Shown here piece by piece: positions 1 to 38,562 of a stretch of DNA of 38,562 nucleotides (position 1 is its first letter; each line of letters opens with the position of its first letter). The notes below the pieces were generated by a model. That model made no database searches and was not told the DNA's origin. It was given only the letters and a program-made list of their open reading frames with translations. Both the position numbers and the translations under genes were made by a program. The stretch is from the IMG/VR virus record IMGVR_UViG_3300035701_000118, positions 1-38,562 of that record, one strand, 5' to 3'. This DNA is from a virus.

Positions 1-110
1 ACGCACTTGTCTATCCGAACCATCTTCCATTTTTCTATTCCCTCGCAGGCCAGGTCGGCGTCTATGTGAACATGGACCAGGCTTTCAATCCCGCAAGGGC
101 ACGTTCTCAT
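1..110 (-). CDS. Partial copy of small Cys-rich phage protein (cut by window edge)
   Basis: This is the first 36 codons (start MRTCPCGIES, ATG at 110) of the gene that is complete at 38162..38422, and the two are identical over this stretch. The rest lies outside the left edge, or in the circular genome at the right end of this window. Its ATG overlaps the stop codon of the upstream HTH gene by the 4-nt ATGA arrangement. It is not an independent gene if the genome is circular. Confidence 0.8.
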   Translation of the reverse strand, partial: MRTCPCGIESLVHVHIDADLACEGIEKWKMVRIDKC

Positions 111-127
111 TTCGATTCCTTTATCCC
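1..127. repeat. Left copy of a 127-bp exact terminal direct repeat
   Basis: Bases 1-127 are identical to 38313-38439. The identity stops at base 128, where this copy reads tatcttgccc and the other reads gaccgtggcc. It covers the start of a small Cys-rich protein gene and the last codons of the gene before it. Gene order on both sides is continuous if the two copies are merged, so this is most simply the closure of a circular phage genome. The length of exactly 127 also matches a common assembly k-mer size, which is an inference about how the sequence was made. Confidence 0.9.
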
Positions 128-421
128 TATCTTGCCCTCGATCCGGGAGAGGCGGGCTTCGAGTTGATCTTGCCGAATCTCGAGCTGAATGATCCTGTCC
201 GGCTTGGTTTGGATTCCGAGATACGCCGCGACACGTTCAGCCATTGCCGCGGATGGCCTTCTCCCCTTTGCCCAGTACTGGACGATCCGATAGCTGATAT
301 TGAGATCCTTAGCGAGTCGATATTTCGAGATTCCGGCCGTTTTCAGACGCGCGTCCAGATTTCGGCCTGAGAGCCCCGTAGGGGAACGAACGGTTTTTTT
401 AAGCTCTTGGTACGTCTTCAT
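107..421 (-). CDS. Small helix-turn-helix DNA-binding protein
   Basis: 104 aa. Residues about 31-70 form an XRE-like helix-turn-helix (ISKYRLAKDLNISYRIVQYW, then a GRRPS turn), so it probably binds DNA as a regulator. The C-terminal 30 residues form a charged amphipathic helix with RQDQLEARLSRIEGK, which could be a dimerisation coil. It is the sixth gene of the leftward early operon that begins with the Cro-like gene. The last codons (GIKESK) lie inside the terminal repeat. The partial gene at the other end of the window shares only this C-terminal tail, so the HTH part is the segment that differs between the two ends. The exact regulatory target is unknown. Confidence 0.7.
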   Translation of the reverse strand: MKTYQELKKTVRSPTGLSGRNLDARLKTAGISKYRLAKDLNISYRIVQYWAKGRRPSAAMAERVAAYLGIQTKPDRIIQLEIRQDQLEARLSRIEGKIGIKESK

Positions 422-427
422 CTCGTT

Positions 428-616
428 TCATGTAGGAATTCGTGCATGCAAAGAGGTCTTCCGGGCCACTTTTGGCAGGTTCCGCCCAATTTTCACGAGC
501 TTGATCCAATCCCAGACGCAAAAGCCGAGGGCGATGATGTAACGTCTCCCTTCGCTGTATACCTCGATGCTCCCGCCGTCCTCCGAGACAACCGCTTTCC
601 GATTCCGTTCGGTCAT
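428..616 (-). CDS. Hypothetical early protein, 62 aa
   Basis: I do not recognise the family. The 62-aa protein has a short beta-like N-terminus (SIEVYSEGRRYIIALGF) followed by a tryptophan-containing amphipathic section and a basic C-terminus (KVARKTS). No Cys/His metal site or clear membrane segment is visible. Its ATG overlaps the stop of the HNH gene upstream (ATGA at 613-616), which argues that it is really translated as part of the early leftward operon. Confidence 0.55.
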   Translation of the reverse strand: MTERNRKAVVSEDGGSIEVYSEGRRYIIALGFCVWDWIKLVKIGRNLPKVARKTSLHARIPT

Positions 617-1080
617 GACACATCCCCCTTTCCATTCGCCGCTGACAAGAAGACCTTCGCCATTTGGATCATCGTTTCCGCCGCCTTTTTGTCCCGGATC
701 TGATATTGCTTATGAATCCAGCCATGATATTGTTTTGTACAAATCAATAGGTTGGCATTCCGGTTATCCTTTGGATCGAAATTAATGTGATGGACAATTT
801 CATTTTTGCCTAATGGCCGACCAAGAACCTTCTCGCCTACGATGCGATGCTCTGGTATATAAACCGGACCCGTGCGGTTGACAGATTGAGGCGATCGATA
901 GTGGTAAATATATCCATCATGCGTAAAGCATCCGCCCTTCCAATTTGCGGCTTTCATTCCAGTCCTTCCAAATTGGGGATGGTTTTTGCCGCTCATCTTT
1001 TCGCTCATGATTTTCTTAGTTAATTCGGAATGATGCTTCCCTTTCATCGGGCTTGATCTACCAACCCTGATAGCCTTCAT
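613..1080 (-). CDS. HNH homing-type endonuclease with CII-like C-terminal tail
   Basis: 155 aa. Residues about 12-50 hold NUMOD3-like DNA-binding repeats (SPMKGKHHSELTKKIMSEKM and the GKNHPQFG turn). The nuclease core has EHRIVGEKVLGRPL followed by the catalytic HNH signature EIVHHINFDPKDNRNANL. Proteins of this type nick or cut DNA at long recognition sites and spread as free-standing mobile genes. The last 28 residues (from IRDKKAAETMIQMAKVFLSA) closely resemble the last 32 of the CII-like protein encoded immediately upstream (IKDKRTAESLIQMAKVFLSA). This tail is not part of an HNH domain and suggests that the endonuclease landed inside, or recombined with, a duplicated copy of that gene. 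The start overlaps the upstream stop (ATGA). Confidence 0.85.
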   Translation of the reverse strand: MKAIRVGRSSPMKGKHHSELTKKIMSEKMSGKNHPQFGRTGMKAANWKGGCFTHDGYIYHYRSPQSVNRTGPVYIPEHRIVGEKVLGRPLGKNEIVHHINFDPKDNRNANLLICTKQYHGWIHKQYQIRDKKAAETMIQMAKVFLSAANGKGDVS

Positions 1081-1430
1081 GATTCTTCATTACCCGGATC
1101 GTTCTTCCCTGCCGTTGCGGAGAGGAATACTTTAGCCATTTGGATCAAGGATTCAGCAGTTCTTTTATCCTTGATCTTCGGAATCAAGGCATAGCCGCAT
1201 TGATTCGTAATATATTCAAGATATTCAGGATCTTCCGTGCTCTTGGTTAGATTGATTAATTGTTCAGACGGGAAAACGTGGGTTCCATTAACGTATTTAT
1301 AGAGAGTGTCCTTGTGGATTCCCATTTTTTGGGCAATAGCATCTACGGTATATTTTTTCTTGATAATGAAGTTGCAGTACAGTAGAACGCCAAGCCCACT
1401 ATTCATAGACATTTTTAGATTGACCGACAC
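1077..1430 (-). CDS. CII-like phage regulatory protein
   Basis: 117 aa. Residues about 26-50 form a helix-turn-helix (YTVDAIAQKMGIHKDTLYKY). The following FPSEQLINLTKSTEDPEYLE and CGYALIP match, from memory, the layout of the phage CII regulatory family of P2-like phages (helix-turn-helix, then FPxxxL...TGD...L, then a CGY motif). Such proteins activate or repress early phage promoters. The C-terminal tail (residues about 85-117) is shared with the neighbouring HNH protein. It lies third in the leftward early operon and overlaps the excisionase-like gene upstream by about 32 nt, so the true start may be one of the internal ATGs (for example MSMNSG). Confidence 0.7.
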   Translation of the reverse strand: MSVNLKMSMNSGLGVLLYCNFIIKKKYTVDAIAQKMGIHKDTLYKYVNGTHVFPSEQLINLTKSTEDPEYLEYITNQCGYALIPKIKDKRTAESLIQMAKVFLSATAGKNDPGNEES

Positions 1431-1635
1431 CGGCCACCCCCTTATCCTGAATGGTATGAATGGTCGAAGAGCCGAACGATCGCTTAGCCCGAAAGACCGC
1501 GATCTTGTCCGGATCGAACCGCTTGCCGCAGGGATAGACCTCGAAGGGCAGTATCCCCTTCCGGCACCAGGAATCGATCGTCCACGGTTTGACCTGGAAC
1601 ATCCGGGCCAAGTCTTTACGCGTGAGGAGGGTCAT
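1399..1635 (-). CDS. AlpA/excisionase-like MerR-type HTH protein
   Basis: 78 aa. The N-terminus TRKDLARMFQVKPWTIDSWC, then KGILPF and a wing with GKRFDPDKIAVF, is the winged-helix pattern of AlpA, excisionase and helix-turn-helix-17 proteins. In temperate phages these proteins bend DNA at att sites to direct excision, or regulate prophage genes. This is the only good excisionase candidate in the window and fits the integrase and attP at 2882-4226. It starts with a 4-nt overlap with the Cro-like gene, so it would be made early, after induction. Its role as Xis rather than a transcription regulator is an inference. Confidence 0.7.
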   Translation of the reverse strand: MTLLTRKDLARMFQVKPWTIDSWCRKGILPFEVYPCGKRFDPDKIAVFRAKRSFGSSTIHTIQDKGVAGVGQSKNVYE

Positions 1636-1835
1636 TGGAAAAGCTCCTCCATAGGAATTCCGGTCTGGCGTGCGATACGAAGAGCCGACTTTGCCGAAAA
1701 AGATTTCTTCCCGGCAAAATACCGGGAGATCATCGCATCCGACATCCCGAGATCAAGGGCTAGCTCACGTTGTTTTTTCATCCCCCGCCCTTGCATATAT
1801 CTCCTGAGGGCCTTCCCGACTTGTCTATTACTCAT
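1632..1835 (-). CDS. Cro-like HTH repressor (first gene of leftward early operon)
   Basis: 67 aa from ATG at 1835 (MSNRQVGKALRRYM). Residues about 20-50 are an XRE helix-turn-helix (QRELALDLGMSDAMISRYFA, then GKKSFSA), and the C-terminus RIARQTGIPMEELFQ is typical of short Cro/XRE proteins with no separate dimerisation domain. A longer reading frame extends to 1907, but that part covers the promoter and operator, so the ATG at 1835 is preferred; an AGAGGC ribosome-binding-like stretch lies upstream of it. It is divergent from the repressor gene at 1988 and is placed where Cro sits in lambdoid switches. Confidence 0.8.
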   Translation of the reverse strand: MSNRQVGKALRRYMQGRGMKKQRELALDLGMSDAMISRYFAGKKSFSAKSALRIARQTGIPMEELFQ

Positions 1836-1856
1836 CTTAACATTGCCTCTGAGTAA
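1828..1856. promoter_or_regulatory. Possible regulator site: TTACTCA / TGAGTAA inverted pair
   Basis: TTACTCA at 1828-1834 (covering the cro-like start codon) and TGAGTAA at 1850-1856 form a 7-bp inverted repeat separated by 15 bp, next to the -10 of the leftward promoter. A third TGAGTAA lies at 1940-1946, just downstream of the rightward -10. Three copies around the switch could be binding sites for one of the two HTH proteins, but short AT-rich words can recur by chance. Confidence 0.35.
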
Positions 1857-1885
1857 AATATATGACAGAGTTGCGTCATTGTCAA
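1857..1885 (-). promoter_or_regulatory. Leftward early promoter (sigma70-type)
   Basis: On the minus strand TTGACA (1885-1880) is followed by exactly 17 bp and TATATT (1862-1857). This is an almost perfect -35/-10 pair about 22 bp upstream of the cro-like start at 1835. It should drive the leftward operon that runs through position 1 into the replication genes of the circular genome. Confidence 0.8.
1862..1879. promoter_or_regulatory. Probable repressor operator inside the leftward promoter spacer
   Basis: The 18-bp sequence has inverted arms ATGAC and GTCAT around an 8-bp centre, and it occupies almost all of the spacer between the -35 and -10 of the leftward promoter. A protein bound here would block RNA polymerase. 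This is the classic placement for a CI-type operator, and the repressor gene is the divergent neighbour. Binding is inferred, not shown. Confidence 0.6.
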
Positions 1886-1900
1886 GAACTATTTTACCAA

Positions 1901-1929
1901 TTGACAAAATTAATTTGCCGTCTTGTAAC
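1901..1929 (+). promoter_or_regulatory. Rightward lysogeny promoter (repressor operon)
   Basis: TTGACA at 1901-1906 is followed by 17 bp and TGTAAC at 1924-1929, a weaker -10. It is back-to-back with the leftward promoter, with the two -35 boxes only 15 bp apart (TTGTCAA...TTGACAA on the plus strand). It would transcribe the repressor, lipoprotein, small protein and integrase genes. A weak promoter here is what a maintenance promoter would look like. Confidence 0.5.
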
Positions 1930-1987
1930 CTTTTGCTTATGAGTAATTTAACTTGACCTAAAGGAAAAAAAGGATGATATTTTCGCT

Positions 1988-2320
1988 ATGAACCCTTATG
2001 AAGCCATCCTTAGCTTTATCAAATTGGCAATTGAAAAACTTGGGTGGAACCCATCCAGGCTAGCGAAGGAGATAGGGATGTCTGATTCGTGGGTATCCAG
2101 GGTCCTTAGCGGGGACATCAAGCTTTCCGTGCCAAGGCTTTTACAAATCGCCGAAAAGCTGATGGTGCAACCAGCTTCTCTAATCCCGATCGTCGAGGCT
2201 CAAAATAAAGAGGGCTCCGGCGAGCCGATGACTTTCGAAGATTATTGCCGGAAGATTGTTAGAGAAATCGTTAAAGAAGAAGTCAAAGAGGAAGTCGAAA
2301 AGGCTTTAAGCAAAAAATAA
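1988..2320 (+). CDS. Phage repressor-like XRE protein
   Basis: 110 aa. Residues about 20-50 form a clear helix-turn-helix (NPSRLAKEIGMSDSWVSRVL, then SGDIKLSVPRL). The C-terminal 30 residues form a Lys/Glu-rich amphipathic helix (FEDYCRKIVREIVKEEVKEE) that probably mediates oligomerisation. No LexA/CI peptidase domain is present, so RecA-driven self-cleavage is not expected and induction must use another route. Position and orientation opposite the Cro-like gene, with an operator between them, suggest it is the lysogeny repressor. An A/G-rich stretch at 1962-1975 is the likely ribosome-binding region, though rather far from the ATG. Confidence 0.75.
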   Translation: MNPYEAILSFIKLAIEKLGWNPSRLAKEIGMSDSWVSRVLSGDIKLSVPRLLQIAEKLMVQPASLIPIVEAQNKEGSGEPMTFEDYCRKIVREIVKEEVKEEVEKALSKK

Positions 2321-2337
2321 ATCTTAGGGGGTGAGTC

Positions 2338-2715
2338 ATGCGAAGGTGGGGAATCTTAGTAGCGGTATTATGTATGGGCCTTGCGGCTTGCGCCGTTCCT
2401 TTCCAAGGAGGACCAAAACCCGAAGATATGGCCAGAGCCGATTTCGGGCCAGCCCCCGAAAATCCGCAACCAGCCATCCTGGCTTGGATGAACGATACCT
2501 TGAAAGACCCCTTCTCGGCCAATCTGGAAATTCTTGGTCCGCCTGAAAAAAGCTGGTGGGGCAACCCTGGCGGTCTTTTATATGCCAGAGACATTCATTA
2601 TTGCTGGATGGTCAAAACCAGAATTAATGCCAAAAATTCATTCGGTGGTTATATCGGATGGAAGTTCTATAACTTCTTTTTCCGGGACGGGAAGATTGAT
2701 TTTGTTCAGGAATGA
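2338..2715 (+). CDS. Small lipoprotein in the lysogeny cassette
   Basis: 125 aa. The N-terminus is a typical lipoprotein signal: two Arg, a hydrophobic stretch, and the lipobox LAAC with the lipidated Cys at residue 18. The mature part is about 107 residues with many aromatic residues (KSWWGNPGG, HYCWM, WKFYNFFFRDG) and no family I recognise. A strong AGGGGG ribosome-binding site precedes the ATG. It sits between the repressor and integrase on the strand expressed in the prophage, so it would be made by lysogens and exported to the cell envelope. Superinfection exclusion or another lysogenic-conversion role is a reasonable hypothesis only. Confidence 0.75.
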   Translation: MRRWGILVAVLCMGLAACAVPFQGGPKPEDMARADFGPAPENPQPAILAWMNDTLKDPFSANLEILGPPEKSWWGNPGGLLYARDIHYCWMVKTRINAKNSFGGYIGWKFYNFFFRDGKIDFVQE

Positions 2716-2720
2716 CGACA

Positions 2721-2885
2721 ATGAAGATCCTCATGATCCGGGACAAGAAAACCAGGAAAATCGACTACGTCCCCTACTATGAAAGCGGACCCGTTCCACC
2801 GCTTATCAATCCACCACGTCCGAATGAACCGAAGGATGAGTTGTCAAAAGAAGATCAAGAAACAAGGAAACGGAAACCGGCTTGA
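2721..2885 (+). CDS. Hypothetical 54-aa protein upstream of integrase
   Basis: A short frame starting MKILMIRDKKTRKIDYVPYY with a Pro-rich middle (GPVPPLINPPRPNEP) and a charged C-terminus ending KRKPA. It fills the gap between the lipoprotein and the integrase, and its TGA overlaps the TTG start of the integrase (TTGA at 2882-2885), which suggests translational coupling. No family is recognised. Confidence 0.55.
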   Translation: MKILMIRDKKTRKIDYVPYYESGPVPPLINPPRPNEPKDELSKEDQETRKRKPA

Positions 2886-3913
2886 TTAAAAAAGTCGGCC
2901 GTTATTATTGGCTCGATCTCTGGGTCGGAAAGAAGCGGGTCCGCCGATCACTCAAGACGACAGAACATGGCCTGGCGATTGCCCGAGCGAACGATCTCAC
3001 CCGCAAATATCGCGCGGAAGCGAATCTGTCAACGACCAGCCTTCGAGACTTTGCCGTCCGATATCTCGAATGGGCCAGAGAAACAAAGCCCGCATCCTGG
3101 CCGGCCGAAAACCTCCGCCTGGACAAGATGCTTGACCTGTTCGATGAGCTCAAGGTCAAAAACCTTGATGAGGTCACGGCTTATCATATCGAACAGATCC
3201 GTTCGCGCCTCAAGTCTAGGGTGATTGTTAAGGGCGACATATCCCGCGAAGTGGACCGCTCTAAGACAACGCTGAACCGATACCTGCAAATCCTCCGGGG
3301 CATGTTCTACAAGGCCATCGACTGGGAAATCATCCCTGGACCGAACCCGCTCCGCAAAGTGAAATTCGCCCGCGAGGGCGCGAAGATCCAGCCGCTGACG
3401 AATGATCAGATCAAAATAATCATGGATGAGGCGACGGCCATATCGAAAAAACCAGAGAGCCCGATCCAGAAGGTTCTCCCCGACTTGTTGACGCTCATCC
3501 TTAATACGGGACTCCGGCGGTCCGAGGCCCTCAATCTGAAATGGGAAGATATCCGCAATGCTGAAGCTAGGATTCTCGGTAAGGGGGCGAAGCTCCGGAC
3601 AGTTCCGCTTAACACCGTAGCCCTGGACGTCATAAATAGACAACTGAGATCTACGCATTATGTATTCGATATCCCGAATCGAAGTTCCGGGAGCCTTCTT
3701 CGCCGGACGATGGATGCTATTTCAAAGAAGACCGGAGTTCGCGCCGGACTTCACTTGTTTCGCCATGCCTTCGCAACGCGCCTCCTGGCCTCCGGGGTCG
3801 ATATCGTGACGATTTCCGAGATTCTGGGCCACGGCCGAATGATGATTTCCCTCCTCTATTCCCACAGCGATCCGGCTCACAAACGTCACGCCGTGGACTC
3901 CCTCGTCCTGTAA
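2882..3913 (+). CDS. int: Tyrosine-type phage integrase
   Basis: 343 aa. The N-terminal ~50 residues (RYYWLDLWVGKKRVRRSL) look like the AP2-like arm-binding domain, residues about 52-160 are the SAM-like core-binding domain, and the rest is catalytic. The catalytic residues are visible: Arg212 in NTGLRRSEAL, Lys in GKGAKLRTVPL (234-237), His291 and Arg294 in HLFRH, His317 in LGHG, and Tyr326 in LLYSH. It integrates and excises the phage at the tRNA-derived att site that starts 95 bp downstream. The start is TTG overlapping the upstream TGA; a start further in would remove part of the arm-binding domain. Confidence 0.95.
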   Translation: MIKKVGRYYWLDLWVGKKRVRRSLKTTEHGLAIARANDLTRKYRAEANLSTTSLRDFAVRYLEWARETKPASWPAENLRLDKMLDLFDELKVKNLDEVTAYHIEQIRSRLKSRVIVKGDISREVDRSKTTLNRYLQILRGMFYKAIDWEIIPGPNPLRKVKFAREGAKIQPLTNDQIKIIMDEATAISKKPESPIQKVLPDLLTLILNTGLRRSEALNLKWEDIRNAEARILGKGAKLRTVPLNTVALDVINRQLRSTHYVFDIPNRSSGSLLRRTMDAISKKTGVRAGLHLFRHAFATRLLASGVDIVTISEILGHGRMMISLLYSHSDPAHKRHAVDSLVL

Positions 3914-3929
3914 TCTTTAGTCCGATTCT

Positions 3930-4223
3930 TAGACATACGACACGTGGATGTTTAGACATAGACCGATTCAATCATGGCATATCCGGTTCATTTTTAAGAG
4001 GTTGGAAGTAGCCCTGGTGGGACTCGAACCCACGACACATGGATTAGGAATCCTGAAGTCTTTCAGGCAAGGTTTTCATTCTCTCGGGGGAAAACAGGTT
4101 TTCAGGCGTTGATTTGCATGGTTTGAGATGGGTTATTTTGGACATAGTATAGACATGTTTTCTAGGCGTGGGCGATTCAGAACCCACTTTCAGGTCCTAA
4201 AGAATAGACATATTTTTAGACAC
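3930..4223. promoter_or_regulatory. Integrase arm-type sites: TAGACAT direct repeats flanking attP
   Basis: TAGACAT occurs at 3930-3936, 3953-3959, 4150-4156 and 4205-4211, with near copies TGGACAT at 4139-4145 and TAGACAC at 4217-4223. All face the same way, and they lie on both sides of the tRNA-like core with two on the integrase side and four on the other. This is the expected arrangement of arm-type sites bound by the integrase N-terminal domain. The 313-bp region 3914-4226 holds no gene; it contains these sites, the core and a small GTGGG/CCCAC hairpin at 4168-4187. Confidence 0.7.
4009..4053 (-). other. attP core: 3' half of tRNA-Arg(CCT)
   Basis: On the minus strand these 45 bases read as the 3' half of a tRNA: half of the anticodon stem and loop with TTCCTAA (anticodon CCT, Arg), variable region, T-arm GTGGG-TTCGAGT-CCCAC, and acceptor strand CAGGGCT with discriminator A. 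No CCA is encoded. The 5' half (acceptor 5' strand, D-arm) is absent, so it is not a working tRNA gene but the identity segment that restores the host tRNA on integration. It is flanked by phage sequence on both sides, so the sequence is the unintegrated (circular) form. A 6-bp inverted repeat CCTGAA/TTCAGG adjoins it at 4052-4067. Confidence 0.85.
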
Positions 4224-4226
4224 GGT

Positions 4227-5285
4227 TTAATGATGCTTGCCGTAGTTCGACGGCCAGACGCCGAAGGTTGCGAAGTATGCGGAGCTGATCGCCTTAAGAG
4301 CGGCCATCCAGCAGATAAGGTTCCCGGTCGAGAATCCGGCCGGCAGGTATTCGAGAAAGACGAGTGGCGCGCGGCCCGCGACCGCGACCGGGTGGGCCTT
4401 GAGGATCATGAGCGCGACCCTCCGTAGCGCGGCCGGCGACGGCCGGGCGCCCTTCCCGGGACGGATGTCACACGCCGACGCACCCGGGCCCGGCGGGAGG
4501 TACGTCCCGTCGACCGAGTACAGGTCCGTGTTATATGGTTCGAGCGCCGCGAGCGACTCCTTGTGCGGGAATCCGTGGTCGGGCCGGATGATCGTCCGGT
4601 CCGCGGCCCGGCCGTACTCCTTCAGGACGATCGCGCGGACCTGGTCCTGGATCGACGGCTTGATTCGGGGCTTCGTCGTCGCCCCGTACGTCAGGCGCTT
4701 GAGCGGGATCTTGCTCGTCTCGATGAACGGCAGGACGACGCGCTTGAAGAACGCCGGGAAGGCCCTGTTCTCCGGCTCGTTGAAGTCGATGATGAGGTCG
4801 TAGCCCTTGAGCTCCGACCAGCAGTCCTGGAGGAATGGCGCCGTAAAGTCGTCGGCCGCCGGCTCGTAGAAGCTGCCGATGCCCTCTTCGTTGACGACCC
4901 AGGGCGAGAACCTCGAGGCGATCCCGCGGAGTTCGCACCCGTCGAAGACGGAGAGTATGGTCGTCTTGTTCGAGGCACGGTTCCTGGAGGCGATCCTCCT
5001 CATGATCGGGAAGTAGTAGTCGTTCCGCTTGTGGAGGATCCACCGGCCGGTTTTCGGGTTCAGGACGAACGGCTGGAACTGCGAAGCCGGGCCGCCGGGG
5101 TGCCCTCCCCAGACGCCGTAGGCGAGGTTGTGCGTGATGTTCGCCCCGGCATTGGAGGTCGCCTCCTGCTCGACGTCGTAGCCTTTGTCGTCGAAGGTGA
5201 ACTTCTTCCCGTCGAAGTGTCCGAACTCGTCCATCGGGTCGTAGCGGCCCCAGACGATCCCAATTTTGTCATCTGCAAACATCAT
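4227..5285 (-). CDS. Putative tail-associated glycoside hydrolase-like protein
   Basis: 352 aa. The middle contains alternating strand/helix blocks. DLIIDFNEPENRAFPAFFKR (residues about 163-182) holds an Asn-Glu-Pro at 169-171 at the end of a predicted strand, which is the hallmark of the acid/base strand in clan GH-A TIM-barrel glycosidases. A second Glu at the end of a late strand (VFLEYLP, Glu312) could be the nucleophile. There is no signal peptide. The start follows AAGGAGA closely, and the second ATG (5282) has the better spacing. It is the last gene of the late operon, after the fibre gene, where host-surface depolymerases often lie. Function as a surface-polysaccharide hydrolase is inferred from one motif and position. 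Confidence 0.45.
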   Translation of the reverse strand: MMFADDKIGIVWGRYDPMDEFGHFDGKKFTFDDKGYDVEQEATSNAGANITHNLAYGVWGGHPGGPASQFQPFVLNPKTGRWILHKRNDYYFPIMRRIASRNRASNKTTILSVFDGCELRGIASRFSPWVVNEEGIGSFYEPAADDFTAPFLQDCWSELKGYDLIIDFNEPENRAFPAFFKRVVLPFIETSKIPLKRLTYGATTKPRIKPSIQDQVRAIVLKEYGRAADRTIIRPDHGFPHKESLAALEPYNTDLYSVDGTYLPPGPGASACDIRPGKGARPSPAALRRVALMILKAHPVAVAGRAPLVFLEYLPAGFSTGNLICWMAALKAISSAYFATFGVWPSNYGKHH

Positions 5286-5291
5286 GTCTCC

Positions 5292-7604
5292 TTAAAAATT
5301 CCACGCTATTGAAGTCATCGACCACGACTGTGACGCGGCGGCCCAGGCGGTGACTATATACATGAAGGTGCTAATGTGTGCTATTTGACCACTCGTTGCC
5401 GCCGTCTGTAAATTGACCCACGAACCACCCACCCCGACATCGGGGACATACGGCATCCCCGTTAAATAAGAAGTTCCAGCAGAAGCCGCAATAGTCGCCC
5501 CCCCCGTGCACGTGATTGTAGCACTCGTTATTCTCAATCCGCCAATCTTTATATAGTATCCGGCATTTGTGATCGCCCCTCCACCAACGACTTCTGTAAA
5601 TCCGTGTCGCACCGGAGTCCACGTACCTTCCTCATAATAATCAAACAAGTTTGATGAATGAGCAAAAGCGGAATGGGCGGCTGAGAAATCAATGCCCTTT
5701 CCTGATGTATCAATGATAACATCGTTAGTTACGTGAACATGGTCAAATATCGGCCCGTCCGCTGTCGTCAGGCCAGCCACCGCCGCCTGATTCAGGGTTG
5801 CCCAGGATGGAATAGCCCCCGTATTGCCTTTGAGATATTCTCCTGTCGCCCCAACCGCCGCAAGTTCCCCGATGGTATTGGTCGCCGTTGCCACGAGAAG
5901 TCTATAGGCCGTCGCCGCGTTGGGAAGGATGAGAGTTGACCACAGAGGCGCGGTCACGACTCCACCGCTCCGCAGATATGAGCCGGCCGCCACATCCGCC
6001 AGTTTCGCCACGGTCGCCGTCCCGTCGCCATAGATCATATCGCCTACGGCGAGGGCCGGGAGGTGATAGTTATCCCAGAGACCGGCGTTGAGGTTTGGGC
6101 AGACGGTTGTCGAGGACACGACCACCGGTGCCGTGCCGGTCGCCATCGTGCTGATGAACTGGCCGGCCGTCGCCTTGATGTTCCCGACGGCTTCTATCTT
6201 TTCGCTCGGGATCGTCGTGCCGACGCCGAACCTCCCCGCCGCCGTCAGTTTAGCGATATCGTTGAAAACACCATATACGTCTTTTAGCCTGAACTGAATC
6301 CCTGACTCGCCTGCCGCGTCCGATGTAACGTATTGATATTTATAAATGAATTGATTGCCGACGTGCACCACGTAATGATAATCACCATGCTGGCATCCGG
6401 CTTGAGATTGATCTGGAACTATCGAGAACGTCGCGGAGATGCTGAGATCGGATTTATTCCTCTTCTCTATTTTATACTCGGAGGTGTACCAGGCGGTATT
6501 ATAAAGATAATCCCCGGCGCACCACATGGCGATGCTGTCATAACTCATGGAATTGACGACTACCACCGAATCGACCCAGGTCCCGTCCATGTTGAGCCGG
6601 ACGATTCTATTATTTCCATACGCGCAGTCTTGGACGTAAATATATTGTCCGTCCACAGCAAGGCTGACGGGCCGGGCCATCTCGTTAACTCCGCCTCCCA
6701 ATGCGAATCCGGTTGTCCAGATAGTCGCCATATCGGAGCAACGGATTTTTCGGATATTCACGGCATTGAGATTTGCAACATAAAGATAACCCGACCAATA
6801 ACAGACAGCGCTTGGATTGCCAGCCCAAGCGACCGAGCCGGAGTCATAAGACAGGTCAGAACAAAGATATTTCTGAATATTAGATGCCGCATAACAGGCC
6901 ACATAAACATAGGTTCCGTCTGTGGCACATTGATATAAATCGTCGCCGATATCGGGTGACCGAGTTATTTCCGCTCCGGTGCTTATGTCAACCTTCACTA
7001 ATTGTTGGCTGGCGGTGGAGTCGCTGTAATAAAGATAAATCCCGTCCTCACATATTCCCCTGGGACTAGTGGCGGCGAAAGAATCAATCAGCGTGAACTC
7101 CGCCACGGGCGGCGTGGCCCCCTCCCCAGACGATATCGCGATGACGTCGTGGTGATTGCCGAATTCGTCTCCGACCGTCAGCTTCCACTTATCGACATCA
7201 CTGTCGTCCAGGCCCATTGTCCATTTTGTGACGGGCGTCGCACCGACGGCGAATTGGATGATCGGGTCGCGCTCCGTGTCGCTCCTATTCGTAAATTTCA
7301 GGAACGGGGCCGCCGTGGATGAATCAAGATAAACCCCCGCGAACGTCGGCGTCGCGATGATGTGGTAGTCCTGATCGAACCAGTCATCGAGCGTCGGGTT
7401 CCCCTGAAGCGTGATCGTCCGGTCCGCGTTAATGCCTATCCAGTTCATCGTATAGGCTGCCGCCCTGTCCTCGTTCCATTTCAGCAGGAGCGAGTGGCTG
7501 AGGTTCGTATCCCAGAGCCGAACCTTCTGGACCGGACCCTGGGCGAAGAGAAAGACGATCCCCAAGAATGCCGCGATCGCCGCGGCTGTTAGCCTTTTTT
7601 TCAT
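5292..7604 (-). CDS. Tail fibre-like protein with Sec signal peptide and beta-propeller-like section
   Basis: 770 aa. Residues 1-23 form a Sec signal peptide (MKKRL, a long hydrophobic core, FAQG). Residues about 180-430 contain repeated YVTN/NHL-like strands such as DGTYVYVACY, SGYLYVANL and DGQYIYVQD, about 45 residues apart, as in a beta-propeller. The C-terminal half is typical phage fibre sequence: GRFGVGTTIPSEKIEAVGNI, then YEEGTWTPV near residue 660 and a beta-rich end. Adhesin function at the tail tip is likely. An export signal on a virion fibre is unusual, because tail proteins normally assemble in the cytoplasm. An AAGGAG site precedes the ATG. Confidence 0.8.
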   Translation of the reverse strand: MKKRLTAAAIAAFLGIVFLFAQGPVQKVRLWDTNLSHSLLLKWNEDRAAAYTMNWIGINADRTITLQGNPTLDDWFDQDYHIIATPTFAGVYLDSSTAAPFLKFTNRSDTERDPIIQFAVGATPVTKWTMGLDDSDVDKWKLTVGDEFGNHHDVIAISSGEGATPPVAEFTLIDSFAATSPRGICEDGIYLYYSDSTASQQLVKVDISTGAEITRSPDIGDDLYQCATDGTYVYVACYAASNIQKYLCSDLSYDSGSVAWAGNPSAVCYWSGYLYVANLNAVNIRKIRCSDMATIWTTGFALGGGVNEMARPVSLAVDGQYIYVQDCAYGNNRIVRLNMDGTWVDSVVVVNSMSYDSIAMWCAGDYLYNTAWYTSEYKIEKRNKSDLSISATFSIVPDQSQAGCQHGDYHYVVHVGNQFIYKYQYVTSDAAGESGIQFRLKDVYGVFNDIAKLTAAGRFGVGTTIPSEKIEAVGNIKATAGQFISTMATGTAPVVVSSTTVCPNLNAGLWDNYHLPALAVGDMIYGDGTATVAKLADVAAGSYLRSGGVVTAPLWSTLILPNAATAYRLLVATATNTIGELAAVGATGEYLKGNTGAIPSWATLNQAAVAGLTTADGPIFDHVHVTNDVIIDTSGKGIDFSAAHSAFAHSSNLFDYYEEGTWTPVRHGFTEVVGGGAITNAGYYIKIGGLRITSATITCTGGATIAASAGTSYLTGMPYVPDVGVGGSWVNLQTAATSGQIAHISTFMYIVTAWAAASQSWSMTSIAWNF

Positions 7605-7614
7605 GGCTGACTCC

Positions 7615-7848
7615 TTATTTCGGTTTCGGGATCTCCGCGGGTGCCGTTGCGGGCGGGACCGCCCACGGCTTCCCGTTCAGGAACTTGACGATCTCCTGGA
7701 GCACCGCTCCCTGGTCATTGACGGTCTTGACGAGCGCCGACGTCTGCATGGCCGCCTCGAGCTTCACGATTTTTATCCCGCCGATCACAATGATGGCGAC
7801 GATGAGCGCGAAGACGATGGCGTCCTTCAAACTGAGTTCTATTTTCAT
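7615..7848 (-). CDS. Small membrane-anchored coiled-coil protein
   Basis: 77 aa from ATG at 7848 (MKIELSLKDAIVFALIVAII), chosen because GGAGG lies at a good distance and the ATG overlaps the upstream stop (ATGA). One transmembrane helix at residues about 8-27 is followed by a heptad-like helix (VKLEAAMQTSALVKTVNDQG) and a Pro/Ala-rich tail. It resembles the 73-aa protein at 25918..26139, and both are adjacent to a signal-peptide fibre protein. Function unknown; it may anchor or chaperone its exported neighbour. Confidence 0.65.
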   Translation of the reverse strand: MKIELSLKDAIVFALIVAIIVIGGIKIVKLEAAMQTSALVKTVNDQGAVLQEIVKFLNGKPWAVPPATAPAEIPKPK

Positions 7849-8300
7849 GATGTCCTCCATCCTGAGCCTGTGAAAAATTCTATAATCCACGCCCCTGACG
7901 CGATGACGCGGAGCTTCACGAGTGCGAACGTCTCCTCGGCGAGATCGTTATAGACCGAGCCGCCGGCCGCCGAGTCCTGGATCGTGTCGGCTCCCCCGGC
8001 CTGCACCGTAACCTTGCCCGCCCCGCGCTTCACGAGCGTTATGTCCAAGCCGATACTTGCCGCTGTCACGGCCGGGAGCGTGAACGTCTTTGAACCGGCC
8101 GAGTTCATGATGAATATATTTCCGAAGTCGGTTAAGAGGACCGCGCAGTCGTCGGTCTTCCATTCGACCCCGGTGATAACCTGTGCGATGATGTTATTTA
8201 TGGTCGTACTGCCCCCGGATTGAAACGAGGCGACCCGCTTCTGCAGGCGGCGGAGACGGCCCAGGACCGCATCATCAGAAGAGAATCTTTTGCCGATCAT
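7845..8300 (-). CDS. Tail fibre/tip-like beta-rich protein
   Basis: 151 aa. A short basic helix (LGRLRRLQKRVASF) and a Gly/Ser linker precede a beta-rich domain. The pattern VLLTDFGNIFIMNSAGSKTF, then TLPA, ITLVKRGAGKVTVQ and GGSVYNDLAEETFALVKLRV is a common capping module of phage fibres and tail-tip proteins. It lies between the large tail-tip protein and the fibre gene, which suggests a structural role at the tail tip. The family is judged by eye. Confidence 0.6.
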   Translation of the reverse strand: MIGKRFSSDDAVLGRLRRLQKRVASFQSGGSTTINNIIAQVITGVEWKTDDCAVLLTDFGNIFIMNSAGSKTFTLPAVTAASIGLDITLVKRGAGKVTVQAGGADTIQDSAAGGSVYNDLAEETFALVKLRVIASGAWIIEFFTGSGWRTS

Positions 8301-8302
8301 TT

Positions 8303-9919
8303 TCAGTACGTCAGGGAGTCTAAAAGCGTGACCAGATGGCTCGATCGGTCCTCGGGGTTCTTGTGCACCTCGAGGATCCGGAAGAGTATGCCGTTGAGAG
8401 CGCCGCCCCCATAGTCCGCCCGCGGGAGCGTAAGCTTGACCTTCATCGTCGGGATCAGGTCAAACCCGTAGCCAGCCAGGACATCAAACTCCGCGATCCG
8501 CGTCGGGTATTGGAGGTTCACCTTCCGCACTGAGGGCGGGGTCGAGACCGTTCCAAGATAATCTTTGGCGAGCTGGACGGTGTCCGCCGCGTCCTTGAGC
8601 GCCGTCTCGATCTCGATCGACTCCTGGCGGTTGTATAGATATGGGGCGATGTCGGACTTGGCCTCGGCCACAAGCCAGTCGCCCGTCGTCGGATCCTGGT
8701 AATACTTTATCTTCGCGACATGGAAGACGTTCGACCAGACGCGGCGCATGGTGAAGTTCCGGATGTGCTCGGCCTTCAGGTGGGGCGTCCCGGAAGGCTC
8801 CCCGGACGTGAGGCATCTGACGGCGAAGTCTCCGCCGAGCGACGGCAAGAACTTGAAGAGATGCCCGGCCTCGAGGATCTCGATGTATTGTTGGGCCTCA
8901 AGCTCGTCGGCCATGTAGAGCGCGACATCCTGATTTAGGCGAGCATCATGGAGCGTGACAAGGTCGGCCGCGTTAATCCCAGCCGCGGTGCCGCCGATGA
9001 TGTTGACATAAATATCTTTCAGGACGTCCGAGATGTTCTCCATAAGTGACGTGTCCGGGTTCTCAATTCCCTGGATGTCACCGACCAGATTTGAAATCTC
9101 CGGTTTAGCCGGGAACGTGATGAGCGGGGATTGCCAAATATTATCGGTCTCATTGGCGCACCAAAAAGAATATGCGCCGACCCGAACTTCCGCCGGGAGC
9201 GGTGGATCACTTCCAGGAACGGGGGCGGTCGACAAAATCGTAATTCGGATATTCGTCGGCGCCGGCGATCCGTGGTTAACCGTCCAGAGCCTGATACTTG
9301 TGACGTAATAACCCGATGCGCCCGTCTTGAATGACTGCGCCAACCTCGTCCGGGCCACATCGTCCTTTAATCCGATGCTTCCATTCCATTGCCAAGTCAC
9401 CGTGTTAATCATAATGACTTCCGGGCCATCGATGGTCAGTTTGCCGCGCAATCTGAAGTGCAGATCGAGGCTTGGCTCCGACGTCCATACCCCGGCCGCG
9501 TTGATGGTGAAGGCGTTCCCATCCGGGCAAATGGGGGAGGACGGCATTTTGATGCCTATGTGGTTGTCCGGGTCCACCGCGCCAGTCCGCTCTATGACGA
9601 AATAATAGGTCGTGTTGGCAGCAAGATAAGGCGCTGAAATAATCGAAAATTCTCCGTTCGGGGGATCCGGAGCATAGTCCGCCCACTCCACCAGCGCCAC
9701 GCCGTTATTCCTTATCTGGTCAATCGCATGAAGGCCGCGCCTTGAGAATTTATATTTCAAAGTCGTCGTATCGATGCAGATCGGCGTCACGTTTTTCAGT
9801 ACGCCATAGGCCTCCGGGATTGCCTGCCCTTCCGCGTCGTCCTGGAGGTTCGGATAGGATGTCTCGCCAGCCGGGGCGGACTTCCAGTATTTGAATCTCG
9901 GGATCATGATTTTTAACAT
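8303..9919 (-). CDS. Large tail-tip protein (baseplate hub/Tal-like)
   Basis: 538 aa. It starts MLKIMIPRFKYW; MIPRF at 9907 is an alternative start. The C-terminal half (from about residue 330) has the pattern of phage tail-tip hub proteins: DELEAQQYIEILEAGHLFKF, RVWSNVFHVAKIKYY, IEIETALKDAADTVQLAKDY, then a beta-rich end with LRIxE-like FRILEVHKNPED. The N-terminal half is beta-rich and probably carries an inserted carbohydrate-binding-like domain. Position after the tape measure and two smaller tail genes fits the tail-tip complex. Confidence 0.65.
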   Translation of the reverse strand: MLKIMIPRFKYWKSAPAGETSYPNLQDDAEGQAIPEAYGVLKNVTPICIDTTTLKYKFSRRGLHAIDQIRNNGVALVEWADYAPDPPNGEFSIISAPYLAANTTYYFVIERTGAVDPDNHIGIKMPSSPICPDGNAFTINAAGVWTSEPSLDLHFRLRGKLTIDGPEVIMINTVTWQWNGSIGLKDDVARTRLAQSFKTGASGYYVTSIRLWTVNHGSPAPTNIRITILSTAPVPGSDPPLPAEVRVGAYSFWCANETDNIWQSPLITFPAKPEISNLVGDIQGIENPDTSLMENISDVLKDIYVNIIGGTAAGINAADLVTLHDARLNQDVALYMADELEAQQYIEILEAGHLFKFLPSLGGDFAVRCLTSGEPSGTPHLKAEHIRNFTMRRVWSNVFHVAKIKYYQDPTTGDWLVAEAKSDIAPYLYNRQESIEIETALKDAADTVQLAKDYLGTVSTPPSVRKVNLQYPTRIAEFDVLAGYGFDLIPTMKVKLTLPRADYGGGALNGILFRILEVHKNPEDRSSHLVTLLDSLTY

Positions 9920-9923
9920 CGAC

Positions 9924-10604
9924 TTATATGACCCCCGTCATGAGATCCTCGACGGTGATCTCGACCTCGTTCTCCGTCCACGTTATGTCGCCCGTCCAGC
10001 CATCCCAGAAGACGGCAAAGTCCGCGTCCGCCGCGCCGCTCTTACCGATCCGGGCCGTGAGCCTTTTCCCCTCGTAGATGTAATCGGTGAGGTCCGTGTC
10101 GAAGTATTTCTCGCCGTTTAGGAACTTCAGGCTCCCGAAGGTCTGTTTCGTCCCGCCCTCGTGGTAGCCTCCCGTCACGTAGGCGACCGGCGGAATCGAG
10201 TTCTTGCCGACGAGCGGAAGATAGGGTCTGCCTCCGAAGACGTAGGGCCGCGTTCCGAAGCGCCTCCAGAGATAGGCCGCGATGATAAAATTCCCGTTGC
10301 CCGGGTCAACTCCGCCCGCGACGTGAATGTAAAGGTAGTTGTCCGGAGTTGCTTCCCAATACCAGGTCGAGGGCGTCGTTCGACAGTTGGCCAGCGTGGC
10401 CTCTGTAAATATCGCCCCATTGACCTTGACCTGGCTCGGCTTGCCTTCGTGTTCTCCGAATTTGTCAGTATGCGTGTGAAGGATCCACCAGGCATCCGTT
10501 GCTCCGTCTCGTGTCCAGACGTGCGGTGTGTCGATCCTGTGGGCGATCTCGATGTAAACGAGGATAACGCTGTCCTGGTTCACCTCACCGGGAGTGTAGG
10601 CCAT
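9924..10604 (-). CDS. Tail-tip protein (minor tail)
   Basis: 226 aa from the ATG at 10604 (MAYTPGEVNQDSVILVYIEI); the preceding 51 codons of the open frame lie inside the upstream gene and are not used. The start overlaps the previous stop in a TGATG arrangement. The sequence is beta-rich with many aromatic residues (TDAWWILHTHT, STWYWEATPDNYLYIHVAGG) and ends FWDGWTGDITWTENEVEITV, a form seen in distal-tail and hub-adaptor proteins of siphophages. No specific family is assigned. Confidence 0.6.
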   Translation of the reverse strand: MAYTPGEVNQDSVILVYIEIAHRIDTPHVWTRDGATDAWWILHTHTDKFGEHEGKPSQVKVNGAIFTEATLANCRTTPSTWYWEATPDNYLYIHVAGGVDPGNGNFIIAAYLWRRFGTRPYVFGGRPYLPLVGKNSIPPVAYVTGGYHEGGTKQTFGSLKFLNGEKYFDTDLTDYIYEGKRLTARIGKSGAADADFAVFWDGWTGDITWTENEVEITVEDLMTGVI

Positions 10605-11398
10605 CAGAGCTCGTCCCTGAATAGGAGGTTCGTCTCCCAGAGCCGGCCGTCGATCGTGGAGGGGAAGGCGATGTATTCCAAGAAGTGCCCGTAGACCGTG
10701 CTGGCGATTTCGTCCGTCGTGTCGATGCAGATCCAGAGCGCCTTTTTTATCCCGCATTCCATGTCGATGGCCGCATAGGCCAGGGCGTCCGCCGCGCCGA
10801 CAATGGCGACGGGCAATTCAAAGACCCAGAAAACCGGCCGCTCGGTCGCCGATGCCTGGCCCCCGTCAGAATAACTGGTCGCAGTGTCGCTATCCGGCCA
10901 TCTCTTCCATTGCGTCCTATAGGTCCTCACCGGCTCGAAGTACGGCCCGATATAGACGCGCGAGGCCGAGAGGTAGGTCATCGCGCCCCCGCCGGCGGAC
11001 ATTTTGAGCCTCCACCATTGGTAAGTCTCCGCCGCGGCCAGGAAAACGACGACCCGCTTCGCCGCGGCCATCGTCGCCGTGATCGTTATGACGTTCTCGT
11101 AGGTCGTATGCTCGAGCGCCGTCGGGTCCGAGGCGTGGGCCCCGAGTTCAATGGTCATCCCCGCTATGAAGTCCATGTTCTCTAGGACAAACGCCTGGAC
11201 GGGTTTCGTCGCCCACAGGGCCCCGAAGTCGGCGATGACCCACTCGCCGGCGGCGATGCCGACGCTCCTCCAGTCCACGGTCTTCCATCGGTTCTGAAGC
11301 TGCTCCACGGGGAAGTCCGCCGCCTCGGAACTCGCCGTCACGACCGCGGAGTCAAAGTGGTTCAGCCACATGAACCTGAGCTTTTTCACAGCCATCAC
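10604..11398 (-). CDS. Distal tail-like protein
   Basis: 264 aa, first gene after the tape measure and overlapping its end by 4 nt (ATGA). Beta-sandwich-like segments with F5/8-type pattern are visible: a surface stretch FPVEQLQNRWKTVDWRS, then WVIADFGA, KPVQAFVLENMDF and YQWWRLKMS. That order resembles discoidin-like folds found in tail-tip proteins. Position suggests the distal tail protein that joins tube to tip. Assignment rests mainly on gene order. Confidence 0.55.
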   Translation of the reverse strand: MMAVKKLRFMWLNHFDSAVVTASSEAADFPVEQLQNRWKTVDWRSVGIAAGEWVIADFGALWATKPVQAFVLENMDFIAGMTIELGAHASDPTALEHTTYENVITITATMAAAKRVVVFLAAAETYQWWRLKMSAGGGAMTYLSASRVYIGPYFEPVRTYRTQWKRWPDSDTATSYSDGGQASATERPVFWVFELPVAIVGAADALAYAAIDMECGIKKALWICIDTTDEIASTVYGHFLEYIAFPSTIDGRLWETNLLFRDEL

Positions 11399-14300
11399 GC
11401 ACCCCCGATGGATCGCGGCGGTATCAGCCGGTTAGACCGCTGGTATTGCGAGTGGAGCCATTCGACCCGGCCGTTCGCGATCCGGAGCATACGCTCGTCG
11501 AGTTTCTTCCCATCCAGGTAGAACGGGATGGTCAGATTGACGGGGGCGGGCGTTAAGCCGCCCAGCTGGGATCCCCGGAAGATGTATTCGGGATCGCTCT
11601 TCGTGCCGTGGATGACCATGAGTTGCGTCTGTGTCGAGATGGCTCCGGACGCCCCGCCCGGCAGGGGGAGCTTTTTCTCTATGCTTTTGAGGAATTTCAC
11701 GACCTCGCTCAGATAACCTTTGGAGGCTATCGTCTTCAGGTAGTCTGCGGAGGACTTCAGGTAATCCTTCGAATGCTGGACGGCTGTACTGATCGCCCAG
11801 AGAGCCTTTTTCATGGCCTCCAGTTGCCCACGGTTATCGATCGTCAGGTCCCTGAGTTGCGTCAGGAGGGAGATTTGGTTGTCCTGCCGCTCGACGACGC
11901 GGCCCATGCCGTCGCCGGCGCCGGTGCCGCTAGCCCCTCCTATCAATCGTTTCAGGGTTGCTATGGTTGCGAAAACCCCGACGGCAATTAGGCCCACCAC
12001 GACCAGGGCCGGGGCCGCTGCCGCGAGGATCGTCGCGGCCGAGGCGATGGCCGTGGCCAACGTCACGATCGCCGCGCCGACGCCCGCCGCGAGTCCGGAG
12101 ATGAATCCGCCGATCCCAGCCCCGATTCCCGATATGAACTCCCCGATCGTCGCGCCCAGGCCCTTGACCTTCCCGCCGACCCCGTCGAGCGCGCCGCCGA
12201 CGGAGTCCTTCCCCTTCCCGACGAGCTTCGATGCCAGGTCCCCGATAAGACTACCGACGGGCGTGAACATCTTGGTGAGAAAGATCGTTGCCATGTTCTC
12301 GCAGGCCGTTGCGAAGATCCCCTTGACCTTAAACCAGAGGCTGTTCTGCCTCGTCTCCTCCGCCCTCGCCTGGGCCTCCCGAGCCGCGTCCTCCTTGACC
12401 CGGATGGCGTCCAGGTCGGCCTGGTGCGCGTTCTGCAGGTCGAGGAGTTTCTTGAGCCCGGCCGCGCGTATGGCCTCTATCTTCCTCTCTTCGGCCTCCT
12501 GCCGCGCATATCTCGCGTCCTCCCGCGCCCGGTCGCGGGCGACCTTCGCGTTCTCCCTGGCGATTTCCCTGGCGAGTTTTGCGGCCTCGAATTTTCTCTC
12601 CAGCGCGTCGAGCGCCGCCTCCTTCTGGGCCTCCGTCATCTTGCTGTTCTCGATCGCCTTCCTGTCGCGCTCGTACTGGCCCTCGTATTTCCGGTCCTCG
12701 GCGTCCTCGTGGCGGCTTCTCGCCCGGTCCTCGTCCTCCTCGGCTCGCGAGATCGTTAGTTCCTGTGCACGGTAGGCCTCGTTGGCCGCGTTGATGGTGG
12801 CTTCGCTGCTCGCCTCCATCAGGCTTCTGGTCTTCTCATAGGCTGAGGTGGCCGCCTTGACCATCTCGTCGTAATAGGAACTGTCGAACTTGACCGCTTT
12901 GGGCGCGGCCCCGAAAAGCCCCTTGATGTCGAACGCGCCGATGATGGTCGAGGCGATATCCCGCATCGAGTCGGCGATGACCGTGGAGCACTCCTGCCAG
13001 ACAGTCTTCGTGGCGTTGGCCGCGTCCTTGCTTGCCGCGGGGATATTCTGCAGGTGCGCCGGGAGGTCCTTCATGGCCAGTTTTTCGAAGTCCTTCTGCA
13101 TCTCGTCTCGGAGGTCCTTGAATTCCTCGGACATGGCGGCGGCGACCTCCTCTGCCGTCAGGGGAAGGTTGTCCACTGTCGCCATGAGCGCCTGGAACGT
13201 CTTGTCGAGGTCGACGATGGTCGGCTTGAGCCCGCCGAGCTTTTCGGTGGTCGCCTTGAGCGACTCCGCGATGTCCTCCATCCCGGCCTTGTAGTCCGCC
13301 GCGCTTATGGTGCCGGCCGCCCTGGCCTTCGTGAGCGCCTCCTCCTGTTTGAGCGCATCGGCCATCGCCCCCCTCAGCGGGTTGTATTTGCTTATGATCG
13401 CCTGCGCGGCCTCGGCGAGTTTCTTCTTGACCTCGATCGCCTTGAGTTCGTCCGCCGTCAAAATTCTGGTAGCGGTTCCGGTCTCGTTAATTGCGGGTAT
13501 GAGTTTTTTATTTTGATCTGCCAGAGCGGCCGCCTTCCCATCCGCTTCCCGCATCCATTTCACATATGCCGCCCAATTATCCCGGCCCGCCTCCATCGCA
13601 GCCTGCACTTCCCGCATTTGAGGATGAAGATTTTTAAGGCTGGCGACGAAATCATCCGCTTCTTTTCGGGCCGCTTTTGACTGTTCCTTGAATGGAATTT
13701 CGCCGGTTTGAAAAAATAGCGATCCCTTCATAATGTTGCTGGCATCCTGGATTCCCTGGGCCGCCTTCCCCGCATACTCGATAACTTTAGCGACGGTGTT
13801 GACGAACTTGGGGAGGAACTCGGTAAGGGCCGAGGACGCACCCTCGATCCATTCCTTGAACTCCGGCGAGGCCGCTAGCTTGTCGATCCAGGCTTTCAGA
13901 TCCTTGATCGCATCCCGGACGGCCTCGTTCTTTATGACCGCCGTGCCCGCGGTCTCTAGGAGCTCGCCCCAGGAGATTTCAAGTTGCTTCAGCGATCCTC
14001 CGAAGGTCTCGGTCTCCTTCGTCGAGCGCGTGTATAGTCTTTCGAGCTGGCTCAGGATGGAGGCCTGCTTCTGCTCCGCCGTCATGTTCTCGGAGACTCT
14101 GATGCCGACGCGGCCGAGCGCCCCGTATTGCCCGCCCAGCGCCTTCTCGACTATCTTCATCGCGGATTGGAGGTCTACCCCCATGACCGTCGCCAGGCCC
14201 ATCGCGCCCTTGGTCGCCCGGTCGATCCCCTTCTGGTCGAGGTTCACGAACGTCAGGATGAGCGCCTGCGCGGCCTCGATCTCCTCATCGGTGTAGGTGG

Positions 14301-14640
14301 TCAACGCCATCTGGGCCTCGGCGAACTGGAGGTAATGCTGGATGTTCCCCTCGACGGTCCGGCCCGAGATCTCGAGGGCCGTCCTTAGGTTGTTCTCAGC
14401 CTTCTCCTGATCGATCGCGCCTTTGATTGCGGTCTCGCCGACGTCCTTTAGTGCCTCGTAGGCCTTCTTGAGGAGGTCGACGGCGATCTGGCCGGCGGCG
14501 AACTGCTTCCAGAGCCCCCCGAGCGTCTTGTCGGACTTCCCCGCCCCCTTCTCGACCCCGTCGAGGGCCCGCTCCGTCTCGTTGAGCTGCTTCGGCGCGC
14601 CGTGGGTGTCCGCGTATACGTCTATCCTGACGTCAGGCAT
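11395..14640 (-). CDS. Tail tape measure protein
   Basis: 1081 aa, the largest gene. The N-terminal ~270 residues match the usual tape-measure head domain (APKQLNETERALDGVEKG, EEIEAAQALILTFVNLDQKG, AMKIVEKALGGQYGALGRVG). Residues about 600-760 form a long charged coiled coil rich in Arg/Glu/Ala, and residues about 830-897 form a long hydrophobic Gly/Ala/Val stretch typical of the part that enters the host membrane. At about 1.5 angstrom per residue the tail would be near 160 nm. It starts 8 nt inside the end of the chaperone frameshift product, as in lambda-like gene orders. Confidence 0.93.
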   Translation of the reverse strand: MPDVRIDVYADTHGAPKQLNETERALDGVEKGAGKSDKTLGGLWKQFAAGQIAVDLLKKAYEALKDVGETAIKGAIDQEKAENNLRTALEISGRTVEGNIQHYLQFAEAQMALTTYTDEEIEAAQALILTFVNLDQKGIDRATKGAMGLATVMGVDLQSAMKIVEKALGGQYGALGRVGIRVSENMTAEQKQASILSQLERLYTRSTKETETFGGSLKQLEISWGELLETAGTAVIKNEAVRDAIKDLKAWIDKLAASPEFKEWIEGASSALTEFLPKFVNTVAKVIEYAGKAAQGIQDASNIMKGSLFFQTGEIPFKEQSKAARKEADDFVASLKNLHPQMREVQAAMEAGRDNWAAYVKWMREADGKAAALADQNKKLIPAINETGTATRILTADELKAIEVKKKLAEAAQAIISKYNPLRGAMADALKQEEALTKARAAGTISAADYKAGMEDIAESLKATTEKLGGLKPTIVDLDKTFQALMATVDNLPLTAEEVAAAMSEEFKDLRDEMQKDFEKLAMKDLPAHLQNIPAASKDAANATKTVWQECSTVIADSMRDIASTIIGAFDIKGLFGAAPKAVKFDSSYYDEMVKAATSAYEKTRSLMEASSEATINAANEAYRAQELTISRAEEDEDRARSRHEDAEDRKYEGQYERDRKAIENSKMTEAQKEAALDALERKFEAAKLAREIARENAKVARDRAREDARYARQEAEERKIEAIRAAGLKKLLDLQNAHQADLDAIRVKEDAAREAQARAEETRQNSLWFKVKGIFATACENMATIFLTKMFTPVGSLIGDLASKLVGKGKDSVGGALDGVGGKVKGLGATIGEFISGIGAGIGGFISGLAAGVGAAIVTLATAIASAATILAAAAPALVVVGLIAVGVFATIATLKRLIGGASGTGAGDGMGRVVERQDNQISLLTQLRDLTIDNRGQLEAMKKALWAISTAVQHSKDYLKSSADYLKTIASKGYLSEVVKFLKSIEKKLPLPGGASGAISTQTQLMVIHGTKSDPEYIFRGSQLGGLTPAPVNLTIPFYLDGKKLDERMLRIANGRVEWLHSQYQRSNRLIPPRSIGGA

Positions 14641-15417
14641 CGGAGTCCTTCTTCGCTATGTCCATCGCGTGTTTGTAGATCATGTTCATCTTCTCGAGGA
14701 AGAATGGCCTCTCGGCCGGGGGGATCTCCAGGTCTCTCATCATTTCCGGCATCAGCCCGAATTCCCTGACGAACTGGTTTACCGACTCGTTGAAGAACCC
14801 GTACACCGCCGTCGAGTGGTCATCGAGCGGCGGCGGGTTCTGCTCCGGACGGTCGCCCTTGCCTATCTGCCCCAGTTCGATCGCGTTTCGCCAGGTCCGC
14901 TCCCAGAGCAGATAGGCCCTCAATTTTTTCGGAAATTCTCGTGGTCCCTTATGATCGTCAGCAGGTTGATCCAGAGGAATTGAGAGTCCGACTTCTTCTT
15001 CGAGGCGTCCGCCGGCTCCTCCTGGCCCGGGTCGAAGCCGGTCGGAAGGGCCGCCTCGGCGGGCTCGATGCGTCTCTTGACCTCCTCCCACATCAGTGCG
15101 TCCTTGAACCACGGCTTCATCTTCTCCTCTTCCGTGCAGGGGATCGGCTCCCCGTTTAGGGTGAGGTCCCATCCGATCACGTGCTGCATGATGATGGGGA
15201 TGATCTTCTCGAACACCGGCCAGAACTCGGAGACGTCCGCCTTGTCGAGTTTGAGCTTGTCGATCGAGGGGACGCCGGCGAACGCGAGGAACCCCTCGAG
15301 CTGCCCCTTGCGGAAGAGCGGCCTCAGCTGGAGCCTGACGATCGGCGGGTCGATGATGTCCGTGTCGAGTTCGAACTCCTCCCAGACCGATGGACTTGGA
15401 AATTTCAGTTCGCCCAT
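14633..15417 (-). CDS. Tail assembly chaperone frameshift fusion (G-GT type)
   Basis: The first frame (14920-15417) can be continued in the -1 frame to 14633 by slipping at the heptamer A-AAA-AAT. This gives a product of about 261 aa whose extension starts KKLRAYLLWERTWRNAIELG and ends MDIAKKDSDA. The extension is a normal-looking protein with no good start of its own: the upstream part of that frame (to 15172) is an Arg/Gly-rich shadow of the first gene. In siphophages a low level of this fusion helps load the tail tube protein onto the tape measure, and this pair lies between exactly those two genes. Confidence 0.8.
14920..15417 (-). CDS. Tail assembly chaperone (short, unshifted product)
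   Basis: 165 aa, starting MGELKFPSPSVWEEFELDTD. The body resembles phage tail assembly chaperones that hold tail proteins before assembly, with a conserved FWPVFEKIIPIIMQHVIGWD segment and a Pro/Glu-rich linker before FLWINLLTII at the end. It stops at 14920-14922 immediately after the slippery heptamer. Placed after the major tail protein gene and before the tape measure, as G is in lambda. Confidence 0.75.
   Translation of the reverse strand: MGELKFPSPSVWEEFELDTDIIDPPIVRLQLRPLFRKGQLEGFLAFAGVPSIDKLKLDKADVSEFWPVFEKIIPIIMQHVIGWDLTLNGEPIPCTEEEKMKPWFKDALMWEEVKRRIEPAEAALPTGFDPGQEEPADASKKKSDSQFLWINLLTIIRDHENFRKN
14923..14929 (-). promoter_or_regulatory. Programmed -1 ribosomal frameshift heptamer A AAA AAT
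   Basis: In the zero frame the codons are cga-aaa-aat-tga, so the heptamer A-AAA-AAT is in the correct X-XXY-YYZ phase and is directly followed by the stop codon. After the slip, reading continues aaa-aaa-ttg-agg into an open frame of about 100 codons. The pattern is canonical for siphophage tail chaperones. A downstream stimulating structure was not worked out. Confidence 0.8.
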
Positions 15418-15480
15418 GCTTGACCTCCTGTGAATTGTCGGAAGGGCGGGCCGGGCGGCCCGCCCCCCGTTTGGTTTCGC

Positions 15481-16857
15481 TTACGCCAGGTAGTCCGTCG
15501 CCTGGAGGTTGACGAGCTCGAGGAAGGGCCGCGTGTAGGCGCTCATGCCCGTCGGGCCCGTCGCGGCCTGCTCCGCCTCGAGAGTGATGACCGTGCTCAT
15601 CGCGTCGGCGAGCGGGGCCGCCGGAGGCTCCACGAACTTCAGCCGCGGGAACCCGAGCAGGAGGCTATACTTGACCCCGCCCCCCGCGTTTAGGTCCGAC
15701 GTGAACGCCACCGTGAGCTTCTGGGCCTCCTTGGAGTTGAACGACGCGAGGTACGCGAGATTGGCCGGCGCCGTCCGGGGAATCGTAAGCTTGATGCTCA
15801 TCTTGAACGCCTTGGCGTCCTGCGACTGGATGATCCCCTCGTCCCCCGCCGCATGGTAGGCGTCGAGGACCCTCTCGTAGTCAATGTCGACTTCGCTTAT
15901 CTGCAGGACGTCCCCGACGGCCAGCGCCCCCGCCCCCTGGAGGTTCATCCAGATCGCCCCGTGCCCGAACCTGACGATGTTCGCCACGTCCGCATAGGTC
16001 AGGGCGTCCATCTCCGTCGCCCCGTTGACGCCGCCGTCGACACAATGGTTTCCCCTGAGCGATATGGTGCCTTTGAGCAGCCCCTTGGCGATCTTCAGCG
16101 AGAGCTTGAAGGGCACGGCGGATGGGATCTCCCGGACGACTCCGGGCCGCTCGACGGCGAACGTGAAGAACTTTTCGACGTAATCCGCCCAGGTGAAGAC
16201 GTGCTTCATGGCCACGCCGACACCCGTCCCGTCGGAGACGTAGTTCAGGGACCCCGTCAAATCGGTCTCGGCGTAGCCGCAGAGGACCGAGATGTCGAGC
16301 GCATGGTTCGTGCCCGTCGCGAACAGGAGCGAACAAATGGTGGTCGTGACGCCGAGCGTGAACTTGTTGGTCGTGGGGTTATAGGTGCAGGCCCAGACCA
16401 GCGTTTTGCCCTGGATAGCATTGAGCGCGAGCGCGATGGCCGTGGCCAGGGTCGCCCCCGTGTATGTGCCGGCCGGCACGGTCGCCGTCAATTCGGGGGG
16501 CGTATCCGAGCCCTCCTTCACGTTGACCTTGTCGTTGACCCCCGTGACGACCTCGAACACCGGCGTCGGGGCCCCCGCCACGCCAAAAAGGCCCGCGATG
16601 AGCGATCCCAAGGGGCCGGGATCATACCGCATCGCGAACTCGGGCGAGAAGTCGACCGGCTCGATGAGCCCCAGGTCCCCGTCGAGCGGCATTATGGCGT
16701 CGATGTCATCGCGCGCCTCGTAGGGTCGCTTGGGGGAAGGGTTCCCGTCGTTCTCGATCAGGATCCCCTTCTCGACCGGGAGTGCCGTGCCCCAGTCGGC
16801 CCCTTTTATCGCGGCCGCCGCGTAGAACCTCTTGCTTGGATAGGTGGGTGTCGTCAT
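15481..16857 (-). CDS. Major tail (tube) protein
   Basis: 458 aa. It begins PTYPSKRFYAAAAIKGADWG and contains features of long-tailed-phage tube proteins: a beta-rich body with GDLGLIEPVDFSPEFAMRYD, an inserted domain at about residues 105-215 (VNVKEGSDTP to LCGYAE), and later LSLKIAKGLLKGTISLRGNH and a C-terminal LLLGFPRLKFVE. It is much longer than a bare tube protein, probably because of the inserted domain. Position just before the chaperone pair supports the call. Confidence 0.7.
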   Translation of the reverse strand: MTTPTYPSKRFYAAAAIKGADWGTALPVEKGILIENDGNPSPKRPYEARDDIDAIMPLDGDLGLIEPVDFSPEFAMRYDPGPLGSLIAGLFGVAGAPTPVFEVVTGVNDKVNVKEGSDTPPELTATVPAGTYTGATLATAIALALNAIQGKTLVWACTYNPTTNKFTLGVTTTICSLLFATGTNHALDISVLCGYAETDLTGSLNYVSDGTGVGVAMKHVFTWADYVEKFFTFAVERPGVVREIPSAVPFKLSLKIAKGLLKGTISLRGNHCVDGGVNGATEMDALTYADVANIVRFGHGAIWMNLQGAGALAVGDVLQISEVDIDYERVLDAYHAAGDEGIIQSQDAKAFKMSIKLTIPRTAPANLAYLASFNSKEAQKLTVAFTSDLNAGGGVKYSLLLGFPRLKFVEPPAAPLADAMSTVITLEAEQAATGPTGMSAYTRPFLELVNLQATDYLA

Positions 16858-17069
16858 GTTTGCCTCCCGCCGCTTTGCCTCGCGGCCTTCTCTTTCCTTT
16901 CGGGTTTAGGGGCCTGGCCTTCCTCGGGCACCATCCTCGCCCGGCCCGACCTGACCCATTCCCTCACGACGGCCGGGGGCCATGCCTCCGCGTCGTGCTC
17001 CTTCCCTTTCTCAAGTCGCGGCCCCATGCGCGGGAAGGCTGAGTCCCGGAGCCATACGAATTTCGCCAT
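16854..17069 (-). CDS. Small basic protein of the tail region, 71 aa
   Basis: Starts MAKFVWLRDSAFPRMGPRLE and ends in a Lys/Arg-rich tail. It overlaps the start of the tail tube gene by 4 nt (ATGA) and follows the connector genes. It has no recognised family. The order and overlap suggest that it is a real minor component or a translated spacer gene. Confidence 0.5.
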   Translation of the reverse strand: MAKFVWLRDSAFPRMGPRLEKGKEHDAEAWPPAVVREWVRSGRARMVPEEGQAPKPERKEKAARQSGGRQT

Positions 17070-17077
17070 GTTTCACC

Positions 17078-17506
17078 TCATGCGAGTCTTCTGATGTAGT
17101 CGGCCGTGAAGGCCAATTTCGATATTAGATAATCATCGAGATATTTCTGCGCGGAATCGTCCGAATTGAGCGCGAGCAGCGGGCACGAATCAAGTGCCAT
17201 GATCGCCGCATCGTTGACGATGCCGTCCTCGATCGCCTGCCTGTCGTCCAGGGCGATCTTATATGCCGCCCGGGCGTCCCGCTTCGTCTTGTAGGCTATC
17301 CAGATCAGGATCTCCTCCCTCGGGTTCGCCAGGTTGTCCATGCCGTAGCGATTCTCGAGGATATGGTTCTCGATCCTGAAGGCCTTGTCGATCACGGAGT
17401 CCGGGACCCCGTCGAAGTCGAACACGGAGTTCGTCGCCTTGAAGCTCAGCGCGGCCATCCGCGCCTCGATGGCCTCGATGATCGCCCGGATCTTGCTCGT
17501 CGCCAT
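17078..17506 (-). CDS. Tail completion/terminator-like protein
   Basis: 142 aa. It has an alpha/beta pattern: helix MATSKIRAIIEAIEARMAAL, a middle with REEILIWIAYKTKRDARAAY, and a last part LISKLAFTADYIRRLA. Size and place between the head-tail connector and the tube gene fit a tail terminator or tail completion protein, which caps the tube and sets its joining to the head. Assignment is by order and size. Confidence 0.5.
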   Translation of the reverse strand: MATSKIRAIIEAIEARMAALSFKATNSVFDFDGVPDSVIDKAFRIENHILENRYGMDNLANPREEILIWIAYKTKRDARAAYKIALDDRQAIEDGIVNDAAIMALDSCPLLALNSDDSAQKYLDDYLISKLAFTADYIRRLA

Positions 17507-17510
17507 CGTC

Positions 17511-18206
17511 TCACCTGATCAGCGTCAACTGGCCGAGTCCGCTTTCCTCGTCGGCCTCGATCGACCCGCTCTCGTCCTCGTCGTATTTTATCTCGAGCGC
17601 CGCGAACCTGGCCGCGAAGATCGCGGCGTATTTCTCGTACCGCTTCCACCAGACGTCCTCCGGGTCCTTGGAGAAATTGAAGAAGATCATCTCGAAGGTC
17701 TTGATGACAACGAGTTCGCGGACCTGGGAACCGTCGATGAGCATCGCCGGCCGCTTGCCCTTGTCCTTTATGAGCCGCTTGACCGTCCTGAACGCCTCGG
17801 CGATCTGGCCGCTGTAGCTCGTCGTTCCGGCCCAGATCTCGTCCGCCAGGAGCGGGAAGTAGGCCTTCAGGTCGTCGTCAACAACGTCGCAAGCGAGCGG
17901 CGTCAGGACGACGTCGAAGAAGAATGTCGCCCGATAGACGACCGTGGCGATCATGTAGTTGATCTCTATGATGGCGTTCTCCCAGAGTTCCGCCGTCTTC
18001 GCCGCCGCGAGCAAGTAGGTCAGCGGCCCGGCCGTCTCGACGTTCATAGCAGTCGCCGCCAGGACCTCCGTGCCGGCGGGATCGCGGACCGTGACCGTGG
18101 CCGACGTCGGCTTGACGATCACCCCCGCCGAGTAGACCTTCGCCTCGATCGGGAAGGCCGCGCTCCGGGGCGCCTGGTCCTCGGTCAGTTTCACGATGTA
18201 GCTCAT
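17511..18206 (-). CDS. Head-tail connector-region protein
   Basis: 231 aa. The N-terminal half is beta-rich and Ig-like (APRSAAFPIEAKVYSAGVIV, TVTVRDPAGTEVLAAT), and the C-terminal half is helical (IAEAFRTVKRLIKDKGKRP, WWKRYEKYAAIFAARFAALE) with an acidic tail. The helical part resembles adaptor proteins that bind the portal. It may be a fusion of an adaptor and a decoration-type domain, but I am not sure. It starts with a 4-nt overlap with the previous gene. Confidence 0.45.
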   Translation of the reverse strand: MSYIVKLTEDQAPRSAAFPIEAKVYSAGVIVKPTSATVTVRDPAGTEVLAATAMNVETAGPLTYLLAAAKTAELWENAIIEINYMIATVVYRATFFFDVVLTPLACDVVDDDLKAYFPLLADEIWAGTTSYSGQIAEAFRTVKRLIKDKGKRPAMLIDGSQVRELVVIKTFEMIFFNFSKDPEDVWWKRYEKYAAIFAARFAALEIKYDEDESGSIEADEESGLGQLTLIR

Positions 18207-18520
18207 TTCCCGCGCTTCCCCTTCTTGTTCGGTTCGAAAATCTGCTCCGCCCTTTCCCTTTGTTTGCGGTCGGCCCTGCTCGCGTAAACCGGGGCCTCCG
18301 CTTTCTCCGGGATCTTTTCGGGGATGACGATGGGCGCCGGCGGACCGGCCCCCGCGTCTTTGATTTCGCTTGCGGGCTCGACGATCCGGCAGCCGTTCCT
18401 GGCCGCCAGGAGCAGGGCATCCGCCCTCGAGCTCGTCGACCCCTTCCCCTTGCAGAAGTCCACGCCGCCCATGAACCCCGTGAACTCCGACCCTGGAATC
18501 TCGAGGATATAGACGGTCAC
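18203..18520 (-). CDS. Hypothetical head-region protein
   Basis: 105 aa from GTG at 18520 (VTVYILEIPGSEFTGFMGGV), chosen because AGGGG lies upstream and the longer ATG start at 18553 would overlap the previous gene by 23 nt. The N-terminal half is a small alpha/beta domain with FCKGKGSTSSRADALLLAAR; the C-terminal half is a Pro/Glu/Lys-rich tail ending KKGKRGK. Function unknown; it lies between capsid and connector genes. Confidence 0.5.
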   Translation of the reverse strand: MTVYILEIPGSEFTGFMGGVDFCKGKGSTSSRADALLLAARNGCRIVEPASEIKDAGAGPPAPIVIPEKIPEKAEAPVYASRADRKQRERAEQIFEPNKKGKRGK

Positions 18521-18530
18521 GTTCCGGCCC

Positions 18531-18887
18531 CTACTTTTCGGGCGTGGTGACAAACATCTCCCAGGTCACGGCCGCCGTGCCGACGATCCCGACGTACCGG
18601 ACGTATTTCTGGCTCGCCCGGAAATAGAGTTCGTAGAGACCGACCGCGGTGATCTGCGAGAAGACCGCGTTCGGGATGTCGGTGCCGCCGGCGTCATCGT
18701 CATGGTCCTCCAGGTGGACGTCGAGCGTGCCGTTGGACGCCACGACCGTGACATTGATGACGGCCTTGACCAGGCCCGTCGGCCCGATTGCCTTCCCCAC
18801 GCTCGTTACGGTCCCGACCCCCTGCAGGGCGCTCGACTTGAGGACGAGCTCCTCGTCCTTTATGATCGTGGTTTGTTCGTGAGTCAT
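18531..18887 (-). CDS. Small beta-rich head protein (possible decoration protein)
   Basis: 118 aa. Its beta strands (KAVINVTVVASNGTLDVHLE, YVRYVGIVGTAAVTWEMFVT) and no charged tail suggest a compact virion protein. It lies directly downstream of the major capsid gene, where capsid decoration proteins or fibre heads are often encoded. No family is recognised, so the role is only suggested by position. Confidence 0.5.
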   Translation of the reverse strand: MTHEQTTIIKDEELVLKSSALQGVGTVTSVGKAIGPTGLVKAVINVTVVASNGTLDVHLEDHDDDAGGTDIPNAVFSQITAVGLYELYFRASQKYVRYVGIVGTAAVTWEMFVTTPEK

Positions 18888-18952
18888 GTTTTTCTCCTGA
18901 TATAATCTCTTTTTCTCCGCCCTTGGAATCCCCGGAAATCAGCCGTTTCTCT

Positions 18953-19873
18953 TTACAGGATTCCGCTCAGCTTGAGGATGCCCTTCAGCCTGGCCGCGCA
19001 CCGGGGATGGAACATGGCGATCCCGATCAGCCACTCCAGCCGATACCGGAAGACGGGCTTCACGTCGATCTCGCCGAGGTCGATGCCCTCGGGCTCGCCG
19101 TTCTGGAGGCCGCACACATACTGGTCGATGCCGAACTTGAAGGCGTAGGCCGACGCCGTGGTGCCGGTGGACGACCCCTCGGTCTCGTCGAAGCCGAGGA
19201 TGGTGTTCCCCAGGTGGTCCTTGTCGACGATGCCGACGGGGATCCCGTTGAAGAGCCTGATGCGCTCGCCCCACTGGTTCTTGTCGACGGACAAGATGTT
19301 GCTCGCCGCGTAAAGCGCGTCGACCTGGCGGTCGAACGCCTTCCCCCAGACCAGGAGATCGGGCTTCTCGTCCAGGGCGTCGATCAGGACGAGGAGCATG
19401 TTCTTGGTGAGCTCCTCGCCGATCGTGCCCGAGCCGTCTGCGTGGATGAGCTGGGCGCCCGTGATCCGTTTGTTGACCCCGTCGAACCCCTTGACGTTGG
19501 CCGCCTCGTCGCCGTCGAAGAACTCCTTCGTGAAGCTGAGCGCGGCCGCCTTGGACTGCATCAGGATGTCCGTCGACCGCCGGGCCGACCCGTACATCTT
19601 GACGAGCGCCTTGTCCGTGTCCATGTCCCCGCCCATGATCTTGATCTTCTCGGTCAAGGGCAGGAGGACCCCGACGCTCTCGTTGTACGCCTCGTTGATG
19701 CCGCGGAATCCGATCCCGGGCAGGACGCTCTCCTGGTTATAGGCCAGGGCGTTCCCCACGATGCTCTTGAAGGGAAGGGCGTCCAGAATGACGGAGGACT
19801 TGGCGAACGTCTCGATGACGCCGCTCAAAATCGGGTCCTGCGTTTGCTTGCTGTACTCAATGAGAGTCTGCAT
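18953..19873 (-). CDS. Major capsid protein (HK97-type)
   Basis: 306 aa. It starts MQTLIEYSKQTQDPILSGVI, has an early loop with NEAYNESVGVLLPLTEKIKI, a helix with SARRSTDILMQSKAAALSFT, and a late strand/helix set with PDLLVWGKAFDRQVDALYA and GIPVGIVDKDHLGNT, as in HK97-fold capsid proteins that have no N-terminal delta domain. The separate scaffold gene just upstream supports this. A GGGAGA ribosome-binding site precedes the ATG. Confidence 0.85.
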   Translation of the reverse strand: MQTLIEYSKQTQDPILSGVIETFAKSSVILDALPFKSIVGNALAYNQESVLPGIGFRGINEAYNESVGVLLPLTEKIKIMGGDMDTDKALVKMYGSARRSTDILMQSKAAALSFTKEFFDGDEAANVKGFDGVNKRITGAQLIHADGSGTIGEELTKNMLLVLIDALDEKPDLLVWGKAFDRQVDALYAASNILSVDKNQWGERIRLFNGIPVGIVDKDHLGNTILGFDETEGSSTGTTASAYAFKFGIDQYVCGLQNGEPEGIDLGEIDVKPVFRYRLEWLIGIAMFHPRCAARLKGILKLSGIL

Positions 19874-19903
19874 GGTTTTTCTTCTCCCTTTCGGGGGCCG
19901 GTT

Positions 19904-20548
19904 TTATTTCTTCTTTTTCCCCTCGAGCCCCCTGGTTATCCGGTCCAGCACGCTTTCGCCCGCCGGAGCCGGTTGTAAGATTCCCTTGAGGTGCGGTTTC
20001 GGCGTTCCTGGGGGCGGCGTACCGATCTGCTCGGGTTCTTTGAAGAGGTCCGGCTTGGCTTTTGCCAGGGCCGCAACCGCCTCCTTCGCGCCCTCCACGG
20101 TCTCCAGATCTTCCGAGACCTTGACCCCCGTCCTATCGACGGCCAGGACCACCACGTCCGGGTAGATCGCGTTCAGGGCGATCGCCTCGTTCTTGATCGT
20201 CAGGTCCGCCAGCCTCCGCTTGAAGTTGGCCAGATCCGTCGCACCCTTTGTCACCGCACTCTCGGACAGTTCCTTGAACTTGCCCTGTTCCTTCAGGGCT
20301 GCGTCCTTCGCCTCGCCCTCGGCCTTCTCCTTGGCCTCGAGCTTCAGGCGGTAGGCTTTCGCCTCCTCGTTTGCGGCGCGCTTCGCCGCGAGCAGGTTCT
20401 GGACCGCGTCCGGGTCCTTCATCAGCTCAGCGATCTTCGGGTCGAGCTCGGTCTTCTTGGCCGCGTCCTCGGCTGCCTTTCTGTCATCCTCGGTCTTCTT
20501 GGCCGCATCCGCCGCCTTCTGAGTGGCGATCTCTTCCGGTATAGGCAT
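19904..20548 (-). CDS. Capsid scaffold protein
   Basis: 214 aa, almost entirely charged helix for the first ~105 residues (AADAAKKTEDDRKAAEDAAK, AKAYRLKLEAKEKAEGEAKD), then a middle section with LADLTIKNEAIALNAIYPDV and a C-terminal basic end (GLEGKKKK). The coiled-coil first part and basic last part are usual for scaffold proteins that bind capsid subunits. It lies immediately before the capsid gene. Confidence 0.8.
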   Translation of the reverse strand: MPIPEEIATQKAADAAKKTEDDRKAAEDAAKKTELDPKIAELMKDPDAVQNLLAAKRAANEEAKAYRLKLEAKEKAEGEAKDAALKEQGKFKELSESAVTKGATDLANFKRRLADLTIKNEAIALNAIYPDVVVLAVDRTGVKVSEDLETVEGAKEAVAALAKAKPDLFKEPEQIGTPPPGTPKPHLKGILQPAPAGESVLDRITRGLEGKKKK

Positions 20549-20564
20549 CTTGCCCTCCTATAAT

Positions 20565-20864
20565 TTATCCGCCCGCCGCTCCGCGCGGCCTAGCTCTTTC
20601 ATTAGGCGTCGCGTTTTTCTTCATTGCAATAGGCGCCGCAGTTTTCTTTTTCATCCAGCGCCTCATCTGCCCCGTGGCGCGGCGATCGCGCTCGGCCTGA
20701 AACTGGATCACCTTCCCCCTTCCGTATTTATTCGGAACGATTCTGAACCGAAAGCGGTGAACCAGGCCGCAGTCGCAGCAGGCAAACTTATAGCTTTTCG
20801 GCGGATATCGAACGGGCTTGACCCACGCCCCGACTTCCGGACAGGCATAGCGCGACGTGGTCAA
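20565..20864 (-). CDS. Zinc-ribbon-like hypothetical protein
   Basis: 99 aa from a TTG at 20864 that overlaps the stop of the upstream gene. It contains FACCDCGLVHRFRFRIVPN with a CxxC-type site and a basic C-terminal half (ERDRRATGQMRRWMKKK). Small proteins with a CCDCGLVHR motif are, from memory, frequent near phage capsid genes; their function is unknown. A longer frame up to 20942 exists but would lie within the neighbouring gene. Confidence 0.55.
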   Translation of the reverse strand: MTTSRYACPEVGAWVKPVRYPPKSYKFACCDCGLVHRFRFRIVPNKYGRGKVIQFQAERDRRATGQMRRWMKKKTAAPIAMKKNATPNERARPRGAAGG

Positions 20865-21055
20865 TGCTCCATTCTCGACTGCTGGTTGTGAACGACCACG
20901 TCCATCTCCGGATATGTCTCTATCCTTGGCCGGCAGAAGCATTGCCGTCCTCGTTCCGCGTGGCCGAAGCTATTCGGATGCGGCACAACGTGGACGGTCT
21001 CGGTCTCCCGGTCCTCGACGACCTTCCATTTGGTCTCCGGAACGGCTGCCATCAT
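20861..21055 (-). CDS. Hypothetical 64-aa protein
   Basis: Begins MMAAVPETKWKVVEDRETET, with two Cys in GRQCFCRPRIETYPEMDVVV. It sits between the virion-morphogenesis gene and the zinc-ribbon-like gene with 4-nt overlaps at both ends, which favours real translation. No family recognised. Confidence 0.45.
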   Translation of the reverse strand: MMAAVPETKWKVVEDRETETVHVVPHPNSFGHAERGRQCFCRPRIETYPEMDVVVHNQQSRMEH

Positions 21056-21534
21056 TTCCCCCTCGCGCCCTTCGCCAGCTCGCCGATCGGATCGTCGTAG
21101 TGCTTCTTGGTGAGCTTCTGCACGGCCGAGGGCGCCAGGTTCATAAACTCCCGCTGAGGCTGCTTCCCCGTGCCCGTCGTGTGGATCTGGGCGAGCATAT
21201 CCGAGTTCGCGCCGCCCTTCTCACCGACTGAGCCGACGAGAACTGCGCCATGCCGCGCGTCCCTGACCTCCGTCTTGATCGCCCCGAGCATCGTCCCGGA
21301 AAGTTTCAGGTTCGGCCGTCCGGTGGCGGTCATCCCTTTTTTCTTCTTGGCATACTTCTCCGAGTACGGTTTGAAGCCGCGCCCCATGTAGTCCAAGCCG
21401 CTCGCGGTTTTTATGAGAATGATGTCCTTAATGTCCGCGACGATCCCGGCCATCGGCTTCGTGGAGGCCAGGAACGCCTCGATGCCCGCGAACATCCGCT
21501 TCACCTCGGCGACGCCCGTGATCTTGATGCTCAT
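21052..21534 (-). CDS. Phage virion morphogenesis protein (Mu gpG/gp10-like)
   Basis: 160 aa. It has the general form of the phage virion-morphogenesis family: an N-terminal helix GVAEVKRMFAGIEAFLASTK, then DYMGRGFKPYSEKYAKKKKG, the motif GRPNLKLSGTMLGAIKTEV, then VGSVGEKGGANSDMLAQIHT and FMNLAPS. Members complete the head-tail junction or tail. The start overlaps the minor head gene (ATGA). Confidence 0.75.
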   Translation of the reverse strand: MSIKITGVAEVKRMFAGIEAFLASTKPMAGIVADIKDIILIKTASGLDYMGRGFKPYSEKYAKKKKGMTATGRPNLKLSGTMLGAIKTEVRDARHGAVLVGSVGEKGGANSDMLAQIHTTGTGKQPQREFMNLAPSAVQKLTKKHYDDPIGELAKGARGK

Positions 21535-21950
21535 CGGCCGCTTACTCCGAGCTTCTTAATAATCTTTCGCAGATATGCCTCGACCTCGAAGACGCCCATG
21601 TCGTAGATCTCGGGCGGGAGCGGGCCGTAGTTCGCGTTCCACTCCTCCATGACGTCTTTCAGGCCCTGCTCCGACGGACCGATCTCGACGATGGACGGGA
21701 GCTCCGATCCCTCCTCGCCGCGGAGCCTGACCATCTCGGAGATCTCCGGGAGCTCGTCGAGGGCGTCCTCCGGAACGAGGATGCAATGGCAATCGTCCTC
21801 GCAATACCGCGCGGAGCTCCCGGGGAGCCCCCATTCGGAGTCGGCCCACTCCTCGTAGGTCATCGGATCCTGCTCCGCCGCGTCGACGCAGATCGGGCAG
21901 GGGTTCGATGAGCAGATCACGTTCCGGAGGAGGACCGCTTCGGCCATCAT
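21531..21950 (-). CDS. Minor head protein, SPP1 gp7-like C-terminal module
   Basis: 139 aa. It has SSNPCPICVDAAEQDPMTYE, then EWGLPGSSARYCEDDCHCIL. This is the Cys-rich end of phage head-morphogenesis (gp7/MuF) proteins, where the two Cys pairs probably bind a metal. The usual N-terminal helical domain is missing here and may be replaced by the three small helical proteins encoded just upstream. It lies after the portal gene, in the expected place. Confidence 0.7.
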   Translation of the reverse strand: MMAEAVLLRNVICSSNPCPICVDAAEQDPMTYEEWADSEWGLPGSSARYCEDDCHCILVPEDALDELPEISEMVRLRGEEGSELPSIVEIGPSEQGLKDVMEEWNANYGPLPPEIYDMGVFEVEAYLRKIIKKLGVSGR

Positions 21951-22207
21951 TTGATCTCTCTTGTGTAGGCCGCGATGTGGATGCGGTTGATGAGGCCGGC
22001 GACCTCGCGCTTTATGGCCTTGTTGAGCGCCTCGCGCTCCATCGCCCAGCGGGAGAGCGGGTTCTCGCGGATGATCTTGATGGCCTCGATGCTCATATCC
22101 GCCGCCTTGTTCTCGGCCACGAATATGTGCATCTTCGCCGCGTACTGCTCCAGGAGGAACCGGACCTTGATCCGGAAGATTTCGAGCTGGACGTTCTTTT
22201 CAGCCAT
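21947..22207 (-). CDS. Small helical protein after portal, 86 aa
   Basis: Predicted all-helical (EIFRIKVRFLLEQYAAKMHI, SRWAMEREALNKAIKREVAG). It overlaps both neighbours (ATGA downstream, 8 nt upstream). It may correspond to part of the helical domain of a longer head-morphogenesis protein split into separate genes, since the gene following it encodes only the Cys-rich end of that family. This is a guess. Confidence 0.45.
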   Translation of the reverse strand: MAEKNVQLEIFRIKVRFLLEQYAAKMHIFVAENKAADMSIEAIKIIRENPLSRWAMEREALNKAIKREVAGLINRIHIAAYTREIK

Positions 22208-22424
22208 TCATGGAGTCCGCGAGTTCGAGGCCGAGCCTTACCGCCTCTTTGGCGCCCTCGAGGATGTCCTGCGCGAGCGCGTCCGCGTACTCGGCGGCGT
22301 ACGCCTTGCCTTCCCTGCCGAGCAGCCGCGCCTCATCCATCAGCCGGAACCGGAGGCCCGCGCGCTCCGCCATCTTGTTCTCTATCTTCTGGACCAGCAG
22401 GACGTGGGCCTTGAGTTCGATCAT
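22200..22424 (-). CDS. Small helical protein after portal, 74 aa
   Basis: Start at ATG 22424 (MIELKAHVLLVQKIENKMAE); the open frame continues upstream to 22574 but there it is a shadow of the small basic gene. The protein is an Ala/Glu/Leu-rich helix pair (LLGREGKAYAAEYADALAQD). It overlaps its upstream neighbour by ATGA. Unknown function, probably head-related by position. Confidence 0.5.
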   Translation of the reverse strand: MIELKAHVLLVQKIENKMAERAGLRFRLMDEARLLGREGKAYAAEYADALAQDILEGAKEAVRLGLELADSMNG

Positions 22425-22564
22425 CTCTTCCTTGTCTTCTTCGTTGGCTTGAAGCCGTGCTTGACGGCCTGTGCGAAGCGTTCGAAATTGGCCCGTCTCT
22501 TCTTGGATTTGAAGTGGAAGATCTTCCCCGACGACATCCTGAGCCCGCGCTTGCCGACCTTCAT
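22421..22564 (-). CDS. Small basic protein after portal, 47 aa
   Basis: A frame of 47 codons linked to the portal stop by ATGA at its start and to the next gene by ATGA at its end. It is strongly basic, with KIFHFKSKKRRANFERFAQA and a KKTRKR end. Similar short basic proteins with an FHFKSKKA-like motif are, as I recall, common beside phage portal genes. Function unknown. Confidence 0.6.
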   Translation of the reverse strand: MKVGKRGLRMSSGKIFHFKSKKRRANFERFAQAVKHGFKPTKKTRKR

Positions 22565-24057
22565 GCGACGCCACCCTCCGTCCCCGCCCCGGCCGCGCCC
22601 TGCTTCTTCCCGCCGGCGCTCATGATGAAGTCGAGCGCCTCGTCGAGCGATGGGTTCGCCTCCCGCGTCGCCTTGAGCTTGTTCAGGTTCTCGAGGATCG
22701 TCTTCTCCGCCAGCTCGACGTCCGTTATGTCGGGATTAAACCTCTGGTAGAACTGGCCGAGACCGATGATGCCGCTCTTCAGGCGCTTGCCCTCTAGGTC
22801 AATCTCATAGACGGGATCCTCTGGGAACTCGATCTCCGCAAAGTCCACGGCAAAGACCGCGGTCTCGGGGATCTGATCCCATCTGAACCAGCCGGCGTGC
22901 GCGTTGTTGACGATCCGCGTCATCCCGAAGAGGTCCGTCTCGAGCCGCGCGTACGCGGGCGCCTGCTCCTTCCGCTGCTCGAGGAGCGCCATGTTCCTGA
23001 TCTTGAGCGCCCTCCCCGACATCTCGCTTATCGAGAGCGACCACATGTCCGCCGATATCCCGTAGTTATTGATGATCATGTTGACGTCGCCGACGAGCGA
23101 CGCATCGAGCTTGTCGATCGCGATCTGGAGGTCGAGCGTCCCGATCTGCGCATCCGCGCCTTGGAGGTGCAGCATCGTCAGCGGGTCCAATCTTTGTTTG
23201 TTCGGGACGTTCAGCTCGTCGCAAATGGTGTATATCTGCTTGAAGCTCGCAGTCTTGAAATAGTAATCTCTGAGCGTCATCTTCCAGCCGATACCGACCG
23301 CCGCGCTGTAGAGGTCCCGGCCGGAGTCCTGATCCCAGAAGGAGCCCTCGGGATGCTGCCTATGGGAGACCACGGCCGGAATGATGAAAGCCCCGCTACG
23401 GTCGCGGTACGGGTAAGGGAGGCCGTTCCCCGACCCGTCCGGAGCGTAGATCTCCGAGATCGTGCGGAATTGGCCGTCGAGGATCACATGGTTCCCGTTG
23501 ACGTCCCAATAGGCATAGCGAATGTCCGCCGATGTCGGAGTGTTGACCGAGGTCAGTTGGTATATGAGGGCGTCCATCTTTGACGGATCGTTCGGGTCCT
23601 GGATGATAGTGCAGATGTTCGGCGTGATAATGTCATAGCAGATTCGTCCCTCGCGCGCCGCGACCACGATGATGATGTCGTTCAGGGCGTTGGTCAGCCG
23701 GTTCACCTTCCGCATCCGGGCGTCGATGTCCGCCTCCCTCTTGATGACCTCATACCGATCGCTCTCCACGTCAAGCGTGCGCTGGGCGTCGGCCTTGTAG
23801 ATCATCGAGATCTGGTTCACGACGCGCTTGAATACGTTCTGGCTCTGGTTCACGTGGTACTGGAGGTTCTCGTAGTTCTCCTTGCAGAAGAGTTTCGAGA
23901 GGACGTCCTTGATGATTTCCTCGTAGTCGTCCGAGTAGATGCAGAGCCGGTTGTCGGCCTCCTCCTGGCGGTCCTTCTCGGCCCTCCACTTTGCGGCCAG
24001 GAAGCTGTTGACGACGGTCTGTGGGACTATTGATTTGAACATGTCACGCCACCCCAC
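22561..24057 (-). CDS. Portal protein
   Basis: 498 aa, the usual size for siphophage portals. Characteristic pieces are FKRVVNQISMIYKADAQRTL near residue 75, an early strand-rich wing with IIQDPNDPSKMDALIYQLTS, a late stem-like helix with EMSGRALKIRNMALLEQRKE, and an acidic, then Gly/Ala-rich tail. It overlaps the end of the large terminase gene by 14 nt. The portal forms the dodecameric ring for DNA entry and docks TerL. Confidence 0.85.
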   Translation of the reverse strand: MGWRDMFKSIVPQTVVNSFLAAKWRAEKDRQEEADNRLCIYSDDYEEIIKDVLSKLFCKENYENLQYHVNQSQNVFKRVVNQISMIYKADAQRTLDVESDRYEVIKREADIDARMRKVNRLTNALNDIIIVVAAREGRICYDIITPNICTIIQDPNDPSKMDALIYQLTSVNTPTSADIRYAYWDVNGNHVILDGQFRTISEIYAPDGSGNGLPYPYRDRSGAFIIPAVVSHRQHPEGSFWDQDSGRDLYSAAVGIGWKMTLRDYYFKTASFKQIYTICDELNVPNKQRLDPLTMLHLQGADAQIGTLDLQIAIDKLDASLVGDVNMIINNYGISADMWSLSISEMSGRALKIRNMALLEQRKEQAPAYARLETDLFGMTRIVNNAHAGWFRWDQIPETAVFAVDFAEIEFPEDPVYEIDLEGKRLKSGIIGLGQFYQRFNPDITDVELAEKTILENLNKLKATREANPSLDEALDFIMSAGGKKQGAAGAGTEGGVA

Positions 24058-25354
24058 AAGAGGATTTCTTTACCGGGAACCTGTTGATGAAGAACTCGCC
24101 GAGCGCGTCGATCCAGTGATCGGAGATCCCATCCTTCAGCGGCATTTCGCTCTGGATGTTATCCTTGGGATCCGGATAGCGGTATATATCAAACGCTTGG
24201 ATGAGATTCACGCACACGGGGGAGATGAATAACTTAATGTTTCGAAGCCACTTCCTGATTTGGTTGACTCGGTCCTGAATCACCCCGGCGTATTTGTTCC
24301 TGTACTTGACCACGGCATAGCCGAAGACGGCCCTGAGTTCAGAGACCGATGATGTCCCCAGAGCCTCATTCCGGGCATCTCCGGCTGGATCACAGCCAAT
24401 GAGGGTCGGGCGCGCGGGCTTGGCGGCGTTGATGATGTACTTGGCGATCTCCGGGATCGCCGTCTCGCGCCTTGCGTACTCGCCCCAGACGTAGACGTTC
24501 TCCTTCGCATCGACATTGATGAAGAGGACGACGGTCGGCGCGCTCCATCCGAAATCCATCCCGTTACAGTATTCCATCCCAGGATTGAACTTGATCGGTT
24601 CCTTCGTCACGTGCTTGTCGCGACTGAAATCACCAAAGACCTGGCCGCCGAACGTCTCGAAGGACGCCTCGTACTCCTGGCGGAAGACGCGCGGGTCCAT
24701 GTCCCGGCGAGCGCGGTCTAATTCACTTTGCAGAAGCGTCCCAGCCTCCGATGTTTTGACATAAAAGGTCTTCCAGTCTGGATGTAAAAGGTTCCCGTCT
24801 TTATCCCTTTTGCCTTCCAAGATTGCAAGATCATGAAAATGGTCAAATCCCTTCGGCGTACCAATAAACATACATGGGGCCAGATAATCAGATGTCCTAG
24901 GGGCTAGCACTTCCTCCCACACTTCACGTTTTTGGCTTGGAACCTCATCCTGCGCGAGCCGCCTCAGTTTGACCCCGCGCAGACTGTCTGGCTTATCGCC
25001 GCCCTTGAGTTGAATCCATTGGCCGCCGATCAACTCGATAGACATGTCGCCCTCGTAAATCCGGCGAACCAATCCTTGCTCTTGAAGCGGCCTGATGTTA
25101 TTTTTGAGCATGCCCCAGGCGATATCTTCAGCCTGTGCATAGGTTGGACCTATATACCAACTCATTGAATCGCCAAGCCTCATGTCGTCCTGCGGGGCTT
25201 CTGTGCTCAGCCAATCGATAGCCAATTTCGTCTTCCCGGAGCGTGCGCCGGCGACGATGACCTTGAAGCGATGAGGATCATTCTTGACACGCTTCTGCCA
25301 CGGCAAAAGCTCATAGGGCAGGACGATGTCTCGATAAACCATTTCTGTCTGCAT
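24044..25354 (-). CDS. terL: Terminase large subunit
   Basis: 436 aa. ATPase half: Walker A AGARSGKT (residues 35-42), Walker B LRRLAQDE with Asp136/Glu137, and coupling motif GTPKG (165-169). Nuclease half: Asp267 in GMDFGW, Asp322 in GCDPAG and Asp412/416 in ISDHWIDAL form the RNase H-like site. All key residues are present. It packages DNA from concatemers into the prohead. The motif set does not tell cos from headful packaging. Confidence 0.95.
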   Translation of the reverse strand: MQTEMVYRDIVLPYELLPWQKRVKNDPHRFKVIVAGARSGKTKLAIDWLSTEAPQDDMRLGDSMSWYIGPTYAQAEDIAWGMLKNNIRPLQEQGLVRRIYEGDMSIELIGGQWIQLKGGDKPDSLRGVKLRRLAQDEVPSQKREVWEEVLAPRTSDYLAPCMFIGTPKGFDHFHDLAILEGKRDKDGNLLHPDWKTFYVKTSEAGTLLQSELDRARRDMDPRVFRQEYEASFETFGGQVFGDFSRDKHVTKEPIKFNPGMEYCNGMDFGWSAPTVVLFINVDAKENVYVWGEYARRETAIPEIAKYIINAAKPARPTLIGCDPAGDARNEALGTSSVSELRAVFGYAVVKYRNKYAGVIQDRVNQIRKWLRNIKLFISPVCVNLIQAFDIYRYPDPKDNIQSEMPLKDGISDHWIDALGEFFINRFPVKKSSCGVA

Positions 25355-25357
25355 CGG

Positions 25358-25921
25358 CTATTCCTTATCCTTGCCCTTATTCTTGGGGTCCTCATAGACG
25401 AAGCGGTACGTCACGTTCTCAGGGAAGACGGGGACTTGGTTCTTGAGGATGCCGAGATGTTCGGAGAGGGTTCTGAGGTTAGTTGTCTTATCGTGGAATT
25501 TAAGGGTTCGCTTGTCAGACAGAACCATCTCAGCATCAGGCTTGTCCGCAGTGCCTTTCACTTCCTTGATGATTCGATCTTCTCGAATCTCGGAGACGGC
25601 TCCGGACCATCTCCCCATTTCCTTGAAGGTCTTCATTTCCAGTTGCCCACCTTCGAGCGTGTTGTAGGCATATTCCGGCTTAAAGAAAGCAAGGGTAGCA
25701 ATCTCTTGAAGCACCCTATCAGCTGTGATCTCAAGGCGTGCCCCCCGCTTTCTCATCAGCTTCCGGACAATTGCCTGGATGTTAACATTTCTTAACAGTC
25801 GAGACGCGGCTGCTGAAGCGGCCTTTTTCGCGCCTCCAGCCCGTTTATAAGCAGCGGTTCCATTGAGATCGATGAGATATTCCTCAACGAACCGCTGGCG
25901 GAACGGGGACAATTTTTTCAT
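25358..25921 (-). CDS. terS: Terminase small subunit
   Basis: 187 aa. Starts MKKLSPFRQRFVEEYLIDLN, followed by GTAAYKRAGGAKKAASAAAS and RLLRNVNIQAIVRKLM, the typical N-terminal helix-turn-helix of the Terminase_2 family that recognises the packaging site. The C-terminus has DKTTNLRTLSEHLGIL, also typical. It precedes terL by 3 nt. Confidence 0.93.
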   Translation of the reverse strand: MKKLSPFRQRFVEEYLIDLNGTAAYKRAGGAKKAASAAASRLLRNVNIQAIVRKLMRKRGARLEITADRVLQEIATLAFFKPEYAYNTLEGGQLEMKTFKEMGRWSGAVSEIREDRIIKEVKGTADKPDAEMVLSDKRTLKFHDKTTNLRTLSEHLGILKNQVPVFPENVTYRFVYEDPKNKGKDKE

Positions 25922-26139
25922 TTTGCCTTTTTGAGTTCCTCGATTTGCTTCGCCAGCTCGCCCACTGCTCTATCGAGGGCCTGGATGTTCTGCGCGTTCT
26001 GCTGGGTCTGATAAAGCACCTTTGCGTTCTCGATTCCGTAATTGATCTTTAGAATCTCAAGGCCCACCCACAGGCAGAACAGTATGAGAAGGCCCCCGAC
26101 AATGAGAGCCTTCAGGCTGATGCTAACTTTCTTATCCAT
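25918..26139 (-). CDS. Small membrane-anchored coiled-coil protein
   Basis: 73 aa. One transmembrane helix at residues about 9-27 (LKALIVGGLLILFCLWVGLE) and a following coiled coil (QQNAQNIQALDRAVGELAKQ). It lies directly after the signal-peptide fibre-like gene and overlaps terS by 4 nt. It resembles in architecture the 77-aa protein next to the other signal-peptide fibre gene. Function unknown. Confidence 0.65.
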   Translation of the reverse strand: MDKKVSISLKALIVGGLLILFCLWVGLEILKINYGIENAKVLYQTQQNAQNIQALDRAVGELAKQIEELKKAK

Positions 26140-26141
26140 AT

Positions 26142-26939
26142 TCAGTTGTAGAGGTTTATATACTTGACCCCATCTGGCGTATGCACCGTGAGGGAGCCGT
26201 CAACCTGGGTATGAGATGTACCGCTATCGAGCAAGAACCCACCATCCGCCGTAAAGTCAAACAGGTAAGTCATTAGGGTAGGTTCGATCTGGAACGCACC
26301 GTCTATAGCCACGCCCGCGGCCTTGGTCATGTGCATCATATAATGAGCCGTCGAAGCCTTGGTGACACAGGCATCGTCCAGTACCATGACGAACCGACTC
26401 CCCGCCGAGGTCGCGCCCGCATAGTCGGTCAGAGCGGCCTTGAGGCCCGTGATCCAATGATTCCCCCTGGACTGCGTATAAGCGGCAGGGACCTGGGCAT
26501 AGGCAGAAACGCCGACCAGTTCACCATAATCATTAATACCCGCCGATGCCGAGAAGTCGCCCGCAACTGTGTTCTGGTTCCAGGTCGGGGTCGCAACGTC
26601 ACTCCGTCCCCTGATTCGGATGGAGGCAAAGTTACCTGTGGCCGAAGTGTTGGCGAGGAGCATCTTAACGCCAGCTGCGCCGGCCGTCGAAAACTTTAGC
26701 CAACTCGTGCCGGTAGTAATGAGTGATCCGGCCGTCCCCGCAGGGGCAAACTCGGTTGTGAACGAAAGCGGTGTCGCACCCGTGAGGATGATCCCACCGT
26801 CAGTCTTGATGACGCCCGTGTTGTCCCAGTAGCGGTCGGCCGTGAAGCCGAGATACTTCCCGGGCACCTGGCCCGTGAGAACCCCGATCCCGAGCAGTAT
26901 GAAGACTGTCAGGATCGCGAAAGATAATCGCTTTTTCAT
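26142..26939 (-). CDS. Fibre-like exported protein with Sec signal peptide
   Basis: 265 aa. Residues 1-24 are a Sec-type signal peptide (MKKRLSFAILTVFILLGIGV, then LTGQ). The rest is beta-rich with Gly/Thr repeats (GSLITTGTSWLKFSTAGAAG, ASIRIRGRSD) and a C-terminal FLLDSGTSHTQVDGSLTVHT and NLYN end like phage fibre/appendage ends. The N-terminus resembles that of the 770-aa fibre (MKKRLTAAAI). GGAGGT precedes the ATG. It sits before terS, separated from the tail genes, so it could be a secreted factor rather than a virion part. Confidence 0.65.
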   Translation of the reverse strand: MKKRLSFAILTVFILLGIGVLTGQVPGKYLGFTADRYWDNTGVIKTDGGIILTGATPLSFTTEFAPAGTAGSLITTGTSWLKFSTAGAAGVKMLLANTSATGNFASIRIRGRSDVATPTWNQNTVAGDFSASAGINDYGELVGVSAYAQVPAAYTQSRGNHWITGLKAALTDYAGATSAGSRFVMVLDDACVTKASTAHYMMHMTKAAGVAIDGAFQIEPTLMTYLFDFTADGGFLLDSGTSHTQVDGSLTVHTPDGVKYINLYN

Positions 26940-26983
26940 GATGCTTACCTCCGAATTGTATTTATTCTTCGCCCATCGGCGTT

Positions 26984-26995
26984 AGAATGCATTCT
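26984..26995. repeat. 12-bp perfect palindrome AGAATGCATTCT
   Basis: A perfect palindrome in the 84-bp gap between the 115-aa membrane protein gene and the fibre-like exported protein gene. It could be a regulator site. No promoter is convincing near it. Confidence 0.3.
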
Positions 26996-27023
26996 CCTAT
27001 GACAATTAGCACGCATATCATCC

Positions 27024-27371
27024 CTACCCCTTCCGCTCCAGGAGCCTGTCGATCTTGCCGTCGATGCGGGCAAGCCAGCCATAGGTGTTCTTCTTGGATT
27101 CTTCGAGGGCGGAGATCGCCTCCCCATGCTCCCGGCACGTCTCGCCCTCGCCCGACTTAGGGTTCTTCTCCAGCTCTTCGATTTTGGCCTGCACGCTTCC
27201 ACCGTTCCCATTCGCGTAACGCGGCTTCCCGCGGATCACACCGATAACAAAAGGCACACCCTTGTAAAGGAGAAGCGTTGCCGCGCTTGATAGGAATGCC
27301 GTAGGCACGACGACGGTTACGCTTCCCTGCTTCGCTGTCTCGACCACCGCCTGGAGTAGGTTCATCATCAC
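27024..27371 (-). CDS. Membrane protein with coiled coil, 115 aa
   Basis: The N-terminus has a hydrophobic stretch (SVTVVVPTAFLSSAATLLLY, then VPFVIGVI) that probably makes one or two membrane helices. A Gly/Lys-rich soluble part follows, then a coiled coil (HGEAISALEESKKNTYGWLA). It overlaps the neighbouring coiled-coil gene (ATGA). It resembles phage haemolysin/holin-XhlA-like proteins only in layout; a lysis function is possible because the endolysin is two genes away. Confidence 0.45.
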   Translation of the reverse strand: MMMNLLQAVVETAKQGSVTVVVPTAFLSSAATLLLYKGVPFVIGVIRGKPRYANGNGGSVQAKIEELEKNPKSGEGETCREHGEAISALEESKKNTYGWLARIDGKIDRLLERKG

Positions 27372-27991
27372 TTCCCCTTCAGCGCTGAATATCCGATATA
27401 GCCGACCGCGGCGACGATGAGGCCCGATTTCAAGGTCCCGACAAGTCGGGTAGAGATCAGCCTCACTTTGAGGGCGCTGATTTCGGTTCTTGATATTTCA
27501 TGAAGCCGGACCTCGTTTTCGTACTTCTGCTTCCAGGATTCGCTTATCACAACCTTAGCGTCGAACTTCGCAGCCCATGCCGTGATCTGTTTATCCTTTT
27601 CGGCGATGGTTTGCTCGGCCAGGTTGAACTTCTCGGACCATGCCGCAACCTCGGCGCGGAGAATCGGGACTCGCTCGGCATCCGTCTTTGCGGCGGCGAG
27701 TTTCGCGTCGAGTTCGGCGAGGTCGGAATCCTTATGATCAATGGCATCGGTCAAATGACCAACCTGCGCGGTCGATGCAACAATGGCCTTGTCCTTCTCG
27801 GCAATCACTTTTTCTTTTTCCGCGATGGTCTTATTGAGAATCTCGGCGTCGACTTTCGCGATTCTTAGAGCCTCTTGATATTGACCTTCGAGGCGCGAGT
27901 ATTTATCACCGATCCGACAGGCCCGGCCAAAAGCAATGAGCGCGACGACAAGCGCAAGTCCTGCCCCGACGTAGACGGCGTATTTCTTCAT
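27368..27991 (-). CDS. Membrane-anchored long coiled-coil protein (spanin candidate)
   Basis: 207 aa from ATG at 27991 (MKKYAVYVGAGLALVVALIA), which overlaps the endolysin stop (ATGA). One N-terminal membrane helix, then a coiled coil of about 150 residues (AEILNKTIAEKEKVIAEKDK and similar heptads), then a hydrophobic C-terminus (VGTLKSGLIVAAVGYIGYSA). An inner-membrane anchor with a long periplasmic coil next to the endolysin is the layout of an i-spanin, but the hydrophobic C-terminus is unusual; a unimolecular spanin-like bridge cannot be excluded. Confidence 0.5.
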   Translation of the reverse strand: MKKYAVYVGAGLALVVALIAFGRACRIGDKYSRLEGQYQEALRIAKVDAEILNKTIAEKEKVIAEKDKAIVASTAQVGHLTDAIDHKDSDLAELDAKLAAAKTDAERVPILRAEVAAWSEKFNLAEQTIAEKDKQITAWAAKFDAKVVISESWKQKYENEVRLHEISRTEISALKVRLISTRLVGTLKSGLIVAAVGYIGYSALKGK

Positions 27992-28365
27992 GCTCCGGCC
28001 TCCCCGTAGAGCCAAATCATTCTCTGAGGAAGCATCGTATCGACGTCGACGTGGATGAAGTCCTTGCCGATCCCGATCCGCGTCACCCCAAGTCCGATGA
28101 ATGTCCGAATCAGGTCATACCGTTCGGCTGAGAAAGCGCATTGAATATCAACGGCTTTCCCGACGAGATGCGCGGAGTTTGGTTTGCCTCCTACCGATGC
28201 ATTGTGAGCCGCGCAACGATAGCCGGATGTAATGATGATCGGGCGGCCCAAGAGTTTACGGGCCTTTTCGAGGAGATAAAGCAAGAATTGATCGACGTGG
28301 ACCTTGGCACACTTACAGGAACATCGAAATTCATCTTCGGAGAAATGTTCGGAGATATCACCCAT
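27988..28365 (-). CDS. Endolysin, peptidase M15 family
   Basis: 125 aa, a single catalytic domain. The zinc-site signature SAHLVGKAVD (His66, Asp73) and IHVDVD (His105) fit the M15 D,D-/L,D-carboxypeptidase-like endolysins, with TSGYRCAAHNASVGG between. It should cut peptidoglycan peptide stems. There is no signal peptide, so release needs the holin. A short ACCCTAAGGGT inverted repeat lies just upstream at 28366-28376. Confidence 0.9.
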   Translation of the reverse strand: MGDISEHFSEDEFRCSCKCAKVHVDQFLLYLLEKARKLLGRPIIITSGYRCAAHNASVGGKPNSAHLVGKAVDIQCAFSAERYDLIRTFIGLGVTRIGIGKDFIHVDVDTMLPQRMIWLYGEAGA

Positions 28366-28414
28366 ACCCTAAGGGTGAGGTAGGTTTTTAGAAACATCAA
28401 GAGGCTGGGATTAT

Positions 28415-28849
28415 TTATTTTTTAGCTTCGCTTTCTTCTTCGAGAGTTCGCGAATATTCAAGATGACAATGTTGATGATGAAATCGGACTTTCCCCGGTT
28501 TAGGATAATTTACCAAAATCGCCGCCTCCGCCATATCCACAATCTGACAGGAGCACCAATTACAATAGATTTTTGATTCCGGCTTATCCATAGAAACCTT
28601 AATCTTGTCGATGCGCTCCGATTTCGGGGTGAGCCTCTTCGTCCCCTCCCGGTAGATCGGGCATGGCAGATATCCCAGGATCTTATAACCCTTCACGCTA
28701 GGGAACAGACCCTTTATCCGCGCGTGGAGCCGCGCGCCCCGGATCTCGCACTTCGAGACCCCGCCCTCGTCCATCGTCCTGGCCGGACAGGTCGCGCAGC
28801 TCTCCACCCGGTAGGTCTTGCCCTTCCATTCAAGCAGTTGTTGAGCCAT
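28415..28849 (-). CDS. Cys-rich metal-binding hypothetical protein
   Basis: 144 aa with several Cys/His groups: CATCPARTMDEGGVSKC near residue 18, LPCPIY, then YCNWCSCQIV and a HHQHCH segment. Two zinc sites are likely. Its genes lie between the candidate holin and the endolysin. The role is unknown. Confidence 0.5.
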   Translation of the reverse strand: MAQQLLEWKGKTYRVESCATCPARTMDEGGVSKCEIRGARLHARIKGLFPSVKGYKILGYLPCPIYREGTKRLTPKSERIDKIKVSMDKPESKIYCNWCSCQIVDMAEAAILVNYPKPGKVRFHHQHCHLEYSRTLEEESEAKK

Positions 28850-28870
28850 CGGCTTTTTCGGCCCCGGAAA

Positions 28871-28911
28871 GGGGCCCGGTGAAAGGAGGTTCGATCGAAA
28901 GTCCGGGCCCC
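28871..28911. repeat. Strong inverted repeat (9-bp GC stem)
   Basis: GGGGCCCGG at 28871-28879 and CCGGGCCCC at 28903-28911 form a perfect 9-bp stem with a 23-nt loop that itself contains TTCGATCGAA at 28890-28899. It lies between the candidate holin gene and the Cys-rich gene. No run of Us follows in the minus direction, so it is not a clear intrinsic terminator; it may attenuate or protect the mRNA. Confidence 0.5.
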
Positions 28912-28926
28912 CCGAGGCTCAAAAAT

Positions 28927-29271
28927 TCAGGTCTTCGCTAGGCGCGTGTCCTGCTTGAATAGCAGTCCGATAATCAGCGTCAGGAACGCGATCAAACTCT
29001 CCGCCAGCACCGGCGGGATCACCTCTCCCGCGCCTGCCGCTGTAATTGCCGCGGTGATCACGGTCAGCCAGAATTTCGGGTCTTTGAAACGTCCGATCTG
29101 CGCGCCGATCTTGGCGATGTCCGCCTTGGCTTCTTTGAAGACGTAGTACAAAATTCCGGCGAGGCCGGCGGCCAGGACCGCTCCGTTAACGGAAAGTCCG
29201 AGCTGCGTCGTGACCGCGCCCAGGGCTGCGCCCAGGATGGCCAGAAAAACAAAAATTGATTTTCGGCTCAT
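28927..29271 (-). CDS. Multi-pass membrane protein, candidate holin
   Basis: 114 aa. Three hydrophobic segments are visible: IFVFLAILGAALGAVTTQLG, GAVLAAGLAGILYYVF, and FWLTVITAAITAAGAGEVIP plus a C-terminal LIAFLTLIIGLLF, with short charged parts between. Size and multi-pass layout fit phage holins, and the endolysin is the second gene downstream. The hole-forming role is inferred. Confidence 0.65.
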   Translation of the reverse strand: MSRKSIFVFLAILGAALGAVTTQLGLSVNGAVLAAGLAGILYYVFKEAKADIAKIGAQIGRFKDPKFWLTVITAAITAAGAGEVIPPVLAESLIAFLTLIIGLLFKQDTRLAKT

Positions 29272-29290
29272 GTTGAGCTCCTCCTTCGGT

Positions 29291-29626
29291 TTATTCTCTC
29301 GCCCTCGGGCGGCGATGAGTTGCGATCTTCACTTCTTGACCCTTTTCTTCTTCTCCTTTTTCTTCGGCTCCGCGATCTTCATCGCGTTCGAGAGCATTTG
29401 ATGCCGGTCTTCGAGCCCCTTTCTCTCGCTCTCTTTCCGCTCGATCGCTTTGTCGACGGCCTTGATCTCCGCCGCCACGATCCCCTTCTCCGTGGCGATC
29501 GCGGAATAGACTTGGTCCTCTTTTCCGAATAGTTCTTGTTCCTTCATGATTTCCTCCTCGATGTGTTACCTCGGCTTTTCTCAGCTCGGCGAATATCAGG
29601 TCTATGACTTGTTTCCTCAGCGGCAT
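29291..29626 (-). CDS. Possible small overlapping frame (MPLRKQ)
   Basis: A 111-codon frame starting MPLRKQVIDLIFAELRKAEV at 29626. The first ~25 codons look like a normal amphipathic helix and fill the gap upstream of the 72-aa gene; the remainder is Arg/Gly/Glu-rich and runs over that gene in another frame, which is typical of a shadow. Either a short real protein, a frame lost by a small deletion, or noise. Confidence 0.3.
   Translation of the reverse strand: MPLRKQVIDLIFAELRKAEVTHRGGNHEGTRTIRKRGPSLFRDRHGEGDRGGGDQGRRQSDRAEREREKGARRPASNALERDEDRGAEEKGEEEKGQEVKIATHRRPRARE
29329..29547 (-). CDS. Short coiled-coil protein, 72 aa
   Basis: A charged helix (QVYSAIATEKGIVAAEIKAV, ERKESERKGLEDRHQML) ending in a run of Lys (KKKEKKKRVKK). 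GAGGAGG lies just before the ATG at 29547, so translation from there is likely. No family recognised. Confidence 0.55.
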   Translation of the reverse strand: MKEQELFGKEDQVYSAIATEKGIVAAEIKAVDKAIERKESERKGLEDRHQMLSNAMKIAEPKKKEKKKRVKK

Positions 29627-29880
29627 CGCTCCTTCAATTCCCGGAACAGTTCTTCTTCTTTCGCCAGGGCTCCAGCGGGGTCCTGTTCTGGATCCTGGGC
29701 CGCGACGTCCTTCGCCGGGACCGCCGACGGCTTCTGACTTTTCCTCCTCATCTCGTGCATCGCGCGCGCGTAGGAGTTTTTAAGATTGGCGATCTTTGCC
29801 GATGCGAGCATCGCGCTGGCCAGGAACCCCACGATGAGCCCGACCGAAAGAAGCCCGATACGAATGAGGATTTCTCTCAT
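29617..29880 (-). CDS. Membrane-anchored small protein, 87 aa
   Basis: Start taken at ATG 29880 (MREILIRIGLLSVGLIVGFL). One N-terminal membrane helix to about residue 30, a short helix (KIANLKNSYARAMHEMRRKS), then a Pro/Ala-rich stretch and an acidic/basic end. Its layout suits a membrane-anchored periplasmic or cytoplasmic helper, possibly spanin-like. The longer frame (ATG at 29898) overlaps the upstream 34-aa gene. Confidence 0.5.
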   Translation of the reverse strand: MREILIRIGLLSVGLIVGFLASAMLASAKIANLKNSYARAMHEMRRKSQKPSAVPAKDVAAQDPEQDPAGALAKEEELFRELKERCR

Positions 29881-29881
29881 G

Positions 29882-29986
29882 TCATCTCGTCCTGTCACGC
29901 AGGCACCACGCCGCGAGGCTGGCGATCGCGAAAATCACGATGCCGGCCGCCCAGAAAACGAACTTGATAAATTCGAGGCCGGTCAT
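29882..29986 (-). CDS. Single-pass membrane micropeptide, 34 aa
   Basis: M-T-G-L-E-F then one membrane helix (IKFVFWAAGIVIFAIASLAA) and WCLRDRTR. Its ATG overlaps the upstream stop (ATGA at 29983-29986) and AAGGAT lies upstream. A similar 30-aa membrane micropeptide is encoded at 30811..30903. Confidence 0.55.
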   Translation of the reverse strand: MTGLEFIKFVFWAAGIVIFAIASLAAWCLRDRTR

Positions 29987-30180
29987 GGGCGATCCTTGTC
30001 CTTCATTTGATCGGTGCGGGCGGATGTGATCTCCATGAGCTCATTCCACTTATGCTCAAAGAAGTCGGCCCGATTGCTCTCTTTTTTTATCCTTTTGCTG
30101 GAAAAGAGGGCGTGGCAGAAGAAGCCGGCCAGGAATAGCGCGAAGGACCCCAAGAGGTATGCCAGGGTTAGCTTTATCAT
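29983..30180 (-). CDS. Small membrane protein, 65 aa
   Basis: N-terminal membrane helix (LTLAYLLGSFALFLAGFFCH) and a charged soluble tail (FFEHKWNELMEITSARTDQM). Both ends overlap neighbours by ATGA. Function unknown. Confidence 0.55.
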   Translation of the reverse strand: MIKLTLAYLLGSFALFLAGFFCHALFSSKRIKKESNRADFFEHKWNELMEITSARTDQMKDKDRP

Positions 30181-30503
30181 TTCAGGATCTCCGCTGGCAC
30201 CTTGCCGACCAGGTCGACGCCGGATTTCAGGACCACGTTAATGATCTCTGTCTTCTTGAGCGAATTGAAGTCGGCAACGGCCTTGCGGAGCAAGCGCGTA
30301 AATTTAGGAAAGTCCTCTACGAATGTCTCAACTAGCACCATCCCCTTCGCTTCATCATGCAGTTTATCCGCCGCACGAAGTCTGCGCATAACCTCTCTCA
30401 TCGCATTGCCCTCAAAAAATTGCACCGTCGATGGGGCGGTTGAGGCTCCCAAAAACGACCCCAACATCGCCACCAACTCATCCGTGCTATATTTCTCGCT
30501 CAT
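30177..30503 (-). CDS. MSEKYST paralogue 2, 108 aa
   Basis: Soluble, largely helical. It begins MSEKYSTDELVAMLGSFLGA, has VMRRLRAADKLHDEAKGM, and ends DLVGKVPAEILK. It is the tandem paralogue of the gene just upstream: identical MSEKYST start and shared RLRAADKL. They overlap by ATGA. No recognised domain. Confidence 0.55.
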   Translation of the reverse strand: MSEKYSTDELVAMLGSFLGASTAPSTVQFFEGNAMREVMRRLRAADKLHDEAKGMVLVETFVEDFPKFTRLLRKAVADFNSLKKTEIINVVLKSGVDLVGKVPAEILK

Positions 30504-30814
30504 TTCTTCTCCTTTCCCTCGTAGTCGGCGATGGCCTTAATTCGTTGGACCTCAAAATCCGCAAGTGCGCCACGAACTATAGGCCCATGCAGGGTGACGT
30601 TAATCGACGCAGACCGGCCTCCTTCATTGAAAATTGAAAACCACATTTCACCGCTTTCATCCGTCTGCAATTTAATAAGACGCATCATGGATAATAGTTT
30701 ATCCGCCGCCCGGAGTCGGGCGATGACTAAATCAGCCGCGCCCCTCCATCGAGGACGGTCAATCGAAAGCAGTACAATTTTTATCAACTCCTCCGTGCTG
30801 TACTTCTCGCTCAT
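30500..30814 (-). CDS. MSEKYST paralogue 1, 104 aa
   Basis: Start at ATG 30814 (MSEKYSTEELIKIVLLSIDR), chosen over an ATG 11 codons upstream because it gives the ATGA overlap with the 30-aa micropeptide gene and because the paralogue starts the same way. Contains ADLVIARLRAADKLLSMMRL and a C-terminal LADFEVQRIKAIADYEGKEK. Function unknown. Confidence 0.55.
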   Translation of the reverse strand: MSEKYSTEELIKIVLLSIDRPRWRGAADLVIARLRAADKLLSMMRLIKLQTDESGEMWFSIFNEGGRSASINVTLHGPIVRGALADFEVQRIKAIADYEGKEKK

Positions 30815-30903
30815 GTAACCTCCGTTATCAGCCGATACCATCCCCAAGCGAGCAGCGCGGCTAAGCCGAGCCAGATTAAACCGATGGCGATTATGGTTCT
30901 CAT
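30811..30903 (-). CDS. Single-pass membrane micropeptide, 30 aa
   Basis: The frame encodes MRTIIAIGLIWLGLAALLAW and GWYRLITEVT, almost all one membrane helix. Its ATG directly abuts the upstream stop codon (30904-30906) with GGAGG upstream, and its TGA overlaps the next start. This fills exactly the gap between two other genes. Confidence 0.6.
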   Translation of the reverse strand: MRTIIAIGLIWLGLAALLAWGWYRLITEVT

Positions 30904-31179
30904 TCAGTCCTCCACGTTCGGTCGGCCATACTTAATATCGACACCCGCGAACTGCTCGCCTTCGGCAAGCCTATTCATCGTATCTTTCCAAAAAGCTAAT
31001 TCCACATTGGCCTCTGTCAGGCTCGCATTGGCCGTCTCGAGCTGAGATTGGAGGTTCATGATTTCGACGTCCTTGTTCGCGGCCGTCACGCTGTGGCCGG
31101 CGAAAATCGAGATCCCGATGATCACGAGGATGACGATCACCGCGAAAACCCAGGTCCAGTCATGGTCTTTCATTTTCAT
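30904..31179 (-). CDS. Membrane-anchored coiled-coil protein, 91 aa
   Basis: One membrane helix (TWVFAVIVILVIIGISIFAG) then a coiled coil (VEIMNLQSQLETANASLTEA) and a short acidic end. An i-spanin-like layout, though far from the endolysin. It starts 17 nt inside the end of the methyltransferase gene. Confidence 0.55.
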   Translation of the reverse strand: MKMKDHDWTWVFAVIVILVIIGISIFAGHSVTAANKDVEIMNLQSQLETANASLTEANVELAFWKDTMNRLAEGEQFAGVDIKYGRPNVED

Positions 31180-32242
31180 GCCTTCCCCTCCTCTCTATTC
31201 CCGCGATCCCCTTGATGATCTGATACGCGACTTGTGGAACGATGGCATTGCCGAGGGCTTTGAGCCTTTGGATTCGATGTTGAGCCTTTGTAGGTTTAAA
31301 TTTGTCCAGGTTAATGGGTAGCCCATCATCCATTCGACAAAGACGGGTTGCAGCTTCAAGCCACGGCGTTCCCCAAAGGTCTGAAAGTCGTCCCCGCCGC
31401 TCCCTTCCCGCCGGGCCCTCGCGTAGTCCGGTCCGCTCGGTGTTCCCTTCGGCGTCGGGAGCATCGCTATCTGGTCTCTGAGTTTGTAATGCCCGTCGCA
31501 ACCAGGGCGAATCTCCATCACCCCGCCTTCCGTCTCTACCGATGAAGGGGTCTTGAGAAGGCGTATCGCTAGTGCCAATGGTGGAGTTGCAACGCCTCCT
31601 CTGTCCTTCCGTCTTGTCCATGCCTCCTCTTTTTCGTCGGTCGTTTTCCCCGCTCTCATTGTGGGCAATAATCCAGACCCTGTCCCTCCTGTGTGGGGCG
31701 TTGACGGCACAAGCCGGAATAATAACCGGCCAGACTTCGTAGCCTTCGCGTTCCATCTGAGAAAGCAATTTCTCGAAGACCAAGCCATGCTTGAGGCTAA
31801 GAATTCCAGGAGGGTTCTCAAAGATGGCCCAGGTCGGGTTGACGTCGGCAAATACTCTAAGAGCTTCCGGCCAGAGCCAACGGTCATCCGCCGTTCCTCG
31901 TCGCTTCCCGGCGACCGATGCAGGCTGGCAGGGGACTCCCCCGGTAAGTAGGGTTGCTCCTCGGAATCGGGTGCCGTTGAAGTTTCGGATGTCGGAAAAG
32001 AGAAAAGGTTTTTTAGGCTTCCCCGGTGTCTCGTCCCTCCGCTTAGTCCGCCCCATCGTCCCCGACGGCTGCTTTCCGATCCTGCGGTCGGTGTCGGCAA
32101 CAGCCCCGAACCTTGCCTTGAGGATTTCCTGGCAGAAAGGCTCGATTTCACAGAAGACGATCGTCCTGAATCCCGCCCATCCTGCGGCGAGCGCAAAGCC
32201 GCCGATGCCCGAGAAGAGATCGATGTGCGTGAGGTCATTCAC
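31160..32242 (-). CDS. dcm: DNA cytosine-5 methyltransferase
   Basis: 360 aa. Family motifs are in order: I DLFSGIGGF (8-16), IV GGVPCQPAS with catalytic Cys105, VI FENPPG (141-146), VIII HRRDRVWIIA (184-193), and the final IX-X LKALGNAIVPQVAYQ (328-341). Residues about 198-290, where a target-recognition domain is expected, are Arg/Asp/Gly-rich and of low complexity. It probably protects phage DNA from restriction by methylating cytosine. It overlaps the upstream replication gene by ATGA. A second open frame covers almost the whole gene (see next entry). Confidence 0.95.
   Translation of the reverse strand: MNDLTHIDLFSGIGGFALAAGWAGFRTIVFCEIEPFCQEILKARFGAVADTDRRIGKQPSGTMGRTKRRDETPGKPKKPFLFSDIRNFNGTRFRGATLLTGGVPCQPASVAGKRRGTADDRWLWPEALRVFADVNPTWAIFENPPGILSLKHGLVFEKLLSQMEREGYEVWPVIIPACAVNAPHRRDRVWIIAHNESGENDRRKRGGMDKTEGQRRRCNSTIGTSDTPSQDPFIGRDGRRGDGDSPWLRRALQTQRPDSDAPDAEGNTERTGLREGPAGRERRGRLSDLWGTPWLEAATRLCRMDDGLPINLDKFKPTKAQHRIQRLKALGNAIVPQVAYQIIKGIAGIERRGRHENERP
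31195..32238 (-). CDS. Overlapping LPTP-type open frame within dcm (+1 frame)
   Basis: A 347-codon uninterrupted frame lies inside dcm in another frame. Its ATG (32238) is only 4 nt after the dcm ATG (ATGAATGA), so one ribosome-binding region could serve both. It contains repeated LPTP phrases: GSGLLPTPTAGS (44-54), SGLLPTMRAG (188-197), AMLPTPKGTPSGP (258-270), and a C-terminal LQPVFVEWMMGYPLTWTNL (296-314). From memory, proteins with LPTP phrases and an LNPxFVEWLMGFPxGWT end are widespread in phage databases. Whether it is translated cannot be seen, so confidence is moderate. Confidence 0.4.
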   Translation of the reverse strand: MTSRTSISSRASAALRSPQDGRDSGRSSSVKSSLSARKSSRQGSGLLPTPTAGSESSRRGRWGGLSGGTRHRGSLKNLFSFPTSETSTAPDSEEQPYLPGESPASLHRSPGSDEERRMTVGSGRKLLEYLPTSTRPGPSLRTLLEFLASSMAWSSRNCFLRWNAKATKSGRLLFRLVPSTPHTGGTGSGLLPTMRAGKTTDEKEEAWTRRKDRGGVATPPLALAIRLLKTPSSVETEGGVMEIRPGCDGHYKLRDQIAMLPTPKGTPSGPDYARARREGSGGDDFQTFGERRGLKLQPVFVEWMMGYPLTWTNLNLQRLNIESKGSKPSAMPSFHKSRIRSSRGSRE

Positions 32243-33213
32243 CTGCCCTCCTTAGCCATCCTCTTCTTAAATTCGGAGAATGTCTCGATGTCGATCGGGA
32301 TCTCCTCCTCCGTCTCGTATCCCCTCTCCTTCATGAAGGCCTTCAATCTTTCTTCGTATTCGGAGCGGAGTTTCTTTTCGGCATCTTGGTCCACGACCGT
32401 CGGCGCAACGTACTGGCAGGCTTCTCGCGTTCGCGTCGACTTGCCTATATAGTTTCCCTCGATGATCTTCGTGTAGTTCGATGGCCGCAGGATCCAATCG
32501 AACGTCGCCAGAAAGGGCTCCTTGTCTTCTTTGTGCGTCAGGCCAAGTAGGAACGGCGACTTTCCGACCGCTTCAAGGAGCTTACTGAAAACGAACCCCT
32601 CCTCCCCCATCCTGGCCCTCAGATACGATTCCCTGGTCGACTTCGTCTTCACCCCCTGGATCTGGACGAGCCCATTTTTTGTGGCGAAGCGGTTCCACTC
32701 TAATATGATATTATTTTTTATAATATCATTTAATATAGGGGCCGCTTTTCCGGACCCTTGTTCCGTTTTTCCGGAACATTCACGCATCTGCTTTGATACC
32801 TTGCGTTTATATCGGTCCGTGAACCCGTAGTTCTCCGTGGTCTTGATGTAATAGATCCCGGCCCCGCGCTCCTCGATCTTCGCAACGTCCCCATGTAGGC
32901 AGATCGTGATCGTCGCCTTGAGGTGTTCGATCGGTACGTAGAACGTCCCAGCGAGCTGCTCGAGCGGGTAAGGCGTCGTTTCGTTCGCCCGGATGTAGCC
33001 GTCATCCTTCTTTGAGAGCGTCATGAGGTCCGCGAAAATCCCGCGGAGGTCAACGTACGGCTGCTCAAGGATAGAGGCCGGGATGAGTGGCGCGATCTTC
33101 GGCCAGCGCTCCGCCCAGCCGGGGCGGATGATGAGTTCGTGGCGCGTCGAGCCGAAGAGCCACTTGTCGATGTAGAACGGATACCATTTGTCGATCTCTT
33201 TTCCGCGCTTCAT
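32239..33213 (-). CDS. Replication initiator / DnaD-like replisome organiser
   Basis: 324 aa. The N-terminal ~130 residues follow the phage replisome-organiser pattern: WYPFYIDKWLFGSTRHELI, then RGIFADLMTLSKKDDGYIRA and PLEQLAGTFYVPIEHL, a winged-helix domain. A linker at residues about 145-172 is encoded by a very AT-rich segment with an inverted repeat. The C-terminus has FDWILRPSNYTKIIEGNY, the short helicase/loader-binding form seen at the end of such initiators. It probably opens the origin and loads host DnaB; no helicase or polymerase gene is present here. AGGAAAG precedes the ATG. Confidence 0.75.
   Translation of the reverse strand: MKRGKEIDKWYPFYIDKWLFGSTRHELIIRPGWAERWPKIAPLIPASILEQPYVDLRGIFADLMTLSKKDDGYIRANETTPYPLEQLAGTFYVPIEHLKATITICLHGDVAKIEERGAGIYYIKTTENYGFTDRYKRKVSKQMRECSGKTEQGSGKAAPILNDIIKNNIILEWNRFATKNGLVQIQGVKTKSTRESYLRARMGEEGFVFSKLLEAVGKSPFLLGLTHKEDKEPFLATFDWILRPSNYTKIIEGNYIGKSTRTREACQYVAPTVVDQDAEKKLRSEYEERLKAFMKERGYETEEEIPIDIETFSEFKKRMAKEGR
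32699..32740. other. Candidate replication origin: AT-rich segment with hairpin in initiator gene
   Basis: An almost pure A+T stretch stands out in a G+C-rich gene. It contains the perfect inverted repeat ATGATATTAT (32705-32714) and ATAATATCAT (32720-32729) with a TTTTT loop. Several phages keep their origin inside the initiator gene at the linker between its domains, and this segment falls there (residues about 158-172). No clear set of iterons was found beside it. Confidence 0.5.
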
Positions 33214-33241
33214 ATCTTTCCTTTCATGTCTTATCCGGGAG

Positions 33242-33265
33242 GGAGGGGCCGTGATCGACCCCTCC
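33242..33265. repeat. 7-bp GC-rich hairpin upstream of the replication gene
   Basis: GGAGGGG (33242-33248) and CCCCTCC (33259-33265) with a 10-nt loop lie in the 79-bp gap between an HNH gene and the replication initiator. No U-run follows on the minus strand. It may be a weak terminator or mRNA-stability element. Confidence 0.4.
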
Positions 33266-33292
33266 GACGCGCCTCGGACTCTCGGAATGAAT

Positions 33293-33772
33293 TCATGCCT
33301 TGTTCTGCTTTCCGATCTCGGCCATGGTCGGCCTTAGTTTATTGTGTAGACTCTGGTGCTCACCTTCTGATTGGAAAAGCTGAAGATTTTCGGGGCGATT
33401 ATCATCACGGATGCCATTGATATGGTGAACGACTTCGCCCTCGTTCATGGCTCGTCCAATCTTAGCCTCCATTACAAGGCTATGTTCCGAGACATACCCC
33501 TGTGCATTGGCTAAGCGGTGGCCGGGGATTTTGACAATCACATATCCAAGAGAATTTTTATGGCGACCACCGCCCCAATTCGGATTACGAGGCCCAGTCT
33601 TTGCCTCACTCATGTGTTTTCTGATCGCCTCGCTATGGCGTCTACCCAAATTGAAATTACGCCCCTTCATCTTTGCGCTTATTTTTGCCTTGGTTTCATC
33701 CGTATGCTTCTTGCCCCAAAACGGATTTTTACAACCTCGAATATCGGGCCGATTTTTCCCAGTTAATGTCAT
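33293..33772 (-). CDS. HNH homing-type endonuclease with NUMOD3 repeats
   Basis: 159 aa. NUMOD3-type modules at residues about 14-70 (NPFWGKKHTDETKAKISAKM, GRRHSEAIRKHMSEAK, GPRNPNWGGG), then the nuclease core EHSLVMEAKIGRAMNEGEVV, HHINGIRDDNRPENLQLF. Free-standing gene between the coiled-coil protein and the replication initiator. The gene is visibly richer in A+T than its neighbours, which suggests recent acquisition. Confidence 0.9.
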   Translation of the reverse strand: MTLTGKNRPDIRGCKNPFWGKKHTDETKAKISAKMKGRNFNLGRRHSEAIRKHMSEAKTGPRNPNWGGGRHKNSLGYVIVKIPGHRLANAQGYVSEHSLVMEAKIGRAMNEGEVVHHINGIRDDNRPENLQLFQSEGEHQSLHNKLRPTMAEIGKQNKA

Positions 33773-33774
33773 TT

Positions 33775-34584
33775 CTATTTCCCCTTCGCTGAAATGGAAG
33801 CCATGCTCGGTTTGTTGATGACATGCCCCCCAGGGATTTTGAAGGCCTCTTTCTTGAGCCTTGCCATAGCATTAAGAGCAGTCTGATCCGCGATTTTAAA
33901 CTCCTCTGGCAACGCGGTCTTATCCGTGACTTCGAAAGAAAAATTATCGCGCATGGCCAGCCCCGTCGTCCTTGGAGCCTCCTGGGCGGCCGGCGCCGGT
34001 GGCAGGGCGGACTCGGCCGCGGCCCCCTCGTCGATGGCCAGGGTCGTCTCCTCGTCCGCGATCCTTCGGACCTCTTCAGCCTGCAGGCGGAGTTTCTCGC
34101 GCTCCTCATCGATGCGCCTCAAGGCGGCTTCGTCATTGGTCTTTTTCGCGGCTTTCCGGTTTATTTCCTCGGCCTCTAATTCGAGCCGCCGGCGTTCGCG
34201 CTCAGCCTTTTCGTCGGCCTCCCTGGCCTTCCGCAAGGTCTCCTCCTCGATCCGCTTCCGCTCGTTCTCGATCCTGGCCCGCTCGGCTTCGGCCGCAAGG
34301 TGTTTTCGCGCTTCTTGGGCGCGCCATCTGGATATCCTCTCGCCGAGCACCGAAACGGCGGGCTCTATCTTGGCGAGCTCGGCCTTCTCCTTCTGGACGA
34401 CTTCTTGATGCGCGGCCCAGGCCGATTCCTTCATAGGCGCGAAAAACGCCTTGATCTTCTTGATCGCCTCCTTGCCGGCGAGGATCAGCTCCGTCGCCCT
34501 GCTCGCAGATGCCTGGTCCCTCACCTCGAGGGCCGCGGCCTGGACGACGATGTCCGTTGTGAGTCTTTCGATTTCGGTGTTCAT
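33775..34584 (-). CDS. Long coiled-coil protein of the recombination cluster
   Basis: 269 aa. The N-terminus (IVVQAAALEVRDQASASRAT, ELILAGKEAIKKIKAFFAPM) and a long charged helix (residues about 75-185, Glu/Arg/Ala/Lys) precede a short folded C-terminal part (FSFEVTDKTALPEEF, then KIPGGHVINKP). Proteins of this layout lie in phage recombination/replication clusters next to nuclease and annealing genes, with unknown function. Starts with ATGA overlap after an HNH gene. Confidence 0.6.
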   Translation of the reverse strand: MNTEIERLTTDIVVQAAALEVRDQASASRATELILAGKEAIKKIKAFFAPMKESAWAAHQEVVQKEKAELAKIEPAVSVLGERISRWRAQEARKHLAAEAERARIENERKRIEEETLRKAREADEKAERERRRLELEAEEINRKAAKKTNDEAALRRIDEEREKLRLQAEEVRRIADEETTLAIDEGAAAESALPPAPAAQEAPRTTGLAMRDNFSFEVTDKTALPEEFKIADQTALNAMARLKKEAFKIPGGHVINKPSMASISAKGK

Positions 34585-34919
34585 GGTTCCGTCCTTTCTC
34601 TTTTTTTGTGATCTCTCATATGGTCCCTATTTGAAGAGAATAAACATAAGTTTTCTATTCGATTATCGGAATGATTTCCGTTGATATGGTGGACAATTTC
34701 AGTCGGAAGTAGAAATCTCCCGAGATGAGCCTCCATCACAAGACGATGTTCAAAGACATATCCTTGTTTGTTTGCGAAAGGATGGCTCGGTGCAAATGTG
34801 CGAACATATCCTCGGAGCAATGGCTTTCCGCCTTTCCAGCCATGATTGAGTGGGCCATTCTTGCCCATGCTTCTGTTGGCCCGTTTTTCCGATGTGAAAT
34901 GATAATCGTTGAAAGCCAC
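34581..34919 (-). CDS. HNH homing-type endonuclease, 112 aa
   Basis: The HNH core is visible: EHRLVMEAHLGRFLLPTEIV, HHINGNHSDNRIENLCLF. A short N-terminal basic part replaces NUMOD repeats. It is inserted between the RecB-like nuclease and the coiled-coil gene and overlaps the latter by ATGA. A+T-richer than flanking genes. Confidence 0.9.
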   Translation of the reverse strand: MAFNDYHFTSEKRANRSMGKNGPLNHGWKGGKPLLRGYVRTFAPSHPFANKQGYVFEHRLVMEAHLGRFLLPTEIVHHINGNHSDNRIENLCLFSSNRDHMRDHKKRERTEP

Positions 34920-34929
34920 GCTCTTCCCC

Positions 34930-36147
34930 TTATTCTCCCAACCGTTCGATTTTCGTAATTACGATTTCCCGTTTTTCTGCATATGGACCCTTGATTTCTT
35001 CCGGGATCGAATAGAACGTCCGCTCTTGAATTGATGAAGTAATAGTAATGTCATTGACGATCCCACTCTTCCCGTAGTATTTGCCGGGCTTATCTTTCTT
35101 TCCGATGAGCCTAGCGCGAGCCTCTTCGTAAGCGTCGTTCCATCGTTGGAGGTCCAAGAAGTGTTCGAGCTCTGGGACGTCTTTCTGGCTGAGTTCAATC
35201 ATTTTTGTTGCATGGAGAGGTTGACATAAATGAGAAAATTCGCACATACCACAGCAACTTGGGTCGTATGGCATCGGTTCCGGGTAGGTTCCCGCGTCGA
35301 CGTGTTTGTTCACGTCCTCGATCATGGCCAGGTCGTGATCGGCCAGATCGCGATCGAAAAGCATCGGCAGGATCCGCGGCCGCTTTCCGAATGTCCCGAG
35401 GATCAGGAATCCGGCCGGCGCCTTTTCCATGAGGCAATAGATATTGAGCTGCGACGGGTACTTCCGGATCCACCAGTAGCGGGTGCGCCTCACGTCCTCG
35501 ATCGTCTTCAGCCGGTCCCAGAATAGCGGGCTGACGCTCTTGATCTCGGCGGGCACCTCGCGGAGTGCTGAGAACGGCGCGGGCAGCCGGCGCCGCAACG
35601 GGCTCATGGCGTCGATCCGGCCGGTGATATGGTATTCTTCCAGTTTGCCGGGGCGCTGCGCCTGGGTGAGCTCCCATCCGGCCCGCGAGAGGTATCCCTT
35701 CATCCGACGCTCAAGCTCCTTGCCTTCCCGGAAGCGCCAGAGCGTCTCGATGTCGAACGCCCCGCGCTCGAGCCCGTTCAGCCGCTCGTAAACCATGTGC
35801 CTTTTGCAGGGGTGTCCGACCGACCCCGCCCAATTCCGGTCTCGGTGCTCCGTTGGCCCTCCGCCATCCTCGTTCCTTTCGACTTCGAGCTCGGCGTCGA
35901 GGGCGGATTCCATCTCCGCCCCGACCTCCCGGAGTTGCTCTATGAAGACGTTGTTTTCCGTGGCCGGCGCGAATGCGATCTCCGGGGTCTGGAACCCTGT
36001 TTGCGCCATGACGGCCGCGGATTCGCTGGTCATGACCGCCGGCGGATGGTCGAATGATATGCCGGCTCTGTTCGCCATCACCTTTTCGCGAAGACGAGCC
36101 CTCGCGTCCGCCTCCCTCTTCAATAGTTCCTTGTCGAGTTCGTTCAT
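34930..36147 (-). CDS. Fe-S-containing RecB/Cas4-like PD-(D/E)XK nuclease
   Basis: 405 aa. The nuclease motifs are ITGRIDAM (Asp179), PAEIKSV (Glu201-x-Lys203) and QLNIY (Gln233, Tyr237), the RecB-family set. Four Cys expected for an iron-sulphur cluster are present: Cys114 in GHPCKR before the nuclease core, and Cys299, Cys302, Cys308 in SCCGMCEFSHLC after it, as in Cas4 and AddB-type nucleases. It probably degrades dsDNA ends to make 3' or 5' single strands for recombination with its upstream neighbour. ATGA overlap links it to that neighbour. Confidence 0.88.
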   Translation of the reverse strand: MNELDKELLKREADARARLREKVMANRAGISFDHPPAVMTSESAAVMAQTGFQTPEIAFAPATENNVFIEQLREVGAEMESALDAELEVERNEDGGGPTEHRDRNWAGSVGHPCKRHMVYERLNGLERGAFDIETLWRFREGKELERRMKGYLSRAGWELTQAQRPGKLEEYHITGRIDAMSPLRRRLPAPFSALREVPAEIKSVSPLFWDRLKTIEDVRRTRYWWIRKYPSQLNIYCLMEKAPAGFLILGTFGKRPRILPMLFDRDLADHDLAMIEDVNKHVDAGTYPEPMPYDPSCCGMCEFSHLCQPLHATKMIELSQKDVPELEHFLDLQRWNDAYEEARARLIGKKDKPGKYYGKSGIVNDITITSSIQERTFYSIPEEIKGPYAEKREIVITKIERLGE

Positions 36148-37181
36148 GCCTTCCCGCCCTTCGCGGCGTCGGCCCGTTTCTTCTCCCAGAACTCTTCGGG
36201 CGGCTCGTGGTCCTTTGCGGGATTGCCGATCTTCTCCGGCTTGCTGTCGTCGGCCGCGACCTCCTCCAGGACCTCCTTTTCCTCTTCCGCCTCAACGTCG
36301 ACGATGGTCTCCTTGCGGACCTCAAAGTCCTTCGATTCGCCGCCGTCCTCGGCCTGCTTCATGAGGTCAGCCAGGTCGCGCGGGGTGTTGTCGTTCCGCC
36401 ATCCGTGGACGACGACGTTCGCGTAGTTCCCGCCCGGCCCGGTCTTCATCACGACTTGCGCCGCGGCGATCGCCGGGTGGTCCTTGAGGACGTTCCGCTC
36501 GACGATCGTCGTCGCCATCCGGTCCCCGAACCTCTGCCTCTGGGTGTGCTCCTCGAGGCAGTCGACGATCGCCTGGTCCTGGTAGTTGATCCAGATCCCG
36601 AGCGGCTTCTCCGTGGGGAAGAATGCCCAGAGACCGTCGGATGTCGGCTTCTCTTCCGCGATGCCGTAGAGGGCGCAGTTCGGGCATTCCTTTTCATCCG
36701 TCGGCACGCGGTTCCCTTCCGCGTCCTTTTTCCAGACCACCCTTTTCATCTTCGCCTGGATGCTCTGGATGAAGTACGTGTAGGCATTATAGAAAAGCGT
36801 TTTGTCGATGACCACGATATTCCCGGCCGGCGAATAGCCGATCCCCATCGCCCGGATATTCACGCTCTCAATCGCCTTCGTCCTCCGGTTCCGCTCGATG
36901 TGCGGGTTCGGCACGGGCTTCCCGTCGACGATGACGGACTGCGGCTTCAGGATCGAGATCGAGGCGACCTTGTTCAGGTGCCAATATCCTGATGCCGTGA
37001 TGCTCCACTTGCCCTTCAGGCTGTAGATCTGGCCGTGCTTCTCGTAGAGGGTCATGTCGGCGCGGACGGGGGCCATGATCTGGCCGTCCTGAACCTTGAA
37101 ATAGATCTTGCCAAAATCAGCGGTCAGGGCTACCATCTTTTCAGACTTCGCCAATGCCGTTTCTTTTTTTATCTCGTTCAT
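36144..37181 (-). CDS. Unrecognised 345-aa protein, probable recombination partner
   Basis: The first ~230 residues form a globular alpha/beta domain (MVALTADFGKIYFKVQDGQI, GYWHLNKVASISILKPQSVI, VIDKTLFYNAYTYFIQSIQA), with a possible metal site from two Cys (KECPNCALYG) and a late WINYQDQAIVDCLEE. The last ~90 residues are acidic and probably disordered, like the tails of ssDNA-binding proteins. It is coupled by ATGA to a RecB-like nuclease, the usual place of a ssDNA-annealing protein, but I see no RecT, Erf, Rad52 or Redbeta signature. Function is therefore inferred from context only. Confidence 0.5.
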   Translation of the reverse strand: MNEIKKETALAKSEKMVALTADFGKIYFKVQDGQIMAPVRADMTLYEKHGQIYSLKGKWSITASGYWHLNKVASISILKPQSVIVDGKPVPNPHIERNRRTKAIESVNIRAMGIGYSPAGNIVVIDKTLFYNAYTYFIQSIQAKMKRVVWKKDAEGNRVPTDEKECPNCALYGIAEEKPTSDGLWAFFPTEKPLGIWINYQDQAIVDCLEEHTQRQRFGDRMATTIVERNVLKDHPAIAAAQVVMKTGPGGNYANVVVHGWRNDNTPRDLADLMKQAEDGGESKDFEVRKETIVDVEAEEEKEVLEEVAADDSKPEKIGNPAKDHEPPEEFWEKKRADAAKGGKA

Positions 37182-37642
37182 ATTTTTCTCCTCAGACTTT
37201 CATGAAGTGATGAATGTTCACTCGCAGAGAGAACCATGAGATTTGCTGGATGGTTATTGAGCCTGTTTCCGTCCTTGTGATGAACAACTTCGTCATCGTC
37301 CAGGAATCTTCCGAGGTGTTTTTCCGCCGCGATCCGGTGCGCAAAAACCATGCCCTGGGAATTTTTGTACGGATGATCCGGGGCTGACATGATCAGGTAG
37401 CCTTGATCCGTAACCGTTGACCATCCGGGATGCTTACGAAGCCATTGCTTCCAATCCGCGACGCTCTTTCCTGGATGTCTTTTTTTATAAGCCCGGTAAG
37501 ATTCCAGCATTTTTTCGGGATTCCTCTTTCTGTAGGCTTCCTGAATTTCTTTGGCCCTTTCGGGGTTGAGCGCCCTCCATCGTTTGTTACGGAGGCGACA
37601 GTTTTCCCTCCTGCGCGCAATCCCTAAAAACGGCCTACCCAT
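37178..37642 (-). CDS. HNH homing-type endonuclease, 154 aa
   Basis: Start set at ATG 37642 (MGRPFLGIARRRENCRLRNK) because AAGGAGG lies six bases upstream; a GTG ten codons earlier would put this site inside the gene. A basic helical N-terminus (YRKRNPEKMLESYRAYKKRH) is followed by the HNH core AHRIAAEKHLGRFLDDDEVV, HHKDGNRLNNHPANLMVL. It overlaps the downstream gene by ATGA. Inserted between the Zn-finger gene and the recombination gene. Confidence 0.9.
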   Translation of the reverse strand: MGRPFLGIARRRENCRLRNKRWRALNPERAKEIQEAYRKRNPEKMLESYRAYKKRHPGKSVADWKQWLRKHPGWSTVTDQGYLIMSAPDHPYKNSQGMVFAHRIAAEKHLGRFLDDDEVVHHKDGNRLNNHPANLMVLSASEHSSLHESLRRKI

Positions 37643-37675
37643 TTTTTCCTCCTTGACATTCCCCGCGGACACGCG

Positions 37676-38152
37676 TTACAATTCAAGCGTCAACTGGCCC
37701 GCGGGGGCCGCGGTTCCATTTTTCCCGCCGTCCTCAGTTCCGGGGACGGCCCTGTTTGCCTTCGCCTTCAATTCCTCTTCCTTCGGTTCATCGACCTCCT
37801 TTTTGTAGTGACATCGCTCACAATAGATTCCGTATAGTTCTGATTCCCGGATCGTCATGTGGCATCGGCCGCAGATCGCGTGCGGATCGTAGGTCATCGC
37901 CTCCCTCAGCCCAAAACGTGACTCTTTGGGCTGGACTCTCGGCACGCCGTTCCGCTCGACGCTTTCGTGGATGAGTTGTCTCTTCATCCGTTCCTCTTTT
38001 TTGGCTTGTTTTTCCGCCGCCTTCTGTTGCCGGCGCTCCTCGCGGATTTTCTTGTCGCGTTCCTTCTCCTCCCGCTTGCGTTTGCGCTCCTCCAACCTGG
38101 CCGCACGCTCCTGTTCAATGAGCAGGGTTCGATTCGATTTTTGGCGGCTCAT
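37676..38152 (-). CDS. Lys/Arg-rich helical protein with zinc finger
   Basis: 158 aa. Residues about 10-62 form a very charged helix (KRKREEKERDKKIREERRQQ). Then AICGRCHMTIRESELYGIYC-ERC gives two CxxC pairs that probably hold one zinc. The end is Gly/Ala-rich. AAGGAG precedes the ATG. Function unknown; probably DNA- or RNA-binding. Confidence 0.6.
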   Translation of the reverse strand: MSRQKSNRTLLIEQERAARLEERKRKREEKERDKKIREERRQQKAAEKQAKKEERMKRQLIHESVERNGVPRVQPKESRFGLREAMTYDPHAICGRCHMTIRESELYGIYCERCHYKKEVDEPKEEELKAKANRAVPGTEDGGKNGTAAPAGQLTLEL

Positions 38153-38161
38153 GATTGCTCC

Positions 38162-38422
38162 TTAAAGCTCCGCAAGATATTTTTCTCCGCCGTTTTGGAT
38201 TAAGAGAATTCGTCCATCGCTCAGGTCGATCCGACCCGGACCCTTGCCATGTCCACAGCACGATCCGCGCATGTTGAATCCGCCTTTTTGGAGTGCCTTT
38301 ACGATCGGCGCAACGCACTTGTCTATCCGAACCATCTTCCATTTTTCTATTCCCTCGCAGGCCAGGTCGGCGTCTATGTGAACATGGACCAGGCTTTCAA
38401 TCCCGCAAGGGCACGTTCTCAT
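38162..38422 (-). CDS. Small Cys-rich phage protein
   Basis: 86 aa, from ATG at 38422 (MRTCPCGIESLVHVHIDADL). It has CPC near the N-terminus and GSCCGHGKGPGRIDLSDGRI near the C-terminus, so a metal site from these Cys/His residues is likely. From memory, small proteins with a CCGHG...LxDGR ending are common in phages with no known function. The first 36 codons are duplicated at the left end of the window. Confidence 0.65.
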   Translation of the reverse strand: MRTCPCGIESLVHVHIDADLACEGIEKWKMVRIDKCVAPIVKALQKGGFNMRGSCCGHGKGPGRIDLSDGRILLIQNGGEKYLAEL

Positions 38423-38439
38423 TTCGATTCCTTTATCCC
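38313..38439. repeat. Right copy of the 127-bp exact terminal direct repeat
   Basis: Identical to 1-127. To its right the sequence (38440-38562) differs from 128-250, keeping only partial similarity for about 30 bases (ctcgatccgg and gaggcgggc shared). Confidence 0.9.
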
Positions 38440-38562
38440 GACCGTGGCCTCGATCCGGACGAGGCGGGCAAGAATGCCGGCGAGTTCGTGCCGTAGATTT
38501 GATATAGCAATAGGCGTTGAATTCTTGGCGGCCCAATCATCCCGGCGGTGCTTATCGTTGAA
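38419..38562 (-). CDS. Partial variant gene sharing the C-terminal tail of the HTH gene
   Basis: Open to the right edge, 47 codons visible, reading FNDKHRRDDWAAKNSTPIAI then a helix (LAGILARLVRIEATV) and GIKESK. The tail resembles that of the HTH protein at 107..421 (LEARLSRIEGKIGIKESK), while the upstream part is different. The stop overlaps the next ATG (ATGA). It looks like another allele or a paralogue that occupies the same position. Confidence 0.55.
   Translation of the reverse strand, partial: FNDKHRRDDWAAKNSTPIAISNLRHELAGILARLVRIEATVGIKESK

Follow-up and report, generated by a model that had tools for sequence, protein, structure and literature searches.

A C5-cytosine DNA methyltransferase gene that is open over almost its whole length in a second reading frame raises the question of whether it encodes one protein or two and, if two, what the second one contributes. 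The window analysed here, by which we mean the whole 38,562-nucleotide stretch of viral DNA, is from a tailed phage with an integrase and a terminase, and all features discussed below lie on its minus strand. We refer to the methyltransferase frame as alpha (31160-32242, 360 aa, GTG start) and to the second open frame inside it, in the +1 frame, as beta (31195-32238, 347 aa, ATG start). The initial annotation described the nested frame as 347 codons running from 4 nt after the alpha start to 35 nt before the alpha end, and these positions are exact; the ATG start that it gave to alpha has to be corrected to GTG, the string being GTGAATGA and not ATGAATGA. The LPTP phrases and the VEWMMGYPLTWT motif that it reported are present in the beta frame.

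A Shine-Dalgarno sequence read from the window, AAGGAGG (32247-32253), stands 4 nt before the alpha GTG and 8 nt before the beta ATG, and this single site could serve both starts. The gene upstream (32239-33213) is a relative of replication initiation or DnaD-like helicase loader proteins (phrog_10469, E=4.5e-15), and its TGA stop overlaps the GTG of alpha. The 38.6-kb phage genome also holds three HNH_3 homing-type endonuclease genes (613-1080, 33293-33772, and 37178-37672), two of them with NUMOD3 motifs and one next to the replication gene, on its upstream side.

The methyltransferase frame

Alpha matches PF00145 (E=7e-39) and phrog_363 (E=2.6e-63), and its AlphaFold model superposes on M.HhaI (Z 24.5, 227 residues aligned of 327) as well as on M.HaeIII (Z 21.4). 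Motifs I, IV (PCQ), VI (EN), VIII, and X, which mark PF00145 members, all occur in order. Motif I reads DLFSGIGGF (32195-32221), with columns that are invariant or nearly so; the catalytic PCQ of motif IV (31925-31933) is invariant in alignment A5; motif VI reads ENP (31811-31819), the E and N being invariant and ENV being usual; motif VIII is APHRRDR (31679-31699); and motif X is LGNAIVP (31235-31255), with G331, N332, and P336 invariant. Invariant columns over the whole of alpha include F10, G12, P104-C105-Q106, E142-N143, H184, R186, and G331-N332. Within the set of motifs I to X, motif IX is absent from the alpha chain and is found in the +1 frame, in beta, instead.

The catalytic domain and motif X of alpha are modelled with confidence, and pLDDT falls below 50 at residues 204-244 and 255-290. 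These values cover most of a low-complexity region (residues 204-290, 31373-31633) that appears to be the frame-0 reading of a target-recognition stretch encoded by beta. An early suspicion that the methyltransferase frame is shadow-like at residues of about 198-290 is thus backed by the model and also by sequence identity there to two relatives (L001 and L163), which is 0.66 and 0.68 for beta against 0.48 and 0.45 for alpha. Further upstream, alpha residues 51-85 (about 31990-32090) form an insertion in the closest relatives of the window. In 7/7 cases the beta frame has GLLPTP ahead of it, and the insertion resembles an additional N-terminal LPTP module of beta read, as a shadow, in frame 0.

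Coding constraint on the second frame

A beta-based search of IMG/VR gave 80 loci, and alpha is present in 80/80 of them, one base behind beta in 78; in the other two (L074 and L076) the beta motif is in alpha's own frame. To avoid the bias of a set selected by beta itself, further loci were collected with alpha as the only query. In these 80 viral loci the median longest +1 run is 254 codons, compared with 58.5 in the +2 frame, so that homologous methyltransferase genes do keep the second frame open, where a failure to do so had been named at the outset as the sign of a shadow. Among 155 control genes, taken from the other genes of the alpha- and beta-found loci, median longest runs are 66 (+1) and 55 (+2) codons, and only 1.3% have a +1 run of at least half the gene length. 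Canonical methyltransferase genes that do not have the frame have longest +1 runs of 142 of 364 codons (IPP21) and 86 of 304 codons (PMBT1).

We also permuted synonymous codons within each gene, holding the alpha protein and the codon counts fixed, in 120 non-redundant loci. For the gene in the window, the shuffles gave an expected longest +1 run of 173 codons, and a run of 347 was seen in none of the 200 permutations. Over the 120 loci, +1 stops numbered 774 against 1,253 expected, while +2 stops (2,333 against 2,398) were close to expectation; the median longest +1 run was 248.5 codons, compared with 103 in shuffles, and the EW(M/L)MG(F/Y)P motif was present in 84 genes where 0.155 were expected. 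The depletion of stops is also regional. In 70 aligned pairs there are no beta stops across motifs IV-VI, where 290 are expected, and no difference from expectation upstream of the beta core (191 observed, 177 expected).

The positions of substitutions along the gene show which frame is selected where. In 70 aligned pairs, alpha third positions take a 0.64 share of the substitutions upstream of beta. Within the overlap their share drops to 0.475 (first half) and then to 0.352 (second half), where alpha position 1, the wobble position of beta, is the most variable. Followed along the gene, the third-position share declines to about 0.34-0.37 past motif VIII and is back at 0.70 in motif X. Regional identities between the window and its six nearest relatives likewise place constraint on alpha only at residues 1-50 (0.88, beta 0.61) and at motif X (0.67, beta 0.36), and favour beta at motif IX (0.85, alpha 0.70). 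Alpha is therefore selected at its N-terminus and at motif X, beta in the target-recognition stretch, and both in between. Free substitution at sites that are silent in alpha and change beta had been proposed as a further mark of a shadow; such sites show constraint in every region predicted to code for beta.

By every comparative test, then, the gene is dual-coding, as one option of the initial annotation had it. Its other suggestion, of one overlap called in different frames, also describes the databases: the LPTP...EWxMGxP proteins are translations of methyltransferase genes in the +1 frame, and phages differ in whether one frame, the other, or both are called.

Identity of the second protein and its start

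Beta matches phrog_1008, "DNA methyltransferase" (E=2.9e-19, residues 101-318), a family whose name is silent on its being encoded inside another methyltransferase gene, and has no match among Pfam or NCBIfam models. It contains a predicted beta-hairpin (residues 160-178, 31705-31761; family consensus CxLTWKxKxTxxxRLLFQL; pLDDT block means 88 and 84), followed by LPT(P/M)-type repeats that are the probable target-recognition stretch (residues 189-262, 31453-31674). Across loci, LPTP phrases are nearly confined to the +1 frame (115 against 5 and 3; 114 against 5 and 3; 124 against 6 and 10). Relative to the window, two loci (L084 and L005) are dissimilar in this stretch in both frames. Their flanks stay similar to those of the window, as if the target-recognition module had been exchanged between close relatives, possibly altering specificity.

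The most conserved part of beta, LxPxFVEWMMGYPxGWT, includes residues 298-312 (PVFVEWMMGYPLTWT, 31303-31347), with E302 and G306 invariant in 91 sequences. Judged from the alignments, this motif is the catalytic motif IX that alpha lacks, since in single-chain relatives (L074 and L076) it stands immediately ahead of motif X in the methyltransferase frame, in a segment that aligns with M.HhaI. In L074 the segment LNPEFVEWMMGYP...LGNS aligns with M.HhaI 273-315 by phmmer, although the domain alone scores only 5 bits, and the alignment spans LNPEFVEWMMGYPIGW...LGNSLV of the single-chain relative.

The AlphaFold model of beta alone is poor (pTM 0.28) except for the hairpin at 160-178 and the motif IX helix, and a structure search with this model, which is too poor to interpret, found no fold match (best E about 1). 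Sequence searches of the PDB with beta alone and with Firecracker gp5 likewise gave no real match. The poor lone model fits a chain that would fold only with its partner, though it is no proof of this.

There are two candidate starts for beta. The ATG at 32238 shares the ribosome site of alpha, and in relatives of the window the beta frame contains one more GLLPTP phrase upstream; against this start, the first 50 codons show constraint on alpha only. The other candidate is an in-frame internal ATG at residue 118 (31885-31887, MTVGSGRK, with GAGGA upstream), which is conserved family-wide, being found in 95/168 loci, 82 of them with a Shine-Dalgarno-like sequence. The alpha Asp codon that creates this ATG at 31887 is GAT in 99/107 loci, compared with 44% GAT elsewhere in the same genes, and in 81/89 of the non-redundant set, although binomial P values exaggerate the strength of this bias because the sequences are related. 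The same bias would also result if the residue were conserved as an internal methionine of beta.

Arrangements among relatives and known systems

The nested form, with motif IX in +1 and motif X in frame 0, is the rule, being found in 68/81, 46/80, and 67/80 loci in three sets. Other arrangements of the same parts exist. Mycobacteriophage Ramsey gp69 has motifs I-VIII, the LPTP repeats, motif IX, and motif X in one frame, and it matches the beta profile just before motif X (97.6% probability, E=4e-12). In Firecracker (gp6/gp5) and Wile (gp75/gp74) the parts are staggered or nearly separate genes, with motifs IX and X both in the +1 frame. Comparison of Ramsey, Firecracker and Wile, and the window shows that the parts occur as a single chain, as staggered or near-separate genes, and nested.

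Four further loci, L133, L143, L074, and L247 (a Candidatus Megaera plasmid), have motifs IX and X in the methyltransferase frame; their +1 frame, with the hairpin and LPTP repeats, is still open for 152-285 codons and ends before motif IX. In Escherichia phage ST20 (L254) the annotation covers just a portion of the methyltransferase gene (1808-2461); the open frame continues well beyond it on the upstream side, and an overlapping frame of 305 codons carries LNPAHSRWLMGYP. One beta frame (L042:2389-3747) has an HNH or zinc-finger-like insertion of about 120 residues, at which alpha is interrupted, and which has no Pfam match at 1e-3; L043:2734-3831 was grouped with it for this observation. Out-of-frame HNH insertions have been reported in mycobacteriophage methylases (PMC11855218) and may be compared with that of L042.

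The family is broad. Among phages it is found in tailed phages of Paenibacillus, Lacticaseibacillus, Mycobacterium, Gordonia, Bacteroides, Acinetobacter, and Escherichia, and among bacteria in contigs from at least 10 phyla by their titles, which may include prophages. The coliphages N15 (gene 58), KMB43, and ESSI2 have the nested form with divergent motifs. In 5,426 E. coli genomes, the DNA of N15 gene 58 has no near match and the ESSI2 gene has partial matches only, in two genomes.

The closest known system is M.EcoHK31I, in which the small subunit is nested in the gene of the large subunit in a different frame and activity needs both. This two-polypeptide C5-methyltransferase, which recognises YGGCCR, has motifs I-VIII and X in the large subunit and motif IX alone in the small one, and its target-recognition domain was placed, by prediction, in the large subunit (PMC3404938). 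The window shares both the division of motifs, I-VIII and X in alpha and IX in beta, and the nesting in another frame, but may differ in target recognition, which selection and the alpha model would place in beta. The two-subunit M.AquI (CYCGRG) is likewise split after motif VIII within the variable region, but its small subunit carries both IX and X, while the window keeps X in alpha. M.HhaI and M.HaeIII share their fold with alpha and motif IX with beta, but as a single chain in one frame.

Among the Cluster O mycobacteriophages, Corndog gp7/gp6 and Firecracker gp6/gp5 encode the same two parts in frames that overlap, and each of the two is annotated as a DNA methylase; they differ from the window in having motif X in the second frame too and a short overlap (209 nt in Firecracker). 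Cresawn et al. (2015) found coding potential in the Corndog overlap and no splicing, matched the gp6 C-terminus to the last helices of M.HaeIII, and raised either assembling products or a frameshift, leaving the mechanism open; neither product of genes 7 and 6 was detected by mass spectrometry (PMC4351075). Open-licence papers yielded no description of a general family of nested alpha/beta methyltransferases. The kind of enzyme, a naturally split, dual-frame C5-methyltransferase, is known, and what is new, as far as those papers show, is its breadth.

A probable two-chain enzyme and its alternatives

Both frames are selected, motif IX is in beta and not in alpha, and the parts are fused in some relatives. 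We hypothesize, with considerable confidence, that a dual-coded, split C5-cytosine DNA methyltransferase is made from this locus, with alpha (motifs I-VIII and X) and beta (target recognition and motif IX) assembling into one enzyme. Alpha, read in frame 0, would supply AdoMet binding and catalysis; target recognition and motif IX would come from beta, whose own +1-frame start lies within alpha and would allow its independent translation. Both chains, made from one transcript, would then assemble into one enzyme, for which M.EcoHK31I is a precedent. Where beta encodes target recognition, alpha may be a read-through linker only, carrying its chain on to motif X. By analogy with known roles of phage methyltransferases, the enzyme might protect the phage's own DNA from host restriction. 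The fusion of both parts in Ramsey gp69 supports the two-chain model in the manner of a Rosetta stone. Counted against it are the poor lone model of beta, the placement of target recognition in M.EcoHK31I, and the undetected Corndog products.

Programmed +1 frameshifting, by which motifs I-VIII would be read in alpha before a shift into beta to give a single fused methyltransferase, suits Firecracker and Wile, where IX and X are both in +1 and one shift would yield a full enzyme, and it was raised for the Corndog genes (PMC4351075). For the nested form we regard it as quite improbable. The window and the majority of loci in the three sets have IX in +1 but motif X in frame 0, so that the product of a single shift would lack motif X; moreover, constraint on beta begins well upstream of a useful shift site, as the stop-free motif IV-VI region shows, and the internal ATG is kept by synonymous codon choice.

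To much the same small degree, beta might be a real protein with a function of its own, for instance anti-restriction or regulatory, rather than a methyltransferase subunit. The lack of a Pfam or NCBIfam match and the poor lone structure model would agree with this, but beta carries the very motif missing from alpha, is fused with the alpha part in Ramsey gp69, and was accompanied by alpha at every beta-found locus. A +1 frame that is merely an untranslated shadow, open through base composition and alpha conservation, is scarcely credible: high G+C does lengthen chance frames (control +1 median 94 above 55% G+C and 50 below 45%), but the synonymous-shuffle, codon-position, and stop-count tests all reject it, the canonical IPP21 and PMBT1 genes do not have the frame, and the same part stands in the main frame of Ramsey gp69. 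The beta frame is not a shadow.

Implications

Of the two options raised in 2015 for the mycobacteriophage methylases, assembling products or a frameshift, the former is the probable answer. Many records annotate only one of the two frames, and Pfam and NCBIfam lack a model for beta; target specificities drawn from alpha by itself may therefore rest on shadow sequence. The same layout is present in gene 58 of N15, a phage in common laboratory use, which leaves the idea open to direct test. The locus documents, in addition, an extensive overlap of two genes on one strand that very distant phages and bacteria alike have retained. More generally, we think it rather likely that dual-coded heterodimers make up a large and so far unmodelled share of phage C5-methyltransferases, with their DNA-target specificity in a hidden frame; if so, the question on the mycobacteriophage methylases would be answered, and specificity has been sought in the wrong frame. 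The overlap, about 200 codons long, would then be common to tailed phages and many bacterial phyla, and its single-chain, staggered, and nested versions would trace the splitting of a gene.
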